Assembly: GCA_948434005.1 (NCBI GenBank)
Contig: CAOJEH010000004.1
Location: 1-64,000, forward strand
Direction: 5' to 3'
DNA: 64,000 nt
Source: an uncultured Mycoplasmatota bacterium
Lineage (GTDB): Bacteria > Bacillota_I > Bacilli_A > RF39 > UBA660
Both the position numbers and the translations under genes were made by a program. Shown here one piece after another: positions 1-64,000 of this stretch (position 1 is its first letter; every line of letters starts with the position of its first letter). The notes beneath the pieces were generated by a model, which saw only the letters and a program-made list of their open reading frames with translations, was not told where the DNA came from and searched no databases.

Positions 1-77
1 AATAAGTCTTTGTAAATCAATTACATAATACAACATTTTTCTTATTTTGTCTATTCCCCATTTGTAGGTAATAAGTG
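1..77. other. window edge, nothing identified
   Basis: AT-rich stretch between the window edge and the first gene. I see no convincing coding region, RNA or terminator; a gene truncated by the edge cannot be excluded. Confidence 0.4.
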
Positions 78-353
78 TTAGTTCATAGTTTTTATGTAGT
101 TTTCTAATTCTGATATTTTAATCTTCTTACTTAAATTATTGATATAGATTTCGTTTGAATAATTAAAAGCAAGAAACATTATACTATTGATAATGATTCT
201 ATGAGGTTCAATATAGTTTAAATTAGTCTTATCAATCTTTCTTATACTACCATTTATAATAGTTGGAGTAGTATTACAAAAATCACATATAATCTCCAAT
301 CGTTTCTTTAAAGATTCCTCCATATCAATTTCTTTTTTGATTACATTAATCAT
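78..353 (-). CDS. small hypothetical protein
   Basis: A 91-residue soluble protein that I do not recognise. It begins with Lys/Glu-rich helix-forming sequence (MINVIKKEIDMEESLKKR), has Cys-x-x-Cys-like residues near position 25 and no membrane segment. I chose the ATG at 353 because an AAAGG ribosome binding site at 363-367 lies 9 nt upstream; the in-frame TTG at 362 would sit directly on that site. It lies downstream of the tRNA-Thr terminator on the same strand, so it is probably transcribed separately. No functional inference is made. Confidence 0.6.
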   Translation of the reverse strand: MINVIKKEIDMEESLKKRLEIICDFCNTTPTIINGSIRKIDKTNLNYIEPHRIIINSIMFLAFNYSNEIYINNLSKKIKISELENYIKTMN

Positions 354-393
354 AGACACCAACCTTTCTGACTACGATTTCTTTCCCAAAATA

Positions 394-420
394 GAAAAAA
401 ACCAATCTTTCGATTGATTC
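394..420 (-). terminator. rho-independent terminator after tRNA-Thr
   Basis: On the minus strand AATCAATC-GAAA-GATTGGTT followed by a run of T. It ends the tRNA-Ala/tRNA-Thr transcript. Confidence 0.8.
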
Positions 421-459
421 TATATATCAAAGTTCGAATAGTTCGAACAGATTTCCCAA

Positions 460-533
460 TGGTGCCGAAAGACAGAATTGAACTGTCCGCTGATCCTTAC
501 CAAGGATCTGTTTTACCACTAAACTATATCGGC
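460..533 (-). tRNA. tRNA-Thr (GGT anticodon)
   Basis: A cloverleaf on the minus strand with acceptor GCCGATA/TTTCGGC (one T-T mismatch at 6-67), anticodon loop TTGGTAA giving anticodon GGT, T-arm GACAG-TTCAATT-CTGTC, discriminator A and an encoded CCA (460-462). The GGT anticodon reads ACC/ACT threonine codons. Confidence 0.93.
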
Positions 534-544
534 TTATAAAATAA

Positions 545-568
545 AAACGTTGAAATAATCAACGTACA
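545..568 (-). terminator. hairpin with T-run between the two tRNAs
   Basis: The minus strand reads ACGTTGA-TTATT-TCAACGT followed by TTTTATTTT. It looks like an intrinsic terminator behind tRNA-Ala, or a processing hairpin if both tRNAs are co-transcribed. Confidence 0.55.
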
Positions 569-576
569 TTACTAAA

Positions 577-652
577 TGGTGGAGCATAGCGGGATCGAAC
601 CGCTGACCTTCACGGTGCAAACGTGACGCTCTCCCAGCTGAGCTAATGCCCC
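577..652 (-). tRNA. tRNA-Ala (TGC anticodon)
   Basis: A canonical tRNA on the minus strand. The 5' end is GGGGCAT, the D-arm is GCTCAGCTGGGAGAGC, the anticodon loop TTTGCAC gives anticodon TGC, the T-loop is GTTCGATCC, and CCA is encoded at 577-579. Confidence 0.96.
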
Positions 653-671
653 AAAACAAGTTAGCAATAAA

Positions 672-701
672 ATTATAGCATAGCCTATTTTTAAAAGTCA
701 A
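672..701 (-). promoter_or_regulatory. sigma-A promoter of the tRNA-Ala/Thr unit
   Basis: -35 TTGACT (696-701) and -10 TATAAT (672-677) on the minus strand with an 18-nt spacer, about 20 nt before tRNA-Ala. The -35 overlaps the stop of the preceding M50 peptidase gene. Confidence 0.75.
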
Positions 702-1462
702 TACTTATTATTAAATTTATTATTTAATACAGTTTTTTCAGTATAATACTTATTGCCCTTTTTTATAATATGATATTTACCTCTCATAAACTTATTAATA
801 TTATTTACATTTTTTCTCTTTTTAAAACTATATTTATTTAAATACCTTTCTAATAGAAACTTATCAAAGATATAATTTCTTTTATTTTTTTCAAAATTAA
901 GTTTACAAAATAAAAAACTTATAATCACTAATACATTAAGTGATAAATCTCTACATAATAAAAGTATACCCATTAATAATAAAACTATATAAGAAATTAT
1001 TATAGAAATATCAAAACTATTTCTAAAAGACAATTTAGTAGATAATAATATATTTAACAGTTTACCACCATCTAATGGATATATTGGTAATAGATTAAAA
1101 AATAATACTGTATAATTATAAGTTGTAATTAAACTAATATAATTATTAAAATAACCTATATTTATAATAATTAAATAAAAAACAATTTGAAATATTGGTC
1201 CCATAATAAGTATAATAAACTCTTTTAATATACTTTCATTTAATGAAATATTAAACTTAGAGACTCCACCAAATGGATAAATATATATCTTATCAACTTC
1301 TATTTTAAAAAAGAGTGCGGCTAAAAAATGACCTAATTCATGGACTATAATTAATGAAAGAAAGATTATAAAAGGCATAAAAGCACCTATTAAAAAAGCC
1401 ATAAGTGCAAATAAAATAAATAATGGACTTATATATATATAATTATAAATATTCTTTATAAT
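698..1462 (-). CDS. spoIVFB: SpoIVFB-like intramembrane metalloprotease (M50)
   Basis: A site-2-type zinc protease. It shows the HELGH zinc motif in a membrane helix, the PFGG segment after it, the N-x-LP-x-x-PLDGGK motif with the third zinc ligand, and a tail FLLERYLNKY...MRGKYHIIKKG that matches my memory of SpoIVFB. In Bacillus SpoIVFB cleaves pro-sigma-K in the mother cell and is held inactive by SpoIVFA. The gene directly follows a SpoIVFA-like gene, as in Bacillus. The first ATG (1402) would cut away half of the first membrane hairpin. The frame stays open to 1465, and an ATT at 1462 with AAGGG 10 nt upstream restores the family N-terminus (...YISPLFILFALMAFLIG), so I prefer that start, which overlaps the upstream gene by 20 nt. 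The start is inferred; the family assignment is firm. Confidence 0.8.
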   Translation of the reverse strand: MIKNIYNYIYISPLFILFALMAFLIGAFMPFIIFLSLIIVHELGHFLAALFFKIEVDKIYIYPFGGVSKFNISLNESILKEFIILIMGPIFQIVFYLIIINIGYFNNYISLITTYNYTVLFFNLLPIYPLDGGKLLNILLSTKLSFRNSFDISIIISYIVLLLMGILLLCRDLSLNVLVIISFLFCKLNFEKNKRNYIFDKFLLERYLNKYSFKKRKNVNNINKFMRGKYHIIKKGNKYYTEKTVLNNKFNNKY

Positions 1463-2033
1463 TTAAATACTTCCCTTCTTTTTGAAATACCATGTATAAT
1501 TTTTCTCCATTAACTTCTCCTAATAATTTACCTTTTTCTATATAATCATACATCTTTATATTACTAGTAGAAATATTTGAATACCATACATCTACTCCAT
1601 CAACCTGCTCAATAATAACAGTATTACCATAACCTTCTTTTTCACCAATAAATACTACAATTCCAGCCTCAAGTGTAGGAACCATATACCCTTTATTAAC
1701 ATTAAGAACTACTCCATCTTTATATACACTAGCCTTATCATATGATATTTTTTCATTAAAAACTTTCTCTTCATTAGGAGTAATTTTATCAACAGATAAG
1801 ATTTTTCCAAAATATTTTTCATAAATAGATTTTAATTTTGTAAATTCTAAATTATCCTCATAAACATATTTAATTATATTATTTTTTAATGAGGTATTAT
1901 TTTTTATCAGTATTAGTGTTGATAGAAGTAAAATTATTACTATTAAACATTTACTTATAAATATTTTTACACTACTCTTTAATTTTAGTTTTTTTACTAC
2001 TTTTTTCCCTGCTCTATAATCATCTATATTCAT
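1443..2033 (-). CDS. spoIVFA: SpoIVFA-like protein, degenerate M23 domain
   Basis: A 196-residue protein with a basic N-terminus, one membrane helix (about 24-44) and a C-terminal LytM/M23-like beta domain (about 110-196: GIVVFIGEKEGYGNTVIIEQ...DVWYSNIS). The zinc ligands of active M23 peptidases are absent: the usual YGH position reads YGN and the HLS position reads SNI. That is what SpoIVFA looks like, the regulator that tethers and restrains SpoIVFB. The stop lies inside the extended spoIVFB start, which suggests translational coupling. The start has GGGAGA 9 nt upstream. The assignment rests on domain shape plus the conserved locus; a plain inactive M23 protein is the alternative. Confidence 0.72.
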   Translation of the reverse strand: MNIDDYRAGKKVVKKLKLKSSVKIFISKCLIVIILLLSTLILIKNNTSLKNNIIKYVYEDNLEFTKLKSIYEKYFGKILSVDKITPNEEKVFNEKISYDKASVYKDGVVLNVNKGYMVPTLEAGIVVFIGEKEGYGNTVIIEQVDGVDVWYSNISTSNIKMYDYIEKGKLLGEVNGEKLYMVFQKEGKYLNYKEYL

Positions 2034-2081
2034 ATCTTCATTCTCCCTAATAAATGATATGAATAAAAAAGAAAGTTATGA

Positions 2082-2588
2082 CTAATTAATCCTAACTTTC
2101 TTATATTTTTTTGGTAATAAACCTATTATAAAATATAGTATTTCTCCATATATAATATTTAAAATAAGACTGTGTCCAATTTTATATAATAATCTAGGAA
2201 TTGACATAGGTACCAAGTTAAATAACACTATAATTAATGCAAATCCACATTCATATACAATTATAGCTATTACTATATCTATAGCAATCCACATATAATT
2301 AAAACCAACTATCTTATATATCTTAGTTATAAAAAATGCAATTAATAAAAATAAAAATCCATCTAAAAATAGTAAATTAGTATAAAATAAATCGTAAATT
2401 ATACCTAGTATAAAAGCTAAAATATAATATTTTTTTTCATTATGATAGAAAAAGTTATAAATAAGTACTAAAGATACTATAGTTAAAAGTGGTGTAAATA
2501 ATGATAAATGTCCTACTCCATAAGGTAGAAAATTAGTTACTATACCATCAAAGATAAATGATATAACTAATATAATAATACTAGCCAT
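2082..2588 (-). CDS. mreD: rod shape-determining protein MreD
   Basis: A hydrophobic protein of about 168 residues with five or six membrane helices and the MreD-type FxxGxxxDxF pattern (ILGIIYDLFYTNLLFLDGFLFLL) in the middle. MreD is a membrane part of the elongasome that guides lateral wall synthesis together with MreC, RodA and PBP2. The start codon overlaps the mreC stop, so the two are translationally coupled. ATGs at 2591 and 2588 are both possible. Sequence conservation in MreD is weak, so the position right after mreC carries much of the call. Confidence 0.85.
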   Translation of the reverse strand: MASIIILVISFIFDGIVTNFLPYGVGHLSLFTPLLTIVSLVLIYNFFYHNEKKYYILAFILGIIYDLFYTNLLFLDGFLFLLIAFFITKIYKIVGFNYMWIAIDIVIAIIVYECGFALIIVLFNLVPMSIPRLLYKIGHSLILNIIYGEILYFIIGLLPKKYKKVRIN

Positions 2589-2590
2589 CA

Positions 2591-3385
2591 TTATTTTTTC
2601 CTCTTTAAAACTGTAAGATAATGGATAGAGTCAAAATCTTGACCAGTTTCTAAATATAGTGTTTTACTAATATTATATTTATCATTCTCTGCTTTTTTTA
2701 CTATACCTATATATATACCTCTAGGTTCTTTTCCACCTAATCCACTAGTAACTACTCTATCATTTTCTCTTAAATTATATGTTTTATCTACACCTATAAC
2801 CTTTAATAATCCTGTCTTACTATCATAACCATTTAATATAGCATTAGTATCACCACTTGCAGTAGATATTGAGACTGATACTTTATAATTAATATCATCA
2901 CTAGTTATTAATTTAACTTCACTAGAATTTTCACTTACTTTTGCTATTTTTCCAACTAATCCATTTTTTGTAACTACAACCATATCTTTTTTTATACCAG
3001 AAGTTTTACCTCTATCGATTGTTACTGTATTAAACCAATAGCTCTTATTTCTTGATAATACTGTTGTAGTAATTGTATCATATTCAGTTAAGGTTTCTTT
3101 AAGTTGTAAAGCTTCTTTTAATTCTTTTATTTCTTTTTCTAAAGAACCATTAACATTTTTTTGAATTATATAACTTTTTGATAAATCTTTACCCTTATCA
3201 TTATTTAATGCAGTAAAAGGATACATAAATATTTTATTAATTACCATAGTAATATCTTTAAAGCCAGATTCTACAACAGTATAACCTCTAGTTAAAGAAA
3301 TTGATGCGAATAGTAGTAAAAAAACTACTATACAACATACAAATATAATTATATATTTCTTTTGCTTTTTCTTCTTTTTATACAT
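2591..3385 (-). CDS. mreC: rod shape-determining protein MreC
   Basis: 264 residues: a very basic cytoplasmic start (MYKKKKKQKK), one membrane helix (about 12-30), a coiled coil (about 65-95) and the two-lobed MreC beta domain (IDRGKTSGIKKDMVVVTKNGLVGKI...LRENDRVVTSGLGGKEPRGIYIG). It scaffolds PBP2/RodA outside the membrane. I start at the ATG at 3385 because AGGTG lies 6-8 nt upstream; the GTG at 3394 is part of that site. It lies downstream of radC and upstream of mreD. No mreB lies in front of it, although mreB normally precedes mreC. Confidence 0.93.
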   Translation of the reverse strand: MYKKKKKQKKYIIIFVCCIVVFLLLFASISLTRGYTVVESGFKDITMVINKIFMYPFTALNNDKGKDLSKSYIIQKNVNGSLEKEIKELKEALQLKETLTEYDTITTTVLSRNKSYWFNTVTIDRGKTSGIKKDMVVVTKNGLVGKIAKVSENSSEVKLITSDDINYKVSVSISTASGDTNAILNGYDSKTGLLKVIGVDKTYNLRENDRVVTSGLGGKEPRGIYIGIVKKAENDKYNISKTLYLETGQDFDSIHYLTVLKRKK

Positions 3386-3444
3386 AGGTATCACCTAACT
3401 TTCATTCCTATTTATTATAATATAAAAAAATATTAGATACAATA

Positions 3445-4131
3445 TTAAATAATAAAATTATCATCACTTTCATAAAAACTATAATAATTATTATCACTTA
3501 CTATGATATGATCAACAACTGGTATACCCTGCATTCTACCAATTTCTACTAAGTTTCTTGTAAATCTTATATCTTCCCTACTAGGTATAACATCACCTGA
3601 TGGATGATTATGTAAACATACTATACTTGAAGCACTATGTAAATAAGCCTCTTTAAAAACTTCTCTTGGATGAACTACACTTCTATTTATTGTACCCATA
3701 AATAACAACTTCCTTTCAATTAATTCTTGTTTATTGTTAAAGTATAAGCAATAAAAGTATTCCTGTTTCTTACCATAAAATAAATACTTAGTATCTTCCC
3801 ATATCTCTTTAGATGATGTTAATCTCTTATTATTTTTTACATTATTGCACAAAAATATTCTTTTTCCTATTTCAATTGTTGCAAGTAATTCAATAGCTTT
3901 CACTTTGCCTATACCTTTTATCTTTACTAATTGTTCAAAACTTATATTTTTTAAATTATTAATACTACCAAATTCGCATAAAACTTCTAATGATAGCTCT
4001 TTAACAGATTTATTTTTAGTACCAGTTTTTAATATAATTGATAATAATTCTTCATTACTTAATTTATCACAACCTTCATTAAGAAGCCTTTCTCTTGGTC
4101 TTTCATTAATTGGTATTTCTAATAATTTCAT
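3445..4131 (-). CDS. radC: RadC family JAB/MPN-domain protein
   Basis: 228 residues. The N-terminal part holds a helix-hairpin-helix (FEQLVKIKGIGKVKAIELLA) and the C-terminal part the JAMM-type metal motif HNHPSGD with a distal Asp. The family is widespread but its molecular role is unsettled; the old DNA-repair name is not well supported. The start is the ATG at 4131 behind GAGGTGGAAT; an upstream TTG would overlap the ribosome site. It lies between a SPOR protein and mreC, which is its Bacillus position (there with maf and mreB too). Confidence 0.93.
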   Translation of the reverse strand: MKLLEIPINERPRERLLNEGCDKLSNEELLSIILKTGTKNKSVKELSLEVLCEFGSINNLKNISFEQLVKIKGIGKVKAIELLATIEIGKRIFLCNNVKNNKRLTSSKEIWEDTKYLFYGKKQEYFYCLYFNNKQELIERKLLFMGTINRSVVHPREVFKEAYLHSASSIVCLHNHPSGDVIPSREDIRFTRNLVEIGRMQGIPVVDHIIVSDNNYYSFYESDDNFII

Positions 4132-4169
4132 ATTCCACCTCAATTTATTATTAGAAATTACTAATTATT

Positions 4170-4613
4170 TTACTTAACTAAATCTTCATAATTTGATAAA
4201 ACAATTTCCTCTATTGTAGTAATATCTCTATCATTTTTAGAACTATCTAGTAAAATATCAAATTGACTTACATTAGAGAAAAACTCAGAGTTATTAATTT
4301 CAATTTCTTTTTCATAAACTGAATATCCTTTATTTTTATACATTTTCTTTATTTTTGCTACATTATTAGTATTACCTGTTATACCAACATATACATGATA
4401 TTTATTATCTTTTTCTATAACAAGTTTTGGATTAATATTTTTAGTATTAGATTCTAATGATTCTTTAGAAGAATATACTCCTTCTTCTAAAAAATAAAGT
4501 TTTTCACTATCATTAAAAACATAAGAAGTATCTTTATATTTTGAAAATAAAAACATTCCACTAACTCCACCTAGTATTATTGCAATAGCCATAAGTATTA
4601 AAGTATTCTTCAT
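4170..4613 (-). CDS. membrane-anchored SPOR-domain protein, SpoIIB-like
   Basis: 147 residues with an N-terminal membrane anchor (about 4-24). The segment near residues 70-100 (YHVYVGITGNTNNVAKIKKM...GYSVYEKEIEI) has the beta-alpha-beta pattern and spacing of a SPOR domain, which binds denuded septal peptidoglycan. In Bacillus the SPOR protein SpoIIB sits between valS/folC/comC and maf-radC-mreBCD. This gene sits between valS and radC, so I read it as the positional equivalent. The SPOR call comes from pattern and synteny, not from a profile search. Confidence 0.6.
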   Translation of the reverse strand: MKNTLILMAIAIILGGVSGMFLFSKYKDTSYVFNDSEKLYFLEEGVYSSKESLESNTKNINPKLVIEKDNKYHVYVGITGNTNNVAKIKKMYKNKGYSVYEKEIEINNSEFFSNVSQFDILLDSSKNDRDITTIEEIVLSNYEDLVK

Positions 4614-4705
4614 TTATTATCACCATATAAATAGTAACAAACTAAATATAAAAAATATGTCGAAAAAAAATAGTAACTAAAAAATTTACAATATTTATTT
4701 ACAAA

Positions 4706-4742
4706 ATAAAAAGATCTATTCCAACTTAGAAATAGATCTTTA
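4706..4742 (-). terminator. terminator after valS
   Basis: The minus strand reads AAAGATCTATT-TCTAAGTTGG-AATAGATCTTT followed by TTATTTTG, right after the valS stop. Confidence 0.8.
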
Positions 4743-4747
4743 AATTA

Positions 4748-7282
4748 TTATAAACTATTTTTTAATAGCTCTAATTTTTCTTCCTCTTCTTGCAATTTTT
4801 TTCTATCCATATCAACTATATTTTTAGGTGCCTTATTAATATAGTTTTCATTTGAAAGTAGTTTTTTTCTTCTATCAATTGATTGTTCTAATTTTTTAAT
4901 TTCTTCTAATTTAGATGATTCATCTTCTACTTTATTATCATAAAAATATGTTATATCTATAAACTTAGATTTATAATTAGAATTTGACATATCTTTTATA
5001 ACATTATCACATAAATTATCATCAGTTATTTTTAATTGTGATTTATATATAGATATTACTTCATCATCTGCTTTAATAAGAACTTTACTATCTTTAGTAA
5101 TTTTATTAGTAGCTTTAATATTTCTAATAGATACTATATCTTCTAATATTTTAGATAGTTTTAAAGTTTCTTCATCAAATATATATTCTTTATTAACCAT
5201 AGGATAATTAGTAATCATGATTGATTCTTTTTCTTTTACAGGAAGCATACTATATATTTCTTCTGTAACATATGGCATAAAAGGATGAAGTAATTTTAAT
5301 ATATCAGTTAACACATTTAGTAACACTTTCTTAGTATTAGTATTCATATTAGCTTTAGAAAGTTCTATATAAGAATCACAAAAGTCTTCCCAAATAAATT
5401 TGTATAACTCATTACCTACGTTATGAAATTCATACTTTTCCATACTAGGTATAATACTTTCTATAATTAAATTCTTTTTAGTAAGAATCCATTTGTCACT
5501 TAATGTTAAACTATTTTTATCTATATTATCATCAGATAAATCTTCTATATTCATAAGTACAAATCTAGAAGCATTCCAAAGTTTATTAATAAAGTTCCAA
5601 CTTGACTTAACTTTATCAGTATCATATCTTAAATCAGCTCCAGGTGCAGAATTTGTAGTTAAGAAATATCTTAATGAATCACAACCATACTCATCAATAA
5701 CATCCATAGGATCTACTCCATTACCTAGAGATTTAGACATTTTTCTTCCTTGTTTATCTCTAATTAATCCATGAATTAAGCAATCTTTAAACGGTCTTTT
5801 ATCCATAAATTCTAAACCCTGGAAAGTCATTCTATTTACCCAGAATGGAATAATATCATAACCAGTTACCAATACATTATTAGGATAATATCTATTAACT
5901 AGTTCCATACTATCAGGCCAACCTAATGATGAAAATGGCCAAAGCGCACTAGAAAACCATGTATCTAATACATCAGGATCTTGTACCCAACCTTCACCAG
6001 GTGAAGATACTTGTACTTTCATTTCTCCATCTTTATACCATGCTGGAATTTGATGTCCCCACCATAATTGTCTAGAAATACACCAATCATATGTAATTTC
6101 CATCCAATGATTCATCGTCTTTTCATATCTAGATGGTACAAAGTTAACTTTATTATTCTTATCTTTTTGATTTTCTAAAACTCTATCGGCAAGTGGTCTC
6201 ATCTTAACAAACCATTGCTCTGATAAATAAGGTTCAACAACAGCATTACTTCTTTCACTATGACCAACACTATGAACCATTTCTTCTATTTTTATTAAAA
6301 GACCTGCTGCATCTAAATCTTTAACTAATTTTTCTCTACACTCTTCTCTAGTCATACCCCTATATTTACCAGTATTTTCATTCATTGTAGCATCCTTATT
6401 CATTACAACTCCTCTTGGGAGATTGTGACGAAGACCTACTTCAAAATCGTTAGGATCATGTGCTGGAGTTATTTTAACAACACCTGTTCCAAATTCAGGA
6501 TTAGCATGAATATCAGAGATTATTGGAATTTTTTTATTTACAACTGGAAGTATTACATTCTTACCTACTAAATCCTTATACCTCTCATCATCTGGATTAA
6601 CTGCAACTGCGGTATCACCAAATAAAGTTTCTGGACGAGTTGTTGCAACCTCTAAATATTTATCACTATCTTCAATAAAATATTTTAAATGATAAAATGC
6701 TCCCTTATCTTCTTGATATATAACTTCTTCATTAGAAAGTGCAGTCATCTGTTCAGGATCCCAATTTATAATTCTTTCCCCTTTATAAATTAATCCCTTA
6801 TTATATAAATCTATAAATACTTTATTAACTGCATCACTTAAGCCCTTATCAAGAGTAAAGCGTTCTTTAGAATAATCAACACTAATACCCATTTTAGCCC
6901 ATTGTTCATGTATTGTTTTAGCAAATTCATCTTTCCATTCCCAAGCTTTCTTTAACCACTCAGATCTTTCCATGTCACGAGGTTTTATACCTTCATCTTT
7001 TAACTTTTTGTCAACTTTAGACTGTGTTGCAATACCTGCATGATCCATCCCTGGAAGCCACAAACAATCATATCCTTGCATCCTTTTATAACGAATAATA
7101 ATATCTTGAAGTGTTACATCCCAAGCATGTCCTAGGTGAAGTTTACCTGTTACATTTGGAGGTGGAATTACAATACAAAATGGTTCTTTTGATAAATCTC
7201 CAGACTTAAAATAACCATTACCCTTCCAAAAGTCATACTTATTTTTTTCAACTTCAATATGGTTATATTTTTTATCTAACAT
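4748..7282 (-). CDS. valS: valyl-tRNA synthetase
   Basis: 844 residues, the usual length for bacterial ValRS. It charges tRNA-Val in the cytoplasm. Signatures seen: the class I HLGH motif at about 49-52 after PPPNVTG, the editing domain with [14 protein letters not shown], the tryptophan-rich [10 protein letters not shown] and [17 protein letters not shown] stretches, the KMSKS loop in [14 protein letters not shown], an anticodon-binding domain and a C-terminal coiled coil ([18 protein letters not shown]...). I chose the ATG at 7282: the upstream GTG at 7291 overlaps the AGAGG ribosome site. Expression is probably controlled by the valine T-box upstream, with a 51-codon ORF in between. Confidence 0.98.
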
Positions 7283-7297
7283 CTTAATCACCTCTTT

Positions 7298-7453
7298 TTA
7301 ATTTTTTGAAACAACACCAGGTAGACGTAGTTTACCATTACCTTCATATACTAATAATTGATTATCACTATTATAAAACACTGCTTTTTTAATCATAATT
7401 TCACTAGTTGCTAATTTTTTATATTCTTTTCCTCCTACTATTATTTCTTGCAT
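7298..7453 (-). CDS. 51-residue leader ORF between the T-box and valS
   Basis: A short ORF with an excellent AGGAGGG ribosome site 6 nt before the ATG at 7453, ending 15 nt before the valS start. The sequence from about residue 20 (MIKKAVFYNSDNQLLVYEG, then KLRLPG) resembles the first strand and LPGG entry of a Nudix fold. The Nudix box itself is missing because the frame ends shortly after LPG. It may be a real small protein co-regulated with valS, a remnant of a longer Nudix gene, or a translated spacer. Coding is supported by the ribosome site and the clean frame only. Confidence 0.5.
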   Translation of the reverse strand: MQEIIVGGKEYKKLATSEIMIKKAVFYNSDNQLLVYEGNGKLRLPGVVSKN

Positions 7454-7466
7454 ACCATTCCCTCCT

Positions 7467-7682
7467 AAAAAAATAAAAACTATTCACCCATAAGGACGAA
7501 TAGTTCGTGGTACCACCTTAATTTACATAAAATGCCTCATATTTATAACGGAATTACCCGGAATTACTATTGTAACTATGCTCTGTTGCAACCTTCTATA
7601 ACTTCATTTTGCTATTTCCACCACCCATAGCATCTCTATAAAAATCCATCATATACTCCTCAACATCAACGCATCTATTCAT
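7467..7682 (-). promoter_or_regulatory. T-box riboswitch, valine-specific (valS leader)
   Basis: On the minus strand the leader holds the distal stem I signature (AGAGA, then GGGTGGTGGAAA), a candidate specifier GTT (7600-7602) followed by A, and the antiterminator bulge AAGGTGGTACCACG (7507-7520). The terminator ACTATTCG...GAATAGT with a T-run follows at 7467-7505. Uncharged tRNA pairing with the specifier and bulge would favour the antiterminator. GTT is a valine codon, which agrees with valS downstream. The T-box call is direct; the specifier position is inferred. Confidence 0.9.
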
Positions 7683-7711
7683 ATTATAAACTAATTATAT
7701 TACTTTTACAA
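7683..7711 (-). promoter_or_regulatory. sigma-A promoter of the valS T-box transcript
   Basis: -35 TTGTAA (7706-7711), a 17-nt spacer and -10 TATAAT (7683-7688) on the minus strand, immediately before the T-box. It diverges from the dCMP deaminase gene. Confidence 0.8.
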
Positions 7712-7765
7712 TATTTTTTTCTTTTTATTAAAATTATATGATAAAATTATTTTAGAGGTGATAAT

Positions 7766-8251
7766 ATGCAAGCAACTAAAAAATTTATTAATAAAAAAAG
7801 AAATGATTATATAAGTTGGAATGAGTTCTTTATGGGTATTGCAGAGCTTGCTGCTAAAAGAAGTAAAGATCCATCTACACAAGTAGGTTGTTGTATAGTT
7901 GATATGGAAAATAGAATTCTATCAATAGGATACAATGGTACTCCTAATAATTTCCCTGATGATGAATTTCCTTGGGATAGAGAAGGAAAAACTCTTAATG
8001 ATACCAAATATCCATATGTAGTACATTCTGAATTAAATGCAATCCTAAATTATCGTGGTAGCAGAAAAGATTTAGTAGGTGCTAAACTATATGTAACACT
8101 ATTTCCTTGTAATGAATGTGCTAAAGCTATAGTACAATCAGGCATTAAAGAAATTATATATAGCGATGATAAATATAATGGTACTGAAGAAAATGTTGCT
8201 GCTAAATTAATTTTAGATACCTGTGGTATTAAATATACTAAACAAAAATAG
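7766..8251 (+). CDS. deoxycytidylate (dCMP) deaminase
   Basis: 161 residues. It converts dCMP to dUMP, the precursor for thymidylate synthesis, in the cytoplasm. The zinc-dependent deaminase signature is complete: HSELNA (His87, catalytic Glu89) and PCNEC (Cys115, Cys118), with an N-terminal DPSTQVGCCIVD and YNGTP segment typical of the ComEB/dCMP deaminase family. GAGGTG lies 6 nt before the ATG. It is the only plus-strand gene in the first 14 kb, divergent from valS and convergent with the cyclophilin gene. Confidence 0.95.
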   Translation: MQATKKFINKKRNDYISWNEFFMGIAELAAKRSKDPSTQVGCCIVDMENRILSIGYNGTPNNFPDDEFPWDREGKTLNDTKYPYVVHSELNAILNYRGSRKDLVGAKLYVTLFPCNECAKAIVQSGIKEIIYSDDKYNGTEENVAAKLILDTCGIKYTKQK

Positions 8252-8275
8252 AAGACTCTACTCTTCTATTTTTTC
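8246..8275. terminator. bidirectional terminator between convergent genes
   Basis: The stem AAAATAGAAG/CTTCTATTTT with an 8-nt loop lies across the two convergent stop codons, with A and T runs on both sides, so it can serve both strands. Confidence 0.75.
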
Positions 8276-8932
8276 TACTTCATCATATACTTTACCTTTA
8301 GTATCTACTAAAGCTTTTTTTATAGTTAAATTATTTTGTAATTTTCCTGTAGCTTGATCACTAACTATTTCATTATCTTCAATCTCTTCTATTATATCCC
8401 AACCATCTATAACTCTACCAAATGATGCATAATCTCCATCTAAATATTCAGATTTATCTAACATAATAAAGAATTGACTACCACCAGAATCATTATCTTG
8501 ACTTCTAGCCATAGATACTACCTTTTTATCATGCTTTAATGTATTTTCATAATTATTATTAGAAAACTCTCCCTTAATAGTATAACCAGGGCCACCAGAA
8601 CCAGTACCAGTAGGATCTCCTCCTTGTAATACAAAACCGGGCGCTAATCTATGAAAAGTATTATTATCATAAAAACCTTTTTTCACTAAAGAAATAAAAT
8701 TATTAACAGTATTTTTTGCTTTTTCTGGATATAACTCTATAACTATAGCTCCATAATTTTCAATATACATAGCAACTACAGGATTTTTAGTATCATATGA
8801 AGATAACTTAGCTTCATTTTTTTCTATAGAAAAATCTATATTTAATAATTTTTCTTCGGATACCTCATTATTACAACCACTACATAGTAATAATACAATT
8901 ACTGTAACTATAAATAAAATTTTCTTTTTCAT
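8258..8932 (-). CDS. cyclophilin-type peptidyl-prolyl isomerase, lipoprotein
   Basis: 224 residues. A lipoprotein signal (MKKKILFIVTVIVLLLCSGC) is followed by a complete cyclophilin domain with FHRLAPGFVLQGGDP, GTGSGGPGY, GSQFFIML and FGRVIDGWD. It should act as an extracytoplasmic proline isomerase helping secreted proteins fold. The start is the ATG at 8932 behind GGAGAGG; the upstream in-frame start has no ribosome site. It lies 11 nt after the HD-domain gene upstream, so the two are probably co-transcribed. Confidence 0.93.
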   Translation of the reverse strand: MKKKILFIVTVIVLLLCSGCNNEVSEEKLLNIDFSIEKNEAKLSSYDTKNPVVAMYIENYGAIVIELYPEKAKNTVNNFISLVKKGFYDNNTFHRLAPGFVLQGGDPTGTGSGGPGYTIKGEFSNNNYENTLKHDKKVVSMARSQDNDSGGSQFFIMLDKSEYLDGDYASFGRVIDGWDIIEEIEDNEIVSDQATGKLQNNLTIKKALVDTKGKVYDEVEKIEE

Positions 8933-8961
8933 ATAAACCTCTCCAAACACTTAAATACTAA

Positions 8962-9744
8962 TTATTTAGTATTGTAATCTATAAAATCATTCATTATATG
9001 TCTTATATCTTCCATCATATTTTTCGTTTCTAAATCATTATAATTAAATCTATCAATCAAAATATTTATATAATCATTGTCTTTAACAATTTGATAAGAC
9101 TCTTTAAAATTCAAATCAAATATAAATGCTAACACACAAATCCAATAATCAAGTAAAGTTTTTCTATCATGTATATCTACGCATCTTTTTTCTTTTATAG
9201 TATTATAAACTTTATATGATATTTTTGAATATTCTATATCTTTTTTATTTTTAACTTTTTTTGGAAATATTGCCTCTATTTTTTCTTCTTTTTTAACTCT
9301 AAAATTATCTAATTTATCGGCGTCTCTTATTATTTTTGAATGTAATAGCGACTTTTCATCTAATCCATCTTGAATAGCAAATTTGTTATGGTTGCAAATT
9401 GCTATTTTTATTATTTCATCATAGCTGTCGTCTTCAATAAAACTCCTAATTAAATTATCCTCAAATAGCATTTTGACTCCATATGATGCATGATCAAATT
9501 TAACACTGTCGAATTGTTTTAAAAACGTAAGTTCTTCAAATCTTCCTATATCATGCAACAATGCAATTAATTCAGCTAAATCAATATCTTCTTTTGACAA
9601 ACTTAATTTTGTAGCTATTATTTTGGCATTTTCCACCACATAATATGTATGGGCTACTTTTAAATTAAAACCTAAAGTATCTTTATCTTCATATTTATTT
9701 AAAAAATCTTTAAATGCATTTCTAGCCTTTTGAATATCTATCAT
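8962..9744 (-). CDS. HD-domain phosphohydrolase
   Basis: 260 residues. Metal-binding HD signature: a first His in HTYYVVENA (about 30), HDIGRFEE (about 73), HASYGVKM, ICNHNKF and IRDADKLDNF. The arrangement matches small HD hydrolases acting on nucleotides or phosphate esters; the substrate cannot be told from sequence. No signal peptide or membrane helix, so it is cytoplasmic. It precedes the cyclophilin gene by 29 nt. Confidence 0.85.
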   Translation of the reverse strand: MIDIQKARNAFKDFLNKYEDKDTLGFNLKVAHTYYVVENAKIIATKLSLSKEDIDLAELIALLHDIGRFEELTFLKQFDSVKFDHASYGVKMLFEDNLIRSFIEDDSYDEIIKIAICNHNKFAIQDGLDEKSLLHSKIIRDADKLDNFRVKKEEKIEAIFPKKVKNKKDIEYSKISYKVYNTIKEKRCVDIHDRKTLLDYWICVLAFIFDLNFKESYQIVKDNDYINILIDRFNYNDLETKNMMEDIRHIMNDFIDYNTK

Positions 9745-9824
9745 TTACTATCACCACATAAATACTTCACAATAATTATATCATAGTTTTTCAAGTAGGA
9801 GTGTATCCCTTTTCAATATTTACA

Positions 9825-10130
9825 TTATTTACAATAATCTATTAATTCTTCTACAGTAGTATTTTTGTTTTTAGAAATAACAAAATATTCATTTTCTTCT
9901 GAAAAATTACATCTATATACATCATAAAATAAAGTATCATAATAAATAACATTACCAGCCATAGATGTTTCTAATCTAAACATTGGAGCTTCATTATTCC
10001 TTTTAACATTAATATAATCAGTAAATAACAATATTCCCATTGCACCTACAAATATTATAAATATTAATAATAAACGTTTATACCATCTAATCTTATTTAT
10101 TATTCTTACAATACCTATCATAAATATCAT
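9825..10130 (-). CDS. small membrane protein, unknown
   Basis: 101 residues. A basic N-terminus (about 5-18) is followed by one membrane helix (about 19-38, LLLIFIIFVGAMGILLF) and an extracytoplasmic tail of about 60 residues with YRCNFSEENEYFVISK. I do not recognise a family. It lies 15 nt after the XRE regulator gene and is probably co-transcribed with it, which suggests it is regulated by or partnered with that regulator. ATGs at 10130 and 10121 are both possible; neither has a strong ribosome site. Confidence 0.6.
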   Translation of the reverse strand: MIFMIGIVRIINKIRWYKRLLLIFIIFVGAMGILLFTDYINVKRNNEAPMFRLETSMAGNVIYYDTLFYDVYRCNFSEENEYFVISKNKNTTVEELIDYCK

Positions 10131-10145
10131 TATTCCAAATACAGA

Positions 10146-10535
10146 TTAAATAGATCCCCAACTACTTTCACTAGGAAAAATCATAATTGCTGATAATGAA
10201 ATAAATAATCCAAATATAATTAAACTTAGAGAAATAGCTTTACTGTATTTATTTAATTTCTTTGTAGAATAATCAATAGTATTAACTATATTTTCTTCAA
10301 ATTTTTCCCGATAATTATTTTTATTAATCTTTTCACCACTCATTAAATCATTGATTGTGATATTAAATTCGTCACATAATGGTTTAAATAAAGACAAGTC
10401 TGGTATATTCCTTCCATTTTCCCAATTACTAATAGATTTTTCAGTTACACCTAACTTTTCTCCAAGTTCAGCTTGTGTTATCTTTCTTTGCTTTCGTAAT
10501 GTGGCAATAAACTTACCAATTTTTTCTTGATTCAT
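10146..10535 (-). CDS. XRE-family regulator with C-terminal membrane helix
   Basis: 129 residues. A Cro/CI-type helix-turn-helix occupies about 5-60 (IGKFIATLRKQRKITQAELGEKLG...ISNWENGRNIPD), then a linker, then one membrane helix (about 100-118). Membrane-tethered XRE proteins of this layout are common in Bacillota, but their signals are mostly unknown. An inverted repeat ACATTAT-N6-ATAATGT (10551-10570) sits immediately upstream over the likely -10 region, so autoregulation is plausible. A second regulator of the same design lies at 11820-12425. Confidence 0.88.
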   Translation of the reverse strand: MNQEKIGKFIATLRKQRKITQAELGEKLGVTEKSISNWENGRNIPDLSLFKPLCDEFNITINDLMSGEKINKNNYREKFEENIVNTIDYSTKKLNKYSKAISLSLIIFGLFISLSAIMIFPSESSWGSI

Positions 10536-10550
10536 AATTTTTCTCCTTTC

Positions 10551-10570
10551 ACATTATCATCATATAATGT
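10551..10570. promoter_or_regulatory. palindromic operator candidate before the XRE gene
   Basis: ACATTAT, 6-nt spacer, ATAATGT: perfect 7-nt arms, 16 nt before the start codon and overlapping the likely -10 (TATGAT on the minus strand). Confidence 0.5.
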
Positions 10571-10605
10571 AAAAGCTATTTTTAACAGGAAATAATACTA
10601 GAGTT

Positions 10606-10621
10606 ATAAGAATATTCTTAT
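10606..10621. repeat. 16-bp perfect palindrome
   Basis: ATAAGAATATTCTTAT lies between the XRE gene and the end of the PNPOx-like gene. It could be a regulator site or a weak transcription stop. Confidence 0.45.
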
Positions 10622-10631
10622 TAACCATTAC

Positions 10632-11048
10632 TTAAATATCAAAATTTTCTGTCTTTAAATTGCAATAATATCTACCGCTTATGGCAGTAAATTTTAAAAC
10701 ACAATAATCTAGATCAGTTATACCTTTTTTATAAAATATTGTATCACCTTTTTTCCAAATCATATTCTTAGTATTTTGATCTGTTAAAATTTCCATTTTT
10801 CCTTTTAGCATAACTCCAACATACTTAATTAATCCCTTATGATAAAAGTAAATACTAGCATTTGGATTATTTTTATATTGACTAACTCTCATAGATTTAG
10901 TATTAGTAGAAAAATAAAACTCTTTTAATCCATTCATTTTTCTAGGTTTTAGCATTGCTTTTACATTAGAATAACCTTCATTATCAATAGAGCATATAAA
11001 GCTAACTTTTTGTTTACTAATAAAATTTTCTATCTTATCTAAATTCAT
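10632..11048 (-). CDS. pyridoxamine 5'-phosphate oxidase-like protein
   Basis: 138 residues of the split-barrel flavin-binding fold: VSFICSIDNEGYSNVKAMLKPRK, FYFSTNTKSMRVSQYKNNPNASIYFYH and a C-terminal FTAISGRYYCNLK. Members of this family bind FMN, F420 or heme and are mostly annotated from domain only; a real PdxH function is unlikely at this short length. The start has AGGAGT upstream. It lies in the accessory block between a DUF5131 gene and the first XRE regulator. Confidence 0.82.
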   Translation of the reverse strand: MNLDKIENFISKQKVSFICSIDNEGYSNVKAMLKPRKMNGLKEFYFSTNTKSMRVSQYKNNPNASIYFYHKGLIKYVGVMLKGKMEILTDQNTKNMIWKKGDTIFYKKGITDLDYCVLKFTAISGRYYCNLKTENFDI

Positions 11049-11072
11049 AATACTCCTATCTTCCTTTCAAAC

Positions 11073-11789
11073 TTAGTTATTACTTTTATAATCTATATTC
11101 GATAATTTTGCTTGTTTAATTAAATCTTTTGTTTGTAGCTTATAGTTTTTGCCATCCTTTATAAAGTAAGTTCCGCATTGCCTAAACTCGAAGCTTACAT
11201 TTGCATCTATACATTGCCTTCTGATATTTAATACCCAATCAAAATTAAGTGGCCTAGCATTTATATCAGATTCTCCACCTACTACTACAAGTTCAATTGT
11301 ATCTAGATATTTTTCTATATCAATATTTTCCAATAATGGTTGTATGGTAATACATTTATGTTTTATTGGTAAATCTTTAAATATTGATAATCTATAATCA
11401 GCATTTTTTTGATTTTCAATAGTACAACAGACAACCACGTTATCATATCCGTCATACCAATCTTTTGGAATACAACTCATAAATCTATCAATTCTTTTTG
11501 TTAGAAATAAAAAAGTACAATCTTGTCTTTCTCTTATCATATCCCAACAATCATTTCGCCACTCGTCAGCATCCTCAATTAAGAAATCCGTAGAAAAACA
11601 CAAATAAACAATTCCTGACTTCATCTTATAATTACCATTTTTTAATTTTTCTTTTGGCTTTTCAAAATCTTTTGTTTTTATTATTTCATTTGTATTGATA
11701 TTTCTTTTTTCATCGCCTTTATGAATATAGCAATGTAAACATCCATCACTACACTTTCTGCATCCTCGCCAAGGATTCCACATTGCCAT
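11073..11789 (-). CDS. DUF5131 (phage Gp37/Gp68-type) protein
   Basis: 238 residues. It starts MAMWNPWRGC and has a cysteine cluster CRKCSDGCLHCY (C-x2-C-x3-C-x2-C) near the N-terminus, followed by VYLCFSTDFL, FLFLTKRIDRF and VVVGGESDINARPLNFDWV. These are the hallmarks of the Gp37/Gp68 family, which looks like a relative of radical SAM or iron-sulfur enzymes and is frequent in phages and mobile elements. Biochemical function is not established as far as I know. The start has GAGGTG 6 nt upstream. Confidence 0.85.
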   Translation of the reverse strand: MAMWNPWRGCRKCSDGCLHCYIHKGDEKRNINTNEIIKTKDFEKPKEKLKNGNYKMKSGIVYLCFSTDFLIEDADEWRNDCWDMIRERQDCTFLFLTKRIDRFMSCIPKDWYDGYDNVVVCCTIENQKNADYRLSIFKDLPIKHKCITIQPLLENIDIEKYLDTIELVVVGGESDINARPLNFDWVLNIRRQCIDANVSFEFRQCGTYFIKDGKNYKLQTKDLIKQAKLSNIDYKSNN

Positions 11790-11819
11790 ATTATCACCTC
11801 TTAAATTGTAATATTTAAT

Positions 11820-12425
11820 TTAGTTAATACTTTTTTTATGCCAAGTTTTTTTATGACATTTAGGGCATTTCATTTTTCTTGTTCTATTTATATGAACTGA
11901 AAATAATACACTTTTATATAAAGGTACATATTTATAATTACAATTACTACATTTATAATAACCTGCTATTTGTTCTATTCTTAGTGAATAACATATTCCT
12001 ATAGCAAATGGAATTATTCCAACAATAATTAAAACTATTCTTAACCGATTTTCCATATTAATATATGATGCAATAAAGATACAAGTAAGTAAAATAACAG
12101 TTACTATTATTCCAATAAATATTTCTAATGATAATAACTCTTTATCTCTTTGTTCCTTCAATTTTGTCATTTCTAGTAATTTTTCTTCAAGCATTTTTTC
12201 ATTATTTTTCATATCTACAACCTCACCACTAAATAGATCATTTATAGTAATATTAAGTATTTTACATAAATCAGGCATATTACTAGCATCAGGTAAACAA
12301 ACTCCATTCTCCCATTTAGAAATTGCTCTATCAGTTATATTTAATCTTTCTGCTAATTCACTTTGTGTCATATTTTTTTCTTTTCTTTTTGAACTTATAA
12401 ATTTACCTATTTTAATTTGATCCAT
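11820..12425 (-). CDS. XRE-family regulator with membrane helices and zinc-ribbon tail
   Basis: 201 residues. Helix-turn-helix at about 4-60 (IGKFISSKRKEKNMTQSELAERLN...ISKWENGVCLPD), a short coiled coil (about 75-100), two membrane helices (about 105-150), then a four-cysteine treble-clef-like tail (CSNCNYKY...CPKCHKK). The start is the ATG at 12425 behind AGGAGG; the longer frame upstream has no ribosome site. A palindromic AGTATATACT at 12450-12459 upstream could be its operator. The zinc tail distinguishes it from the regulator at 10146; a membrane-sensed signal is inferred. Confidence 0.85.
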   Translation of the reverse strand: MDQIKIGKFISSKRKEKNMTQSELAERLNITDRAISKWENGVCLPDASNMPDLCKILNITINDLFSGEVVDMKNNEKMLEEKLLEMTKLKEQRDKELLSLEIFIGIIVTVILLTCIFIASYINMENRLRIVLIIVGIIPFAIGICYSLRIEQIAGYYKCSNCNYKYVPLYKSVLFSVHINRTRKMKCPKCHKKTWHKKSIN

Positions 12426-12515
12426 ATAGTATCCTCCTCTCATAGTTTGAGTATATACTAAATCATAAAAATATAACACAAACTAAAAGTTGGGTTTAAC
12501 AAATTGTGATTTATT

Positions 12516-12914
12516 TTACTTATTTACTTCTTTTACTAAATCATTAATATACCTTTTTTGCTGACTTTTTAAATAAGGTTTAGCAAGTAATTTCATCACT
12601 AAATTATTAGTTTCTATTTCTTCTGTGAAATCTAATAGTACCTTACCATTATCTAATTTTTTAAATATACCTATCCATTTACCTTTAATATTAGTATTTT
12701 TAATATTAAATTTATATTCTTTTAAATTAACTTTGGAAGTAATAGTAAAATAGGTAGGATAATTATTTTTAGTATATTCTATAAAATGTTTATCATCTAC
12801 TATTTCTATTTTTGATAAATCACTTCTCCAAGAATAGTTAGTATTATTAGTTATAATATTCCACAATTTTTCTATATCACAATTAAATTCTTTTTTTATA
12901 TTTGACTTCACCAT
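12516..12914 (-). CDS. SRPBCC (START-like) domain protein
   Basis: 132 residues with the helix-grip pattern: MVKSNIKKEFNCDIEKLWNIITN at the start, WRSDLSKIEIVDD, a run of beta strands with GKWIGIFKKLDNGKVLLDFTEEIE and a C-terminal amphipathic helix (LAKPYLKSQQKRYINDLVKEV). Such proteins bind hydrophobic ligands; the ligand is unknown. AGGAGT precedes the ATG. Confidence 0.75.
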   Translation of the reverse strand: MVKSNIKKEFNCDIEKLWNIITNNTNYSWRSDLSKIEIVDDKHFIEYTKNNYPTYFTITSKVNLKEYKFNIKNTNIKGKWIGIFKKLDNGKVLLDFTEEIETNNLVMKLLAKPYLKSQQKRYINDLVKEVNK

Positions 12915-12976
12915 ATGAACACTCCTAAATTATAATTTGAACTAATTAAAATTCAAAATAACTTTTCATTTTTAAA

Positions 12977-13060
12977 CCTTAATAACATTGAAGTTAATAA
13001 ATTATTAAGGCATCTATCAAAGATTCTTTACAATACTATTTTTTTAGCAGAGAATCTTTG
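12977..13060. repeat. two consecutive long inverted repeats
   Basis: CCTTAATAA (12977-12985) pairs with TTATTAAGG (13002-13010), and CAAAGATTCT (13018-13027) pairs with AGAATCTTTG (13051-13060). They fill the gap between the DUF3781 gene and the SRPBCC gene. No long T-run follows the second stem directly, so a simple terminator is only one possibility. Confidence 0.6.
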
Positions 13061-13080
13061 CATTTTCTAGAAATGGTAAT

Positions 13081-13329
13081 TTATTTAATAATGTGTGCTG
13101 TTATAATTGTGTAACTATATGAATTGATTGTTATTTCTATATTGTCAATTTTACAATACCAGTTTTTTCCTTGTTTATAAATGTTACAATTTTTATCCAA
13201 AATTTTATTCTTACAATACTTAACAACATCATCAATATCTAATTTAAGATTTTTCTTAATTCTATCAGTACCAAGTTCAGTTGTATGAACTTTATCTATA
13301 TTTTTAAGTAGTATCTGTTTATTTTCCAT
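13081..13329 (-). CDS. DUF3781 family protein
   Basis: 82 residues. The pattern TTELGTDRIKKNL...VVKYCKNKI...IYKQGKNWYCKIDNIEITINSYSYTIITAH fits the DUF3781 family, small soluble proteins of unknown role scattered in gut Bacillota. AAAGG lies upstream of the ATG. It sits 30 nt downstream of the alkyltransferase-like gene. Confidence 0.75.
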   Translation of the reverse strand: MENKQILLKNIDKVHTTELGTDRIKKNLKLDIDDVVKYCKNKILDKNCNIYKQGKNWYCKIDNIEITINSYSYTIITAHIIK

Positions 13330-13359
13330 AAAGCCTACCTTTCTAATTGAAATTTGTAT

Positions 13360-13836
13360 TTATAACTGTATTAAACTATTTTCGAAATCTTTAACATAAT
13401 ATTTTATATTTTTTGTACCTTTTGTAATAATAGTATGACCTTCTTCTTCAAGTAATTTTTTTTGTAATTCTACCCCTTTCGGATATTTAACATTTAATTC
13501 TCCATCTGATTTTAAAGTTCTCCAATATGGTGTAATATCTTCATTTCTTTGAAAACTCGCCCAAGCAACAATCGTAACAAATATCCCTGCTGTCATTGGG
13601 TCTGTGAAATCTGCTTTGTTTTGTTTTGCTAAATAATCTCTCATCATACTGACTGTTATTAGTTTTCCTTTTGGTACTTTTTTCATTAACTCATTATAAT
13701 AAAGTGGTGGTGCGAAAAACATTTTAGTTCCACCATATTTATTTATTGTTTTCTCATCTTTAACAATTTGTATTTTAGGCATATCTTTGTTGCTATTCAT
13801 CATTGCATTAAAATCCTTTTTATCTTCATTAGCCAT
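13360..13836 (-). CDS. alkyltransferase-like / MGMT-fold DNA-binding protein
   Basis: 158 residues. The segment from about 53 to 137 follows the O6-alkylguanine methyltransferase DNA-binding domain: VPKGKLITVSMMRDYLA, a central helix, then PYWRTLKSDGEL and a Q..L..EGH tail. The acceptor motif PCHR reads PYWR (103-106), so the alkyl-accepting cysteine is missing. Alkyltransferase-like proteins without the cysteine bind damaged bases and recruit excision repair. The N-terminal ~50 residues are unlike that family and unexplained. Confidence 0.7.
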   Translation of the reverse strand: MANEDKKDFNAMMNSNKDMPKIQIVKDEKTINKYGGTKMFFAPPLYYNELMKKVPKGKLITVSMMRDYLAKQNKADFTDPMTAGIFVTIVAWASFQRNEDITPYWRTLKSDGELNVKYPKGVELQKKLLEEEGHTIITKGTKNIKYYVKDFENSLIQL

Positions 13837-13867
13837 GATTATAATCTCCTATCTAAATTATAATTTA

Positions 13868-14623
13868 TTAATTAATTTTATAGGTAGAAGTTAAGTTTTT
13901 CTCATTGTCACTATTTTCTTCTACATATAAAGTCCTTTCAAATTGAATATTATTTTTATTTAAGCATAATTCTAAAAAACATAAGAAAATTCCAATATCA
14001 ATTTGATTGTAATATTTAACCATATTTATTGGCATAAGTCCCCTTTTTCCTAGTTTTCTATATCTGTAAACTTTAATTTCATTTTCTCTTGCATCAACAA
14101 TCCATGGTTGAGTATTACAAGCACTTGGTGCAAATCGTACAATATTTGCTATTTCTAAATAGTAACTTCCACTCCAAATTTCTGATAATTCTTTTCTTTT
14201 GCTTTTATACATATCTTTTCTAAATTTAGTTTCTGAATCTACTTTTGATATTGCAATCATAATTACAAAGTCAAGTCCATCTAATTCTTTTTCTTTTACT
14301 TTACCTATACCAAACCAAAGTGTTCCAATATTTTTTGATACTAAATATAAATCTAATTGTTCTCCAATATATCCTATATTTTGTAAGTAATTATCTTTCT
14401 TTTCTGAATAAAATAAAATGCAATACTCTTGTCCTCGTCTGCAAGTTGTAGAATCTTTAACTATTTTAATTTTTACTTTAATATCCTCTACTAAAGGCAT
14501 CAATGTATAAAATTTGTTTTCAATATCCTTTAATTCTTCACCTGTAATATGTTCTTTTCCTATATTTCTAAATAAATGAAAAGACTTTCTTTTAAATATC
14601 ATATTATATAAATTATCATTCAT
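13868..14623 (-). CDS. nitroreductase family protein
   Basis: 251 residues. The N-terminal half reads like an FMN-binding nitroreductase (MIFKRKSFHLF..., IGYIGEQLDLYLVSKNIGTLWFG), and the second half contains a second similar motif (IANIVRFAPSACNTQPWIV) used by these enzymes to bind flavin phosphate. The order suggests the 'putative nitroreductase' family with internal tandem halves. I start at the ATG at 14623, which has GGGTGAT upstream; the first possible start at 14638 is a TTG without one. Confidence 0.8.
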   Translation of the reverse strand: MNDNLYNMIFKRKSFHLFRNIGKEHITGEELKDIENKFYTLMPLVEDIKVKIKIVKDSTTCRRGQEYCILFYSEKKDNYLQNIGYIGEQLDLYLVSKNIGTLWFGIGKVKEKELDGLDFVIMIAISKVDSETKFRKDMYKSKRKELSEIWSGSYYLEIANIVRFAPSACNTQPWIVDARENEIKVYRYRKLGKRGLMPINMVKYYNQIDIGIFLCFLELCLNKNNIQFERTLYVEENSDNEKNLTSTYKIN

Positions 14624-14638
14624 ATTATCACCCATCAA

Positions 14639-14921
14639 ATTACTACTTGGACATCTTTGATATTATAATTATACATTTTTTTTAGAATTTTTAATAGTAT
14701 ATAAATATAAAAAATTATTTATATTTATTCTATAACTATATCAATTCATTAAGAACTTATTCTTGATATCAAAAACTTAGAAAATACTTTAATATCTTTA
14801 ATTAAATGGAGTTTAGAAAATGAAAAAATGGAATTAGACAGTATTTTCGTAATAATAAAGCTATTCTAAATTATTGGAGAATAGAAGAAGATATGATAAA
14901 ATATTTTTTAGTGGTGATATA
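14639..14921. other. intergenic region, divergent promoters and short coding-like remnant
   Basis: It separates the nitroreductase (minus) and DUF3800 (plus). A plus-strand frame of about 37 codons at roughly 14753-14870 (begins ELILDIKNLENTL) looks coding-like but has no start codon, so it may be a gene remnant. A TATGAT -10-like element lies about 20 nt before the DUF3800 start. Confidence 0.4.
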
Positions 14922-15761
14922 ATGAAGAAACAATATTTAATTTATGCAGATGAATCACATAGAAAAGGTAAATACTTTAGTAATTTTTATGGTGGTGCTT
15001 TAATTAATTATACTGAACTTGAAAAGATAAGTAATAAACTTAATGACAAAAAAGCAGAATTAGGTTTATTTCAAGAAGTTAAGTGGACAAAAGTAACTGA
15101 ACAATATTTTGATAAGTATCTAGAGTTAGTGGACTATTTTTTTGAGTTCGTTAAAGTTAATAAAATTAAGATAAGAATAATGTTTAGGCAAAATGCCCAA
15201 GTTCCTCAAAATTTGAATAGAGAACATGAAGAAAAAGAATATTTCCTTTTATATTATCAGTTTATTAAACATGCTTTTGGTATAGATTACTGTAATCCGA
15301 AAGAAAAAGATCAAGTAATATTAAAATTATATTTTGATAAATTACCTGATACTAAAAAGAAAAATAGAGAGTTTAAAGGTTATATTTATGCACTTAATGA
15401 TTTCTTTTGTATAAATAATGTTCATATTTATAATGAAGATATAGCAGAGGTAGATTCTAAAAATCATGTAATATTGCAATGTATGGATATTATATTAGGT
15501 GCTATGAATTTTAAACTAAATAATATGGATAAAGAAAAAATGCTGGGCAGTAATAAACGAGGCAAAAGAACTATTGCAAAAGAAAAACTATATAAAAATA
15601 TATTAAGAAATATTAAAACTATTTATCCTAATTTTAATATTGGTGTATCAACTAGCAGCCGTAGGGACTTTGTTAATAATTGGAAAGATCCTTATAGACA
15701 TTGGTGCTTTAAATCCAAAAATAGTATATTTGATTCATCATTAACTAAAAATTCAAAATAA
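14922..15761 (+). CDS. DUF3800 domain protein
   Basis: 279 residues. It begins MKKQYLIYADESHRKGKYFSNFYGGALI, the Y-x-DES opening of DUF3800, and carries conserved acidic residues further on (KLYFDKLPD, AEVDSKNHVILQCMDIILGAMNF). The family is thought to have an RNase H-like fold and is common near mobile elements and defence genes; its activity is not settled. I take the ATG at 14922 with GGTGATATA before it. It is followed by a hairpin-rich segment and a degraded integrase, consistent with a genomic island edge. Confidence 0.82.
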   Translation: MKKQYLIYADESHRKGKYFSNFYGGALINYTELEKISNKLNDKKAELGLFQEVKWTKVTEQYFDKYLELVDYFFEFVKVNKIKIRIMFRQNAQVPQNLNREHEEKEYFLLYYQFIKHAFGIDYCNPKEKDQVILKLYFDKLPDTKKKNREFKGYIYALNDFFCINNVHIYNEDIAEVDSKNHVILQCMDIILGAMNFKLNNMDKEKMLGSNKRGKRTIAKEKLYKNILRNIKTIYPNFNIGVSTSSRRDFVNNWKDPYRHWCFKSKNSIFDSSLTKNSK

Positions 15762-15832
15762 AAAACTCCATTCTTCCTACATAAACCTTTCACGTACTAA
15801 ACGTAAAGCTTCGGATCGAACAGAGTTCTTAT

Positions 15833-15866
15833 ATGACAATAATATCATTTTTAATGATAATTGTCA
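15833..15866 (+). repeat. long imperfect hairpin
   Basis: TGACAAT...ATCATT-TTT-AATGAT...ATTGTCA forms a long stem just upstream of the terminator at 15867. Confidence 0.55.
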
Positions 15867-15896
15867 ATACTAGTATACTCGTACTAGTATTTTTTT
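15867..15896 (+). terminator. strong rho-independent terminator (plus strand)
   Basis: ATACTAGTA-TACTCG-TACTAGTAT followed by TTTTTT. It probably ends the DUF3800 transcript. Confidence 0.85.
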
Positions 15897-16004
15897 ATAC
15901 ACAAAAATTATTATGTTTTTCAAGTAATACGGTGGCTATTTTCTGTTGATTTTGGTATAATTATCATAGAAATAAAGCAAAAACTATATTGAGAGAAGGC
16001 TATT

Positions 16005-16096
16005 ATGTTATCTATACCTAAAAAGGAAGCAAATCTATTTGTAAAAAGGAAAGTAAGTAAGAAATATCCATGGCTAATATCGGCTATAATAGAATG
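16005..16096 (+). other. 30-codon ORF before the integrase remnant
   Basis: The ATG at 16005 has AGAAGG upstream; the peptide begins MLSIPKKEANLFVKRKVSKK and stops at 16094-16096, overlapping the open frame of the integrase fragment. It may be the fused debris of the deleted integrase element or a short leader peptide. A TATAAT at 15956-15961 lies upstream. Confidence 0.35.
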
Positions 16097-16296
16097 AATT
16101 ACTAAATTTAAATATTAAACACTATTCTTACGACACAAGGCACACTTTTTCCACTTTATGGAAATTAAGTAAATCCGATGATTTAGCAAGAAAGAGAATT
16201 ATGGGACATTCTGTAAAAGATTTAACTGATAATATCTATACACATTTAGATTTAAAATTCATAGAAGCAGAGTTAAATAAGGTAGTCTTTAAGTAG
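16093..16296 (+). pseudogene. C-terminal remnant of a tyrosine recombinase (integrase)
   Basis: About 67 codons encode the end of a phage or ICE-type tyrosine integrase: YSYDTRHTFSTLWKLSK (catalytic R with H-x-x-R context), then RKRIMGHSVKDLTDNIYTHL (the GH motif and the nucleophile Tyr), ending at TAG 16294-16296. The N-terminal and core domains are absent and a stop (16090-16092) precedes the fragment, so the gene is dead. It lies about 115 nt from tRNA-Gly, the usual kind of integration target. This marks the end of a decayed element. Confidence 0.85.
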
Positions 16297-16308
16297 ACTT
16301 CTTTTTTT

Positions 16309-16344
16309 GTGTGAGATACGTGTGAGATATGTGTGAGATACGCA
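16309..16344. repeat. three tandem 12-nt direct repeats downstream of the integrase remnant
   Basis: GTGTGAGATACG, GTGTGAGATATG, GTGTGAGATACG lie head to tail just after the integrase stop. Arm-type integrase binding sites of Tn916-like elements have this sort of short direct repeat, so these are candidate arm sites of the lost element. Confidence 0.6.
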
Positions 16345-16371
16345 GAAGAATTTCTATTGATTTTGTATAAC

Positions 16372-16403
16372 AAAAAAAGGAAAACAATTGCTTGATTTCC
16401 TTA
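16372..16403 (-). terminator. terminator after tRNA-Gly
   Basis: The minus strand reads AAGGAAA...TTTTCCTT followed by a T-run, directly downstream of the tRNA-Cys/tRNA-Gly pair. Confidence 0.75.
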
Positions 16404-16411
16404 TATTTCAA

Positions 16412-16486
16412 TGGAGCGGATGAGGGAAATCGAATCCCCGTCACAACCTTGGCAAGGTCGTATTCTAACCACTAAACTACATCCGC
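16412..16486 (-). tRNA. tRNA-Gly (GCC anticodon)
   Basis: Minus strand: acceptor GCGGATG paired with CATCCGC, anticodon stem CGACC/GGTTG around loop TTGCCAA (anticodon GCC), T-loop GATTCGATTTC, discriminator T and an encoded CCA. Confidence 0.95.
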
Positions 16487-16490
16487 ATAA

Positions 16491-16564
16491 TGGAGGGACC
16501 TACCGGATTTGAACCGGTGATCAGGGTGTTGCAGACCCACGCCTTACCACTTGGCTAAAGTCCC
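16491..16564 (-). tRNA. tRNA-Cys (GCA anticodon)
   Basis: Minus strand: acceptor GGGACTT, D-arm AGCCAAGTGGTAAGGC, anticodon loop CTGCAAC (anticodon GCA), T-arm CCGGTTCAAATCCGG and an encoded CCA. It is 4 nt from tRNA-Gly, so they are co-transcribed. Confidence 0.95.
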
Positions 16565-16576
16565 ATCACAAGTGAT

Positions 16577-16605
16577 ATTATAGCAAAATATCACTTTTTT
16601 CGCAA
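16577..16605 (-). promoter_or_regulatory. promoter of the tRNA-Cys/Gly unit inside a hairpin
   Basis: -35 TTGCGA (16600-16605), a 17-nt spacer and -10 TATAAT (16577-16582) on the minus strand. The same DNA forms AGTGATATT/AATATCACT followed by TTTTTT when read on the plus strand, so it can double as a plus-strand terminator. Confidence 0.75.
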
Positions 16606-16629
16606 TACCTATTTTAATATATGATTTAA

Positions 16630-17859
16630 CTACTTCTCATATACATTAAATATATTTTTATAATTATAAATTAGTTCTCTATTTTCAATAACTCTTTTTA
16701 AACCAATAGTATCATTATACATATAAACAGTATCTTGACTTATAAAATATAAATTACCATTTAAAACTTTTAACTCTTTTAAATCACTAAACTTAAATAG
16801 TAAAACACTATATTCATAATTATCCCCTACTATTTTATATACTCCACCATCTTTTTGATAATAATAATTACCTTCTGAATACATAACATTATTTCCATAT
16901 TTTTTAACTAATTCTTTAGGTATTACATTATCAATAAAATATTTTTCAGAAGTAATTAATTGATAAATATCTATATCTACAAGTTTTTTACCATCATAAT
17001 ATTTAGGTGTTTCTAAAGCTTCAATAGTCTCCGCTTTAGGATCAAGAACATATTGTTTTTTATTTATAATATCTGTTAAATAAGCCTTACCTTTATATGA
17101 ACCATTAAAATAAATACTACTAGAAATATCTTCTGATGAGGATATTTCATCTTGACCAGTTTCTTTTATATTAACAACTTTAAAAGAATCAAAATTATTA
17201 TCAGGATCAGCCACTATAAAATGCTCATTAACTGTTATAGAATATTTATTTTCATATAAATCACTATCTAATAAATCTTCATCTGTTACTTCATTATTAT
17301 TTACTAAATATACTCCTCTATAATTCCATATTGCAAAATACAAATTAGGATCCATATCATTATAAAATGAAATCTTTCCATGTTGAGTTTTAGCACTATT
17401 AAGTTCTTTATATAAAGTATTAATTTTATATCCAGTTGAAGATAAATTATTAATAAAATTATCTACTTCATTATTACTAATTTGTTTTAAATAATTATAC
17501 CCTACTAGCTCATCTTTATATTTACAAACAATATTTTCTACACTATCATTTTTTAGTACTGGTGCGATACAATATAATTCTTTACTACTATAACTTACTA
17601 TATCTTTTAAAACCTTACTTTGTCTATTTAAATCTCCTTTATAACTATAAACAAAGCTATTATTCTTTTTATCAGTAACTAAAAATGAATACATATTAAT
17701 ACCCTTTTTTCTATGATAATTTTCTTTTATTATATATTCATTATCTTTTGTTATTAGAGAATAATTATAATCTCTTTTATTAATTAAAAAAGTTACAAAG
17801 AATTGATATACCAACATAAATATTAATAATGCTAGCATAGTACTAAATACTTTTTTCAT
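16630..17859 (-). CDS. membrane-anchored extracytoplasmic protein, unknown
   Basis: 409 residues: an N-terminal membrane anchor (about 5-27) and a large extracytoplasmic part. The later two thirds hold repeated short beta-rich units (NLYFAIWNYRGVYLVN, YYYQKDGGVYKIVGDNYEYSVLLFKF, GNLYFISQDTVYMYND), suggestive of a beta-propeller or DUF5050-like fold. I cannot name a family. It is the first gene after the tRNA promoter on the minus strand and has AGGTG before its ATG. The PH-like and thioredoxin-like genes upstream may be in the same unit. Confidence 0.72.
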   Translation of the reverse strand: MKKVFSTMLALLIFMLVYQFFVTFLINKRDYNYSLITKDNEYIIKENYHRKKGINMYSFLVTDKKNNSFVYSYKGDLNRQSKVLKDIVSYSSKELYCIAPVLKNDSVENIVCKYKDELVGYNYLKQISNNEVDNFINNLSSTGYKINTLYKELNSAKTQHGKISFYNDMDPNLYFAIWNYRGVYLVNNNEVTDEDLLDSDLYENKYSITVNEHFIVADPDNNFDSFKVVNIKETGQDEISSSEDISSSIYFNGSYKGKAYLTDIINKKQYVLDPKAETIEALETPKYYDGKKLVDIDIYQLITSEKYFIDNVIPKELVKKYGNNVMYSEGNYYYQKDGGVYKIVGDNYEYSVLLFKFSDLKELKVLNGNLYFISQDTVYMYNDTIGLKRVIENRELIYNYKNIFNVYEK

Positions 17860-17902
17860 ATTATCTTCACCTATTATAGATTATATCAAAAAAAAAGACT
17901 TA

Positions 17903-18358
17903 TTAAAAGTCTGATTTTTTAATTTTAGGTTTATAACCATATTTTTTCTTCTCTTCCATCATAAACGATGAAATCTTTGTTTCTATTTCTCGTAATGATC
18001 TTTTACTAATATTAGATAATGTAACAAATTCTTTAACTGTATCTAAATGAATTTTTCCCCAAATTATGCCATTTAATACCTTTAAATCATTAAACATATC
18101 GGGTGTTATAGAATCTAAGAAATATCCAAATATTACTCTTTTCCTACCTATCAAAATTCTTTGATTAGTAAGTGCTACTACAGCAGTAGATAAAATATCT
18201 AGAGGATTATTATTCTTTTGAGCTGCAAAAACATATAAAACTTCCTCACCTGGATTTAAATGTTTTTGTACAATATTTGCATTTTGTTTAAGTCTCCAAG
18301 CAATTGTAGTAGGATAATTATACTTAAATTCTAATACGCGTTCGTATACACTTTTCAT
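17903..18358 (-). CDS. bacterial PH-domain-like protein
   Basis: 151 residues with no signal peptide. The core LNPGEEVLYVFAAQ...STAVVALTNQRILIGRKRVIFGYFLDSIT...IHLDTV has the strand order and the 'TNQRIL' motif of the bacterial PH/YokE-like domain, then a C-terminal helix rich in Lys. The role of such domains is unknown. It follows the thioredoxin-like gene by only 4 nt, so the two are co-transcribed. Confidence 0.65.
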   Translation of the reverse strand: MKSVYERVLEFKYNYPTTIAWRLKQNANIVQKHLNPGEEVLYVFAAQKNNNPLDILSTAVVALTNQRILIGRKRVIFGYFLDSITPDMFNDLKVLNGIIWGKIHLDTVKEFVTLSNISKRSLREIETKISSFMMEEKKKYGYKPKIKKSDF

Positions 18359-18362
18359 TATT

Positions 18363-19238
18363 TTACTCCTCAGAACTATATTTTTTGAAGAACTCCTTAT
18401 AACCTTCTTTTGTAGTCAACCCTTCTATTTTATCTTTAATTGAATTTTCACCAACTACTAATATTAAAGGTGTTCCATATCCTTCACTAAAATAATCATC
18501 AGAACCTATTAATTTAGCAGTATCATCATCACTCATATCTCCTACATCAACATGATTTATTTTAACACCATCTGTATATATTATATTTTCAATTATTGGC
18601 ACTGCAATTTGACAGTATCCACAAGATTCTTTTGATATTAATACTAATGATACTTCATCACTTTTATATAATTCTAAATAATCATCAACACTTATAAGTT
18701 TAGGTGCTGTTCTCTCATCTTCTTTTATTTCTTCTGATTCCTTTGTTGCTTGCTCTAATACACTATTTCCATCAGTAGAAGATTCTTCACTATTTGTACT
18801 AGATTTTTGATATTTAGTAGAAACAGAATCAGAACCAAATATACATAATAAAATTAATGAAACTACTAATACAACTATTGCTATTCCTGTTACAAGTTTC
18901 TTTTGATTTATTTCTATAGTCTTATCTTTTTTTACTTCTTCCTTATTATTAACATCTACATTCTTACTAGGAGCAGTAGTCTTTTTAACAGTAGAACTCT
19001 TAGATGCAGTCTTAGTATTTTTTGTTGCTACTTTTTTAGTAGTTGTACTTTTAGTTTTCTTTACTGCACTATTAGTTGTCTTTGATGCACTCTTAGTTTT
19101 ATTTGGAGCAGTCTTCTTAGTTGTCGTTTTACTACTAGAAGTTGTTTTCTTAGGAGTAGTTTTAGTCTTACTAGTAGTTTTTTTTGTACCCACTGTATTA
19201 TTCTTTTTTGTATCTTTTTTCTTTTTTTCTTCAGCCAT
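18363..19238 (-). CDS. membrane-anchored thioredoxin-fold protein with Lys/Thr-rich N-terminus
   Basis: 291 residues in three parts: a low-complexity cytoplasmic tail of about 110 residues made almost only of Lys, Thr, Ser and Ala (KKTTSKTKTTPKKTT and the like, some 30% Lys), one membrane helix (about 113-133), and an extracytoplasmic thioredoxin fold with the redox motif CGYC in SKESCGYCQIAVPIIENI. The tail resembles histone-H1-like or nucleic-acid-binding tails. AAAGG precedes the ATG. It lies 27 nt downstream of the secreted nuclease gene, so the two are likely co-transcribed. Confidence 0.75.
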   Translation of the reverse strand: MAEEKKKKDTKKNNTVGTKKTTSKTKTTPKKTTSSSKTTTKKTAPNKTKSASKTTNSAVKKTKSTTTKKVATKNTKTASKSSTVKKTTAPSKNVDVNNKEEVKKDKTIEINQKKLVTGIAIVVLVVSLILLCIFGSDSVSTKYQKSSTNSEESSTDGNSVLEQATKESEEIKEDERTAPKLISVDDYLELYKSDEVSLVLISKESCGYCQIAVPIIENIIYTDGVKINHVDVGDMSDDDTAKLIGSDDYFSEGYGTPLILVVGENSIKDKIEGLTTKEGYKEFFKKYSSEE

Positions 19239-19265
19239 AATAAAATTCCTTTCTTCTTATAAACA

Positions 19266-19829
19266 TTATAACATACTTTTAATTTCTTTCCTAATATATC
19301 TAAGTAATTTATCAAATATTTTTTCTAATAAACTATCACTACTATCATAAACATAATTATTATTTGACCATATACCAACTTTATTATCTTTAGCTTTTTG
19401 CTCTATCTTTTGTAATTTTTTTGTATATTTATAATCACCATACAAATAAGCTACTTTAGCATAACCTTTAGAAACTAATTTTTCTTGTAATAATTCTTTA
19501 TCTACAAATACCCAAGCTAGCCTTCTTCCATATTTATCTTCTTTTGTTGAATTAGAATCATATTCTAAAACAATTTCTTTAGCAGCTTTCAATCTATCAC
19601 AAGTATACTTACTAGCTTCTTTCCCATATGGTTCTACTTTCTTTTTTGGATGCTTGACTTCAGGTGTATCTATAGCTAAAAACCTAGTTGAATATTCTTT
19701 CCCATTTATTATAAACTTTGCCGTATCACCATCAACACATTTAGATAGTTTTACTATATCATTTTTAGCAAATACCCCAACTGGTAAAATAAGTATTATA
19801 AATAATATTAAACTAAATAATTTCTTCAT
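19266..19829 (-). CDS. secreted thermonuclease-like protein (SNase)
   Basis: 187 residues with a signal peptide (MKKLFSLILFIILILPVGVFA). The SNase fold shows all key parts: CVDGDTAKFIINGKEYSTRFLAIDTPE (Asp, Arg and Glu of the active site), KYGRRLAWVFVD (second Arg) and KGYAKVAYLYGDYKY near the end. It should hydrolyse extracellular DNA and RNA using calcium. It is the first gene of a run towards the thioredoxin-like, PH-like and unknown anchored proteins. Confidence 0.92.
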   Translation of the reverse strand: MKKLFSLILFIILILPVGVFAKNDIVKLSKCVDGDTAKFIINGKEYSTRFLAIDTPEVKHPKKKVEPYGKEASKYTCDRLKAAKEIVLEYDSNSTKEDKYGRRLAWVFVDKELLQEKLVSKGYAKVAYLYGDYKYTKKLQKIEQKAKDNKVGIWSNNNYVYDSSDSLLEKIFDKLLRYIRKEIKSML

Positions 19830-19928
19830 CTTATCACCATTTTAATTATACTACAATCTATTTTTTTGTCGAATTTTTTTCTAATAAATAACTATTATTT
19901 ACATAGTATTTTATAGGAGGAAAACATT

Positions 19929-20855
19929 ATGAAAAAAATAGGAATACCTAAAGCACTACTCTATTACTATTATAATGATTTATGGATTTACTTTTTCAAA
20001 TACTTAAAACTTAATGTTGTTTATAGTAATCAAAGTAATAAAAAAATACTATCTGATGGAGAACGTCTTGCTCAAGATGAAGCCTGTCTTTCTCTAAAAT
20101 TATATCTAGGTCATGTAAAAGATTTAATTAATAGATGTGACTATATTTTAGTACCTAGACTTTATTCTGTTAAAAAGAACGAAGGCGTATGTACTAATTT
20201 TAATGCTTTATATGATTTAGTTAATAATACTTTTGATAATATAAATATTCTTAATTATAATATTGATTTAACTAAAAATGAAAATGAACTACTTGGATTT
20301 TTAAACTTAGGTAAAGAATTAGGCTTTTCTTATATAAATAGTTACATAGCTTATAAATTTGCCAAAGAAAAAAGCCTAGAAAATAGAATAAGAAGAGAAG
20401 AAAAACAAAAATATAATTTAACTACTAATAATACTAAAATCCTAGTAGCAGCACATCCTTATAATTTATATGATGAACTAGTAGGTAAACCTATTATAGA
20501 CTACTTAGAAGATGAAAATATAACTATTATCTATAGTGATAGAATTAATCATAAAATAATAGATTCTGAATGTGAAAAAATATCTACTGATATTCATTGG
20601 ACTCATAGTAAAGAAGTTATGGCAAGTATTAATTATTATAAAGATAAAGTTGATGGTATCATTATAATTTCTGCATTCCCTTGTGGACCTGATTCTCTAG
20701 CAAATCATCTTGCAATTAGAGAAGTTAAAAATATACCTGTTCTTAAACTCATAATGGAAGATTTAAATAGTGATATTGGAATACTTACAAGACTAGAAAG
20801 TTTTATAGATATATTAAAACAAAAAAAGGAGGAAAACTATGAAAAGAATAATTAG
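19929..20855 (+). CDS. acyl-CoA dehydratase activase-related protein (DUF2229-like)
   Basis: 308 residues. MKKIGIPKALLYYYYNDLWIYFFKYL, DEACLSLKLYLGHVKDL and ILVPRLYSV match the DUF2229 part of the large CoA-substrate-specific activase proteins. Later VDGIIIISAFPCGPDSLANH and LIMEDLNSDIGILTRLESFID belong to the same family. Cysteines in EACLS, GVCTN and FPCGPDS may hold an iron-sulfur cluster. It is the first gene of a three-gene operon and overlaps the next by 17 nt. The ribosome site is AGGAGG. Substrate unknown. Confidence 0.85.
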   Translation: MKKIGIPKALLYYYYNDLWIYFFKYLKLNVVYSNQSNKKILSDGERLAQDEACLSLKLYLGHVKDLINRCDYILVPRLYSVKKNEGVCTNFNALYDLVNNTFDNINILNYNIDLTKNENELLGFLNLGKELGFSYINSYIAYKFAKEKSLENRIRREEKQKYNLTTNNTKILVAAHPYNLYDELVGKPIIDYLEDENITIIYSDRINHKIIDSECEKISTDIHWTHSKEVMASINYYKDKVDGIIIISAFPCGPDSLANHLAIREVKNIPVLKLIMEDLNSDIGILTRLESFIDILKQKKEENYEKNN

Positions 20856-21903
20856 TTTCCCTCACTTAGGAAATTATTATATACCTGTAAAATATTTACT
20901 TGAAAAACTTACTGATTTTGAAGTAAGACAGTCCCCTCCTATTACTAAAAAAACTTTAGAGCTAGGAGAAAAATATTCTCCAAATGATGTATGTATTCCT
21001 TTTAAATATAATTTAGGTAATTTTATAGAATCCCTTGATAAAGGTGCTTCTATATTAGTGCAAGCTGGTGGTGGCTGTAGATATAGATATTATGCAGAAG
21101 TACAAGAAAAAATATTAAGAGATTTGGGATATGAGTTTTCTTTTATAAAACTAATTTCTAAAGATAAAATGCGTGTTAAAGAGACTTACAATATATTTAA
21201 AAAACTTAATAGTAAATTATCTCTATATAAATTTATAAATACTTTTATAATTACACTATTTTTTATTTATTATATGGATAAAATAGATGTAATTATTAGA
21301 AAAAGAATTGGCTTTGAAGTAGATAAAAATAGTTTTATAAATTTAAGAGAAAAAATGTATAAAGATTTTTATAATTGTAATAATCTAACTACTCTAACAA
21401 TATGTTATTTTAAATATAGAAAGAAGTTTAAAAAATTAAAAATAGATAAACCTAAAAATTGTTTAAAAGTTGGTATTATAGGAGAATTATATACTTCTAT
21501 GGAACCATTTTCTAGTTACTTTTTAGAAAGTGAACTGGCTAAGATGAATATCGAATTAAAAAGATATACAGACCTATCTTACCTACTTTGGAAAAAGAAG
21601 CTTACAACTAAACATATGCTTAGAAAAACTAAACACTATTGTAAATATACTTTAGGTGCTGACGGTTTAGATAATGTATATAGAACTATAAAACTAGCTA
21701 AAAAATATGATGGAATAATTCATACTAAACCATTTGGATGTACTCCTGAAGTTGGAGCAATACCTATAATTAAAAAAGTTGCTAAAGATAAAAATATACC
21801 TATAATATTCTTTTCATATGATAGTGAGACTTCTAATGAAGGTATTATTACTAGATTAGAGGCATTCTATGATTTGATAAAATATCGAAAGGAGAAAAAA
21901 TGA
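20839..21903 (+). CDS. 2-hydroxyacyl-CoA dehydratase-like / activase-related protein
   Basis: 354 residues. It opens MKRIISFPHLGNYYIPVKYLLEKL and has CIPFKYNLGNFIESLDKGASILVQAGGGCRYRYY, VGIIGELYTSMEPFSSYFLE, and KPFGCTPEVGAIPII...IIFFSYDSETSNEGIITRLEAF-like motifs. These belong to the HgdB-related component of large activase proteins, with cysteines at PNDVC, GGGC and FGC that could ligate a [4Fe-4S] cluster. Its start lies inside the upstream gene behind AAGGAGG and its stop overlaps the downstream gene, so all three are coupled. Confidence 0.83.
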   Translation: MKRIISFPHLGNYYIPVKYLLEKLTDFEVRQSPPITKKTLELGEKYSPNDVCIPFKYNLGNFIESLDKGASILVQAGGGCRYRYYAEVQEKILRDLGYEFSFIKLISKDKMRVKETYNIFKKLNSKLSLYKFINTFIITLFFIYYMDKIDVIIRKRIGFEVDKNSFINLREKMYKDFYNCNNLTTLTICYFKYRKKFKKLKIDKPKNCLKVGIIGELYTSMEPFSSYFLESELAKMNIELKRYTDLSYLLWKKKLTTKHMLRKTKHYCKYTLGADGLDNVYRTIKLAKKYDGIIHTKPFGCTPEVGAIPIIKKVAKDKNIPIIFFSYDSETSNEGIITRLEAFYDLIKYRKEKK

Positions 21904-22853
21904 AAAAAGCTTATTTAGGAATAGATATAGGATCTATTTCTACTAAAGGTGTTATTATTGATAGTGATAATAATATATTATTAAGTAAATATATATGGAC
22001 TGAGGGAAATCCAATTAAGGCAGTAAAAGAAATTATAGAATATTTTAAAAATAATATTAGTGATGATATTAAAATAGTATCAGTAGGTACAACAGGATCT
22101 GCTAGAAGATTAATTGGATCTATTTTAAATGCTTCTATTATTAAAAATGAGATAACTGCACATGCTATAGGAACATTATCAATATATCCTGATATAAAAA
22201 CTATAATTGAAATAGGAGGACAAGACTCTAAAATTATTTTAATAGATAATGGGATTGTAACTGATTATGCTATGAACTCTCTTTGTGCTGCAGGTACTGG
22301 TGCTTTTTTATCTAGTCAGGCTAAAAGATTAGGAATAGATGTAAATAATTTTGGTTCTATTGCACTAACTAGTAATAACCCTACCCCTATTGCTGCAAGA
22401 TGTACTGTTTTTGCAGAAAGTGACCTAGTACATAAGGCTCAAATGGGATATAATAAAAATGATATTATTGCGGGTTTATGTAAAAGTGTTGCTCTAAATT
22501 ACTTAAATAATGTTGCTAAAGGAAAAAAGATTGCAGAACCTATTATCTTCCAAGGAGGCGTTAGTAAAAATATAGGTGTAGTAAAATCATTTGAAGATAT
22601 TTTAAATACTAAAATTATTACAGATAAAAATGGACATTTAATGGGAGCTTTAGGAGTAGCTATTTTATCAAAAGATAAACCAGAAATAGAATTTGACTTT
22701 AATATAAATAATTATAAATATAGTACTAATAGTAAATTTTGTGGAAAATGTCCTAATAACTGTGAAGTAATATTTATAAATAAAGATGATGAAATTATAG
22801 ACCACTGGGGAAATAGATGTCCCAGAGGAGAAAAGATTACAAATAAAAACTAA
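21900..22853 (+). CDS. acyl-CoA dehydratase activase, BadF/BadG/BcrA/BcrD ATPase
   Basis: 317 residues of the ASKHA ATPase fold: GIDIGSISTKGVII (phosphate 1), VGTTGSARRLIG, EIGGQDSKIILI (phosphate 2), SLCAAGTGAFLSSQAKRLGI with the cysteine that ligates the [4Fe-4S] cluster shared by an activase dimer, and FQGGVSKNIGVVKSFE (adenosine). Family members use ATP to push an electron into a 2-hydroxyacyl-CoA dehydratase or benzoyl-CoA reductase. A C-terminal cysteine cluster (FCGKCPNNCEV...RCPRG) adds another metal site. It is oxygen-sensitive chemistry, in line with an anaerobe. Confidence 0.92.
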   Translation: MKKAYLGIDIGSISTKGVIIDSDNNILLSKYIWTEGNPIKAVKEIIEYFKNNISDDIKIVSVGTTGSARRLIGSILNASIIKNEITAHAIGTLSIYPDIKTIIEIGGQDSKIILIDNGIVTDYAMNSLCAAGTGAFLSSQAKRLGIDVNNFGSIALTSNNPTPIAARCTVFAESDLVHKAQMGYNKNDIIAGLCKSVALNYLNNVAKGKKIAEPIIFQGGVSKNIGVVKSFEDILNTKIITDKNGHLMGALGVAILSKDKPEIEFDFNINNYKYSTNSKFCGKCPNNCEVIFINKDDEIIDHWGNRCPRGEKITNKN

Positions 22854-22875
22854 GCTCAATGCTTAGTATTTTTTA
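22850..22875 (+). terminator. terminator of the activase operon
   Basis: CTAAGC-TCAAT-GCTTAG followed by TATTTTTT; the stem begins at the stop codon of the last gene. Confidence 0.85.
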
Positions 22876-23862
22876 ATTATTTAATTTTTTAAATTTTAAT
22901 GATCCAATAAGTTCATCTTTTTTTCTATCACAAGTTCCAGAATCTTCATATATTCTATAAGTAATATTATATAGAGAATGATTATTTATAATTGCATACT
23001 CATATATATAAGCTGTACCTAATGTATCTATTTCCATATAATCCCATTCATTACCATTAATATTTTGTTTACTAATAGGAGTTTTTTTATCTTGTTCAGA
23101 ATATGTTGTTTTTCTATTTAAATAGTTATATGCAGTATTAGAAGTTGAAGTTATTTCTATTGTATAATTGCATGATTCACCTTTAGTCTCATAATTATAA
23201 TCATACTTATCATTTCCAATAGATTTCTTACTAAAACCATTAGGATTAGTAAATACTAATTCCTTATAATCTTCAACAGGAGTATTTGTAGTTCTATGTA
23301 ATAGTTCATCTATCATATCTTTATTTACATTATAGTTAACTATAGATATACCAATAATAGCTAATAATGACGGCAAGTAATTAACTCCTCCAGCATATTT
23401 ACAAACATTTAATAAATCAGCTCTATTAAGACCAGAGTTTCTTTTTCTAATTTTTTGGACCTTTTTCTCTACACTAAGTAAATACATATTATTAAATATA
23501 AGAGAAATAACGATATTTAAAATACCAAATAAAATAATACAAAATTTAAAATTTACATAAAGTAATAATATATTAAAAGCAAGATATATTGCACTAAACA
23601 AGTACATCTTTCTATATATTGCATAATAAACTCCAAATAAAAAATACCAAATAGAAAAATTAACTGCTCTTATATTATCATAACTGTCCCCTACATAAGA
23701 TTTAACCATAGAAGGAACATCAATTACTTGTGTAAATCCACTATTTATATCTATTGTTTCATTATCTTGTATCTCAGCATCTTTTTCTACTAATCTAGAA
23801 CCACAAACATTACAAAATAGTTTTCCTGTATTAACTTCTTTATTACATTTTGGACAATACAT
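22873..23862 (-). CDS. zinc-ribbon membrane protein with extracytoplasmic domain
   Basis: 329 residues. An N-terminal zinc ribbon (MYCPKCNKEVNTGKLFCNVCGSRL, four cysteines), a linker, three or four membrane helices (about 70-180, including FSIWYFLFGVYYAIYRKMYLF, which resembles DUF2628) and a C-terminal part of about 130 residues with strands and two cysteines (GESCNYTIEI, SGTCDRKK). The function is unknown; such ribbon-plus-DUF2628 proteins are common in Bacillota. Confidence 0.72.
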   Translation of the reverse strand: MYCPKCNKEVNTGKLFCNVCGSRLVEKDAEIQDNETIDINSGFTQVIDVPSMVKSYVGDSYDNIRAVNFSIWYFLFGVYYAIYRKMYLFSAIYLAFNILLLYVNFKFCIILFGILNIVISLIFNNMYLLSVEKKVQKIRKRNSGLNRADLLNVCKYAGGVNYLPSLLAIIGISIVNYNVNKDMIDELLHRTTNTPVEDYKELVFTNPNGFSKKSIGNDKYDYNYETKGESCNYTIEITSTSNTAYNYLNRKTTYSEQDKKTPISKQNINGNEWDYMEIDTLGTAYIYEYAIINNHSLYNITYRIYEDSGTCDRKKDELIGSLKFKKLNN

Positions 23863-23959
23863 ATATATTCACCACCTATTATAAGGATAACATAAATATT
23901 TAAAAAAATACATATTAAACTACATGATTGACATATAAAATAGACTATAAATTTATAGT

Positions 23960-25546
23960 CTACTTATTATCATCTAGATAATCCTCATAACTCATTTTTC
24001 TATCTATTATAGAGCCATCAGATTTTATTTCAATTATTCTATTTGCAACAGTTGAATTAAGTTCATAATCTCTTGTTGTAAAAATTATTTCTCCCTCAAA
24101 TCTTTCCATACCTTTATTTAGTGAAGTAATACTCTCCAAATCAAGGTGGTTTGTAGGTTCATCTAAAATTAAGAAATTAGGTTCTTCTAACATCATTTTA
24201 GATAACATACAGCGAGCTTTTTCGCCCCCTGATAATACATTAACTTTTTTAAATACATCTTCTCCAGAAAATAACATTCTTCCTAAAAAACCTCTTAGAA
24301 TCGTTTCATCTTTAATATCATAATAATTTCCTATCCATTCCATAATACTTTTATCTGTATTAAAAAACTCAGTATTATCTTGAGGTAAATATCCATAATT
24401 CATTGTTTTACCCCATTCAATTTTACCTTTATAATCCTTATCTTTTCCACATAAAATATTAAATAAAGCAGTTTTTACAAAATCATCTTCTGCAACAATA
24501 GCAACCTTATCACCTTTTAAGATAGTAAATGATATTTTATTAAGTATTTTTCTGCCATCAAGTTCTTTAGTTAGACTTGTTACTTCTAGTTTTTCTTTTC
24601 CAGCAGGCTTTTCTATTTTAAAATCTATATATGGATACTTTCTAGAAGATGGAACAATTTCATCAAGTTCAATTTTTTCTAACATTTTCTTCCTAGAAGT
24701 AGCCTGTTTTGATTTAGAAGCATTAGCCGAAAACCTTGCGATAAATGATTGTAATTCTTTTATCTTTTCTTCTTTCTTTTTATTTGAATCCCTCATTTGC
24801 TTTTGTAATAATTCTGAAGATTCATACCAGAAATCATAATTACCAATATAAAGTTTTATTTTTCCATAGTCAATATCTGCGATATGAGTACAAACATTAT
24901 TTAAAAAATGTCTATCATGAGATACTACAATTACTGTATTTGAAAAATTTATTAAAAATTCTTCTAACCACTTAATTGCATCAATATCTAAACTATTTGT
25001 AGGTTCATCTAATAAAAGTATATCTGGATTTCCAAATAGTGCTCCTGCTAATAAAACTTTAACTCTATCTTTTACAGGAATTTCTTTCATTAATTGATAA
25101 TGTAAGTTACTATCAACACCCAAATTATTTAAAAGAGTCGCAGCATCACTCTCAGCATTCCAACCATCTAAATCCATAAATTCTGCTTCTAAATTAGCAA
25201 GCCTCATTCCATCCGAATCACTAAATTCAGTATGGGAATATAATTCATTTTTTTCTTCTATTATCTTATATAGTTTTTCATTACCCATTATAACTACATC
25301 TATAATTCTCATATCATCATATTGATAATGATCCTGCTTCAATATAGAAAGTCTTTCACCTTTAGTCATAGATACTTCACCAGTAGTAGTTTCTATTTCA
25401 CCAGATAGTATTTTTAAAAATGTAGATTTCCCACTTCCGTTAGCACCTATTAATCCATAACAATTACCATTTGTAAATTTTAAATTAACATCTTCAAATA
25501 AAGTTCTTTTACCAAATTTTAAACTAACATTATTAACTTGTAACAT
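23960..25546 (-). CDS. ABC-F family ATP-binding protein
   Basis: 528 residues with two ABC ATPase domains and no membrane part: Walker A GANGSGKST near 35 and a degenerate second P-loop region (GDKVAIVAEDDFVKTALF, lacking GxxGxGKS), Walker B LLLDEPTNSLD and LILDEPTNHLD, signatures in both halves, and a linker with KKEEKIKELQSFIARFSANASKSKQATSR typical of the P-site tRNA interaction motif. ABC-F proteins act on stalled ribosomes. The layout resembles YbiT/YkpA. The start is the ATG at 25546 behind GAGGTG; the longer upstream frame is not used. Confidence 0.92.
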   Translation of the reverse strand: MLQVNNVSLKFGKRTLFEDVNLKFTNGNCYGLIGANGSGKSTFLKILSGEIETTTGEVSMTKGERLSILKQDHYQYDDMRIIDVVIMGNEKLYKIIEEKNELYSHTEFSDSDGMRLANLEAEFMDLDGWNAESDAATLLNNLGVDSNLHYQLMKEIPVKDRVKVLLAGALFGNPDILLLDEPTNSLDIDAIKWLEEFLINFSNTVIVVSHDRHFLNNVCTHIADIDYGKIKLYIGNYDFWYESSELLQKQMRDSNKKKEEKIKELQSFIARFSANASKSKQATSRKKMLEKIELDEIVPSSRKYPYIDFKIEKPAGKEKLEVTSLTKELDGRKILNKISFTILKGDKVAIVAEDDFVKTALFNILCGKDKDYKGKIEWGKTMNYGYLPQDNTEFFNTDKSIMEWIGNYYDIKDETILRGFLGRMLFSGEDVFKKVNVLSGGEKARCMLSKMMLEEPNFLILDEPTNHLDLESITSLNKGMERFEGEIIFTTRDYELNSTVANRIIEIKSDGSIIDRKMSYEDYLDDNK

Positions 25547-25602
25547 ATTTATACACCTCAAAACTATTAAAATTTTAACAAAAAAAAAGAAAAAAGACAA
25601 GC

Positions 25603-26319
25603 TTAATTCTTAACGAGTTGTTTAGGAGCTTCTAATTTTTTAGATTTTTCACTAAGTAATTCTATTAATATTTCTTTATCTTCAGAAGTACATCCTATAG
25701 AATCCATATATTCATCCAATCTATCATTACGCATTTTTCTTTTTAATTTTCTTTTCATTTTACTATAATTTTCAAAAATATCTTCTCTTCCTACTAATTC
25801 ATAACCATAATCTCTATCTTCACTAACTGGAATTAATTGATTCCTAATTATCTTACCCTCATCTATAGGTTCATTAAGTAACTCTTCTTTTATAGACATA
25901 TATTTTTCTTTTTCTGTATCATAAAGCCTATTAACAGCATGAGAATTATTAGCTATTATATTTGATTTATGTCTATCTAGAACAAATCTTGAAGAATAAA
26001 CACCAACTATAAAGCTCATAGCTACTGCCATAGGATAATCAAAATCTATAGCAGTTAAACCATGATTCAACATAATAGCGATACTACTAATAATATATGG
26101 ATAAGTCATTCGATATAAAAAATATCTTTCAGTAACTTGAGAGTCTTCAGAATTTTTATTATAGCAATCATTTAAAAAAGAAATTCTATTTTCTAATAAT
26201 AATACATCATCAATATTTGGAAATAATGTTCTCTTTTCTTTTAAAACATTATCTGAATTATATATATTAACTGTATCTCCTAATACTATATATTTACTCC
26301 ATTGTGTATCTTTACTCAT
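25603..26319 (-). CDS. membrane protein of unknown function
   Basis: 238 residues. An N-terminal soluble part, a pair of membrane helices at about 70-115 (YPYIISSIAIMLNHGLTAIDF...AVAMSFIVGVYSS), then a long charged helical tail (ENYSKMKRKLKRKMRNDRLDEY). No family recognised. It lies 16 nt after the phosphoesterase gene and appears to be the last gene of a four-gene minus-strand cluster starting at 28636. Confidence 0.65.
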   Translation of the reverse strand: MSKDTQWSKYIVLGDTVNIYNSDNVLKEKRTLFPNIDDVLLLENRISFLNDCYNKNSEDSQVTERYFLYRMTYPYIISSIAIMLNHGLTAIDFDYPMAVAMSFIVGVYSSRFVLDRHKSNIIANNSHAVNRLYDTEKEKYMSIKEELLNEPIDEGKIIRNQLIPVSEDRDYGYELVGREDIFENYSKMKRKLKRKMRNDRLDEYMDSIGCTSEDKEILIELLSEKSKKLEAPKQLVKN

Positions 26320-26335
26320 ATATATTACCTCTCTT

Positions 26336-27247
26336 TTATATTATATGCCTATTATGTATATTTCTTTTAATTAACTGTAAATTATGACTATCACCAGGAG
26401 TTAAATGAATTAATTCAAAATCAGGTATAAATACATTATTAACAATTGATAAATATTTTAAAAATTCTGTAGAGGGTGCTACTTTAGTAACACCATTAGA
26501 AATAATTAATGATGTATCGTCTGTTGTATAATAACCAAATGCATTAGGTTTACCTATTTTAAAATCTGGTCCAACTAATCCAGTATGATTTTTAGATCTA
26601 TTTTGAATAAACATAGGAGTTAAACCACCATGATTATGCCCTGATAAAATCAAGTCCATATTATCTAACTCAGGTAAGTGAACTAATTCATTATTTCTAA
26701 TCAAAGGATTTGGTGTATGTGATAATAAAATATTAAACTTATCCTTATCTATACTAATAGAATTGTTAGATAAAACTTGATAAAATTCTTCTCTATTTTC
26801 GCCACCATAATACCATAATGTAGGCATATTAATAGATGATACTGAAAAGATTTTATCCACTTCATGAGTTTCAATAGTATCAGTCATAACAACACAATCT
26901 GTCTTACTTTTTAAATCATCAAAAAATGATAAATCATTAGTAGGTATTCTTAAAGTATTCCTACCCTCTTTTCGAATAATAACATCTTCATGATTACCAC
27001 GAGATATTAATACTTTAATATGAGAGCTTAAATATTTCAGTTCTTCTATAATTTCTTTTCTTTCTTTTGATTCGATATGATCAAGGGTATCACCAGAAAT
27101 AGTAAGAATTTTTGTTTTATCTGTTAAAAAACTCCATATAAATCTTAGTGCAGTAAGATTAGAATGAATATCACTAACTGCTAAAATATCATAACTTTGA
27201 TCTATCTTGTTAGATTCTAAATCATACTCATTTAATCTAATTTTCAT
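26336..27247 (-). CDS. metallophosphoesterase (calcineurin-like)
   Basis: 303 residues. All metal motifs of the family are visible in order: VSDIHSN, SGDTLDH, SRGNHED, LSHTPN and LSGHNHGG. Two metal ions hydrolyse phosphomono- or diesters; the substrate is unknown. There is no signal peptide, so the enzyme is cytoplasmic. Its neighbours upstream are a kinase-like protein and a membrane protein, so it might oppose or accompany a phosphotransfer step. AGGTGG precedes the ATG. Confidence 0.92.
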   Translation of the reverse strand: MKIRLNEYDLESNKIDQSYDILAVSDIHSNLTALRFIWSFLTDKTKILTISGDTLDHIESKERKEIIEELKYLSSHIKVLISRGNHEDVIIRKEGRNTLRIPTNDLSFFDDLKSKTDCVVMTDTIETHEVDKIFSVSSINMPTLWYYGGENREEFYQVLSNNSISIDKDKFNILLSHTPNPLIRNNELVHLPELDNMDLILSGHNHGGLTPMFIQNRSKNHTGLVGPDFKIGKPNAFGYYTTDDTSLIISNGVTKVAPSTEFLKYLSIVNNVFIPDFELIHLTPGDSHNLQLIKRNIHNRHII

Positions 27248-27323
27248 AAATCCACCTCATTTGGCGCTTATTATATCATATAATTAATAAAATTACAATT
27301 AAAAAAGTAATATTAAAATATAA

Positions 27324-28034
27324 TTACTTTTTCCCATTAACTCTTTTTTCTACAAATTCGCTTAAACTATTTTCTTCTATTCCTGATAAAAAGTCTAACA
27401 CATCAGATTTATCACTATCTTTATATTCTCTACTAATTTGTCTACAGAAAGAGAAACTTTCTTCTGCATCAAAATCACTATATTTTACTAAATGATAATT
27501 TTTTATAACTTCATATATTAAAAATTCATTAAGTATATCGATATTAATTCCATAAGCCTGATTTTCATCAACACTAGAATCAATAAAATAACTACCTGGA
27601 TCAATTAGATACAATCCATTATTATAAACTGTATTTGCATGATTTAAATCTCCAAGTTGAACCTTATTGTCACTTAATAATTCAATATCATTCTTTAATG
27701 ATTTATGCTCTTCTACCAGTTGATCTTTATCTAAACCAAAATAACTATCCATATCTAAATCTTCAATATAATCCATTTGATAACCTCTGATGTTACGTTT
27801 TTTATCTAAAAGTGCATCGGTTGGAAGTAAAATCCTTTTTGTTTTAATCTTTTTCATCTTCTCAACTGATTCTTTAGTTATAATAATTTTCTTTTTAGGA
27901 TATTTATGAAAAAATTTAACTACTTTATCATTAATTTGATATGCCTCTACTTCATAACCATCACCCAAGTGTCTATCTTTTTTCATATTATATGGATTAT
28001 ATCTAACCTTTTTTCCATCTACTAAAAACTCCAT
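27324..28034 (-). CDS. atypical protein kinase-like fold protein
   Basis: 236 residues. The sequence VKFFHKYPKKK could hold the ATP-binding Lys, and VQLGDLNHANTVYNNGLYLIDPGSYF follows the catalytic pattern GDLN-x2-N...IDPG seen in RIO/APH-type kinases (Asp as base, Asn and Asp for metals). GDGYEVEAYQINDKVV at the start takes the place of the glycine loop. It sits between a membrane protein and a phosphoesterase gene. A kinase fold is inferred from these motifs; activity and target are unknown. Confidence 0.62.
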   Translation of the reverse strand: MEFLVDGKKVRYNPYNMKKDRHLGDGYEVEAYQINDKVVKFFHKYPKKKIIITKESVEKMKKIKTKRILLPTDALLDKKRNIRGYQMDYIEDLDMDSYFGLDKDQLVEEHKSLKNDIELLSDNKVQLGDLNHANTVYNNGLYLIDPGSYFIDSSVDENQAYGINIDILNEFLIYEVIKNYHLVKYSDFDAEESFSFCRQISREYKDSDKSDVLDFLSGIEENSLSEFVEKRVNGKK

Positions 28035-28045
28035 AATAAAACCAC

Positions 28046-28636
28046 CTATTTCTTTTTGTAAAAATAAGATACAAATTTTGAAAATTCATATAAAATAATA
28101 TCACATTTATTTACAGCAAAACTTTTACCTATAGCTTTACCACCTATTGTTAAACTAGCAACTACAGCAGTTGTTATAAGTGTCATTAAAAATATATTAA
28201 TTGAAGTAGCCTTAGATAGTAAAGTAGCAATAGTAACAGCAGTTGAACCAGAAATAACTCCACATATATCACCTACTACATCACAACAAAAGCTTGATAC
28301 TTTATCACTATTCTTTTTAAATATTACTGCAATATTAGCACCTCTAACTTTTCTAGAATTCATAGAGTGAAATACCTTAGGATCAGCAGTAGTTACACTA
28401 ACACCTATAATATCAAATAGTATACCTAATATAATAAATAACAATGTCACAACTATACCAATTCCTAAATTAAAATTAGGTACTGTAATTTCTGATACAA
28501 AAGATAGAGAAAAACTTATTGCAAAAGCTATAACAAATATTGTTAATACCCATTTTTTATCTACTAATTCTTTTTTTATTTTTTCTTTTCTTCTAGTTTG
28601 AACTTTTAAATTTTCTAAATCTTCATTCTTTTTCAT
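28046..28636 (-). CDS. four-helix membrane protein
   Basis: 196 residues. A charged N-terminus (about 1-28) is followed by membrane helices at about 28-48, 58-80, 115-150 and 150-170, and a short basic end (SYFYKKK). The glycine/alanine-rich third region (CGVISGSTAVTIATLLSKATS) may form a pore-like or packed hairpin. I do not recognise the family. It is the first gene of the cluster with the kinase-like protein and phosphoesterase, and it lies downstream of the large RNA. Confidence 0.62.
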   Translation of the reverse strand: MKKNEDLENLKVQTRRKEKIKKELVDKKWVLTIFVIAFAISFSLSFVSEITVPNFNLGIGIVVTLLFIILGILFDIIGVSVTTADPKVFHSMNSRKVRGANIAVIFKKNSDKVSSFCCDVVGDICGVISGSTAVTIATLLSKATSINIFLMTLITTAVVASLTIGGKAIGKSFAVNKCDIILYEFSKFVSYFYKKK

Positions 28637-28656
28637 ATATACCTCTCAAATTTTTG

Positions 28657-29251
28657 CAAAAAAAAATTAATGGCTGTAAAATGGTAAACTTTGAGTCTTA
28701 GGTCAAGTAGGATTTCCCCAACTTCTACTTATTCGTTACCAAATAAGCGGTTCCCCTTTAAAGAAGCTAGTGTGGTGTTGCCACATCACACGACTTGATT
28801 GCCACTTAGTACCCACTGCAATCCCAATTTAGCGCACTCTAGGAGATTTCCTCACCAGTTTTTATTACTAATTCTTTTTTGCAAAGATAATTTCATAGCG
28901 CAATTCTTATAAGTTCGGCCAAACGTATAAGAAAGATCACTAATCCCGATACCTTCACTCAAGACAAGCTACACTATACATAGCTTTCGCCACAATATAG
29001 GTTCAAATCCATATCGTAATAAGTCCGTCAGTAAAAATTACGTATAGGCTTACCACAAGTATGGGTCTCCACGGAAGTTGGGTCGTTTATCGTATGCCAT
29101 TACGAGCGCCCAAAATCCTTACCCCTCAGCATCCACCCCTCACTGGGCGTAAAAAGCAAACACCAAAGGTTTCACAGGTATGCTCTTTAACGGTTGTTTA
29201 ATCCCGTCTTCATAATAAAGTAACTGACTAGAATAATGTGCCATCAATTAC
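28657..29251 (-). ncRNA. large structured non-coding RNA (~590 nt), ROOL/GOLLD/OLE-like class
   Basis: No frame is open here and base composition is clearly richer in G+C than the genes around it. A consensus promoter (29259-29287) points into it. The first nucleotides AATTGATGGC (29240-29249) pair over 10 bp with GCCATTAATT (28665-28674), which is followed by a long T-run, so the ends close a terminal helix. Between them are many hairpins: CGCCCA/TGGGCG (29107-29149), CTTATA/TATAAG (28907-28932), AGCTA/TAGCT (about 28970-28989), GTGTG/CACAC (28771-28792), CTTATT/AATAAG (about 28730-28750). Size and shape resemble ROOL, GOLLD or OLE RNAs; I could not find RNase P, tmRNA or group I/II intron signatures. 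Identity is open. Confidence 0.8.
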
Positions 29252-29258
29252 AATATAA

Positions 29259-29287
29259 ATTATATCATAAATCAGTAAAAATGTCAA
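29259..29287 (-). promoter_or_regulatory. consensus promoter of the large RNA
   Basis: -35 TTGACA (29282-29287), exactly 17 nt, -10 TATAAT (29259-29264): a perfect sigma-A promoter, the strongest in the window, with the start expected near 29252. Confidence 0.9.
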
Positions 29288-29342
29288 GTTTACACTATAT
29301 TATATGCTATCAATATTTACTTTGTGATAATAATATTCTATA

Positions 29343-29372
29343 GAAAAAAGAAATACTTTTAATATTTCCTTT
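29343..29372 (-). terminator. terminator after the Prs-like gene
   Basis: The minus strand reads AAAGGAAATA-TTAAAAG-TATTTCTTT then TTT, separating the Prs-like gene from the RNA promoter. Confidence 0.75.
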
Positions 29373-29373
29373 T

Positions 29374-30531
29374 TTAACTACCCATATTTTTAGACTCTTG
29401 AAATTTCTTTTCTAATAATTTAATAGATGCTGATTTATCTTTTAGAGTATTAGAAATAGAATTATCATTATGAATATCATATACAACACTTGCTACTAAA
29501 TTTGAACAATCACAAATATTTAACCATTCCTTTTCTTTATACTCTTCGGGAATATAAGAAAGATTAGTTGTATATATACCACTTAACATACCTTTTTCAT
29601 AGTATTCATCAAATTTATCAATTCCTTTAGTAAATAAAGCATATGTTACAATTAAATAAATTTGTGATACATTTCTTTTGTGCAATTCTTCTATTACATC
29701 AAACATAGAACCACCGCTAGAAATCATATCATCAATGACAACAGCTGTTCTCCCTGATAAATCATCCTTACCACTATAGTCATGAGCAATTACTGGATAT
29801 TTTCCATCACTAAAATTATTATAATCTCGCATTTTAACAAAACTTCCAGCTTGTTTGTCTATACCATTATAGTTAAATGAATTTAAGTAAACATTTCTTC
29901 TTCCTGTTGCACCCGTGTCTGGAGCTATAAAAGCCATTCTTTGTAACTCACTAATATTAAGGTTATTAATAAATTGCTCTAATATCACATTAGTCGCATA
30001 AATATTTTCAAATTCCATATCAAAAACAGCTTGTTCAACACTTTGATCATGAACATCAAAAGTAATAAAAGATCTCATTTTTCTATTAATATCAATTTCA
30101 TGTAAGTTCTTTGAACCCATTAGATTTTCACGTGTGTTTTTTCTATGCTGTCTTCCTGCATATAATAACGGCATAACAATATTCAAACTAACTGGATGAT
30201 TACTACACGCTCCTAACCCATCTTTTAATTCCATCATTAAATCATTTGGACTTGTATGATTCTTAAAACCATGCATTGTATATTCTATAGAATAATTACC
30301 TATATCAGTTAATAAAAAGATATCTTTTCCCCTAATACTATCTTCAATTTCTACTTTTAAATGACCATCATCAAAGAAGTTTTCTTTGATAGGTACTATA
30401 AAGGTATATTTATCTTCATCAATTCCATATCTATTAAGTAGCCATTTATCTACTTGATTCCCTAAATCCCAAGCACTCTTAAATACTACTAATCTTAATT
30501 TATTATCTACTAAATCTTTTTTTACTTCCAT
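29374..30531 (-). CDS. ribose-phosphate pyrophosphokinase-like phosphoribosyltransferase
   Basis: 385 residues, about 70 longer than classical Prs. Prs features: EDSIRGKDIFLL, VIMPLLYAGRQHRK-like (here NIVMPLLYAGRQHRKNTRENL), TFDVHD, and the PRPP-binding loop VVIDDMISSGGSMFDV. Prs makes PRPP from ribose 5-phosphate and ATP for nucleotide synthesis. The enlarged version with an insert after the first strand block (NYSIEYTMHGFKNHTSP) is a known subgroup in Bacillota, from memory. The start is the ATG at 30531; a TTG two codons upstream is possible. Confidence 0.82.
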   Translation of the reverse strand: MEVKKDLVDNKLRLVVFKSAWDLGNQVDKWLLNRYGIDEDKYTFIVPIKENFFDDGHLKVEIEDSIRGKDIFLLTDIGNYSIEYTMHGFKNHTSPNDLMMELKDGLGACSNHPVSLNIVMPLLYAGRQHRKNTRENLMGSKNLHEIDINRKMRSFITFDVHDQSVEQAVFDMEFENIYATNVILEQFINNLNISELQRMAFIAPDTGATGRRNVYLNSFNYNGIDKQAGSFVKMRDYNNFSDGKYPVIAHDYSGKDDLSGRTAVVIDDMISSGGSMFDVIEELHKRNVSQIYLIVTYALFTKGIDKFDEYYEKGMLSGIYTTNLSYIPEEYKEKEWLNICDCSNLVASVVYDIHNDNSISNTLKDKSASIKLLEKKFQESKNMGS

Positions 30532-30634
30532 ACTCAAACCTAATTCACCCTCTGATTAAAACCTTCCTATATATAGATTATATCAGCTTCTAAAAAATCA
30601 ATCAATACAAAAATAAAAGAACTAGTTATTTTAT

Positions 30635-31327
30635 TTAACTAGCTCTTATTTGTTCAACATACCAATTAATTTTACCAGGCCAAGCTCTACTTTGAGCATA
30701 CTTAGGTGCAATTGTCTCTACTGTATTAAGACCTTTAGAATAATATCTTTTATGTAAGTTTTCAATATGTCCAACTATACCATCATCTATAGTAGCATAA
30801 GCTTTATAAGCTCCACCATTACAACTAGGGGAACCTTTTTGACCTCCTACATTATTACATGACCTAGCTAAACTACTACATCCAGACTTACATCCAGTTT
30901 CATGTAACATTATTGCAACAGCAACATAAGGGTCAACTCCAAGTTCAATACACTTATTTGCAATTAAACTTCCTTTGCCACCAATCAAACCTGTACCTAA
31001 ATTTCTATCAAGTTTAGCAGCTAACTCTTCCATAGTCATTCCCTCATATACCTCAACTCTAGGTGGTATATATTCTGCTTGAGGAGCTTGCTCCATTGAT
31101 ACTTCTTGCACCTTAACTTCTCCTACAGGAGCAGAGGTATTAAGAGTATCTTCTATCTTAGTCTCAACTACCCTATTAGATGAAGACATATTTATTACAT
31201 TTACTTTATTAGTAGCACTTTTTAATGACTGTGTAACTTCTAAATCACTATCAATAATAACTGCAATTGCTATCATAGAAATACCAACTACAGACATTAC
31301 AGCACTAATAATTTTTGCCTTTATCAA
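30635..31327 (-). CDS. membrane-anchored glucosaminidase/lysozyme-like protein
   Basis: 230 residues: an N-terminal anchor (about 3-25), a spacer rich in Val, Glu and Pro, and a lysozyme-like domain with IANKCIELGVDPYVAVAIMLHETGCKSGC (catalytic Glu in HETG), NNVGGQKGSPSCNGGAYKAYATIDDGIVGHIENLHKRYY and YAQSRAWPGKINWYVEQI. This is the glucosaminidase/transglycosylase pattern for cutting peptidoglycan outside the membrane. The start is TTG at 31327 supported by GAGGTG 8 nt upstream; no ATG fits. Four cysteines suggest disulfides. Confidence 0.83.
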   Translation of the reverse strand: MIKAKIISAVMSVVGISMIAIAVIIDSDLEVTQSLKSATNKVNVINMSSSNRVVETKIEDTLNTSAPVGEVKVQEVSMEQAPQAEYIPPRVEVYEGMTMEELAAKLDRNLGTGLIGGKGSLIANKCIELGVDPYVAVAIMLHETGCKSGCSSLARSCNNVGGQKGSPSCNGGAYKAYATIDDGIVGHIENLHKRYYSKGLNTVETIAPKYAQSRAWPGKINWYVEQIRAS

Positions 31328-31445
31328 ACTATTTCACCTCGTTTTATATTAATGTATTACATACCAAATATCCTTTTTATTCTCATACGAATATACTATC
31401 ATATTTAGTATTCTTAGTCAATTTACAACAATATTTACAGACAAA

Positions 31446-32999
31446 TCACTTTAATCTAAAGGTTTTGAAAGCATATCTATATACTAAGATTAACGCTATA
31501 TTTACATAAACAATTGTAAATATAATTACCATTATAGTAAGCATAGTAGTTGATAGATTTAATTTAGTCACTTGATAGGCAATGAAGTATGTTAAAAATA
31601 ATACTATTTCATATAATTTATTAATAATCTTCATATCACTATTATATGGTTGCATTAAATAATAGATTACAAGATAATGTACTGAAAAGAAGACACTAAG
31701 TGACAATATGTATATAAAGATATATAAATAATCATATATACTACTAGTCCCCCCTGTTAAATAAATAATTATTGGTATAAATATTCCCATTAATATAGCT
31801 GGTCTTATATTAATTCTTATTATAGTTAATAATCTCTTCTTAAATAAATTAAGTATAGTACTCTTTTCTTTATAAAAATTAAATGTAAGCATTGCATGAT
31901 CACAATTAAAATACATAGCCCTAGTAATAGTATTACCCCTATTAATAAAATACATAAATAAAACAAACCAACCTAAATTATTAATAAGAAAATTATTAAT
32001 ATATATCTTTATATTAGGGACTTGATATATAGAATCTAATGTAATAATAAAAATAACAGATACTAATATCATACTTATATTAGAACTTCTAGATAGTATT
32101 GATCTATGTCTTTCAAAAAAAATTGTATTAAATAAATCATATCCTGTTTTACCTATAAGTTTTTTATTATTAATAATTTTATCTTTATTTTTTATATCAA
32201 TATAGGTTTGAATATTATAATCACTTTGATATTTACTATTTACTGCCATATTATAACTATTAATTCTTTTATATAATAATTTATAACTATCAACATGACA
32301 TATATACTTATAAGAAAAAATACTAAATAAAAATGATATTATAGTAGATATAATTATTATATTAATTCCAAAATATATACCAAGCAAGGGTAATAATAAT
32401 AAAGTAATTCCTATAACTATAACTAATATAAATAAAAACTTATCATCACATATTCTAATATTATTCTTTTTATAATATTTAATATTTAATGCCTCTCCTA
32501 TAGTTTTACTTAGTAAGGAGAATAAACTAATAATAATAGATATTTTTAATGATTTAGTAAATATATATAATAATTCTGTATTAAGTATAAAATTAAGAAT
32601 ACTATCATATAAATAATGACTAATAATATACTTTTTAGAATCCATATTAAATAGTATTATACTAATATATTTCTTTCTACTAGTATTAAGAATACTAGTA
32701 TTTAAAAACATACCAATTATAGCTGCTATAAAAACTATATGAATAAATAAATTATTAGTATTTAATTTTAAAATATTACAAATACCAAATATAAAGAAAA
32801 AATAAATTAACCTAGAAACCACTAATTTAGATATAGTACAAATAAGTCCTAATATTTTAACAAATAACTTAAATCCTTCTTTACTATATATATTATCACT
32901 AATAATATTTTTAATAATAGGAGTTTTCTTTAATGTATAAACAAATGAATTAATAGCATAAGTAAAATCTATATCAAAGGAAGTCTTAAAAGTATTCAT
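31446..32999 (-). CDS. ABC transporter permease-like membrane protein
   Basis: 517 residues with about ten to twelve membrane helices and an even spread of Ile, Asn, Lys and Tyr. No sequence motif names it. The stop of the ATPase gene upstream overlaps its ATG exactly, so it should be that ATPase's membrane partner. It resembles the long, poorly conserved permeases of bacitracin- or lantibiotic-type exporters found in Bacillota. The substrate is unknown. Confidence 0.7.
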   Translation of the reverse strand: MNTFKTSFDIDFTYAINSFVYTLKKTPIIKNIISDNIYSKEGFKLFVKILGLICTISKLVVSRLIYFFFIFGICNILKLNTNNLFIHIVFIAAIIGMFLNTSILNTSRKKYISIILFNMDSKKYIISHYLYDSILNFILNTELLYIFTKSLKISIIISLFSLLSKTIGEALNIKYYKKNNIRICDDKFLFILVIVIGITLLLLPLLGIYFGINIIIISTIISFLFSIFSYKYICHVDSYKLLYKRINSYNMAVNSKYQSDYNIQTYIDIKNKDKIINNKKLIGKTGYDLFNTIFFERHRSILSRSSNISMILVSVIFIITLDSIYQVPNIKIYINNFLINNLGWFVLFMYFINRGNTITRAMYFNCDHAMLTFNFYKEKSTILNLFKKRLLTIIRINIRPAILMGIFIPIIIYLTGGTSSIYDYLYIFIYILSLSVFFSVHYLVIYYLMQPYNSDMKIINKLYEIVLFLTYFIAYQVTKLNLSTTMLTIMVIIFTIVYVNIALILVYRYAFKTFRLK

Positions 33000-33700
33000 T
33001 ATTTTATATCCTTTAATGATTTTATTATCTTATCTTTATAATTTTTAGTATTTAAATTTTTCTTTTCTATTAATTCTAGTTTCTGATTATTTAGTATTAA
33101 TATTTCATCACATAAATCAGTTGCAAGTTCTAATATATGTGTAGAAAATATTATTATATGATTCTTTTTCATTTGTTTTAAAAGCTTTTTCATATCATCT
33201 TGTACTACTACATCTAAAGCTGTTAATGGTTCATCTAGTAAAAGTACTTTTGAATCTGATATAAAATTTATAAGTATTTGCATTTTATTTTTCATACCAT
33301 GGGAATAATCTTTTAATAGTTTATCTTGATCTTGTTTATCTATCTTTACTAAATCAAAGTAATAGTCTATATCTTTTATATTTTCAATTTTCTTTTTATT
33401 TATTTGTATAAAGAATTTTAAGAATTCTTTAGCAGTTAAAAACTCTGGTACTATTGGTGTAGAAATAACATAGCCAATATCATCGCTAGTAAGCTTCTTA
33501 GTATTATTATTTATGTTTAGAGAAATAGTTCCTGAATTAATATCTATATCTTCATTAAGAGCATTAAAAAAAGTAGTCTTGCCAGCCCCATTTCGCCCAA
33601 TAAGACCATAAATTTTTCCTTCTTCAAACGTAAAATTAATATCTCTTAAGACCTCTTTTTTTCCATAACTTTTTGATAGATTCTCTACTACTACTTTCAT
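32999..33700 (-). CDS. ABC transporter ATP-binding protein
   Basis: 233 residues. Walker A GRNGAGKTT (near 38), a signature reading KDYSHGMKNKMQI in place of LSGGQ, Walker B VLLLDEPLTALD and the switch histidine in IFSTHILELA. It provides ATP hydrolysis for the neighbouring permease at the inner membrane face. The start is the ATG at 33700 with GGAGG 7 nt upstream; the frame is open 4 codons further. The Bce/CcmA-type layout suggests an exporter, for example of peptides or antibiotics. Confidence 0.9.
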   Translation of the reverse strand: MKVVVENLSKSYGKKEVLRDINFTFEEGKIYGLIGRNGAGKTTFFNALNEDIDINSGTISLNINNNTKKLTSDDIGYVISTPIVPEFLTAKEFLKFFIQINKKKIENIKDIDYYFDLVKIDKQDQDKLLKDYSHGMKNKMQILINFISDSKVLLLDEPLTALDVVVQDDMKKLLKQMKKNHIIIFSTHILELATDLCDEILILNNQKLELIEKKNLNTKNYKDKIIKSLKDIK

Positions 33701-33762
33701 ATATTCCTCCATAACAATTAATTTTATTATAGCAAATATTAATATAGTTTACTAGTCAGAAA

Positions 33763-33788
33763 GAAAAAAAGAAAAGCAAGCTTTTCTT
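33763..33788 (-). terminator. terminator after the first TasA-like gene
   Basis: AAGAAAAGC-TT-GCTTTTCTT followed by TTTTT on the minus strand. Confidence 0.8.
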
Positions 33789-33795
33789 AATTAAT

Positions 33796-35097
33796 CTATT
33801 TATTTATAGTTACTACTGCACGAACTCCATAACTACTATCAGTAACATTATGATATTCTAAAGAACCATTATTATTGATATGCCAAGCACTTACATTATT
33901 AGTATCATTTTGTAGTGCAGACATTGTCCAATAGCCAAAATTATTATTTCTATTAGTATCAGGATAAGTACAATAACTAGAGTTACAATTACTTAAATAA
34001 TTATTCATCCAAATAGGACAAGATCCATAAATATTTGAACAACCTAATTGTATAGCCTCTTGCATTGTTATCATCCTAGCTTTTACAGTTTTACTATCTA
34101 ATTGATATACCATATTTGAACAATTAGTATGAGAAACACATCCAGTATATGCATTCTTATGAAAGACTGTCTCACCCATTTTATATGTTTCACTATTAAC
34201 ATTAGACCAATTATTAGTAACAGCTTCTATTTGAGATAAAGCATTAGTAGGTCCAGATGAACTAGAACCCTCATTATTCCAAGTTACATTATAGATTGTA
34301 TTTTCTCTTTGTTGAAGTGTCATTTTAACTCCATCATCATGTAAAACATTAAAATATCTAGTTTCATTATCATTAATTCTATATTTTATTATAGTACCTG
34401 GAGAACAACTATTAGCATCTTTAGGTTCATAGCATTTAACCTTTTTACATGTAGATTCTTCACCCGTAACACAATAATTAAAGTCTCCAGAATCTGAATT
34501 AAATTCATAAGCCCCTATAATATTATCATTAGTAGTTGGTTGTGTAGCTACTATTCTTAATTGAGTTAGTAATTCCGTTTCCATAACTTCATTAGTAGCC
34601 GCACTATCTATCCATAGTTTTAGTGTGTATGTATTTGTTGTATCAGCAGATATAGTTCCAGAATCTAAAATTCTATTTGGATTTTTACCTGTTGTATTCA
34701 ATAATTTTATATTAGTAATACCACCATTTTTAGTTAGACTATATTTAACATATTTATCATCCATTCGCTTACTACCATCCGATATATCAAGATCGTCTAA
34801 ATATATAATGTAGTCACTACCTATATTACCAGTATTTTTAAGAGTAAAACTATAACCTTCTGTCATATTATTACCATCTTGATCAGTCATAGGTACTGCA
34901 TTTTGAATAGTTATCCCTTCACTAGTCTCATTTAAAAATAATTCAAGTTTTCCTGCCTTAATTTTATTAATCTTATCTCCAGTAATTTCTATAGTTAGCC
35001 ACGCATAAGTACCACCAATTAATAGTATCAACAATAAAATTATTACGATTATATATTTTTTCTTACTATGTTTATTTCCATTCACTTTATTATTCAT
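33796..35097 (-). CDS. TasA/camelysin-like surface protein with FISUMP-like C-terminus
   Basis: 433 residues. A basic start and membrane helix (about 15-33) end in the motif GGTYAWLT, followed by a beta-sandwich rich in strand pairs (IKAGKLELFLNETSEGITIQNAVPMTDQDG..., NTGNIGSDYIIYLDDLDISDG). That is the TasA/CalY-type pattern of fibre-forming or surface proteins. The C-terminal third holds six cysteines and ends GYWTMSAL...AWHINNNGSLEYHNVTDSSYGVRAVVTI, like FISUMP or lectin-type modules. It closes a four-gene minus-strand run and has a paralogue at 46822. Confidence 0.72.
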   Translation of the reverse strand: MNNKVNGNKHSKKKYIIVIILLLILLIGGTYAWLTIEITGDKINKIKAGKLELFLNETSEGITIQNAVPMTDQDGNNMTEGYSFTLKNTGNIGSDYIIYLDDLDISDGSKRMDDKYVKYSLTKNGGITNIKLLNTTGKNPNRILDSGTISADTTNTYTLKLWIDSAATNEVMETELLTQLRIVATQPTTNDNIIGAYEFNSDSGDFNYCVTGEESTCKKVKCYEPKDANSCSPGTIIKYRINDNETRYFNVLHDDGVKMTLQQRENTIYNVTWNNEGSSSSGPTNALSQIEAVTNNWSNVNSETYKMGETVFHKNAYTGCVSHTNCSNMVYQLDSKTVKARMITMQEAIQLGCSNIYGSCPIWMNNYLSNCNSSYCTYPDTNRNNNFGYWTMSALQNDTNNVSAWHINNNGSLEYHNVTDSSYGVRAVVTINK

Positions 35098-35121
35098 ATG
35101 CGTACCTCTTACATTTAAAAT

Positions 35122-36018
35122 TTACTTATTAGCCATTACTGTAAAGAAGATTGTACCTATTACAGTCATTCCTATCAATAATATTGTTAAAACAATCACT
35201 GAAGTATTACCAAGACCATGTTCATTATAAACTTGTTTTATAGTATTACTATCAGTCAAATTAGGATTACTATTATCCCTTCTTTTTACCAAATCACTAA
35301 GTTTACTAGCAACATCCATATTAATATTCTCAATAATTAAGCTATCATTATCTTTAGTTCTAGCAGTAAATGTTGCTAAAGAATTATCTTTAATTACTAC
35401 ACTATCATCAAATATAGTATTATACTTATTATAATCTTCTAACATAGGAGCTAAAAAATCATTTTTAAAGTTCTCTGTATAATCAAATACGTGGCTCTTC
35501 TCAGTAGACACTACACCATTCGAGTATTTAATAACTAAAGTATGATTACATTTACCATTTTCGATAACAAATTTAGATATTAATGAATTTTCATCTGTAG
35601 TAGTAGCATAAATTTTATTTAAATCATTTCTATACTCATTATATTCTAAAGAAATAGGATCAACTTTACCACTAACATCAACACTAATAGTAGCCTCTAT
35701 ATTATTAGAAATACTTGGATTTTGATTATTATCAACTACTGTAACTGTTGGGGATGCTGCAACTGCTACAGACTGAGCTACATTACCACCAGTTGGTTGT
35801 ACTACTCCTTCTTTATTTACTGATACATTATTATTTGTAGGTATAGTTCCTACATTAATATTTTGGTTAACTGTAGGTCCTGGCATATTGTTGGCACTAA
35901 CAATATTACTCATAGTTGGAACAGTTTGAGTATTACCTACGGGCATAGTTGGAACAACATTAACATTACCAGTTGGCGTACTGTTCATATTATTTAAATT
36001 ATTAACTTCAGTATTCAT
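35122..36018 (-). CDS. tail-anchored protein with Asn/Pro/Thr/Val-rich N-terminus
   Basis: 298 residues. The first ~110 residues are low complexity (Asn, Thr, Val, Pro, Gly: PTGNVNVVPTMPVGNTQ), the middle is a folded region with acidic and strand sequence (SGKVDPISLEYNEYRNDLNKIYATT), and a single C-terminal membrane helix (about 270-292) anchors it. There is no signal peptide, so the bulk should be cytoplasmic or the protein inserts post-translationally. I do not recognise a family. It is 24 nt upstream of the TasA-like gene. Confidence 0.65.
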   Translation of the reverse strand: MNTEVNNLNNMNSTPTGNVNVVPTMPVGNTQTVPTMSNIVSANNMPGPTVNQNINVGTIPTNNNVSVNKEGVVQPTGGNVAQSVAVAASPTVTVVDNNQNPSISNNIEATISVDVSGKVDPISLEYNEYRNDLNKIYATTTDENSLISKFVIENGKCNHTLVIKYSNGVVSTEKSHVFDYTENFKNDFLAPMLEDYNKYNTIFDDSVVIKDNSLATFTARTKDNDSLIIENINMDVASKLSDLVKRRDNSNPNLTDSNTIKQVYNEHGLGNTSVIVLTILLIGMTVIGTIFFTVMANK

Positions 36019-36029
36019 AATATCCTCCT

Positions 36030-36719
36030 TTATACGCTTAGTGCTTCCTCCTGTAATTTTTGTCTAGATTTTTTTGCTTGCTCTATTCTAAAGTATTTTG
36101 CTTCTTTCAAAACACCTTCTTGTCTATCTTTAGAAAGTGATAACTTCATAAATTGATCTGCTCTTACAATAATTCCTCTTTTCTCCCCACTATCCTGTTT
36201 ATACACTATATTATTTTTAGGTTCTAATGTACCATTAGCTTTTAATTTAGTATAAATTGATTCAGGAACAAAAGCAAAATTTGGTTTATCACCATTTCTA
36301 TAATCTAAATAAAATCTTGGTAAGTTAGATTTATCTATATTTTCATCACTAATATCATTTTTGGAAGTAGCTTCTCTTACATCTTCGGTTTCTATGGTTT
36401 CTTCATTTTCATCTCCAACATTTTCTATTTGATTACTAGCTTGTAATAATTCGTCTTGTTTTGCTACTTGAACAATCTTTGGTTCAGATTCCTCTACATT
36501 ATTTTTTTCCTTAGGAACACCTTTATCTAAATACAATGACTCTATATTTTCTATTAGTTTAACTGCTAAATCTTTAGTCTCAATATATTTTTCTACACGT
36601 TTATTTCTAGAATTTTCATCTTGTTCTTCACCAATCATTACTTCTTGACTTTCATATATATCATATAAAGCTGACTTAATCTTTTCTACAAATTTTAGAT
36701 AATCAAAATTATTATACAT
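36030..36719 (-). CDS. hypothetical soluble protein
   Basis: 229 residues with no signal or membrane segment. N-terminal helices (NNFDYLKFVEKIKSALYDIYESQE), an acidic central linker (DENEETIETEDVREATSKND) and a C-terminal domain (FYLDYRNGDKPNFAFVPESIYTKL...YKQDSGEKRGIIVRADQFMKLSLS). The start is the ATG at 36719 after GGTGAAG. No family recognised. It lies between DUF1292 and the tail-anchored protein genes, 11 nt from the latter, probably one operon. Confidence 0.62.
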   Translation of the reverse strand: MYNNFDYLKFVEKIKSALYDIYESQEVMIGEEQDENSRNKRVEKYIETKDLAVKLIENIESLYLDKGVPKEKNNVEESEPKIVQVAKQDELLQASNQIENVGDENEETIETEDVREATSKNDISDENIDKSNLPRFYLDYRNGDKPNFAFVPESIYTKLKANGTLEPKNNIVYKQDSGEKRGIIVRADQFMKLSLSKDRQEGVLKEAKYFRIEQAKKSRQKLQEEALSV

Positions 36720-36738
36720 ACTCTTCACCAATACCTAT

Positions 36739-36999
36739 CTAAGCGTTAGCAATTTCCTTTAATAGAGACTGAACCATTTTCCATTCAGATTCTTCATTAA
36801 TTTCAACAATCTTTTTACTATTATCTTCTTCAATCAACTTAGAAATATATATAACAATATCACCATTTGGTTGTTTTTCATTTTTAGTATAAACAATATA
36901 TTGATTCATATTATCTCTTGTATTTAAATATGTAACTAATTCTACCTCTTCTTCCTTATTATCTTTATCTATGATTATTATTTTATCTTCCACAGCCAT
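36739..36999 (-). CDS. DUF1292 family protein
   Basis: 86 residues. The pattern KIIIIDKDNKEEEVELVTYLNTRDNMNQYIVYT, YISKLIEE and EWKMVQSLLKEI matches DUF1292, a small acidic protein (YrzB-like) of unknown role, conserved near wall and cell-cycle genes in Bacillota. ATG at 36999 sits almost on AAAGGG; a GTG at 36993 has a better 8-nt spacing and may be the true start. Confidence 0.82.
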   Translation of the reverse strand: MAVEDKIIIIDKDNKEEEVELVTYLNTRDNMNQYIVYTKNEKQPNGDIVIYISKLIEEDNSKKIVEINEESEWKMVQSLLKEIANA

Positions 37000-37058
37000 C
37001 ACCCTTTATATATTCTCTATTCAATTATATAACAAATTTTAAAATATTACTAGTATAA

Positions 37059-38276
37059 TTATTGAAAATTAAACATTAACCATTCAGGTTTAAAAATTAA
37101 TAGCAGCCCAATCACTAACATTAGTATGCCTCCAATCAAATGGGAATACTTATTATACTTAGTAGATATTGCACTTATCTTAGTTGTAAACATTGCTACA
37201 AAGAAGATAATCATATCATCTAATAAAAAGAAAAACATATAAATTAAAGTATAATAAAATGCCTTAATACCAGAAATATTATTAATTGCTAATATCTGAG
37301 TAAATATTAGTGGAAGCCCTGCAGAACAAGCAAGTTCAACTACATTAACACTAACTGCTAATAATATAGTACCTCCTAGTGCTAAAAATAGACTTTTTTC
37401 TGTAGTAAATTTCTTTATCTTAGAAAATATTTTCTTTCTCTTTTTTGAATCTATTACTTCACATCCAGAATCTTTTTTTAATTCTTTTCTAAATGAATTT
37501 ATATTTATAATAGAACCTATAATAGCAACTATTGCAATAATATTTCTAAATATAATAGATGTAGAAATATTTACAATAATATTTATCCAAGAAAGCATTA
37601 TTGCCATATAAATAAAAGCTGATGCAAGTAAAAAAGTAATTCCAATAGCCCACATTCTTTTCCTATTTTTCATTCCTATAAGCATACTTATTAAAAATAG
37701 TAATACCCACATCGCACAAGGATTAAAGCCATCTACAAGACCTATTAATACAGCAGCTGACTCTATAGAAAGATTCTTAAGATTAGTTTTACCTATAATA
37801 GGTACATTTATAGTAGTAGAATTATTTGTTTTTTTATCCTCCTTTTCAAAATAATCTATAACTGTTTTACCATTATAAGTATTATTTTTTATACTACCAA
37901 CTATATCAGAATATTTATTACTATCTAAATAAAAATTTATAATTCTTTCTAATTTATCATTATAAGTATCTGCATATCCAACAACATAAGTAGAACCGAT
38001 TATAGTAAGAGGAACTCCACTATCTGATATTTTCATTTTATCCTTAACAATTTCCATAAAAACTTGATTATCTTTATTTTTCCACACTTCATATTTTTCT
38101 ATTTTAATTTTAGGATATTTATCTTTTATTTCTTCTAAGAATTTATCCTCTTCCTTACAATGAGGACAGCCATCTCCATGAAAAAAATATATTTTTATAT
38201 TATCTTTTGCAAAAACACTTGGATTAAAAACAAAAAAAGATATTAGTATAAATAATATTAATCTTATTTTTTTCAA
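37059..38276 (-). CDS. thioredoxin-like domain fused to CcdA/DsbD-type membrane domain
   Basis: 405 residues. Signal peptide (start TTG at 38276, MKKIRLILFILISFFVF), an extracytoplasmic thioredoxin-like domain with the redox pair CPHC in FFHGDGCPHCKEEDKFL, then a membrane region of about six helices. It has DGFNPCAMW and VELACSAGLPLIFTQIL, the CcdA/DsbD cysteines in both halves. CcdA-type proteins pass electrons from cytoplasmic thioredoxin to outside redox partners. A GTG 3 codons upstream overlaps the AGGTG site, so I prefer the TTG. A small thioredoxin gene overlaps its 5' end, and a cysteine desulfurase precedes it. Confidence 0.88.
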   Translation of the reverse strand: MKKIRLILFILISFFVFNPSVFAKDNIKIYFFHGDGCPHCKEEDKFLEEIKDKYPKIKIEKYEVWKNKDNQVFMEIVKDKMKISDSGVPLTIIGSTYVVGYADTYNDKLERIINFYLDSNKYSDIVGSIKNNTYNGKTVIDYFEKEDKKTNNSTTINVPIIGKTNLKNLSIESAAVLIGLVDGFNPCAMWVLLFLISMLIGMKNRKRMWAIGITFLLASAFIYMAIMLSWINIIVNISTSIIFRNIIAIVAIIGSIININSFRKELKKDSGCEVIDSKKRKKIFSKIKKFTTEKSLFLALGGTILLAVSVNVVELACSAGLPLIFTQILAINNISGIKAFYYTLIYMFFFLLDDMIIFFVAMFTTKISAISTKYNKYSHLIGGILMLVIGLLLIFKPEWLMFNFQ

Positions 38277-38277
38277 T

Positions 38278-38538
38278 TTAATCACCTATTTCTTCTAGTA
38301 TTTTTATTAATTCTTCTTCAGTATGTTCTCCAGTAATTCTTTTTATTTCTTTATCATTATCCATAAAAATAAATACAGGTAACACCTCGCCTGGTGTATA
38401 TTTATTAGATTCCTCTTCATCAAAATCTAAATCCAAAGATATAGTTTCTATTGGCTTTTTTTCTATAACCTTATTCCAAATTTTATTCATTATTAAACAT
38501 GCACTACACCACACTGCAGTAATTTTAACGACTTTCAT
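38278..38538 (-). CDS. small thioredoxin-like protein
   Basis: 86 residues with motif VWCSAC (W10, C11, C14) after MKVVKITA, then a thioredoxin-like strand-helix order (IETISLDLDFDEEE, LPVFIFMDNDKEIKRITGEHTEEEL). There is no signal peptide, so it is a cytoplasmic redox carrier. Its position directly before the thioredoxin-CcdA gene suggests that it feeds electrons to it. The ATG lies within the end of the desulfurase gene (14-nt overlap). Confidence 0.82.
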   Translation of the reverse strand: MKVVKITAVWCSACLIMNKIWNKVIEKKPIETISLDLDFDEEESNKYTPGEVLPVFIFMDNDKEIKRITGEHTEEELIKILEEIGD

Positions 38539-39661
38539 TTAAACTTTTCAACTCCTCTATTTTTTTTATCAAAACATTATAAAAAGTATCTAATTCTTCT
38601 CTTTTAGTTAAATGACTTAAACTAATTCTAATACTATACTTAGAATACTCTAAATTCTTAGTAAGCTCATAAACTGCAAGAGATGAAGTAGCCTTTGATG
38701 CACACGCTGTTTGGGTTGAAATATAAATATCTTCTTCTTCTAATGCATGTAACATTGTTTCTGGCTTAATCCCCATAATACTTATATTTAAAATATGTGG
38801 AATAGAATACTCATTACTATTTATATGAATATCTTTATTATCTTTTAATTTATCTTTTAAATATTTATTTAAGCTATATACATACTCATAATTTTCATCT
38901 AAATTTTCCATAACTAGTCTAAGTGCTTTAGAAACTGATACTATAAGTCCTACAGCTGGAGTTCCACTTCGATAAATAGTTGTAGATTTTCCACCATGTA
39001 TTATTGGATCAATTACTATATTTTCTTTTTTAATTAAACATCCAATTCCTTTTAATCCATATATTTTCTGAGCTGAAAAACTTATCATATCAACATTTTC
39101 TATATTAAAATTGATTTTACCAATAGACTGTGTCATATCACTATGAAAATATATTTTAGGATAATCTTTTAAAATATTACCAATTTCTTCAATAGGTTGA
39201 ATTACACCAACTTCACTATTAACACTTGCAACTGTAACTAATATAGTATCATCTCTAATTAAAGATTTTAAATTATCCAAATCTACTCTACCAGTAGAAT
39301 CAGTTTCTAAAAAATCAATATCATAACCATGATTTTGTAAATACTGCAAAGTAGCAGTAATTGATGAATGTTCAAGTTTTGTAGTAATTATATGTTTTCC
39401 TCTATTACTATATCTATAGCATACTCCTAAAATAGCAGCATTATTTGCTTCAGTAGCACCAGAGGTATAAATAATCTCCTTAGATGATACATTTAACAAT
39501 TTAGATATTTGTTCTGTAGAGGCATCAATTAGTTTTTTTGATTCTACTCCAAGTTTATGTAGCGAATTCGGATTACCTATATATGCATTTGTAGCTTTTA
39601 CAAAAGTATCTAAAACTTCATTATTTACTGGTGTTGTTGCTGAATAATCTAAATATATCAT
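38525..39661 (-). CDS. cysteine desulfurase (NifS/IscS family)
   Basis: 378 residues. PLP-dependent enzyme taking sulfur from cysteine. MIYLDYSATTPV is the family start, SFSAQKIYGLKGIGCLI carries the PLP lysine (near 203), and STQTACASK contains the sulfur-carrying cysteine near 320 in the class I NifS loop. It has YRSGTPAVGLIVSVSKAL, an RSGT PLP contact. No iscU, sufU or thiI neighbour is visible; instead it overlaps thioredoxin genes, which suggests redox turnover of the persulfide. Confidence 0.93.
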   Translation of the reverse strand: MIYLDYSATTPVNNEVLDTFVKATNAYIGNPNSLHKLGVESKKLIDASTEQISKLLNVSSKEIIYTSGATEANNAAILGVCYRYSNRGKHIITTKLEHSSITATLQYLQNHGYDIDFLETDSTGRVDLDNLKSLIRDDTILVTVASVNSEVGVIQPIEEIGNILKDYPKIYFHSDMTQSIGKINFNIENVDMISFSAQKIYGLKGIGCLIKKENIVIDPIIHGGKSTTIYRSGTPAVGLIVSVSKALRLVMENLDENYEYVYSLNKYLKDKLKDNKDIHINSNEYSIPHILNISIMGIKPETMLHALEEEDIYISTQTACASKATSSLAVYELTKNLEYSKYSIRISLSHLTKREELDTFYNVLIKKIEELKSLNESR

Positions 39662-39731
39662 ATAATCACTTTCCTAACTAAATTAATTATACCAAAAAAA
39701 AGAAACTATTTCATTTCTTTTTAAAAATAAT

Positions 39732-39995
39732 CTATTTATTTGTATTCATATAATAATCTCTTTCTGCTATAGACTTAGAAATATTTTCTAAATCATCTAA
39801 AGAATTATCATCTAATACTTCTTCTACTAAAAATAATACCTCTTTTAATGATGTAGCATTTTTATAGTTTATTTTATATTTTTCTAGAGTATCAATTTCA
39901 AAATTAGTAAGAAATACTCCTTTTCCACAATCATTTAAACTATTACTTTTAAAATCCAAATTATTAATAATCTCTTCTAAGTTATATTCTTCCAT
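39732..39995 (-). CDS. small acidic hypothetical protein
   Basis: 87 residues, acidic and helical (EEYNLEEIINNLDFK, TLEKYKINYKNATSLKEVLFLVEEVLDD). The start is the ATG at 39995 behind AGGTGG; 13 extra codons upstream in frame lack a ribosome site. There is no membrane segment and no family that I recognise. It follows the acidic-repeat gene upstream by 31 nt and is probably its operon partner. Confidence 0.65.
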   Translation of the reverse strand: MEEYNLEEIINNLDFKSNSLNDCGKGVFLTNFEIDTLEKYKINYKNATSLKEVLFLVEEVLDDNSLDDLENISKSIAERDYYMNTNK

Positions 39996-40026
39996 TATAC
40001 CACCTAAATTAAAAGTAGGCAGCTGC

Positions 40027-41574
40027 CTACTCAATATTTTCTAATAATCTACTAGCTTTATTTAATATACTATTTAATTCACTCTTCTTATTATCTTGTT
40101 CTTCTATTAATTCTGTTTGCTCTTGAATAACTTGTTCCTTTTCATCAAGTCTAGCCTCTAATTTTTTAATTCTTTTATTTAACTTATCAGTCTCTTCCAT
40201 CATTTTATTAATTATATCAATAGCCTCATCAAGTATTTCTACATCATTATTTTCATTATCTAAAACTGATTTTCTTCTTGTATTTCTTCTAGATTTTTCC
40301 ATATAACTATCTTCCTCTTCTTCATCCTTTTCATCTTCTTCTACTTCTGTATCAGATTCTTCCTCTTCACTACTTTCTTCTTCCGTTGTTTCTTCTTGTT
40401 CTTCTTCAGTAGAGTCTTCTTCTACTTCTGTATCAGATTCATCATCTTCGCTACTTTCTTCTTCTGTTTTTTCTTCTTGTTCTTCTTCAGCAGAATCCTC
40501 TTTTACTTCTGTATCAGATTCTTCCTCTTCACTATTTTCCTCTTCTGTTTTTTCTTCTTTTTCTTCAGTAGAATTATCATCTACTTCTGTATCAGATTCT
40601 TCTTCACTACTTTCCTCTTCTGCTTTTTCTTCTTTTTCTTCAGTAGAATTTTCTTCTACTTCTGTATTAGATTCTTCCTCTTCACTATTTTCATCTTCAG
40701 TTATTTCTTCTTGTTGTTCCTGAGAAGGTGCATTCTCCTCCTCACCAGTACTATCATCTTCAGTAGTTTCAGGTTCTTCTATTTCACTACTAATATTAGA
40801 TATTTCAGTATTATTCTCAGTTAATTGTACTTCTGTAGGTTCTATTGTAGTTTCCACTTTATTATCAACTGGCTCTTCTTGTGGTATATTAAATCCTCCT
40901 AATATTGTTGGATTAATATTTAATTGTAAATCTTCTTCTTCAGTTACATCCTCTGTATTAGTAACAGGTTCTTCTGAAATATTATTTAATGGAACATTTG
41001 TGAATTCATTTTCAATACTATTTTCAGAAAATTCATCTACCTTAATAAATTTAGATAACGAATTAACATCATTTGTATGAAAATATAATCCTTCATTATT
41101 TTTTCCAATAAAGCTACAATCTATACCTACTTTATTATTATAACTATCTGTTGCATAAACATTTGCCTCACTATATGGATCTGCAAAAATTATCTCTCCT
41201 GTAGATCCCATTTCCTGAAGCATCATTTGTACTATTAAATCCTTATTTGATATAGCTTCCATATCATCAGGTGTAGCAACTAAACTAGTTGTTGGAACTG
41301 AATTAACAACTAATAACAAATTGTCTGTTATCTTCTTTATATCTTTCTTATTAAAATCGATTAAAACATCTCCAGTAGCAGAAAAAACACCAATATTTTG
41401 ACAAGGATTACCCTCATCTATTGCATGTCTTGGATCAAGCGTTGCAATTATAACACCGTTATTTAAAATACCTTCCTTTAATACATAATGCATATTCCCA
41501 CTTTTTGGTACAACATAATTAATTTCTACATTAGGGTATTCTGCCATTTGTGAGATACCTCTTTTTATCTCCAT
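40027..41574 (-). CDS. acidic Glu/Ser/Thr repeat protein with coiled-coil tail
   Basis: 515 residues in three parts. The N-terminal ~190 residues fold normally (VEINYVVPKSGNMHYVLKEGIL, ATLDPRHAIDEGNPCQN, TGEIIFADPYSEANVYATDS). Residues about 270-425 are extremely acidic, with five near-identical units of 25-27 residues (TEEESSEEEESDTEVEED and relatives). The last 85 residues are a coiled coil (NKRIKKLEARLDEKEQVIQ) preceded by a basic patch (KSRRNTRRK). The start is the ATG at 41574 behind AGGTGG. No family recognised; a scaffold or cation-buffering role is speculation. The repeat DNA (about 40310-40730) is prone to slippage. Confidence 0.7.
   Translation of the reverse strand: MEIKRGISQMAEYPNVEINYVVPKSGNMHYVLKEGILNNGVIIATLDPRHAIDEGNPCQNIGVFSATGDVLIDFNKKDIKKITDNLLLVVNSVPTTSLVATPDDMEAISNKDLIVQMMLQEMGSTGEIIFADPYSEANVYATDSYNNKVGIDCSFIGKNNEGLYFHTNDVNSLSKFIKVDEFSENSIENEFTNVPLNNISEEPVTNTEDVTEEEDLQLNINPTILGGFNIPQEEPVDNKVETTIEPTEVQLTENNTEISNISSEIEEPETTEDDSTGEEENAPSQEQQEEITEDENSEEEESNTEVEENSTEEKEEKAEEESSEEESDTEVDDNSTEEKEEKTEEENSEEEESDTEVKEDSAEEEQEEKTEEESSEDDESDTEVEEDSTEEEQEETTEEESSEEEESDTEVEEDEKDEEEEDSYMEKSRRNTRRKSVLDNENNDVEILDEAIDIINKMMEETDKLNKRIKKLEARLDEKEQVIQEQTELIEEQDNKKSELNSILNKASRLLENIE
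40310..40730. repeat. tandem repeat of ~75-81 bp coding units
   Basis: Five imperfect copies encoding the acidic units; the unit core is roughly TEEESSEEEESDTEVEEDS. Copy number could vary between strains. Confidence 0.7.
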
Positions 41575-41681
41575 TAAACACACCACCTATTTTACTCTTT
41601 TACTCTAATATCTATATAATAACATACTTTTTTTTACAAAACAATACAAAAAATAAAAAGAAAGCAAATATTTGCCCTCTA

Positions 41682-43790
41682 CTATATATTATTTAATATA
41701 ACAAAGTCATTATCTTTATAGTCTATTTTAATATTACTATTGTTTTTAATTGAATTATCTATAATCATTTTTGCAAGTTTTGCTTCTATTATGCGACTAA
41801 CACATCTTTTTAAAGGTCTTGCTCCATAGTTTATATCATATCCTTCATTTATTAAATTTTCTCTAGCAGAATCAGTTATAATTATATGAATATTTAAATT
41901 ACTTAATCTAGATTCTATTTCTTCAAGTATCTTATCAAGTATCATAGATATAGATTCTTTATCTAATGAATTAAATACTATAACTTCATCAATTCTATTA
42001 ATAAATTCTGGTCTAAAATAATTAGATAACTCTTTTAAAACAAGTTCATTATGTCCTTCTAATATATGTTCACTACCAACATTAGAAGTCATAATTATAA
42101 TAGTATTTTTAAAGTCAACTACTCTACCATTAGAATCTGTAACTCTACCATCGTCTAATATCTGCAATAAAAGGTTTAAAACTTCAGGATGAGCCTTTTC
42201 TACTTCATCGAATAATACAATACTATATGGATTTCTTCTTACAGCCTCTGTTAACTGTCCACCTTCTTCATAACCAACATAACCTGGAGGAGACCCAATT
42301 AAACGAGAAACACTAAACTTTTCCATATATTCGCTCATATCAATTCTTACCATATGACGAGGATCATCAAAAAGTTCATAAGCCAGTGTTCTAGCAACCT
42401 CTGTTTTACCTACACCAGTAGGACCTAAGAATAGAAAGGAACCAATAGGTCTATTAGGATCTTTTATACCACTACGGCTTTTTAAAATTGCCTCACTAAC
42501 TAGTTTTATAGCATCATCTTGTCCCATAACTCTCTTTTTCATATTTTCCTCTAAATGAAGTAGTTTTTCTTTTTCACTACTCATTAATTTAGTTATAGGA
42601 ATATTTGTCCATTTGGCAATTATTTTAGCAATATCATCTTCTGTAACAACATCACTTAAAAGTTTATTTTCTGAGTTTTTTTGCATCTTTGCTAACTCTT
42701 TTTCAAGATTTGGAATAGTTCCATGTCTAAGTACAGCGGCATTTTCTAAATCATATTCATTTTCAGCTTTATCAAGTTCAAATTTTGCTTTTTCTATTTT
42801 TTCCTTTATAGCTTTAATATCTTTATTTAGATTTTTTTCCCTATTCCAATTATCAGTTAATTCTTCTTCTTTTTCTTTTAATTTCAGTAGTTCACTATCT
42901 ATCTTATCTTTCCTATTTTTTGATATTTCATCTTTTTCCTTTTTGATAGCTTCTTTTTCAATTTGTAATCTCATTATCTTTCTTGTCAAAGTATCTAACT
43001 CTATTGGTACAGAATCCATCTGAACTCTGATAGTTGCACAAGCTTCATCTACTAAATCTATTGCTTTATCAGGTAAATACCTATCAGTAATATATCTATT
43101 AGATAATGTTGCAGCAGAAATTAGAGCTTGGTCCTTTATAGCAACACCATGATGGATTTCAAATCTTTCTTTTAAACCTCGAAGAATTGTTATAGTATCT
43201 TCAACTGTTGGTTCTGATACTTTAATTTTTTGAAATCTACGTTCTAACGCTCCATCCTTTTCAATATATTTACGATATTCATTAAGAGTTGTCGCACCAA
43301 TAACGTGAATTTCGCCTCTAGCAAGCATTGGTTTTAAAATATTAGAAACATCCATTGCACCTTCAGTATTACCTGTACCTACAATCGTATGAATCTCATC
43401 AATAAACATAATGATTTCTCCATCTGATTTAGATACTTCGGATAATACTTTTTTTAGTCTTTCCTCAAATTCTCCACGAAATTTTGCTCCTGCAACTAAA
43501 GCTGCTAAATCTAGTTCCCATAATACTTTATTTTTTAAACTAGTAGGAACATCACCTTTAGATATTCTTAAAGCAAGACCTTCAACAATAGCAGTTTTTC
43601 CTACACCAGGTTCACCAATAAGTACTGGATTATTTTTAGTTTTCCTAGATAATATTCTAGTAATACTACGTATTTCTTCATCTCTACCTATTACAGGATC
43701 AATTTTACCTTTTTTAACATCATCTGTAATATTACGGCCATATTTTTCTAAAACATTTTCATTTTCTTCTTGATTTGGATAACCATACAT
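41682..43790 (-). CDS. clpB: ClpB-type disaggregase lacking the N-terminal domain
   Basis: 702 residues. Two AAA+ modules: Walker A GEPGVGKT (59-66) with pore loop [16 protein letters not shown], and [11 protein letters not shown] with [17 protein letters not shown]. Between them is a long coiled coil (about 280-390: [12 protein letters not shown]...KELAKMQKN), the M-domain that separates ClpB from ClpA/C. The usual N-terminal substrate domain (about 145 residues) is missing: the protein begins directly with [23 protein letters not shown]. ClpB works with DnaK to dissolve aggregates. The gene follows a CIRCE operator, so heat shock control by HrcA is expected. Confidence 0.93.
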
Positions 43791-43811
43791 ATTATCACCC
43801 CTCTGTTAAAA

Positions 43812-43840
43812 ATAATAGCACCATTCTTAGCACTTGTCAA
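43812..43840 (-). promoter_or_regulatory. clpB sigma-A promoter
   Basis: -35 TTGACA (43835-43840), 17-nt spacer and -10 TATTAT (43812-43817) on the minus strand; the -35 lies inside the CIRCE element. Confidence 0.85.
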
Positions 43841-43853
43841 TATAGAGTGCTAA
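43827..43853 (-). promoter_or_regulatory. CIRCE operator (HrcA site)
   Basis: Minus strand TTAGCACTC-N9-AAGTGCTAA; the consensus TTAGCACTC-N9-GAGTGCTAA has one change (G to A). It overlaps the clpB -35 box, so bound HrcA would block the polymerase. Confidence 0.92.
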
Positions 43854-43867
43854 AAAATAATTATTAA

Positions 43868-43897
43868 AAAAGAAAGCGATTAGACTTACTTTCCCAT
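43868..43897 (-). terminator. terminator of the duplicated-motif gene
   Basis: GAAAG stem/CTTTC stem with a 12-nt loop followed by TTTTTT on the minus strand, upstream of the clpB promoter. Confidence 0.6.
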
Positions 43898-44218
43898 ATT
43901 AACTTTAGTCTTTTGATACTGACGATATGCGTTTTCTAATCCTGAGTCATCAACTCTAGATGTTGTTGTAGTTGCCTCTTCGTATGTTACTTTTCTTATT
44001 AATGATGGGTCTTTTGATAGAAAATTTGCTAAATCTGAAGTTTCCCTTTGATTAGTCTCAGACCATTCTTCATATGCTTTATAAACTTCTACTAACTCTG
44101 AATCATTTACTCCAAATGTTGTTGTAGTCATTTCTTCAGGTGTTACTTTTTTTGTTAATAATGGATCACTTTCTAAAATTTTATTGAGACTGGATATAAT
44201 AGTTTTATTTTCACCCAT
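43886..44218 (-). CDS. hypothetical protein made of two ~40-residue repeats
   Basis: 110 residues. Two copies of the same motif: DPLLTKKVTPEEMTTTT...VNDSELVEVYKAYEEW and DPSLIRKVTYEEATTTT...VDDSGLENAYRQYQKT, an internal duplication covering nearly the whole protein. Each has a DP-L--KVT-EE-TTTT core followed by an acidic turn and an aromatic helix. There is no membrane segment. I do not recognise the family. AAGGAGG precedes the ATG; it is downstream of the wall operon, 50 nt away. Confidence 0.65.
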   Translation of the reverse strand: MGENKTIISSLNKILESDPLLTKKVTPEEMTTTTFGVNDSELVEVYKAYEEWSETNQRETSDLANFLSKDPSLIRKVTYEEATTTTSRVDDSGLENAYRQYQKTKVNMGK

Positions 44219-44268
44219 ATAGAAACCTCCTTCTATATAAATTATAACATAAAACCATATTAATTATA

Positions 44269-45627
44269 TTATGTTTTTGAATACGCTAAAATATCATTCC
44301 AAACAGCTGCTCCTACTATACCATTAACCGGTAATTGTAATAATTCTTGTAATACTCTAACAGATTGTTGCGTAAGTGTATCATACTCTCCAGTGACTCT
44401 AACACCTGGAATATTTCTCTTTTCACGACAAATCTTAAGCAATAATTTTTGAAGTCTTCTAACATCATCACCTTTAGTACCTAATGTTAAAAGTCTACCT
44501 CCAAAGAATTCATCTTCATATTGAAGATATTCACTAGGTATTGATTTAAGTAAATTATCATAAGCATCGATAAGTTTTCCCCAAGTATATTTATCAACAA
44601 CCCCTGTTCCAGGAAGTCCATATTTCTTTTGAAATGCTAAAACCATCTTAACAGTATTTTCATCAAATACAGAATTATTAACTCTACCTAAGAATGGTAT
44701 TTCATCATCAAAATAAGCAATTGCTCTTAATATATAATGTAATAGTCTAATAAAAATTCCCTGATCTAAATACTTAAGTTCAGTATTGTAAAGTAAGGCT
44801 GCTTCTTCAGGAGATATTCCTTCAGAGTTTAAATCAGAAATTTTCTTTACACTATTATAAATATATTTTATTTTATACCAAGTAGATTTATCTACTATTC
44901 CATTTGGCTCTAAGTTAAATATTTCTTGGAATTTTTTTACACTAGCTTCAGTTTCTACTGTATAATACTCACTACTATCATCATTTTTTGGTATAGCAGG
45001 ATAATTCTTACTTATTCTATTTAATTGCCTTTTAAGTAGTAAAACATTATTACCTGCTACTCCTACACGTAATGGGTAACCAGGATATGATGAAATATCA
45101 GCAGATAAAGGAGCATTATAAACAATGCTTATATCACTTCCATAATAATATTTTAGTATTTGTTCAGGAGATTTACCTTGTTTTGCTAAAGATACACTTC
45201 CCCATTGTGAAAGCCCCTCACATGTTGTATTTTTCCCATCACAATATTGTGCAAATAAAGGTTGTATTTGACCATCTCTTACAATATAGTTATTAAATAT
45301 AGAATCAACTATTTGTACTATAGTTTCATAAAATTCTCTATCTTCTATAAATGTTTGATCATAAGCTGGAGAAGATGTTATATCAAAACTATAACCACGC
45401 GATGGATACCACTCATTATATATTCTATTAAGTGCAAAAGAAATCTGAGCTAAAATATTTGCTTTTAATGCATCTGTAGGCCAATTAGGATATAACTCAC
45501 TAGATGCAACATTCTTTATATATTCTTGAAAAGGTACTGTAATATTCTTAGCATTAGTATCATTAGGCACACCTAAATGAACTACTATATTAGTAGGTAT
45601 CCTTGGAGATACATATTTAGCTGCCAT
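44269..45627 (-). CDS. SpoIID-like domain plus peptidoglycan-binding repeats
   Basis: 452 residues. The first ~165 residues look like a SpoIID/LytB domain (VPFQEYIKNV, WPTDALKANILAQISFALNRI, CEGLSQWGSVSLAKQGKSPEQILKYYYG). Then follow three peptidoglycan-binding domain 1 copies (near 180-255, 285-350, 370-450), each with VKxFQ/VLQ...L-NGIVD--TW. SpoIID acts in sporulation wall hydrolysis; here it may remodel peptidoglycan at the surface or spore. No signal peptide is visible. ATG at 45627 follows GGGGGT and overlaps the previous gene. Confidence 0.78.
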   Translation of the reverse strand: MAAKYVSPRIPTNIVVHLGVPNDTNAKNITVPFQEYIKNVASSELYPNWPTDALKANILAQISFALNRIYNEWYPSRGYSFDITSSPAYDQTFIEDREFYETIVQIVDSIFNNYIVRDGQIQPLFAQYCDGKNTTCEGLSQWGSVSLAKQGKSPEQILKYYYGSDISIVYNAPLSADISSYPGYPLRVGVAGNNVLLLKRQLNRISKNYPAIPKNDDSSEYYTVETEASVKKFQEIFNLEPNGIVDKSTWYKIKYIYNSVKKISDLNSEGISPEEAALLYNTELKYLDQGIFIRLLHYILRAIAYFDDEIPFLGRVNNSVFDENTVKMVLAFQKKYGLPGTGVVDKYTWGKLIDAYDNLLKSIPSEYLQYEDEFFGGRLLTLGTKGDDVRRLQKLLLKICREKRNIPGVRVTGEYDTLTQQSVRVLQELLQLPVNGIVGAAVWNDILAYSKT

Positions 45628-46027
45628 CAGAACTACCCCCATTTAAACTTACTTTTACATATTGTAACACTTTAACATCACCAAACATTGAAATTTCATA
45701 TTGCTTAATTGTTTTATACTCTTCACTACTTACTATTAAATTATAGGTAGTATATTTAGGAATTTCAAATTCCTCAAAATTAGCATCTCCATTAGGTGCA
45801 GGCAAAATAATATTATCAACTATTCCACTCATATCTGTTTTTCCATTAAAAAATAATACATCATTATCTCCTATAGTTTTAGTAATATAAATTTCAGCAT
45901 TAGCAATAGGAATTACCTGATCAGCAGTAAATACTTGTACTTTTAAAACCCCTGTACTCGGATTTTCTTCAATAAAACTTTTATAAGCATCTGTTTTTTC
46001 AAATTGCTCTAAAGACATATATTCCAT
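45617..46027 (-). CDS. carboxypeptidase-regulatory/Ig-like domain protein
   Basis: 136 residues, a single beta domain with STGVLKVQVFTADQVIPIANAEIYITKTIG...TDMSGIVDNIILPAPN...TYNLIVSSEEYKTIKQYEISMFGDVKVLQYVKVSL. The pattern of 'added features, then SGI' matches carboxypeptidase regulatory-like or prealbumin-type folds. It sits between the LysM and SpoIID genes, overlapping both (GGAGG, then ATG at the LysM stop), so it should be part of the same wall assembly. No signal peptide. Confidence 0.65.
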   Translation of the reverse strand: MEYMSLEQFEKTDAYKSFIEENPSTGVLKVQVFTADQVIPIANAEIYITKTIGDNDVLFFNGKTDMSGIVDNIILPAPNGDANFEEFEIPKYTTYNLIVSSEEYKTIKQYEISMFGDVKVLQYVKVSLNGGSSDGS

Positions 46028-46722
46028 TAGTTAACCTCCTTTATCTTTAGGACTTGACCTATAGTCAAATTATTTGAAGTTAAATTATTTAATTTTTTTA
46101 TATTATCAACAGTTGTATCATAATTTCTGGCAATTGAATATAGTGTATCTCCCTTTTTTACTGTATGATTAATATAATTCTTACCTCCTCCTTCAAATCC
46201 TTCTCCATAGCATTCTTCTATTCCTATAGTTTCTTCACCAACTTTAATTCTTAAAACTTGTCCTATAGATAGATTATTACTAGTTAATTTATTATCCCTT
46301 TTTATCTGATCTACTGTTGTATCAAACTTCTTTGCAATAGTATATAAACTGTCACCTTTTTTCACTGTATAATTTTGATAAATAGGTACAACTGTAATAT
46401 CCCCAACACTTCCTATATCATCATCACTAGGAGTTAACTTTAAAACCTGTCCTATTCGTAATGTTGTACTAGTTAGATTATTATAATTCATTAAATGAAG
46501 TACAGATATTCCAAATTTCTTACCGATAGAATATAAGCTATCACCTTTTTGTACTACATACATTGTTGGTTCAGATGTATCTTCATTTATCCTTAAAACC
46601 TGTCCAACTGATATTGTATTACTAGTTAAGTTATTTAATCTTTTTATATCTTCAACAGTAGTTCCAAATTGTCTCGCTATTCCAAATAGCGTATCACCTT
46701 TTTGTACAGTGTAATTTTTCAA
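46027..46722 (-). CDS. LysM repeat protein (four LysM domains)
   Basis: 231 residues. Four LysM domains (about 1-46, 52-96, 115-160, 185-230), each running YTVQKGDTLFGIARQFGTTV, then IKRLNNLTSNTISVGQVLRI or similar. LysM binds glycan chains of peptidoglycan. Start TTG at 46722 with GAGGTG 6 nt upstream; no ATG is available. There is no signal peptide, as in spore-coat or cortex LysM proteins like SafA. The first gene of an overlapping operon with the Ig-like and SpoIID genes. Confidence 0.9.
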   Translation of the reverse strand: MKNYTVQKGDTLFGIARQFGTTVEDIKRLNNLTSNTISVGQVLRINEDTSEPTMYVVQKGDSLYSIGKKFGISVLHLMNYNNLTSTTLRIGQVLKLTPSDDDIGSVGDITVVPIYQNYTVKKGDSLYTIAKKFDTTVDQIKRDNKLTSNNLSIGQVLRIKVGEETIGIEECYGEGFEGGGKNYINHTVKKGDTLYSIARNYDTTVDNIKKLNNLTSNNLTIGQVLKIKEVN

Positions 46723-46790
46723 TATATCACCTCATAAAATTATATGTCTTTTAAATTATGATATGAAAAAGGAAATACAAACAAAAAGAA

Positions 46791-46817
46791 AAAAAGATGA
46801 GCTTAGTCATCTTTTAA
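46791..46817 (-). terminator. terminator of the second TasA-like gene
   Basis: AAAGATGA-CTAAGC-TCATCTTTTTTT on the minus strand. A related hairpin sits at 52030-52053, behind an orphan promoter. Confidence 0.8.
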
Positions 46818-46821
46818 AATC

Positions 46822-47982
46822 CTAATTTATATCTTCTTTATCTACCGATATTACTGGTCGTATACCAAAACTATCATTTATTGGATCTGCCCAAGGTGCT
46901 TGTCCGTTTTCATTTATCGCAAAGCTTTTAGTAGGGTCAATCCCAGAACTCGGAGTAAGCCAATAGTTCACTGAATACACCCATATAGGACTATGTGAAG
47001 CACACGTAGAATCACCTGCAGCATAAACACATCCTAGATCTACAGCCGAGTTAAAGTCCATTAGTCTCACTTCATTTGGAACAGCCCCTAAACTTTCCAG
47101 TATTTGTTTATATTTTTTTAGATGAGAATAAATCAAATTATCAGTGTGATTTAATTTTTTTTCACTATATGAATTACCAATTACATCCCCATTTTCATCA
47201 TATCTTACCCAGTACAAACTCTTTGAAAATGCTGTTGTTTCTGCATCATCACTTTGTAGATGTGTTGTTAAACTTATATTCTTTTCTGCTAATGCTTTTA
47301 CTTTATCTCCACTACTTGAAATTACATAAAAACTCTCTGTTCCTTTTGTTATTTTATCTCCTACTGTTATTGTTCCACTGTTATCTACATCTGTTTTTGT
47401 CCATTTTGGCATCGGCTCTGCCTTTATACTTATTCTTGCACCAAAGACTTTATTTATTACTTCTTCTCCTGCATCACTTGATATCCATAATCTTAGTGTA
47501 TAATTATTTTCCTCATTTGGTTTTATTTTACCATTTTCTAACTCTCTTTTATTTCCTATTTCTGATTTACTTGTTGTTAATTCATTTAATTTTTCTGTTG
47601 TTGAACTTTCATTTTTTGTTAAACTATATTTTATACTTTCATCTAGCATTCTTTCTTCCCCTGATGATATCTCTATATCATCTAAATATATTGTATATCT
47701 TGTATTTAGATTTCCATTATTTTCTATCCTAAAATTATATCCTTCTGTTTGTAAGCCCTCTTCATCACTTATTGGTATTGCACTTTCTGAATTAATTCCT
47801 TTACTTGTTTTATCATCTAATATTAATGATAAATTTCCTGCCTTTATTATATTATCTTTAGTTCCACTTAATGTTTTTGTTAACCACGCATAGGTTGCTA
47901 CCAATAATACTATTAATATAGCTACTATCGGAATTAACATTATCTTATTAAATTTTCTTTCTTTCTTATTTACTTCTTCCAT
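46822..47982 (-). CDS. TasA-like surface protein with poly-G promoter
   Basis: 386 residues, paralogue of the gene at 33796. Membrane helix (about 12-30) then VATYAWLTKTLSGTKDNIIKAGNLSLILD, and a beta-sandwich (EGYNFRIENNGNLNTRYTIYLDDIEISSGEERMLDESIKYSLTK). The C-terminal part (about 230-386) ends SPIWVYSVNYWLTPSSG...SFAINENGQAPWADPINDSFGIRPVISV, the FISUMP-like module. Exported and probably surface-displayed. The start has GAAAGG; the promoter just upstream carries a 10-nt G run in its spacer and may vary in strength by slippage. Confidence 0.75.
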   Translation of the reverse strand: MEEVNKKERKFNKIMLIPIVAILIVLLVATYAWLTKTLSGTKDNIIKAGNLSLILDDKTSKGINSESAIPISDEEGLQTEGYNFRIENNGNLNTRYTIYLDDIEISSGEERMLDESIKYSLTKNESSTTEKLNELTTSKSEIGNKRELENGKIKPNEENNYTLRLWISSDAGEEVINKVFGARISIKAEPMPKWTKTDVDNSGTITVGDKITKGTESFYVISSSGDKVKALAEKNISLTTHLQSDDAETTAFSKSLYWVRYDENGDVIGNSYSEKKLNHTDNLIYSHLKKYKQILESLGAVPNEVRLMDFNSAVDLGCVYAAGDSTCASHSPIWVYSVNYWLTPSSGIDPTKSFAINENGQAPWADPINDSFGIRPVISVDKEDIN

Positions 47983-48013
47983 ATTTTTTTCCTTTCTTTA
48001 TCTTTGTACTTTT

Positions 48014-48043
48014 ATCATCCCCCCCCCCGGGGCTTGTTGGCAC
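48014..48043 (-). promoter_or_regulatory. poly-G spacer promoter of the TasA-like gene
   Basis: On the minus strand -35 GTGCCA (48038-48043) and -10 GATGAT (48014-48019), with the 18-nt spacer almost filled by C4 and then G10 (G run at 48019-48028). It starts about 25 nt before the ATG. Very unusual in so AT-rich a genome; changes in run length would change the -35/-10 distance. Confidence 0.65.
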
Positions 48044-48100
48044 TATAAATTATATATATGATTTTAAAGAGAAAAAAATAAATATTTTTTTGAAAATAAA

Positions 48101-48128
48101 AAAGATTTAGTATTTATTTAAATCTTCT
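48101..48128 (-). terminator. hairpin with T-run, possible terminator
   Basis: AAGATTTA/TTAAATCTT stem followed by TTTTTATTTT on the minus strand, between the poly-G promoter and the gene at 48236. Confidence 0.5.
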
Positions 48129-48179
48129 TACATCACTATTAACTATTGGATTAAAGAAAAATTTACTCTCCTTATATAT

Positions 48180-48220
48180 TAAAAATCCTAAAGCAATAAT
48201 TTATTACTTTAGGATTATCT
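48180..48220 (-). terminator. terminator after the gene at 48236
   Basis: Stem TCCTAAAG/CTTTAGGA with a loop of AT-rich sequence, then a T-rich tail on the minus strand. Confidence 0.7.
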
Positions 48221-48235
48221 ATTTCTTAGTTTTAA

Positions 48236-48691
48236 TCATTTTGCTAAACCAATATATTTTTCTCCATTTTTTACATATGCATATAAATAATACTTAGTAC
48301 CTTCAACTTTAACAAATGTATCATTAGTTTTTAATACAAATTTATTATCTTTTACTTTTATGAATTTATTATCTGCAACTACTGTATATTGCTTTTGATT
48401 ACTCTTAGTACCTGCCGATACAACGATACTATCTTCACTTTCACTTACAAGTTTTATTTCTACTGGAACATAATAAGCAGATGATGCAAGTTTTGATTCA
48501 TATACTGGTTCCCTATCATATTTCCATTTATCTGGTTCTTTCTCTTTTATAACTTTAGTTTTATTAACATAATTAGCTGAAAAATATGGAATATTACCAA
48601 AGAAATATAAACCTATAACAACTAGTAAAACTATAATTATAATTATAACATTTACTATAGAACCTGTTTCTTGATTTCGATCATTCCTCAT
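48236..48691 (-). CDS. small membrane-anchored protein, unknown
   Basis: 151 residues: an N-terminal polar stretch, one membrane helix (about 12-32, IIIIIVLLVVIGLYFF), and an outside beta-rich part (YYVPVEIKLVSESEDSIVVSAGTKSNQKQYTVVADNKFIKVKDNKFVL...KYYLYAYVKNGEKYIGL). AGGTGG precedes the ATG. No recognisable family. It is separated from trxB by about 90 nt. Confidence 0.62.
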   Translation of the reverse strand: MRNDRNQETGSIVNVIIIIIVLLVVIGLYFFGNIPYFSANYVNKTKVIKEKEPDKWKYDREPVYESKLASSAYYVPVEIKLVSESEDSIVVSAGTKSNQKQYTVVADNKFIKVKDNKFVLKTNDTFVKVEGTKYYLYAYVKNGEKYIGLAK

Positions 48692-48782
48692 ATTATTACC
48701 ACCTTATAAATAATATTTTATCATAATTTAAAACTATCCCTATTTCTTTTAATTAAGTTAATGTAAATTTTTGTAAATAACT

Positions 48783-49676
48783 TTAATCATCCAAATAATT
48801 AATAGCTAAAGTCGCAGCTAAAGCTCCATCAGAAGTAGCAGTAACTAGTTGTCTTAAACTCTTACTTCTAACATCACCTGCTACAAAGATACCATCTGCA
48901 TTAGTTTTGCAATCACTTGAATCTATATAATTATCTGTAGTTAAATTAATTATTGATTTAACTATTTGACTATTCGGAATATGACCTATTGCTATAAATA
49001 GACCAGATACTTCTAATTCTTTATCCTTATTAGTTTTATTATTTTTTAAAATAACTCCTTCTAGTTTTTCATTCCCTATAATTTCTACTACATTACTATT
49101 AAGTATAGCCTCAACATTATCCCTAGATTTTAAAATATCGCTGAAATGCTTATCTCCTCTAAATTCATCTCTTCTATGAACTAAATATACTTTATTACAT
49201 ATATTTGATAAATATATTGCATCTTCTAAAGCAGTATTTCCACCACCTACAACTACTACGTCTTTATCTTTATAAAAATTACCATCACATATAGCACAGT
49301 AAGAGACACCCCTACCAACAAATTTATCTTCATTTTTAATATCTAATTTTTTTGGACTAAGTCCTGTAGCAATAATAATAGATTTTGCTATATATTTATT
49401 ATTAGAAGTAATAACTTTTTTATCTTTAGTTAGTTCTATAACCTTTTCATTTTTATATTCCATTCCTAATTCTATAGCCTGATTATATATATTAGTTGAA
49501 AATTCAAATCCAGATAAACCCAAAACACCAGGATAATTATCCACAGAGCTAGTATTAATAATTTGACCACCATAACTAGCTGACTCTAATACTAATACTT
49601 TTTTACCTGCTCTAAGCCCATATATAGCAGAAGTAAGGCCAGCTACTCCTGCACCTATTATAATAATATCATACAT
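48783..49676 (-). CDS. trxB: thioredoxin reductase
   Basis: 297 residues. FAD-binding GAGVAGLTSAIYGLRAGKKVLVLE near the start, redox motif CAICDG (Cys127, Cys130), NADPH motif VVGGGNTALEDA (144-155) and the FAD closing motif GIFVAGDVRSKSLRQLVTA. It reduces thioredoxin with NADPH. It starts 1 nt after the trxA stop, so trxA-trxB form an operon. Confidence 0.96.
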   Translation of the reverse strand: MYDIIIIGAGVAGLTSAIYGLRAGKKVLVLESASYGGQIINTSSVDNYPGVLGLSGFEFSTNIYNQAIELGMEYKNEKVIELTKDKKVITSNNKYIAKSIIIATGLSPKKLDIKNEDKFVGRGVSYCAICDGNFYKDKDVVVVGGGNTALEDAIYLSNICNKVYLVHRRDEFRGDKHFSDILKSRDNVEAILNSNVVEIIGNEKLEGVILKNNKTNKDKELEVSGLFIAIGHIPNSQIVKSIINLTTDNYIDSSDCKTNADGIFVAGDVRSKSLRQLVTATSDGALAATLAINYLDD

Positions 49677-49677
49677 A

Positions 49678-49989
49678 TTAAAGACCCAAAAATTCCTTTA
49701 ACTCATCCATACTAAGAAAACCTAAAGAACTATTTTTAACTTCTCCATCTTCAAATACTAATAATGTAGGAATTGACATTATACCATATTTTTTGGAAAT
49801 CTCTAAAGCATTATCTATATCCATCTTATAATAATTATAAGTATCATCACTTTCTGATAATTTTTCTATAATTGGTGATAGCATCTTACATGGTCCACAC
49901 CAATTAGCATAAAAATCTACTAATACCTTCTTTGAAGACTTCAAAACCTTCTCTTCAAACTCATCTTCTTTTATATCTATTACTTTCAT
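49678..49989 (-). CDS. trxA: thioredoxin
   Basis: 103 residues, the usual length. The active site WCGPC (W30 to C34) follows VLVDFYANW, and cis-Pro is in MSIPTLLVFEDGE. It is a cytoplasmic disulfide reductant, recycled by the TrxB gene that follows. AGGAGATG precedes the ATG. Thioredoxin-like proteins at 18363 and 38278 are other members. Confidence 0.95.
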   Translation of the reverse strand: MKVIDIKEDEFEEKVLKSSKKVLVDFYANWCGPCKMLSPIIEKLSESDDTYNYYKMDIDNALEISKKYGIMSIPTLLVFEDGEVKNSSLGFLSMDELKEFLGL

Positions 49990-50109
49990 TTAATCATCTC
50001 CTATTATTAATATAAATCATTCTTTTGCCAATATTATACCATAATATTCCATATTTTCATTAAATTATAAAAAAAGTGAAATTTTTTTGAAATTTTTTGC
50101 ACTTTTTTA

Positions 50110-50138
50110 TTGACAAATTAACTACTTTCGGTTAGTAT
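50110..50138 (+). promoter_or_regulatory. plus-strand promoter for a small RNA
   Basis: -35 TTGACA (50110-50115), 17-nt spacer, -10 TAGTAT (50133-50138). There is no plus-strand gene downstream, only hairpins. Confidence 0.7.
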
Positions 50139-50143
50139 AAAAA

Positions 50144-50245
50144 GCACCAATTCGGTATTAGGCGAATTGGTCGCTAGTATCACACTAGCCAACCCCTTTT
50201 TATTCTTTTTGGAGACTGCCCTCAGGGGGTGCAGTCTCTTAGATT
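50144..50245 (+). ncRNA. small RNA candidate with three hairpins and a pseudoknot
   Basis: Stems ACCAATTCG/CGAATTGGT (50146-50171), GCTAGT/ACTAGC (50173-50189) and GAGACTGC/GCAGTCTC (50212-50238). The single-stranded ACCCC (50192-50196) is complementary to GGGGT (50226-50230) in the third loop, which could form a pseudoknot. No ORF fits. On the minus strand the first stem is followed by a T-run (TGCTTTTT), so it may also serve as a terminator for the gene at 50275. The RNA reading is inferred from the promoter and folding. Confidence 0.6.
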
Positions 50246-50274
50246 AAAAATTAAAGAAGACTAACTGTCTTCTT

Positions 50275-51888
50275 TTATTTATGTTTATAAATAGTATATA
50301 ATCTAATACCATCCATTTTTTTAACTTTAATTTCCCTATAATCCTCTTTTAACTTATCATTACCATGTATATTAGTATCTATAAAATAATCATAATCATC
50401 TAATTCATTCCAGTCTTTTATTATTATATAATCAACTATAATTCTTTTTTTGTCTATATAATTTAACTTATTTAAACTAGCACCATTATATTCAGACTTT
50501 ACTGAAATAGTATCTCTATTATCTATTTTTGCAATATATTCTAATGCGTCACTATTAGCTAATTTCCAATAATTATTGTCAAAATTTTCTATTGCATATT
50601 TTCTAAAAGGCATACTAAAATAATTACTTTGATAAGGATGATTCTTTATCATCCAATTAATTACTATTAAAATATTCAATATAATAATTATATTTATTAA
50701 TATTCTGAACTTATTAATTTTTTTTAATAACCATCTTAAACCTATAATACTATTAACTATTATCATTGGATAAATAAAATAAGCATGTCTCCAACCTCCA
50801 TATAATGTTGGTTTTACTATTATACATAATAACAATACAATAAATAATATTGTATTTATAAATAATAGATTTATACTACTAATTATTTTTTTATTTAATA
50901 ACTTTTTTATGTTATCTATAAATCCTATTAAAAATAATAAAATATACAATATAGGAGTTGATATTATAATAAATACTGGGAGATAATGCCATGGAAGGTT
51001 ATTCGCAGGAACATATTTCCCAAAGTATAATGAAACAAAACCTGATTTTGGGATAGGATCAACATAATGATTAAAAAACTTTATAACTTCAAAGGGATAT
51101 TTAATCGGATTATACCACATTGGTGGTGTCATTATAAAATAGAATATATACGTAAATATAAGGACTAATAATAATTTAAAAAGAATGTTTTTAACATTTT
51201 TCTTATTTAACAATAAAGAAAAAATAAAACACAAAAATATAATAAGCGCACCTATAATTCTACTATTCATAGTAAAAGCTGTAATTATACTTAATTTTAT
51301 TATGTTTTTTAATTTACTGTCCTCTAAAAATCTCATGCAATAATAACAATTAATTATACAAAGAGACATAAACATCAAATCTTTTATATTATAAAAAGCA
51401 TCACCATATATTTTTGGAGATATAACTAAAAATATCGTACCTATTAAGGAAAAATTTTTATTTTTTAAAATATATCTATTCAAAATTAAATAAAAGTATA
51501 TCATAGCTATAAAATATATTAAGAATGTATAAAAGTGTCTTATATTATATATGGTATTAGAAGAAAATCTAAATCCATTAAAATGTTCTAGTATAGTAAT
51601 TGGGAGTTGAATACCAACGCCATAATACTTATATGGATAATTATTAACACAAAAATCATAAAACTGTATTGTATAATAATATTCGCTATTTTGAATTGTA
51701 CTTTTTTCAATTGGAAATATTTTTAAGTATTCATAATAATTAACAAAAGTATGTCTTCTTTGCATTTCTTCATCTGCTGATATACCATAATCTTTAAAGG
51801 TAATTATACCAACTACAAATAGAACTATAAAAAAAAGAAATACCCATTTATTAGTTTTAATATGATCCAAAGACTTCCTCCAAAACAT
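50275..51888 (-). CDS. GT-C type membrane glycosyltransferase (ArnT/PMT-like)
   Basis: 537 residues with about ten to twelve membrane helices. The first outside loop has DYGISADEEMQRRH, an acidic pattern as used by GT-C enzymes for binding the lipid-linked sugar; the C-terminal part is soluble (about 430-537). I infer that it transfers a sugar from a polyprenyl carrier to a glycan or protein outside. It has GGAGAAAAATAAG before the ATG and its own promoter about 20-60 nt upstream (TTGCTA, 16 nt, TATTAT). It is isolated between the small RNA and the oxidoreductase. Confidence 0.7.
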   Translation of the reverse strand: MFWRKSLDHIKTNKWVFLFFIVLFVVGIITFKDYGISADEEMQRRHTFVNYYEYLKIFPIEKSTIQNSEYYYTIQFYDFCVNNYPYKYYGVGIQLPITILEHFNGFRFSSNTIYNIRHFYTFLIYFIAMIYFYLILNRYILKNKNFSLIGTIFLVISPKIYGDAFYNIKDLMFMSLCIINCYYCMRFLEDSKLKNIIKLSIITAFTMNSRIIGALIIFLCFIFSLLLNKKNVKNILFKLLLVLIFTYIFYFIMTPPMWYNPIKYPFEVIKFFNHYVDPIPKSGFVSLYFGKYVPANNLPWHYLPVFIIISTPILYILLFLIGFIDNIKKLLNKKIISSINLLFINTILFIVLLLCIIVKPTLYGGWRHAYFIYPMIIVNSIIGLRWLLKKINKFRILINIIIILNILIVINWMIKNHPYQSNYFSMPFRKYAIENFDNNYWKLANSDALEYIAKIDNRDTISVKSEYNGASLNKLNYIDKKRIIVDYIIIKDWNELDDYDYFIDTNIHGNDKLKEDYREIKVKKMDGIRLYTIYKHK

Positions 51889-52029
51889 CTTATTTTTCTC
51901 CTTTTCTATACTAATAATATTATCTATATATTTTTTAGCAATATACTATACTAAAAGCAAAAAACTAAAAAGTAAGTATTTATTTTAAAACTTATATATT
52001 AAACCTACTATATAAATAATAATAAATTA

Positions 52030-52056
52030 AAAAGATGAACTTAATCATCCCTTACT
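52030..52056 (-). terminator. terminator behind an orphan promoter
   Basis: GATGA-TTAAGT-TCATC followed by TTTTTAATTT on the minus strand, similar to the terminator of the TasA-like gene at 46791. It begins about 25 nt after the poly-G promoter, leaving room for only a 17-codon frame. Confidence 0.65.
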
Positions 52057-52077
52057 CCTTATATCTTTTATAGCATT

Positions 52078-52106
52078 ATCATACCCCCCACCGATCTTTT
52101 TGTCAA
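52078..52106 (-). promoter_or_regulatory. poly-G spacer promoter without a gene
   Basis: -35 TTGACA (52101-52106), exactly 17 nt, -10 TATGAT (52078-52083); six G adjoin the -10 (52084-52089). The flanking DNA resembles the promoter region at 48014, including the ATATATATAATT stretch upstream. Confidence 0.7.
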
Positions 52107-52136
52107 TAAAAATTATATATATGAATGTAAAGCAAA

Positions 52137-52163
52137 AAAGGAGAGCAAATATTTGCTCTCTAC
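52137..52163 (-). terminator. terminator of the oxidoreductase gene
   Basis: GAGAGCAAAT/ATTTGCTCTC stem followed by a T-run on the minus strand. Confidence 0.85.
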
Positions 52164-52169
52164 TATTTA

Positions 52170-55100
52170 TTATTTATTTTCTAAATCTTTATATGATTTA
52201 TATCTCTTTTCTGCATTTATTTTATTATACTCTAATTTTTCTTTATAATCTTTAGATATTTTCTTTAAAGAACGATATCTATCTTCTCCTAATATAAATT
52301 CATAATATTTAGTAAAATCGGCTTTACTATCCATCTTGAATTCTTCTGTTTCTGGATTATAGTGAAATATTGGGAAATAGCCACAACTAGTTGCATCTTT
52401 TTCTTCTTTTAGACTATTTTTCATTCCTTTTATAATTCCTTGTGCAATACATGGTGCATAAGCAACTATAATTGATGGTCCATTATATGCTTCAGCTTCT
52501 TTCATAACTTTTATTGATTGCTGAGGATTAGCACCTAAAGAAATTGAGCCAACATATACATGAGAATAATTAAGAGCCATCTTCAATAAATCCTTTTTAG
52601 CAACTTCCTTACCATTAGATGCAAATTTTGCAATAGCACCTGCTCTTGTAGATTTAGAAGCCTGACCTCCAGTATTTGAATATACTTCGGTATCTAAGAC
52701 TAAAATATTAACATTTTCATGACTTGATAAAACATGATCTACACCATTATAACCAATATCATAAGCCCAACCATCTCCACCAACCATCCAAATAGATTTA
52801 GGTAATATAAATTCTTTTAAATTCTTTAGACCATCGATCTTAGTATTATCTATAATATTAAACAAATTAACAGCTGTTTCAGTATTTATCTCTTTAACAT
52901 AAGCTTTATATATAGCTTGTTCACTTTTTTTAACATCCTTAATATTCTCTTTTATAAGTCGTACTATTCTTTCTTTCATTGCAACATCAGCAATTTTCAT
53001 TCCATATCCAAACTCTGCATTATCTTCAAATAATGAATTTGCCCAAGGAACTGAATATGGAGTATTTGGTGCAGTAGCTCCATAAATTGATGAACAACCA
53101 GTAGCATTGCCTATCATTAATCTATCCCCAAATAACTGAGTCAAAAGCTTTAAATATGCAGTTTCTCCACATCCTGCACAAGCTCCACTAAATTCGAATT
53201 TAGGAGTTTTAAACTGACTTCCTTTGACAGTATCTGTAGTCATAACATCTTTTTCTTTTACTTCTTCAAATAGATATTTATATGAATCTTCCTCTAAATT
53301 ATCTAGTTTTTTCTTTTCAATCATACGTAGAGCCTTTTCACCACGTTTACCAGGGCAAACCTCAGCACATAAACCACAACCTGTACAATCTGGAATACTT
53401 ATTCCGATAGTATATTTTAAATTACTATCTTTTATATTAGAATTGATAAGTTTTTTTCTAACACTTTCTGGAGCATCCATTTCTTCATTCTCATCTAACA
53501 AAAATGGTCTAATAACAGCATGTGGACAAACTAGTGAACACAAATTACATGTAATACAATTTTCACTATTATAACAAGGAACAAAATCACTTATATCCCT
53601 TTTTTCATATTTTGTAGTACCAGGTGAGAATGTACCATCTGGGTTTTTCATAAAACTACTGACAGGTAAGCTATTGCCATCCATTGAGTTCATTCGTTCA
53701 AAATCAGTCTTTTTAACTTCTATCTCATTATCATAATCTACATCTGGTATTTTAACACTTACAAAGTTATCAATTCCTACTTCAATTGCTTTTAAATTCT
53801 TAGTAGCAAGATCACCACTTTTATTTTTAAATCTTGATTTTAAATTCTCTTTTATTACCTCTTTAGCAAAATTAAAATCTATAACTTTACCTAATTTAAA
53901 GATTAAAGCTTCCATTATAGAACTAATCTTACCTGGTATACCCTCCGCTTTAGCAATTTTATTAGCATCAATAATATACATTTTAATATTTCTATTTTGT
54001 AAAATTTGTTTATCTTTAGTACTCATTATTTTTAAGACTTCATCTGCAGTTTTATTAGTATTTAATAAGAATATTCCATTTAGTTTAATTTTATCTAGCA
54101 TACTAAGTTTCTTTAAATAGCTATCTTGCGTACAAACTATAATAGAAGCTTTTTCTACATAATATGTTGACTTTATAGGTTTTTTATCAAACCTTAAATG
54201 ACAGACTGTATGGCCACCACTCTTCTTTGAATCATATTGAAAATACCCTTGTACATATGCTCTTGTATGTTCTCCTGTGATTTTTAATAAATCTTTACAC
54301 GCAGAAACCATACCATCTGATCCATAGCCATATACTAAAAACTCGACACTTGTAGTTGGAAGTTTAAAATCATCTTCATAATTAATAGATAAATTGGTTA
54401 CATCATCATTAATTCCTACTGTAAAATTATTATGAAGTTCTCTACTATCTAAGAAATCATATACACCTTTTATCATTGCAGGTGTAGTATCTTTAGAAGA
54501 TAGACCATATCTTCCTCCTACTACCACTACTTTTGATTCTGCTTCACTAAGAATTTTTAAAACATCTAAATATAAAGGCTCTCCACTACTACCAGCTTCT
54601 TTAGTACGATCTAAAACAGCAATTTTTTTAACTGACTTTGGTAAAGCTTTTAAGAAATACTTTGAACTAAAAGGTCTATATAAATGAACTTCTATAAGAC
54701 CAACTGCTTGATTCTTTTCTTCTACTAAATAATCAATAACCTCTTTAACTGTTTCACAAACTGAACCCATTGCAACAATTACTTTTGTAGCATTCTTACT
54801 ACCATAATAATTAAATGGAGCATAACTTCTACCTGTAATCTTATTTATACTTTCCATATAACTATTAACTATATCTGGTAATTTATCATAATATTCATTT
54901 CTAACTTCAGTTGCTTGAAAATATACTTCTTCACTTTGACTAGTTCCTCTAGTTACAGGATGAAGTGGATTTAGAGCATTATCTCTAAAACTTTGTAATG
55001 CCTTTTCATCTATTAATTCCTTCACTTTTAGACTATCAATAACATCTATTTTTTGTAATTCATGAGAAGTTCTAAATCCATCGAAGAAATTTATAAATGG

Positions 55101-55586
55101 AATTTTTCCTTTTATAGCAGATAAATAACTCACACTAGTTAAATCCATTACATCTTGTACTGATGATGATGATAAAATTGCAAAACCTGTAGATCTAGTA
55201 GCATATATGTCCTGATGATCACCAAAAATAGATAAAGCATGTGTTGCAATACTTCTAGCAGCAACATTAATAACACAAGGTAACATTTCTCCTGCTATCT
55301 TATACATATTTGGAATCATTAAAAGAAGACCTTGACTAGCTGTAAAAGTCGAAGATAAACATCCAGCTTGAAGTGAACCATGTACCATTCCGATAGCACC
55401 TGCTTCACTCTCCATTTCAACTACTTTTACTGGAGTGTTAAAGTAATTAAGTTTATCTGCACTACTCCACTTATCAACAACCTCAGCCATAGTTGAAGCA
55501 GGAGTAATAGGATAAATACCCGCTACTTCTGTAAAATTATACGCATTATAACTACAAGCTTCATTACCATCCATTATTTTCTTCAT
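52170..55586 (-). CDS. nifJ: pyruvate:ferredoxin (flavodoxin) oxidoreductase
   Basis: 1138 residues, one polypeptide with the four ancestral subunits fused. Domain I starts GNEACSYNAYNFTEVAGIYPITPASTMAE; two [4Fe-4S] motifs follow (CITCNLCSLVCPHAVIRP and CTGCGLCAEVCPG, about 680-770); the thiamine domain has ACAGCGETAYLKLLTQLFGDR, NATGCSSIYGA and VGGDGWAYDIGY with the TPP-binding sites. It oxidises pyruvate to acetyl-CoA and CO2 and reduces ferredoxin, the main route in anaerobes. GGAGG precedes the ATG. It stands alone with its own terminator. Confidence 0.96.
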   Translation of the reverse strand: MKKIMDGNEACSYNAYNFTEVAGIYPITPASTMAEVVDKWSSADKLNYFNTPVKVVEMESEAGAIGMVHGSLQAGCLSSTFTASQGLLLMIPNMYKIAGEMLPCVINVAARSIATHALSIFGDHQDIYATRSTGFAILSSSSVQDVMDLTSVSYLSAIKGKIPFINFFDGFRTSHELQKIDVIDSLKVKELIDEKALQSFRDNALNPLHPVTRGTSQSEEVYFQATEVRNEYYDKLPDIVNSYMESINKITGRSYAPFNYYGSKNATKVIVAMGSVCETVKEVIDYLVEEKNQAVGLIEVHLYRPFSSKYFLKALPKSVKKIAVLDRTKEAGSSGEPLYLDVLKILSEAESKVVVVGGRYGLSSKDTTPAMIKGVYDFLDSRELHNNFTVGINDDVTNLSINYEDDFKLPTTSVEFLVYGYGSDGMVSACKDLLKITGEHTRAYVQGYFQYDSKKSGGHTVCHLRFDKKPIKSTYYVEKASIIVCTQDSYLKKLSMLDKIKLNGIFLLNTNKTADEVLKIMSTKDKQILQNRNIKMYIIDANKIAKAEGIPGKISSIMEALIFKLGKVIDFNFAKEVIKENLKSRFKNKSGDLATKNLKAIEVGIDNFVSVKIPDVDYDNEIEVKKTDFERMNSMDGNSLPVSSFMKNPDGTFSPGTTKYEKRDISDFVPCYNSENCITCNLCSLVCPHAVIRPFLLDENEEMDAPESVRKKLINSNIKDSNLKYTIGISIPDCTGCGLCAEVCPGKRGEKALRMIEKKKLDNLEEDSYKYLFEEVKEKDVMTTDTVKGSQFKTPKFEFSGACAGCGETAYLKLLTQLFGDRLMIGNATGCSSIYGATAPNTPYSVPWANSLFEDNAEFGYGMKIADVAMKERIVRLIKENIKDVKKSEQAIYKAYVKEINTETAVNLFNIIDNTKIDGLKNLKEFILPKSIWMVGGDGWAYDIGYNGVDHVLSSHENVNILVLDTEVYSNTGGQASKSTRAGAIAKFASNGKEVAKKDLLKMALNYSHVYVGSISLGANPQQSIKVMKEAEAYNGPSIIVAYAPCIAQGIIKGMKNSLKEEKDATSCGYFPIFHYNPETEEFKMDSKADFTKYYEFILGEDRYRSLKKISKDYKEKLEYNKINAEKRYKSYKDLENK

Positions 55587-55686
55587 AATTAATCCCTCCG
55601 AACATTACCATCTATATTAATTATATAACAAAATTCAAGAAATTAAAACGATTTAATATCCAAAAGAAAAGGAAGTAGTAAACTTC

Positions 55687-56787
55687 TTATTTTACAATCC
55701 AAAAAGTAGACATATCCCTAAGACCATTTTTACCGCCAGCTACTGGAGTATTAATTATTTTATTTTTTATAACAAGCTCAGTTGAACTTCCTCCATCTAG
55801 ATTAGCTGCATTTATTGCTCCATAGTTTTCCATTACTTCTGTCAAATCACCCATATCAGCACCTATACTAGTAGGAATACGTCCATTTATAACTAAAAAT
55901 AAAGCAATACCATCCGATCTTTGACCTATCGCAGTTCGAGGTGCAATACCCCAACCACCATTTCCTTTTACAAAGGCACTCTTACCATTAATAATCAAGA
56001 ATGGACCAAATTCAATAGCATCACGTAATCCTTTCTTTATCGCTTCTTCTTTACTAAATTTGCCTAAAACTAATCTATCTTTTTTATCAAAGCCAATAAA
56101 GCCTCCACCCATATTAGCATCTTTAAAATCACTTACTACTTTACCATTCTGAATTACTGTACCATGTGGAATAGCACCATTACTATTCCAATCAGGATCA
56201 TAAAATCCTCCTGCATTCATTGCTATAACAGCATCGTTATCTTTGGCAACTGTAGTTATTGCCTGCCCTCTTTTTTTTAGATATTTTGATGTTGCAATAG
56301 ATATACGAGAAGGATCATATATAGCTACTAAAAATCCTTTATAACCTTTACCTTGAATATCAATAACTTTATATAAAGCACCTTTTTTATGATCTAATAT
56401 TTGCTCATCATATTTATTTCTATATGCAGTAGTCTTACCATATTTTTTAAATTTAATTAAATTTGGATTAGTTACATCATCAGGTTCTATAATAGAATTA
56501 GCAGCTAAAACTTCTCTAATAGTTTCATCACTATATAAAGATGTTGCTAAATACTGATGTGACATTGTAGTCATTGCAGATGTAATCCAAAAATTTCTAA
56601 AACCACCCCAAGGTCCGTATAGTAAAAATAAAGCAACTAATATAAGGCTTACAAAACTACTACTAGTAATAATTACTATTTTTTTCTTTTTAGTAAGATG
56701 TTTCTTAGTTTTTTTATTATCATCACTAATATCTATTATGCCTTCATCAGATAATACTTCCTCTATATCATTATTTTTTCTTTTCAT
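55687..56787 (-). CDS. phosphodiester glycosidase (NAGPA) family protein, membrane-anchored
   Basis: 366 residues. A basic and acidic N-terminus, a membrane helix (about 38-60) and an outside domain: YKGFLVAIYDPSRI, DAVIAMNAGGFYDPDW, GGWGIAPRTAIGQRSDGIALFLVINGR and the signature AINAANLDGGSSTELVIKN. This is the phosphodiester-alpha-GlcNAc uncovering-enzyme domain common in bacterial exopolysaccharide loci (YngK/EpsL type). It probably trims surface glycan phosphodiesters. It overlaps the upstream gene by 17 nt. Confidence 0.9.
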   Translation of the reverse strand: MKRKNNDIEEVLSDEGIIDISDDNKKTKKHLTKKKKIVIITSSSFVSLILVALFLLYGPWGGFRNFWITSAMTTMSHQYLATSLYSDETIREVLAANSIIEPDDVTNPNLIKFKKYGKTTAYRNKYDEQILDHKKGALYKVIDIQGKGYKGFLVAIYDPSRISIATSKYLKKRGQAITTVAKDNDAVIAMNAGGFYDPDWNSNGAIPHGTVIQNGKVVSDFKDANMGGGFIGFDKKDRLVLGKFSKEEAIKKGLRDAIEFGPFLIINGKSAFVKGNGGWGIAPRTAIGQRSDGIALFLVINGRIPTSIGADMGDLTEVMENYGAINAANLDGGSSTELVIKNKIINTPVAGGKNGLRDMSTFWIVK

Positions 56788-57370
56788 TACTATCTACTTC
56801 CTCTTTTCCAGAGTAATCTCCATCATTATTAAAATCTATATAAGTTTTCTTTGTCTTATATTTTTCTAATTTTAATGCACTAGTATTACCTTTTCCATCT
56901 AACCACAAATTATACTTAGTTATATTACTATTATATTTATTTATATCATCAACAAAAGAATTTATCATCTGTTCATAAGCTAAATTAAAGGCACTACATT
57001 TACTATTAGCATCACTGGATGAATAATAAATATTATTATTGCAATATTCTTTTAATACCTTATTATCTTTACTTACTTTAGTAATAGACTCTTCATACTC
57101 TAATAATTTATTTTTATATGACGTATCATTTTTTTCAAATGTATCATAATATATTGTATCTAAAAACTCTTTATGAATAGAATCCCTAGTTTTATTAGTC
57201 TTTTTTAATTCACTACTAAACTTATCATATTTACTAATAATTATTTCTATTCTATCATTCATTTCATTTTGATCTTTTTTAAAACTAGAAATAAACATTA
57301 TAATAAAACCTGTAATTAATGAAATAACTCCTAAAAGAACTAGTATCAATATTTTTTTCTTAGTATTCAT
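56771..57370 (-). CDS. membrane-anchored helical protein, unknown
   Basis: 199 residues: an N-terminal membrane helix (about 6-26) and a long helical, charged region (about 30-180) with two cysteines (KEYCNNNIYY, SKCSAF). The start is the ATG at 57370 after AGGTGG; the frame runs 11 codons further up without a site. A coiled coil is likely. No family recognised; its coupling to the NAGPA gene suggests a role in surface glycan assembly or turnover. Confidence 0.62.
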   Translation of the reverse strand: MNTKKKILILVLLGVISLITGFIIMFISSFKKDQNEMNDRIEIIISKYDKFSSELKKTNKTRDSIHKEFLDTIYYDTFEKNDTSYKNKLLEYEESITKVSKDNKVLKEYCNNNIYYSSSDANSKCSAFNLAYEQMINSFVDDINKYNSNITKYNLWLDGKGNTSALKLEKYKTKKTYIDFNNDGDYSGKEEVDSNEKKK

Positions 57371-57429
57371 AAAACCACCTACTATACTATATAAATATAC
57401 CATATTTATTAAAATAAAAAAAGAATTTA

Positions 57430-58356
57430 TTAATTCTTTTCCTTTATTATATAAATTGGTCTATTTTTAGATTCTAAATAAGTTTTAGATAAATAAGCCC
57501 CAATGATTCCTATACAAAATAATTGAATACCACTAACCATAAATATAATACATACCATTGATGGCCAGCCTCCTACAGGATCTCCAAAACAAAGTGTTTT
57601 TATTATAATTGCTACTATAGCAATAAATGATATTATACAAAATAGTATTCCTATAAAAGTTGCTATCCAAAGAGGCGCTGTCGAAAAGGCTATTATTCCC
57701 TCAAAAGCATACATAAATAAATTCCAAAAACTCCATTTTGTTTCTCCTGCTACTCGTTCAACATTTTCATATTCTAACCATTTTGTATTAAAACCAACAA
57801 AACTAAATAAACCTTTTGAATATCTATTATACTCTTTCATTGACAAAATTGAATCTACAACCTGTCTAGTCATCAATCTATAATCTCTAGCTCCATCAAC
57901 CATTTCTACTTTACTCATTTTATTAATTATTTTATAAAAGCATCTAGTAAGAAAACTTCTAATTGGAGGCTCACCTTTTCTAGTAACTCTTCTAGTACCA
58001 ACTGTATCATAACCTTCTTCTTTAATTAATCTATGCATTTCTATTAATAATTCAGGAGGATCTTGTAAATCAGCATCCATAAAAGTAACATAATCCCCTG
58101 TAGAATTTTCAAGCCCTGCATATATTCCTGCTTCTTTACCAAAATTTCTAGAAAAAGATATATATTTAACTCTTTTATCTTTTTTTGCTAGTTTTTTACA
58201 TATATTTAATGTATTATCTGAGGAACCATCGTTAACAAATAAGAATTCAAAATCAATCTTCTTCATCTTCTTAGAAACTTTATTAATAGCTTCATAAAAT
58301 AATGGTAGCGACTTTTCTTCATTATAACAGGGTACTACTACTGATATTTTTTCCAT
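57430..58356 (-). CDS. GtrB-like polyprenyl-phosphate glycosyltransferase (GT2)
   Basis: 308 residues. GT2 fold: SVVVPCYNEEKSLPLF, FEFLFVNDGSSDNTL, SFSRNFGKEAGIYAGLENSTGDYVTFMDADLQDPPELL (DxD metal motif), then GFNTKWLEYENVERVAGETKWSFW and two membrane helices at about 230-290 (ALPLWIATFIG-like). This layout is GtrB/DPM1-like: it puts a sugar on undecaprenyl phosphate, to be flipped and used by GT-C enzymes. Its ATG overlaps the stop of the Alg13-GtrA gene upstream. Confidence 0.92.
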   Translation of the reverse strand: MEKISVVVPCYNEEKSLPLFYEAINKVSKKMKKIDFEFLFVNDGSSDNTLNICKKLAKKDKRVKYISFSRNFGKEAGIYAGLENSTGDYVTFMDADLQDPPELLIEMHRLIKEEGYDTVGTRRVTRKGEPPIRSFLTRCFYKIINKMSKVEMVDGARDYRLMTRQVVDSILSMKEYNRYSKGLFSFVGFNTKWLEYENVERVAGETKWSFWNLFMYAFEGIIAFSTAPLWIATFIGILFCIISFIAIVAIIIKTLCFGDPVGGWPSMVCIIFMVSGIQLFCIGIIGAYLSKTYLESKNRPIYIIKEKN

Positions 58357-59213
58357 TATACTTCCTCTTTTCTAAAAATATATTTTATTATAATATAACT
58401 CACAATTAATATTATAACATTAGAAATAGCTTTAGCGCCAATTATATTTATATTTATTAAATTAAATATAGTGTATATACATAAAAAATCTATAATTAGC
58501 GAACTAGTTTTTATAACCAAATATCTACAAATATTATCTTTTATACTTACATCACATAAATAATTAAATAGTATATTAAAAACCAAAGTTATTATAAATG
58601 AACATAGTATATTTAAATAAATATTCATCATATTGTTAAATATAGAAAAACTAAATAAATTTACTAAACTCATAATAATCCCTAAATATCCATAACTAGC
58701 TAAGTATCTATACTTATTATACCAACTAATATGATTATCTTTTTCAATATAACTATCAACTAATTTAACAAAGTTTTTATTATTACTTTTATATTTATTT
58801 GGTTTAAATGTATCTATTTTTTTTAGCAATTCATCTAATTTATTAAAATCACTAAGTTCTAGTAAATAACCTCTATCTACAAACTCTTTTATAATTTGTT
58901 TTTGGTGATCATTGGTATGTTCTTTATATTTACTTAGTCTTGCTGCTGCAATAACTTTTTTATTATTAGTAAGACCACAAAGTATTGAACCTACCCCACC
59001 ATGTGTAATTAATAAATCACATTTTTTTGTAAGTTCTTCTAACTCATTCATATCTATTAAATCATAAATCTCCATATTCTTAGATTTATATTTAGTATAT
59101 CCAGCTTGGACTATAACTTTATCCTTTATATTACCTCTAGATATTTCTTTATCTATAGCTTTTAAAAGTCTTACAAAACTCTTATCTTGAGTTCCCAATG
59201 TAACTAAAATCAT
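58356..59213 (-). CDS. Alg13-like transferase fused to a GtrA-like membrane domain
   Basis: 285 residues. The first ~150 follow the Alg13/EpsF/MurG C-terminal fold: MILVTLGTQDKSF, CDLLITHGGVGSILCGLTNNKKVIAAARLSKYKEHTNDHQKQ. The last ~120 residues have four membrane helices (YRYLASYGYLGIIMSLVNLF, ILCSFIITLVFNILFNYL, and so on) with GtrA pattern. Alg13 works with membrane-bound Alg14, which is the adjacent upstream gene. GtrA proteins pair with GtrB, the adjacent downstream gene. So one polypeptide links the two systems. The GtrA half is inferred from topology and pattern. Confidence 0.75.
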   Translation of the reverse strand: MILVTLGTQDKSFVRLLKAIDKEISRGNIKDKVIVQAGYTKYKSKNMEIYDLIDMNELEELTKKCDLLITHGGVGSILCGLTNNKKVIAAARLSKYKEHTNDHQKQIIKEFVDRGYLLELSDFNKLDELLKKIDTFKPNKYKSNNKNFVKLVDSYIEKDNHISWYNKYRYLASYGYLGIIMSLVNLFSFSIFNNMMNIYLNILCSFIITLVFNILFNYLCDVSIKDNICRYLVIKTSSLIIDFLCIYTIFNLININIIGAKAISNVIILIVSYIIIKYIFRKEEV

Positions 59214-59683
59214 TAATAAATCCAGCCTCCTACTTCACTATTTGGATATAACTTTTTCATACTTTCCCATTGGACAATAAATTTATCAGCTATAAAGTAT
59301 AATAAAGTACCTGTAATAGTTTTTGTATTAAGATTTGCAAAAGTTTCTATATATATAACTCTACTACCAAAAATTTTTGCAAGACAGCACATAGGACCTG
59401 CTGTATGGGCACCAGTTGTTATAACATAATCAGGATGAAACTTTAAATAAAAATATAGACTTTTAAAACAGTTAGCTAATAGTTTAAAAGGATAAGATAA
59501 CATATGATCTTTAGTACCATATATTAAATAATTGATCCTATTTTTATACTGCTTTTTTAATTTTAAATTAGTACTTGTTTTTTCTGTTATTATTTTATAA
59601 TCATATTTGCTAAACATATCCTTTAACTGTAACATTTCAGCTAGATGTCCTCCTGTTGATGATATAAATAAAACCCTTTTCAT
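59213..59683 (-). CDS. Alg14-like oligosaccharide biosynthesis protein
   Basis: 156 residues. MKRVLFISSTGGHLAEMLQLKDMF, a central YPFKLLANCFKSLYFYLKFHPDYVITTGAHTAGPMCCLAKIFGSRVIYIETFA and a short C-terminal SMKKLYPNSEVGGWIY are Alg14 hallmarks. Alg14/EpsE anchors Alg13/EpsF to the membrane and forms the active GlcNAc or Gal transferase. It overlaps the Alg13-GtrA gene exactly at its ATG, so one complex is expected. Confidence 0.9.
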   Translation of the reverse strand: MKRVLFISSTGGHLAEMLQLKDMFSKYDYKIITEKTSTNLKLKKQYKNRINYLIYGTKDHMLSYPFKLLANCFKSLYFYLKFHPDYVITTGAHTAGPMCCLAKIFGSRVIYIETFANLNTKTITGTLLYFIADKFIVQWESMKKLYPNSEVGGWIY

Positions 59684-59687
59684 ATAA

Positions 59688-60878
59688 TCACTTCTTTTCC
59701 ATAATTTTATACCAAAGTTTAACTACTTCTTCACCATTATATTTTTTAACATTTTTACGTGATTCATGACCAATTCTTTTTCTTGCTTCAATATCATTCA
59801 TTAAATCTTCTACTTTTTTTATATAAGCTCTATTATTTCTATTATTTATTAAATAGCCTGTTCTTCCGCTATCTATTAGTTCTCTAGCACCCTCAGCTGA
59901 TGAAAATGCTATACAAGGAAGACCATGACTCATAGCTTCTATTAAAACAATTCCAAAACTCTCTGTATAAGAAGTCATTAAATATATTGATGATTTATTT
60001 AATAACTTATCAATATATTCTTTACCTTGATAACCATGCAAGATAACTTTATCTGATAAATTATGAGCCATAATATACTCTTCTAATCTTTCCTTTTCAG
60101 GACCATATCCTACTATATCTAAAGTCCAGTCAGGATGATCTTTTACTAAAATATTATATAGACCCAACAAATCAATATAGCCTTTTTCCTTAGATAATCT
60201 ACCAACTGATACTAATCTCTTTTCTACTAAAGGAGCACATTTATCAGGAAAAGAATCTAAAACATTAGGAATATATACACATCTACAGTTATAACCTGCT
60301 AATTTTTTATTATAAAATTCATATAAATCATTTGATACTAATACAAAATAATCTAAGTTTTTACAACTTCTAACTACATCTATCGCATACTTCATATCAT
60401 TATGATAATGATTATGTTCCCAACCTATTGTTAATACATCTTCTTTTGCGCAATTAGATAACCATTCATTTAAAAAGGTTCTACTAGATATTATAATATC
60501 CGCATTTGAATTCTTAATATAATTTTTCATAACTTTAGCTCTTTTATGGTACATTCCAATACCACCAAAAGCATCTTTAAAAAATGTTATAAATTTTAAT
60601 TTAAGAAAATAGTCTTTAAATAATCTCTTAGTTAATTTTATAAAATGATGTTTAAAAAATAATAACTTATATTCTTCTACCTTTTTAGGTAAATTACTAT
60701 TAATTAAATATTTAACTTTTACATTATCATTCACTTTAAAAGCTTCTTTTTCATATAACTTATAAATACAAACTATTTCCACTTTATAATTAGATGACAA
60801 TAAATTGGCAAGCGCTACAATGGATTTTTCTATTCCTCCATAGCCCAAATGTAATGATAAAATAGAAACCCTTTTCAT
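59688..60878 (-). CDS. glycosyltransferase family 4
   Basis: 396 residues. GT4 pattern: SILSLHLGYGGIEKSIVALANLLS at the start, and the donor site VSVGRLSKEKGYIDLLGLYNIL, LHGYQGKEYIDKLLNKSSIYLMTSYTESFGIVLIEAMSHGLPCIAFSSAEGARELI in the second domain (E-x7-E). It adds a sugar to a lipid-linked or growing glycan in the cytoplasm. The start is the ATG at 60878 after AGGTG. It lies directly upstream of alg14. Confidence 0.92.
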   Translation of the reverse strand: MKRVSILSLHLGYGGIEKSIVALANLLSSNYKVEIVCIYKLYEKEAFKVNDNVKVKYLINSNLPKKVEEYKLLFFKHHFIKLTKRLFKDYFLKLKFITFFKDAFGGIGMYHKRAKVMKNYIKNSNADIIISSRTFLNEWLSNCAKEDVLTIGWEHNHYHNDMKYAIDVVRSCKNLDYFVLVSNDLYEFYNKKLAGYNCRCVYIPNVLDSFPDKCAPLVEKRLVSVGRLSKEKGYIDLLGLYNILVKDHPDWTLDIVGYGPEKERLEEYIMAHNLSDKVILHGYQGKEYIDKLLNKSSIYLMTSYTESFGIVLIEAMSHGLPCIAFSSAEGARELIDSGRTGYLINNRNNRAYIKKVEDLMNDIEARKRIGHESRKNVKKYNGEEVVKLWYKIMEKK

Positions 60879-60951
60879 ATACATCACCTATTATTAGTAT
60901 AACATTAATTAGTATTTTATTAAAAGAAAACATTTAATATTTTACTATTAT

Positions 60952-62418
60952 TTAGTTATGTTTATAAAATATTAAATATTTCCAATTATTTTCTTTTAAT
61001 TTTATCTCTATATTTTTATCTAGTTTATAATACTTTTTATATCTAATTAGATGAAAATCATTATAAGGATTAATATTGCAATTAACAAAAGCAGGATACT
61101 TAACTAATTCTATAGATTTACTTTTATTCCTTCTAACTTGTTTTATTATTTTTAAATTATCGTTATATTGTAAATGAACACTTATATATAATATTAAATA
61201 AAATAATGAAAATGATATACACATAAAATACATAATATAATTATAAATTTTTCTTTCCTTAATATATTTATCCATTACCATCAGCATTGAAATAGATAAA
61301 AATATATATGTAGAAAAACTAGTTCTATAGCCCCAAGTAGGTGATACCATCATAACTATATTAGAAAGTATTCCTATTATAAAGAAAAACAATATTTTTT
61401 TATCTTTATCTTTTCTAGTATCAACAAAAATAAAATAAAGCATAATAACTGTATAAATTATATAATATAGAATAATTGCAATATAATTAGTTTGTATAGG
61501 TAAAATATAACCATCAGTTTTTAAACTAGTTATAATATAATTACATAAACTTAATATAGGTATAATACTCATAAATATTAATAAAACATATTTAATAAAC
61601 TTATTTTTAGTATGTTTTGATATTAAATAATAATTTGCTATAACCATTAATATTGTAAGAAAATAATTAATAATAAAAGTATAGTTTATAAAATTTGGAA
61701 TATTATAAATTATTTTATTAATAATAGATAATTCTTGAAATGAAACATTTTCCATACCACTTCTTATCTTAGTACCTGGAGAAAGTAACACTATAGAAGT
61801 ACCTAATATCGAAAGTATTAAATATAATAATAGTTCTTTATCTAGTTTTTTGTTTATAATATATCTATATAAAATAAATATAATATTACTAATAACTAGT
61901 ATTATAGCCATATGTTCAATAAACATTGGCATTATAAAATTTAATATTGAAAATAATAAAATAAATAGTTTCTTCTTTTCCTTATAATCAAATATATAGT
62001 AAAAATAACTTAATAATAAAGGAATAACAAATAAGTAAGTTATATTTCCTGCTACCCAAACAACTACTTGAGAAAAAGTAAATATATTCATAGATAAAAT
62101 AACTAGTAGTGACAATAAATATATAATTTTTTTATGCTTTGGATTGATTATTTTAATAAATAAAAATATTATACTTGTAATAATAAAAGAATTAACTATA
62201 TTCCAAATAATTTTATGGTAAGTTAAAATATTTATTAATATTCTACTTATAAATCTACCTTCCCAAGCAAGATACATTCCAACAGCTTGACCAATAGAAT
62301 GTCTTAGTCCTTGTGCTCCCTCAAGATAGTTACCCCAATCATCACCTGAGATAGGACTTAAACATAAAATTATAACAAAAAATATAAATATACTAATATA
62401 AAATAATTTTTTCTTCAT
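60952..62418 (-). CDS. polytopic membrane protein (DUF6056-like, GT-C-like)
   Basis: 488 residues with about 10-12 membrane helices. An outside loop after the first helix holds SPISGDDWGNYLEG, an acidic pattern as in GT-C enzymes, and WEGRFISRILINIL follows. The DUF6056 family has this layout in polysaccharide clusters; it probably uses a lipid-linked sugar outside. The start is the ATG at 62418 with AGGTG upstream. It lies in the glycan cluster between the GT4 gene and an anchored unknown protein. Confidence 0.72.
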   Translation of the reverse strand: MKKKLFYISIFIFFVIILCLSPISGDDWGNYLEGAQGLRHSIGQAVGMYLAWEGRFISRILINILTYHKIIWNIVNSFIITSIIFLFIKIINPKHKKIIYLLSLLVILSMNIFTFSQVVVWVAGNITYLFVIPLLLSYFYYIFDYKEKKKLFILLFSILNFIMPMFIEHMAIILVISNIIFILYRYIINKKLDKELLLYLILSILGTSIVLLSPGTKIRSGMENVSFQELSIINKIIYNIPNFINYTFIINYFLTILMVIANYYLISKHTKNKFIKYVLLIFMSIIPILSLCNYIITSLKTDGYILPIQTNYIAIILYYIIYTVIMLYFIFVDTRKDKDKKILFFFIIGILSNIVMMVSPTWGYRTSFSTYIFLSISMLMVMDKYIKERKIYNYIMYFMCISFSLFYLILYISVHLQYNDNLKIIKQVRRNKSKSIELVKYPAFVNCNINPYNDFHLIRYKKYYKLDKNIEIKLKENNWKYLIFYKHN

Positions 62419-62473
62419 ACTATACACCTAATACAATTATAAATTATATATAAAAAAAAGCAAATATAATTTG

Positions 62474-63238
62474 CTATTTTACAAGTTCAATACTTTTAAA
62501 AATATAATTATTATTTTCACTATCATAATTATATGTATATTTATAATTATTTACTTTTTCATAGTCAACTGTAATATCAAATGTATTCCCATCTATACCC
62601 TGAATAACAGAATTATCATCATTAACGTTATATATCTTTCTACTAACTTGATCAAAATTAGCAACTGCTACATATATAAATATATTCTTATCAGTTTTTT
62701 CAGCTTTAACTATATGTCTAATTGTTTTAAATTGACTACAAGTAGGATTACATGGTGAATCTGATTGTTCTCTATATACTTGATTAGCTGTATCATAAAA
62801 TATGCTAGGGCATATATCCGTCATACTAGAATCATTTATTTGTACAGTTGTACCAAATAGAGTCTCTATAGCTTTTTGGAATTCTTCCTGACTAAATGTA
62901 ATATTACTATCTATTTTTTTACCATAGGCTTCTTTTGCAACTAAAGCATTTCTATAGCTATCACTCATATCATCAACAGTAAGGCGAGCTTTCTTATATA
63001 AACCAGCTTCTATACCACAGCCTTTATCATAATCTATTCTAGAAATTAATTCATTAACTAAAGTACCTTTTGTATTTAATGAGACAACATTACTATTCTG
63101 ATTATCGTCTCCTTTATTTATATAAACAGTTAAATAGTAATAAGATAATCCTGCGCCAATTAATAAAAAAGCAACACAAAGTAAAAATACAATGAAACCA
63201 CTATTTTTTTTCTTTTCTCTTATCTCAACCTCTTCCAT
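62474..63238 (-). CDS. membrane-anchored extracytoplasmic protein, unknown
   Basis: 254 residues. A short charged N-terminus (EEVEIREKKKN), one membrane helix (about 13-36) and an outside domain of about 210 residues with four cysteines in CGIEAG, DICPSI, CNPTCSQF and helices followed by strands. A C-terminal part (RKIYNVNDDNSV, KYTYNYDSENNNYIFKSIEL) resembles an NTF2-like or DUF3828-like beta sheet, but I cannot name it. Start ATG 63238 after GAGGTGG. A T-rich hairpin at about 62450-62475 ends it. Confidence 0.65.
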   Translation of the reverse strand: MEEVEIREKKKNSGFIVFLLCVAFLLIGAGLSYYYLTVYINKGDDNQNSNVVSLNTKGTLVNELISRIDYDKGCGIEAGLYKKARLTVDDMSDSYRNALVAKEAYGKKIDSNITFSQEEFQKAIETLFGTTVQINDSSMTDICPSIFYDTANQVYREQSDSPCNPTCSQFKTIRHIVKAEKTDKNIFIYVAVANFDQVSRKIYNVNDDNSVIQGIDGNTFDITVDYEKVNNYKYTYNYDSENNNYIFKSIELVK

Positions 63239-63330
63239 ATTCTCCACCTCTATTATAATATACTATACATTTTTCTTATTTTCAATTCATAATTACAAAA
63301 CATATTAAAAAAAAGTATAATCTACTTTTT

Positions 63331-63804
63331 CTAATTCTTTTCTTCTAAAAACAATTTTCTTGTTATAAAATTGAATACCATTACAAAACAGGTTGCTACT
63401 ATTTTAGCTAATATATAATACATATTAAATAATTCCATTGTTAACCACATAATTAAGTCATTTAAAACAAGACCTATAGCACTAAACACTACAAATGTAA
63501 CAAATGTTTTTTTCTTATTTTTGCTCTCATCAACAGTAAACACCCAACGTATACTCGCAATGTAATTATATACTGTAGCAATACAAAAAGCTAAAGTATT
63601 AGCTATCAAAACAGGTATATGTAAATACTCTTTAAATACAAAAATACTAGCAAAATCAATTATAGTAGCAACTCCACCTACTATTATAAACTTAAAAATT
63701 TGAACAAATAACTTCTCTGTTTGTTTTTTTAACTTGATATGAAATAGTTTGAAAAATTTTAAAACAAATAATTCTGCTATATCTTTTTCTTTTTTATTTT
63801 TCAT
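63331..63804 (-). CDS. GtrA family membrane protein
   Basis: 157 residues. After a basic start four membrane helices follow: FKFIIVGGVATIIDFASIFVF, IANTLAFCIATVYNYIASIRWVF, TFVTFVVFSAIGLVLNDLIMWL and YILAKIVATCFVMVFNFITRKLFL. This is the GtrA fold, a putative flippase or helper for polyprenyl-linked sugars made by a GtrB. The GT2 gene upstream, cut by the window edge, is its likely partner (10 nt apart). The start is the ATG at 63804 after AGGTG. Confidence 0.9.
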   Translation of the reverse strand: MKNKKEKDIAELFVLKFFKLFHIKLKKQTEKLFVQIFKFIIVGGVATIIDFASIFVFKEYLHIPVLIANTLAFCIATVYNYIASIRWVFTVDESKNKKKTFVTFVVFSAIGLVLNDLIMWLTMELFNMYYILAKIVATCFVMVFNFITRKLFLEEKN

Positions 63805-63813
63805 AATATGCAC

Positions 63814-64000
63814 CTACTTCTTCGTATTTATTAAAATTAATTCGAATAATTGCCTATGTTTTCTAACTACCACTTCTAAAATTATACCACAAATAAATAA
63901 TAATATAGAAATAATTAGCATAAAACCAGAAAATATTAAAGTTAGAAATCTAGGAACTAAACCCGTTTTGAAATACTCTATAAATACTGGAGTACCAAAA
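63814..64000 (-). CDS. C-terminal part of a GT2 glycosyltransferase (partial)
   Basis: The frame runs into the window edge. The visible 61 residues start FGTPVFIEYFKTGLVPRFLT and continue through two membrane helices (LTLIFSGFMLIISILLFICGIIL) to a charged end (EVVVRKHRQLFELILINTKK). The 'TGLVPRF' plus two helices is the C-terminal layout of GT2/GtrB-type transferases that act on polyprenyl phosphate. Coupled to the GtrA gene downstream (stop at 63814-63816). Confidence 0.75.
   Translation of the reverse strand, partial: FGTPVFIEYFKTGLVPRFLTLIFSGFMLIISILLFICGIILEVVVRKHRQLFELILINTKK

Follow-up and report, generated by a model that had tools for sequence, protein, structure and literature searches.

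When a large structured RNA is predicted in the genome of an uncultured bacterium, the first question is one of identity: does the RNA belong to one of the known families of giant bacterial RNAs or represent a class of its own, and, in the former case, which partners of that family accompany it? For the window considered here (the whole analysed stretch of 64,000 nucleotides), the original prediction was a structured RNA of about 590 nt, with ROOL, GOLLD and OLE as the candidate families and a new class as a further option. The shortlist held the right family: the Rfam model for OLE (RF01071) matches the minus strand over 607 nt (28654-29260) with 401.2 bits, as compared to a gathering score of 50, and the match (E = 2.2e-114 for the window in cmscan) is not truncated, covering positions 1-616 of the 616 in the model. 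The predicted structured RNA is, indeed, there, and only its strand and limits had to be redrawn. No Rfam family besides OLE was found at E <= 0.5 over the surrounding 1 kb (28500-29500), so that ROOL, GOLLD, RNase P, tmRNA and SRP were all rejected as identities, the last three in accordance with what had been read from the sequence by eye. The option of a new class, a giant structured RNA outside all known families, has nothing in its favor beyond the failure of that reading to recognize signatures, and is refuted by an end-to-end match that exceeds the gathering score eightfold, by the presence of nearly all OLE signature motifs and by the adjacent oapA gene; we consider its probability negligible. 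The window RNA is a complete, ordinary full-length OLE, a new member of a known family in a type of lineage already known for OLE, given that OLE and its shortened forms have been reported in uncultured gut lineages (PMC11332333). It is the only OLE copy in its genome (1.45 Mb, 96% complete).

The surroundings of the RNA (Table 1) bear out most of what had been proposed for its expression. The promoter agrees with the consensus at 12 of 12 positions, carries an extended -10 TG in addition, and is found at the same distance upstream in most OLE loci of relatives. The stretch lacks a coding frame as claimed, all its open reading frames being 46 amino acids or shorter, and its G+C content (~0.385) does exceed that of the flanks (roughly 0.24-0.29). 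Since the initial ~8 nt of the Rfam match overlap the -10 box, the transcript probably starts near 29252. At the other end, the predicted run of T residues next to the closing helix is present, and could mark the end of a processed or terminated RNA. No standard terminator hairpin was found between OLE and oapA in the window locus, so that read-through into oapA is likely, and the RNA, lying directly upstream of this gene, might be viewed as mainly a long 5' leader that regulates oapA in cis, not as a separate RNP. Several relatives, however, have a hairpin followed by a T-run between OLE and oapA; in the genome G011, the two are on different contigs and apparently unlinked (OLE at G011:C3:30733-31341, oapA at G011:C12:4924-5517); and OLE has been described as a stable RNP that acts in trans (PMC11332333, PMC12265935), which together make a cis-acting leader very improbable.

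Table 1. Positions of the features discussed; coordinates without a locus prefix are those of the window
Feature	Position	Strand	Basis
OLE RNA gene (RF01071), full length, P7 and P8 present	28654..29260	-	cmscan and pair covariation
Promoter: TTGACA (29282-29287), 17-nt spacer, extended -10 TG, TATAAT (29259-29264)	29259..29287	-	12/12 consensus
Closing helix, 5' arm (pairs with 28665-28674)	29240..29249	-	inner 4 pairs in 16/16; outer 6 variable
Closing helix, 3' arm	28665..28674	-	as for the 5' arm
Nine-T run after closing helix, possible RNA end	28658..28666	-	sequence
k-turn, 5' strand GCAUACC-UGU-GAAACC	29162..29183	-	conserved in full-length relatives; pairing rule from PMC9723947
k-turn, 3' strand, GUAAGG region, J5/6	29117..29124	-	pairing in relatives
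L9.3 loop with GGCC palindrome, UUUGGCCGAA	28914..28923	-	kissing-loop role from PMC12286853
Shine-Dalgarno-like GAGAGG of oapA	28642..28647	-	sequence
oapA, OLE-associated protein A homologue, 196 aa, membrane protein	28046..28636	-	ORF, alignment, OLE co-occurrence
Kinase-like ORF, 236 aa, directly after oapA	27324..28034	-	ORF; weak Bud32 match (E = 2.4e-4)
Short OLE	L037:1669-2046	+	promoter and adjacent oapA
Short OLE	L038:2016-2393	-	promoter and adjacent oapA
Short OLE	L039:1663-2043	+	promoter and adjacent oapA

Elsewhere in the window, two more structured RNA elements were recognized: a DUF3800-VIII RNA (RF03075, 15762-15829, minus strand, 56 bits vs 40.2), which stands head-on to a 295-aa ORF (14874-15761, plus strand), probably a DUF3800 protein, with tRNA-Gly and tRNA-Cys adjoining, and a T-box leader (RF00230, 7489-7678, minus strand, 111 bits).

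The structure of the RNA was assessed in an alignment of the window RNA with 15 full-length relatives from the host family (n=16), by scoring the pairs derived from the Rfam model together with the originally proposed closing helix (20 helices, 148 pairs). In the window RNA itself, 138 of the 150 model pairs that have bases on both sides are standard, as compared to an expectation of 41% from composition. The internal hairpins that had been proposed are upheld by the homologues: standard pairs fill 91.7% of the pair cells when the helices are tested jointly, compared with 39-45% when the partners are slid by 1-3 columns, a control that flatters this figure, the scored structure having been taken from a curated model and a single sequence. 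This bias does not touch the double changes: 93 of the 148 pairs show a double-sided change in at least one sequence, and none of 500 shuffles reached any of the five pairing measures. The folding energy is low relative to shuffled sequences as well (MFE z = -3.1).

The 10-bp helix proposed to join the two ends, which is unannotated in the Rfam OLE model, exists in the window RNA with one G-U pair, and stands in part as a feature of the family. Its inner four pairs (UGGC/GCCA) form in all 16 sequences, among which one double change (C-G to U-A) is seen, with further U-A pairs in the short forms described below; the outer six form in 56-88% of the 16 sequences, mainly in close relatives. The L9.3 loop carries the GGCC palindrome that serves as a kissing-loop dimer contact in OLE (PMC12286853), and the palindrome is kept in most full-length relatives. 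The other loop of interest, L4, is present with UUAAACAA, typical of the host genus, in place of CUAAAAAU. The L7 hairpin loop (29050 region, model 213-237) is 14 nt longer than in the Rfam consensus, owing to an insertion common to close relatives.

The neighboring gene encodes the membrane partner of OLE, and a homologue of it directly follows the RNA at most OLE loci of the family. The 196-aa protein, whose gene starts ~17 nt downstream of the end of the OLE model, aligns at 36-86% identity with 17 homologues, each adjoining an OLE RNA. Neither Pfam nor NCBIfam names it, and the protein itself has no match to the CNNM family (PF01595); an OLE-adjacent homologue in G033 exceeds the PF01595 cut-off (30.6 vs 28.4 bits), with seven others below it. 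Since OapA is a remote CNNM relative according to PMC11332333, this match of the OLE-adjacent homologues is the reason for naming the protein OapA. The kinase-like ORF begins 12 nt after oapA, contains the motifs LGDLNHANTVY ... LIDPGSY and is probably co-transcribed with oapA; its homologues follow oapA in several relatives (L003, L004, L008, L010, L025). Neither the OapA profile nor the kinase-like ORF matched a PDB sequence, and AlphaFold models of the two proteins are of low confidence (pLDDT 41 and 43, respectively).

The link between OLE and OapA extends over the host family. With a profile built from the OapA alignment, OapA was found in 25 of 25 OLE-positive family genomes and was missing in 11 of the 12 OLE-negative ones, which stayed negative for OLE when re-searched with laxer filters. 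The exception, G006 (66% complete), has its oapA so near a contig end (252 bp) that OLE would lie beyond it. Neither OLE nor true OapA was found in 23 genomes from other families of the class, the match in G056 being its CNNM protein. Thus, OLE and OapA were gained and lost together in the host family. On a wider sample, OLE is present in 129 of 193 family genomes and in 213 of 385 genomes of the order; the Rfam model gives 92 of the 129 a score above 310 bits, and about 30 are forms of ~480-520 nt that lack P7 and P8, i.e., the published variant 2. The genome G032 (4% contamination) contains two OLE copies, L004 (G032:C14) and L040 (G032:C3, at a contig end), of which the latter, truncated where the contig stops and degenerate at its 5' end, may be a pseudogene or a contaminant.

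Does a CNNM-type transporter take the place of OLE where the latter is missing? CNNM/MpfA (PF01595) is absent from the host genome and from all family genomes except the OLE-negative G023, and is present in most other families of the class. The lack of CNNM/MpfA in the host genome is in line with the published anticorrelation of OLE and MpfA. MpfA does not as a rule take over from OLE in the family, however, because 10 of the 11 family genomes lacking OLE and OapA also lack CNNM, G023 being the sole one that has it; in the host clade, one does not simply stand in for the other. In the ten genomes without OLE, OapA and CNNM/MpfA (G009, G014, G015, G017, G019, G022, G027, G029, G030 and G035), the role of the Mg2+ exporter, if needed, must be filled otherwise.

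The other two protein partners of OLE appear to be gone. OapC, a protein of the L7Ae family, recognizes the k-turn near P5 in Halalkalibacterium halodurans (PMC9723947). The L7Ae/OapC family (PF01248) is absent from the host genome and from 36 other members of the host family (37 of 37 searched), and is present in 21 of the 23 genomes from other families of the class. Among KOW proteins, the host genome has L24, a NusG-size protein and one weak match, and, in 40 genomes of the class, no OapB candidate could be separated from L24 and NusG by KOW matches. Elsewhere, OapB is usually encoded between map and infA; in the host genome, these two genes overlap with no gene between them. OapB thus appears to be absent from the host, as judged from a KOW search that had no OapB-specific model. 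OapB and OapC have already been reported as mostly absent in two gut clades, RF39 and TANB77 (PMC11332333), and the absence of OapC is no bar to OLE membership, since only ~45% of the published OLE-positive genomes carry OapC (PMC11332333).

With the L7Ae family missing from the genome and the host family, and with so little among the KOW proteins and at the map/infA junction that could be OapB, the window RNA could be seen as a decaying copy, non-functional in a reduced genome. This seems hardly probable in view of a perfect promoter and 138 intact model pairs, a congeneric RNA that is 96% identical with the pairing kept, the strong covariation in the family, and an oapA frame that is open and conserved. 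Despite the lack of OapC, the k-turn sequence is strongly conserved in the full-length relatives. The two C-helix pairs of the k-turn in the window RNA are both C-G, flanked by G-A/A-A; the closing pair is C-G in 13 of the 16 sequences, and the next pair is standard in 14 of the 16 (C-G in the window, U-A or U-G elsewhere). The k-turn pairs are standard in 84% of the cells, as compared to at most 56% in slid controls; their covariation across the 16 sequences did not exceed the shuffle control, so that we claim conservation alone for the k-turn. In H. halodurans, a U84C mutant with the equivalent C-G pair retained binding and function (PMC9723947). Beyond the published accounts that we found, the full-length OLEs of this clade retain the OapC k-turn sequence without any OapC, which fits the cryo-EM finding that the k-turn forms without protein (PMC12286853). 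In the ~495-nt OLE forms, inspected by eye, the closing pair of the k-turn is apparently lost.

Still shorter OLE RNAs, of 378-381 nt, occur in two genera of the host family (G150; G081 and G212; three genomes in all). They score 134-139 bits on the Rfam model, are 91-95% alike and are preceded by a TTGACA promoter in the customary position. In place of P5-P8 (model positions 74-277), these RNAs have ~20 nt that include a hairpin of 5-6 bp, so that the k-turn, the bS21 site and the L5-L7 dimer bridge are all missing; L4 (CUAAAAAU), P9 with a GAUC palindrome in the L9.3 loop, and P10-P14 are kept, and oapA starts 4-6 nt downstream (a G039-type start in L037-L039). A fourth candidate, in G363, was rejected because the copy is cut by a contig end. 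The lowest class of the published OLE survey is at 235 bits, so that forms of 134-139 bits would fall outside it, with the caveat that the survey scored on its own model, unlike the Rfam-model scores given here. No description of the 378-381-nt form was found in a literature search mostly confined to papers outside subscription, and the form is apparently undescribed. Taken together, these data make it slightly more probable than its opposite that, in this gut lineage, OapA is the only known partner of the OLE particle, the k-turn serves the RNA's own fold, and two genera have cut the RNA to a core of 378-381 nt; the proposed role of the k-turn follows from its being kept without any L7Ae-type protein. 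If so, the 378-381-nt form would set the lower limit of an OLE and reveal which functions can do without the large 5' domain. With its full-length, ~495-nt and ~380-nt versions, this OapC-less clade offers a natural deletion series from which the important parts of the RNA might be learned. OLE ranks among the best-conserved large RNAs of bacteria with an unsolved biochemical function, the model organism included.

For the window, the identity and structure of the RNA, its promoter and the oapA gene are established. How the particle might work can be envisaged by analogy with the OLE RNP, for which membrane location, protein partners, stress phenotypes and dimerization have been described (PMC11332333, PMC12265935, PMC9723947, PMC12286853). 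The RNA would be made from a strong housekeeping promoter, fold into the ornate OLE structure and, probably, dimerize via the L4 and L9.3 contacts; OapA, the product of the next gene, would hold it at the cell membrane. There, the particle would contribute to stress tolerance, above all upon changes in Mg2+, as OLE does in H. halodurans, where it has a role in stress and Mg2+ homeostasis (PMC11332333, PMC12265935). Perhaps, it controls or replaces a CNNM-type Mg2+ transporter, a possibility put forward because OapA is a remote CNNM relative and the host genome lacks CNNM/MpfA. Overall, a full-length OLE gene, whose product would probably dimerize, be anchored by OapA in the membrane and serve in stress and Mg2+ homeostasis, is, with high confidence, the best explanation of the locus.

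It remains to place the window RNA among known systems. ROOL and GOLLD are mainly phage and prophage RNAs. The window RNA has no Rfam match to either at E <= 0.5, and a phage origin was rejected since no similar DNA is present in 50,697 phage records. Like OLE, ROOL and GOLLD are large, ornate, RNA-only oligomers (PMC12286853). OLE variant 2 of the RF39 clade (PMC11332333) is closer: the host family also has forms of ~480-520 nt and shows the same loss of OapB and OapC, and the window RNA differs in being full length, with both P7 and P8 retained. The host itself may plausibly belong to the GTDB order RF39, in view of small genomes that come from gut or rumen. Compared to the OLEs of H. halodurans and Clostridium acetobutylicum, the window RNA has a shorter P11-like hairpin (model 423-435 deleted) and AT-rich stems, and its host is an uncultured gut relative of the Bacilli with a small genome, in which the OapC family is absent and OapB is probably absent too. 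In its architecture, motifs and size, in the k-turn sequence, in the GGCC loop and in the oapA gene that follows downstream, it resembles the OLEs of these two organisms.
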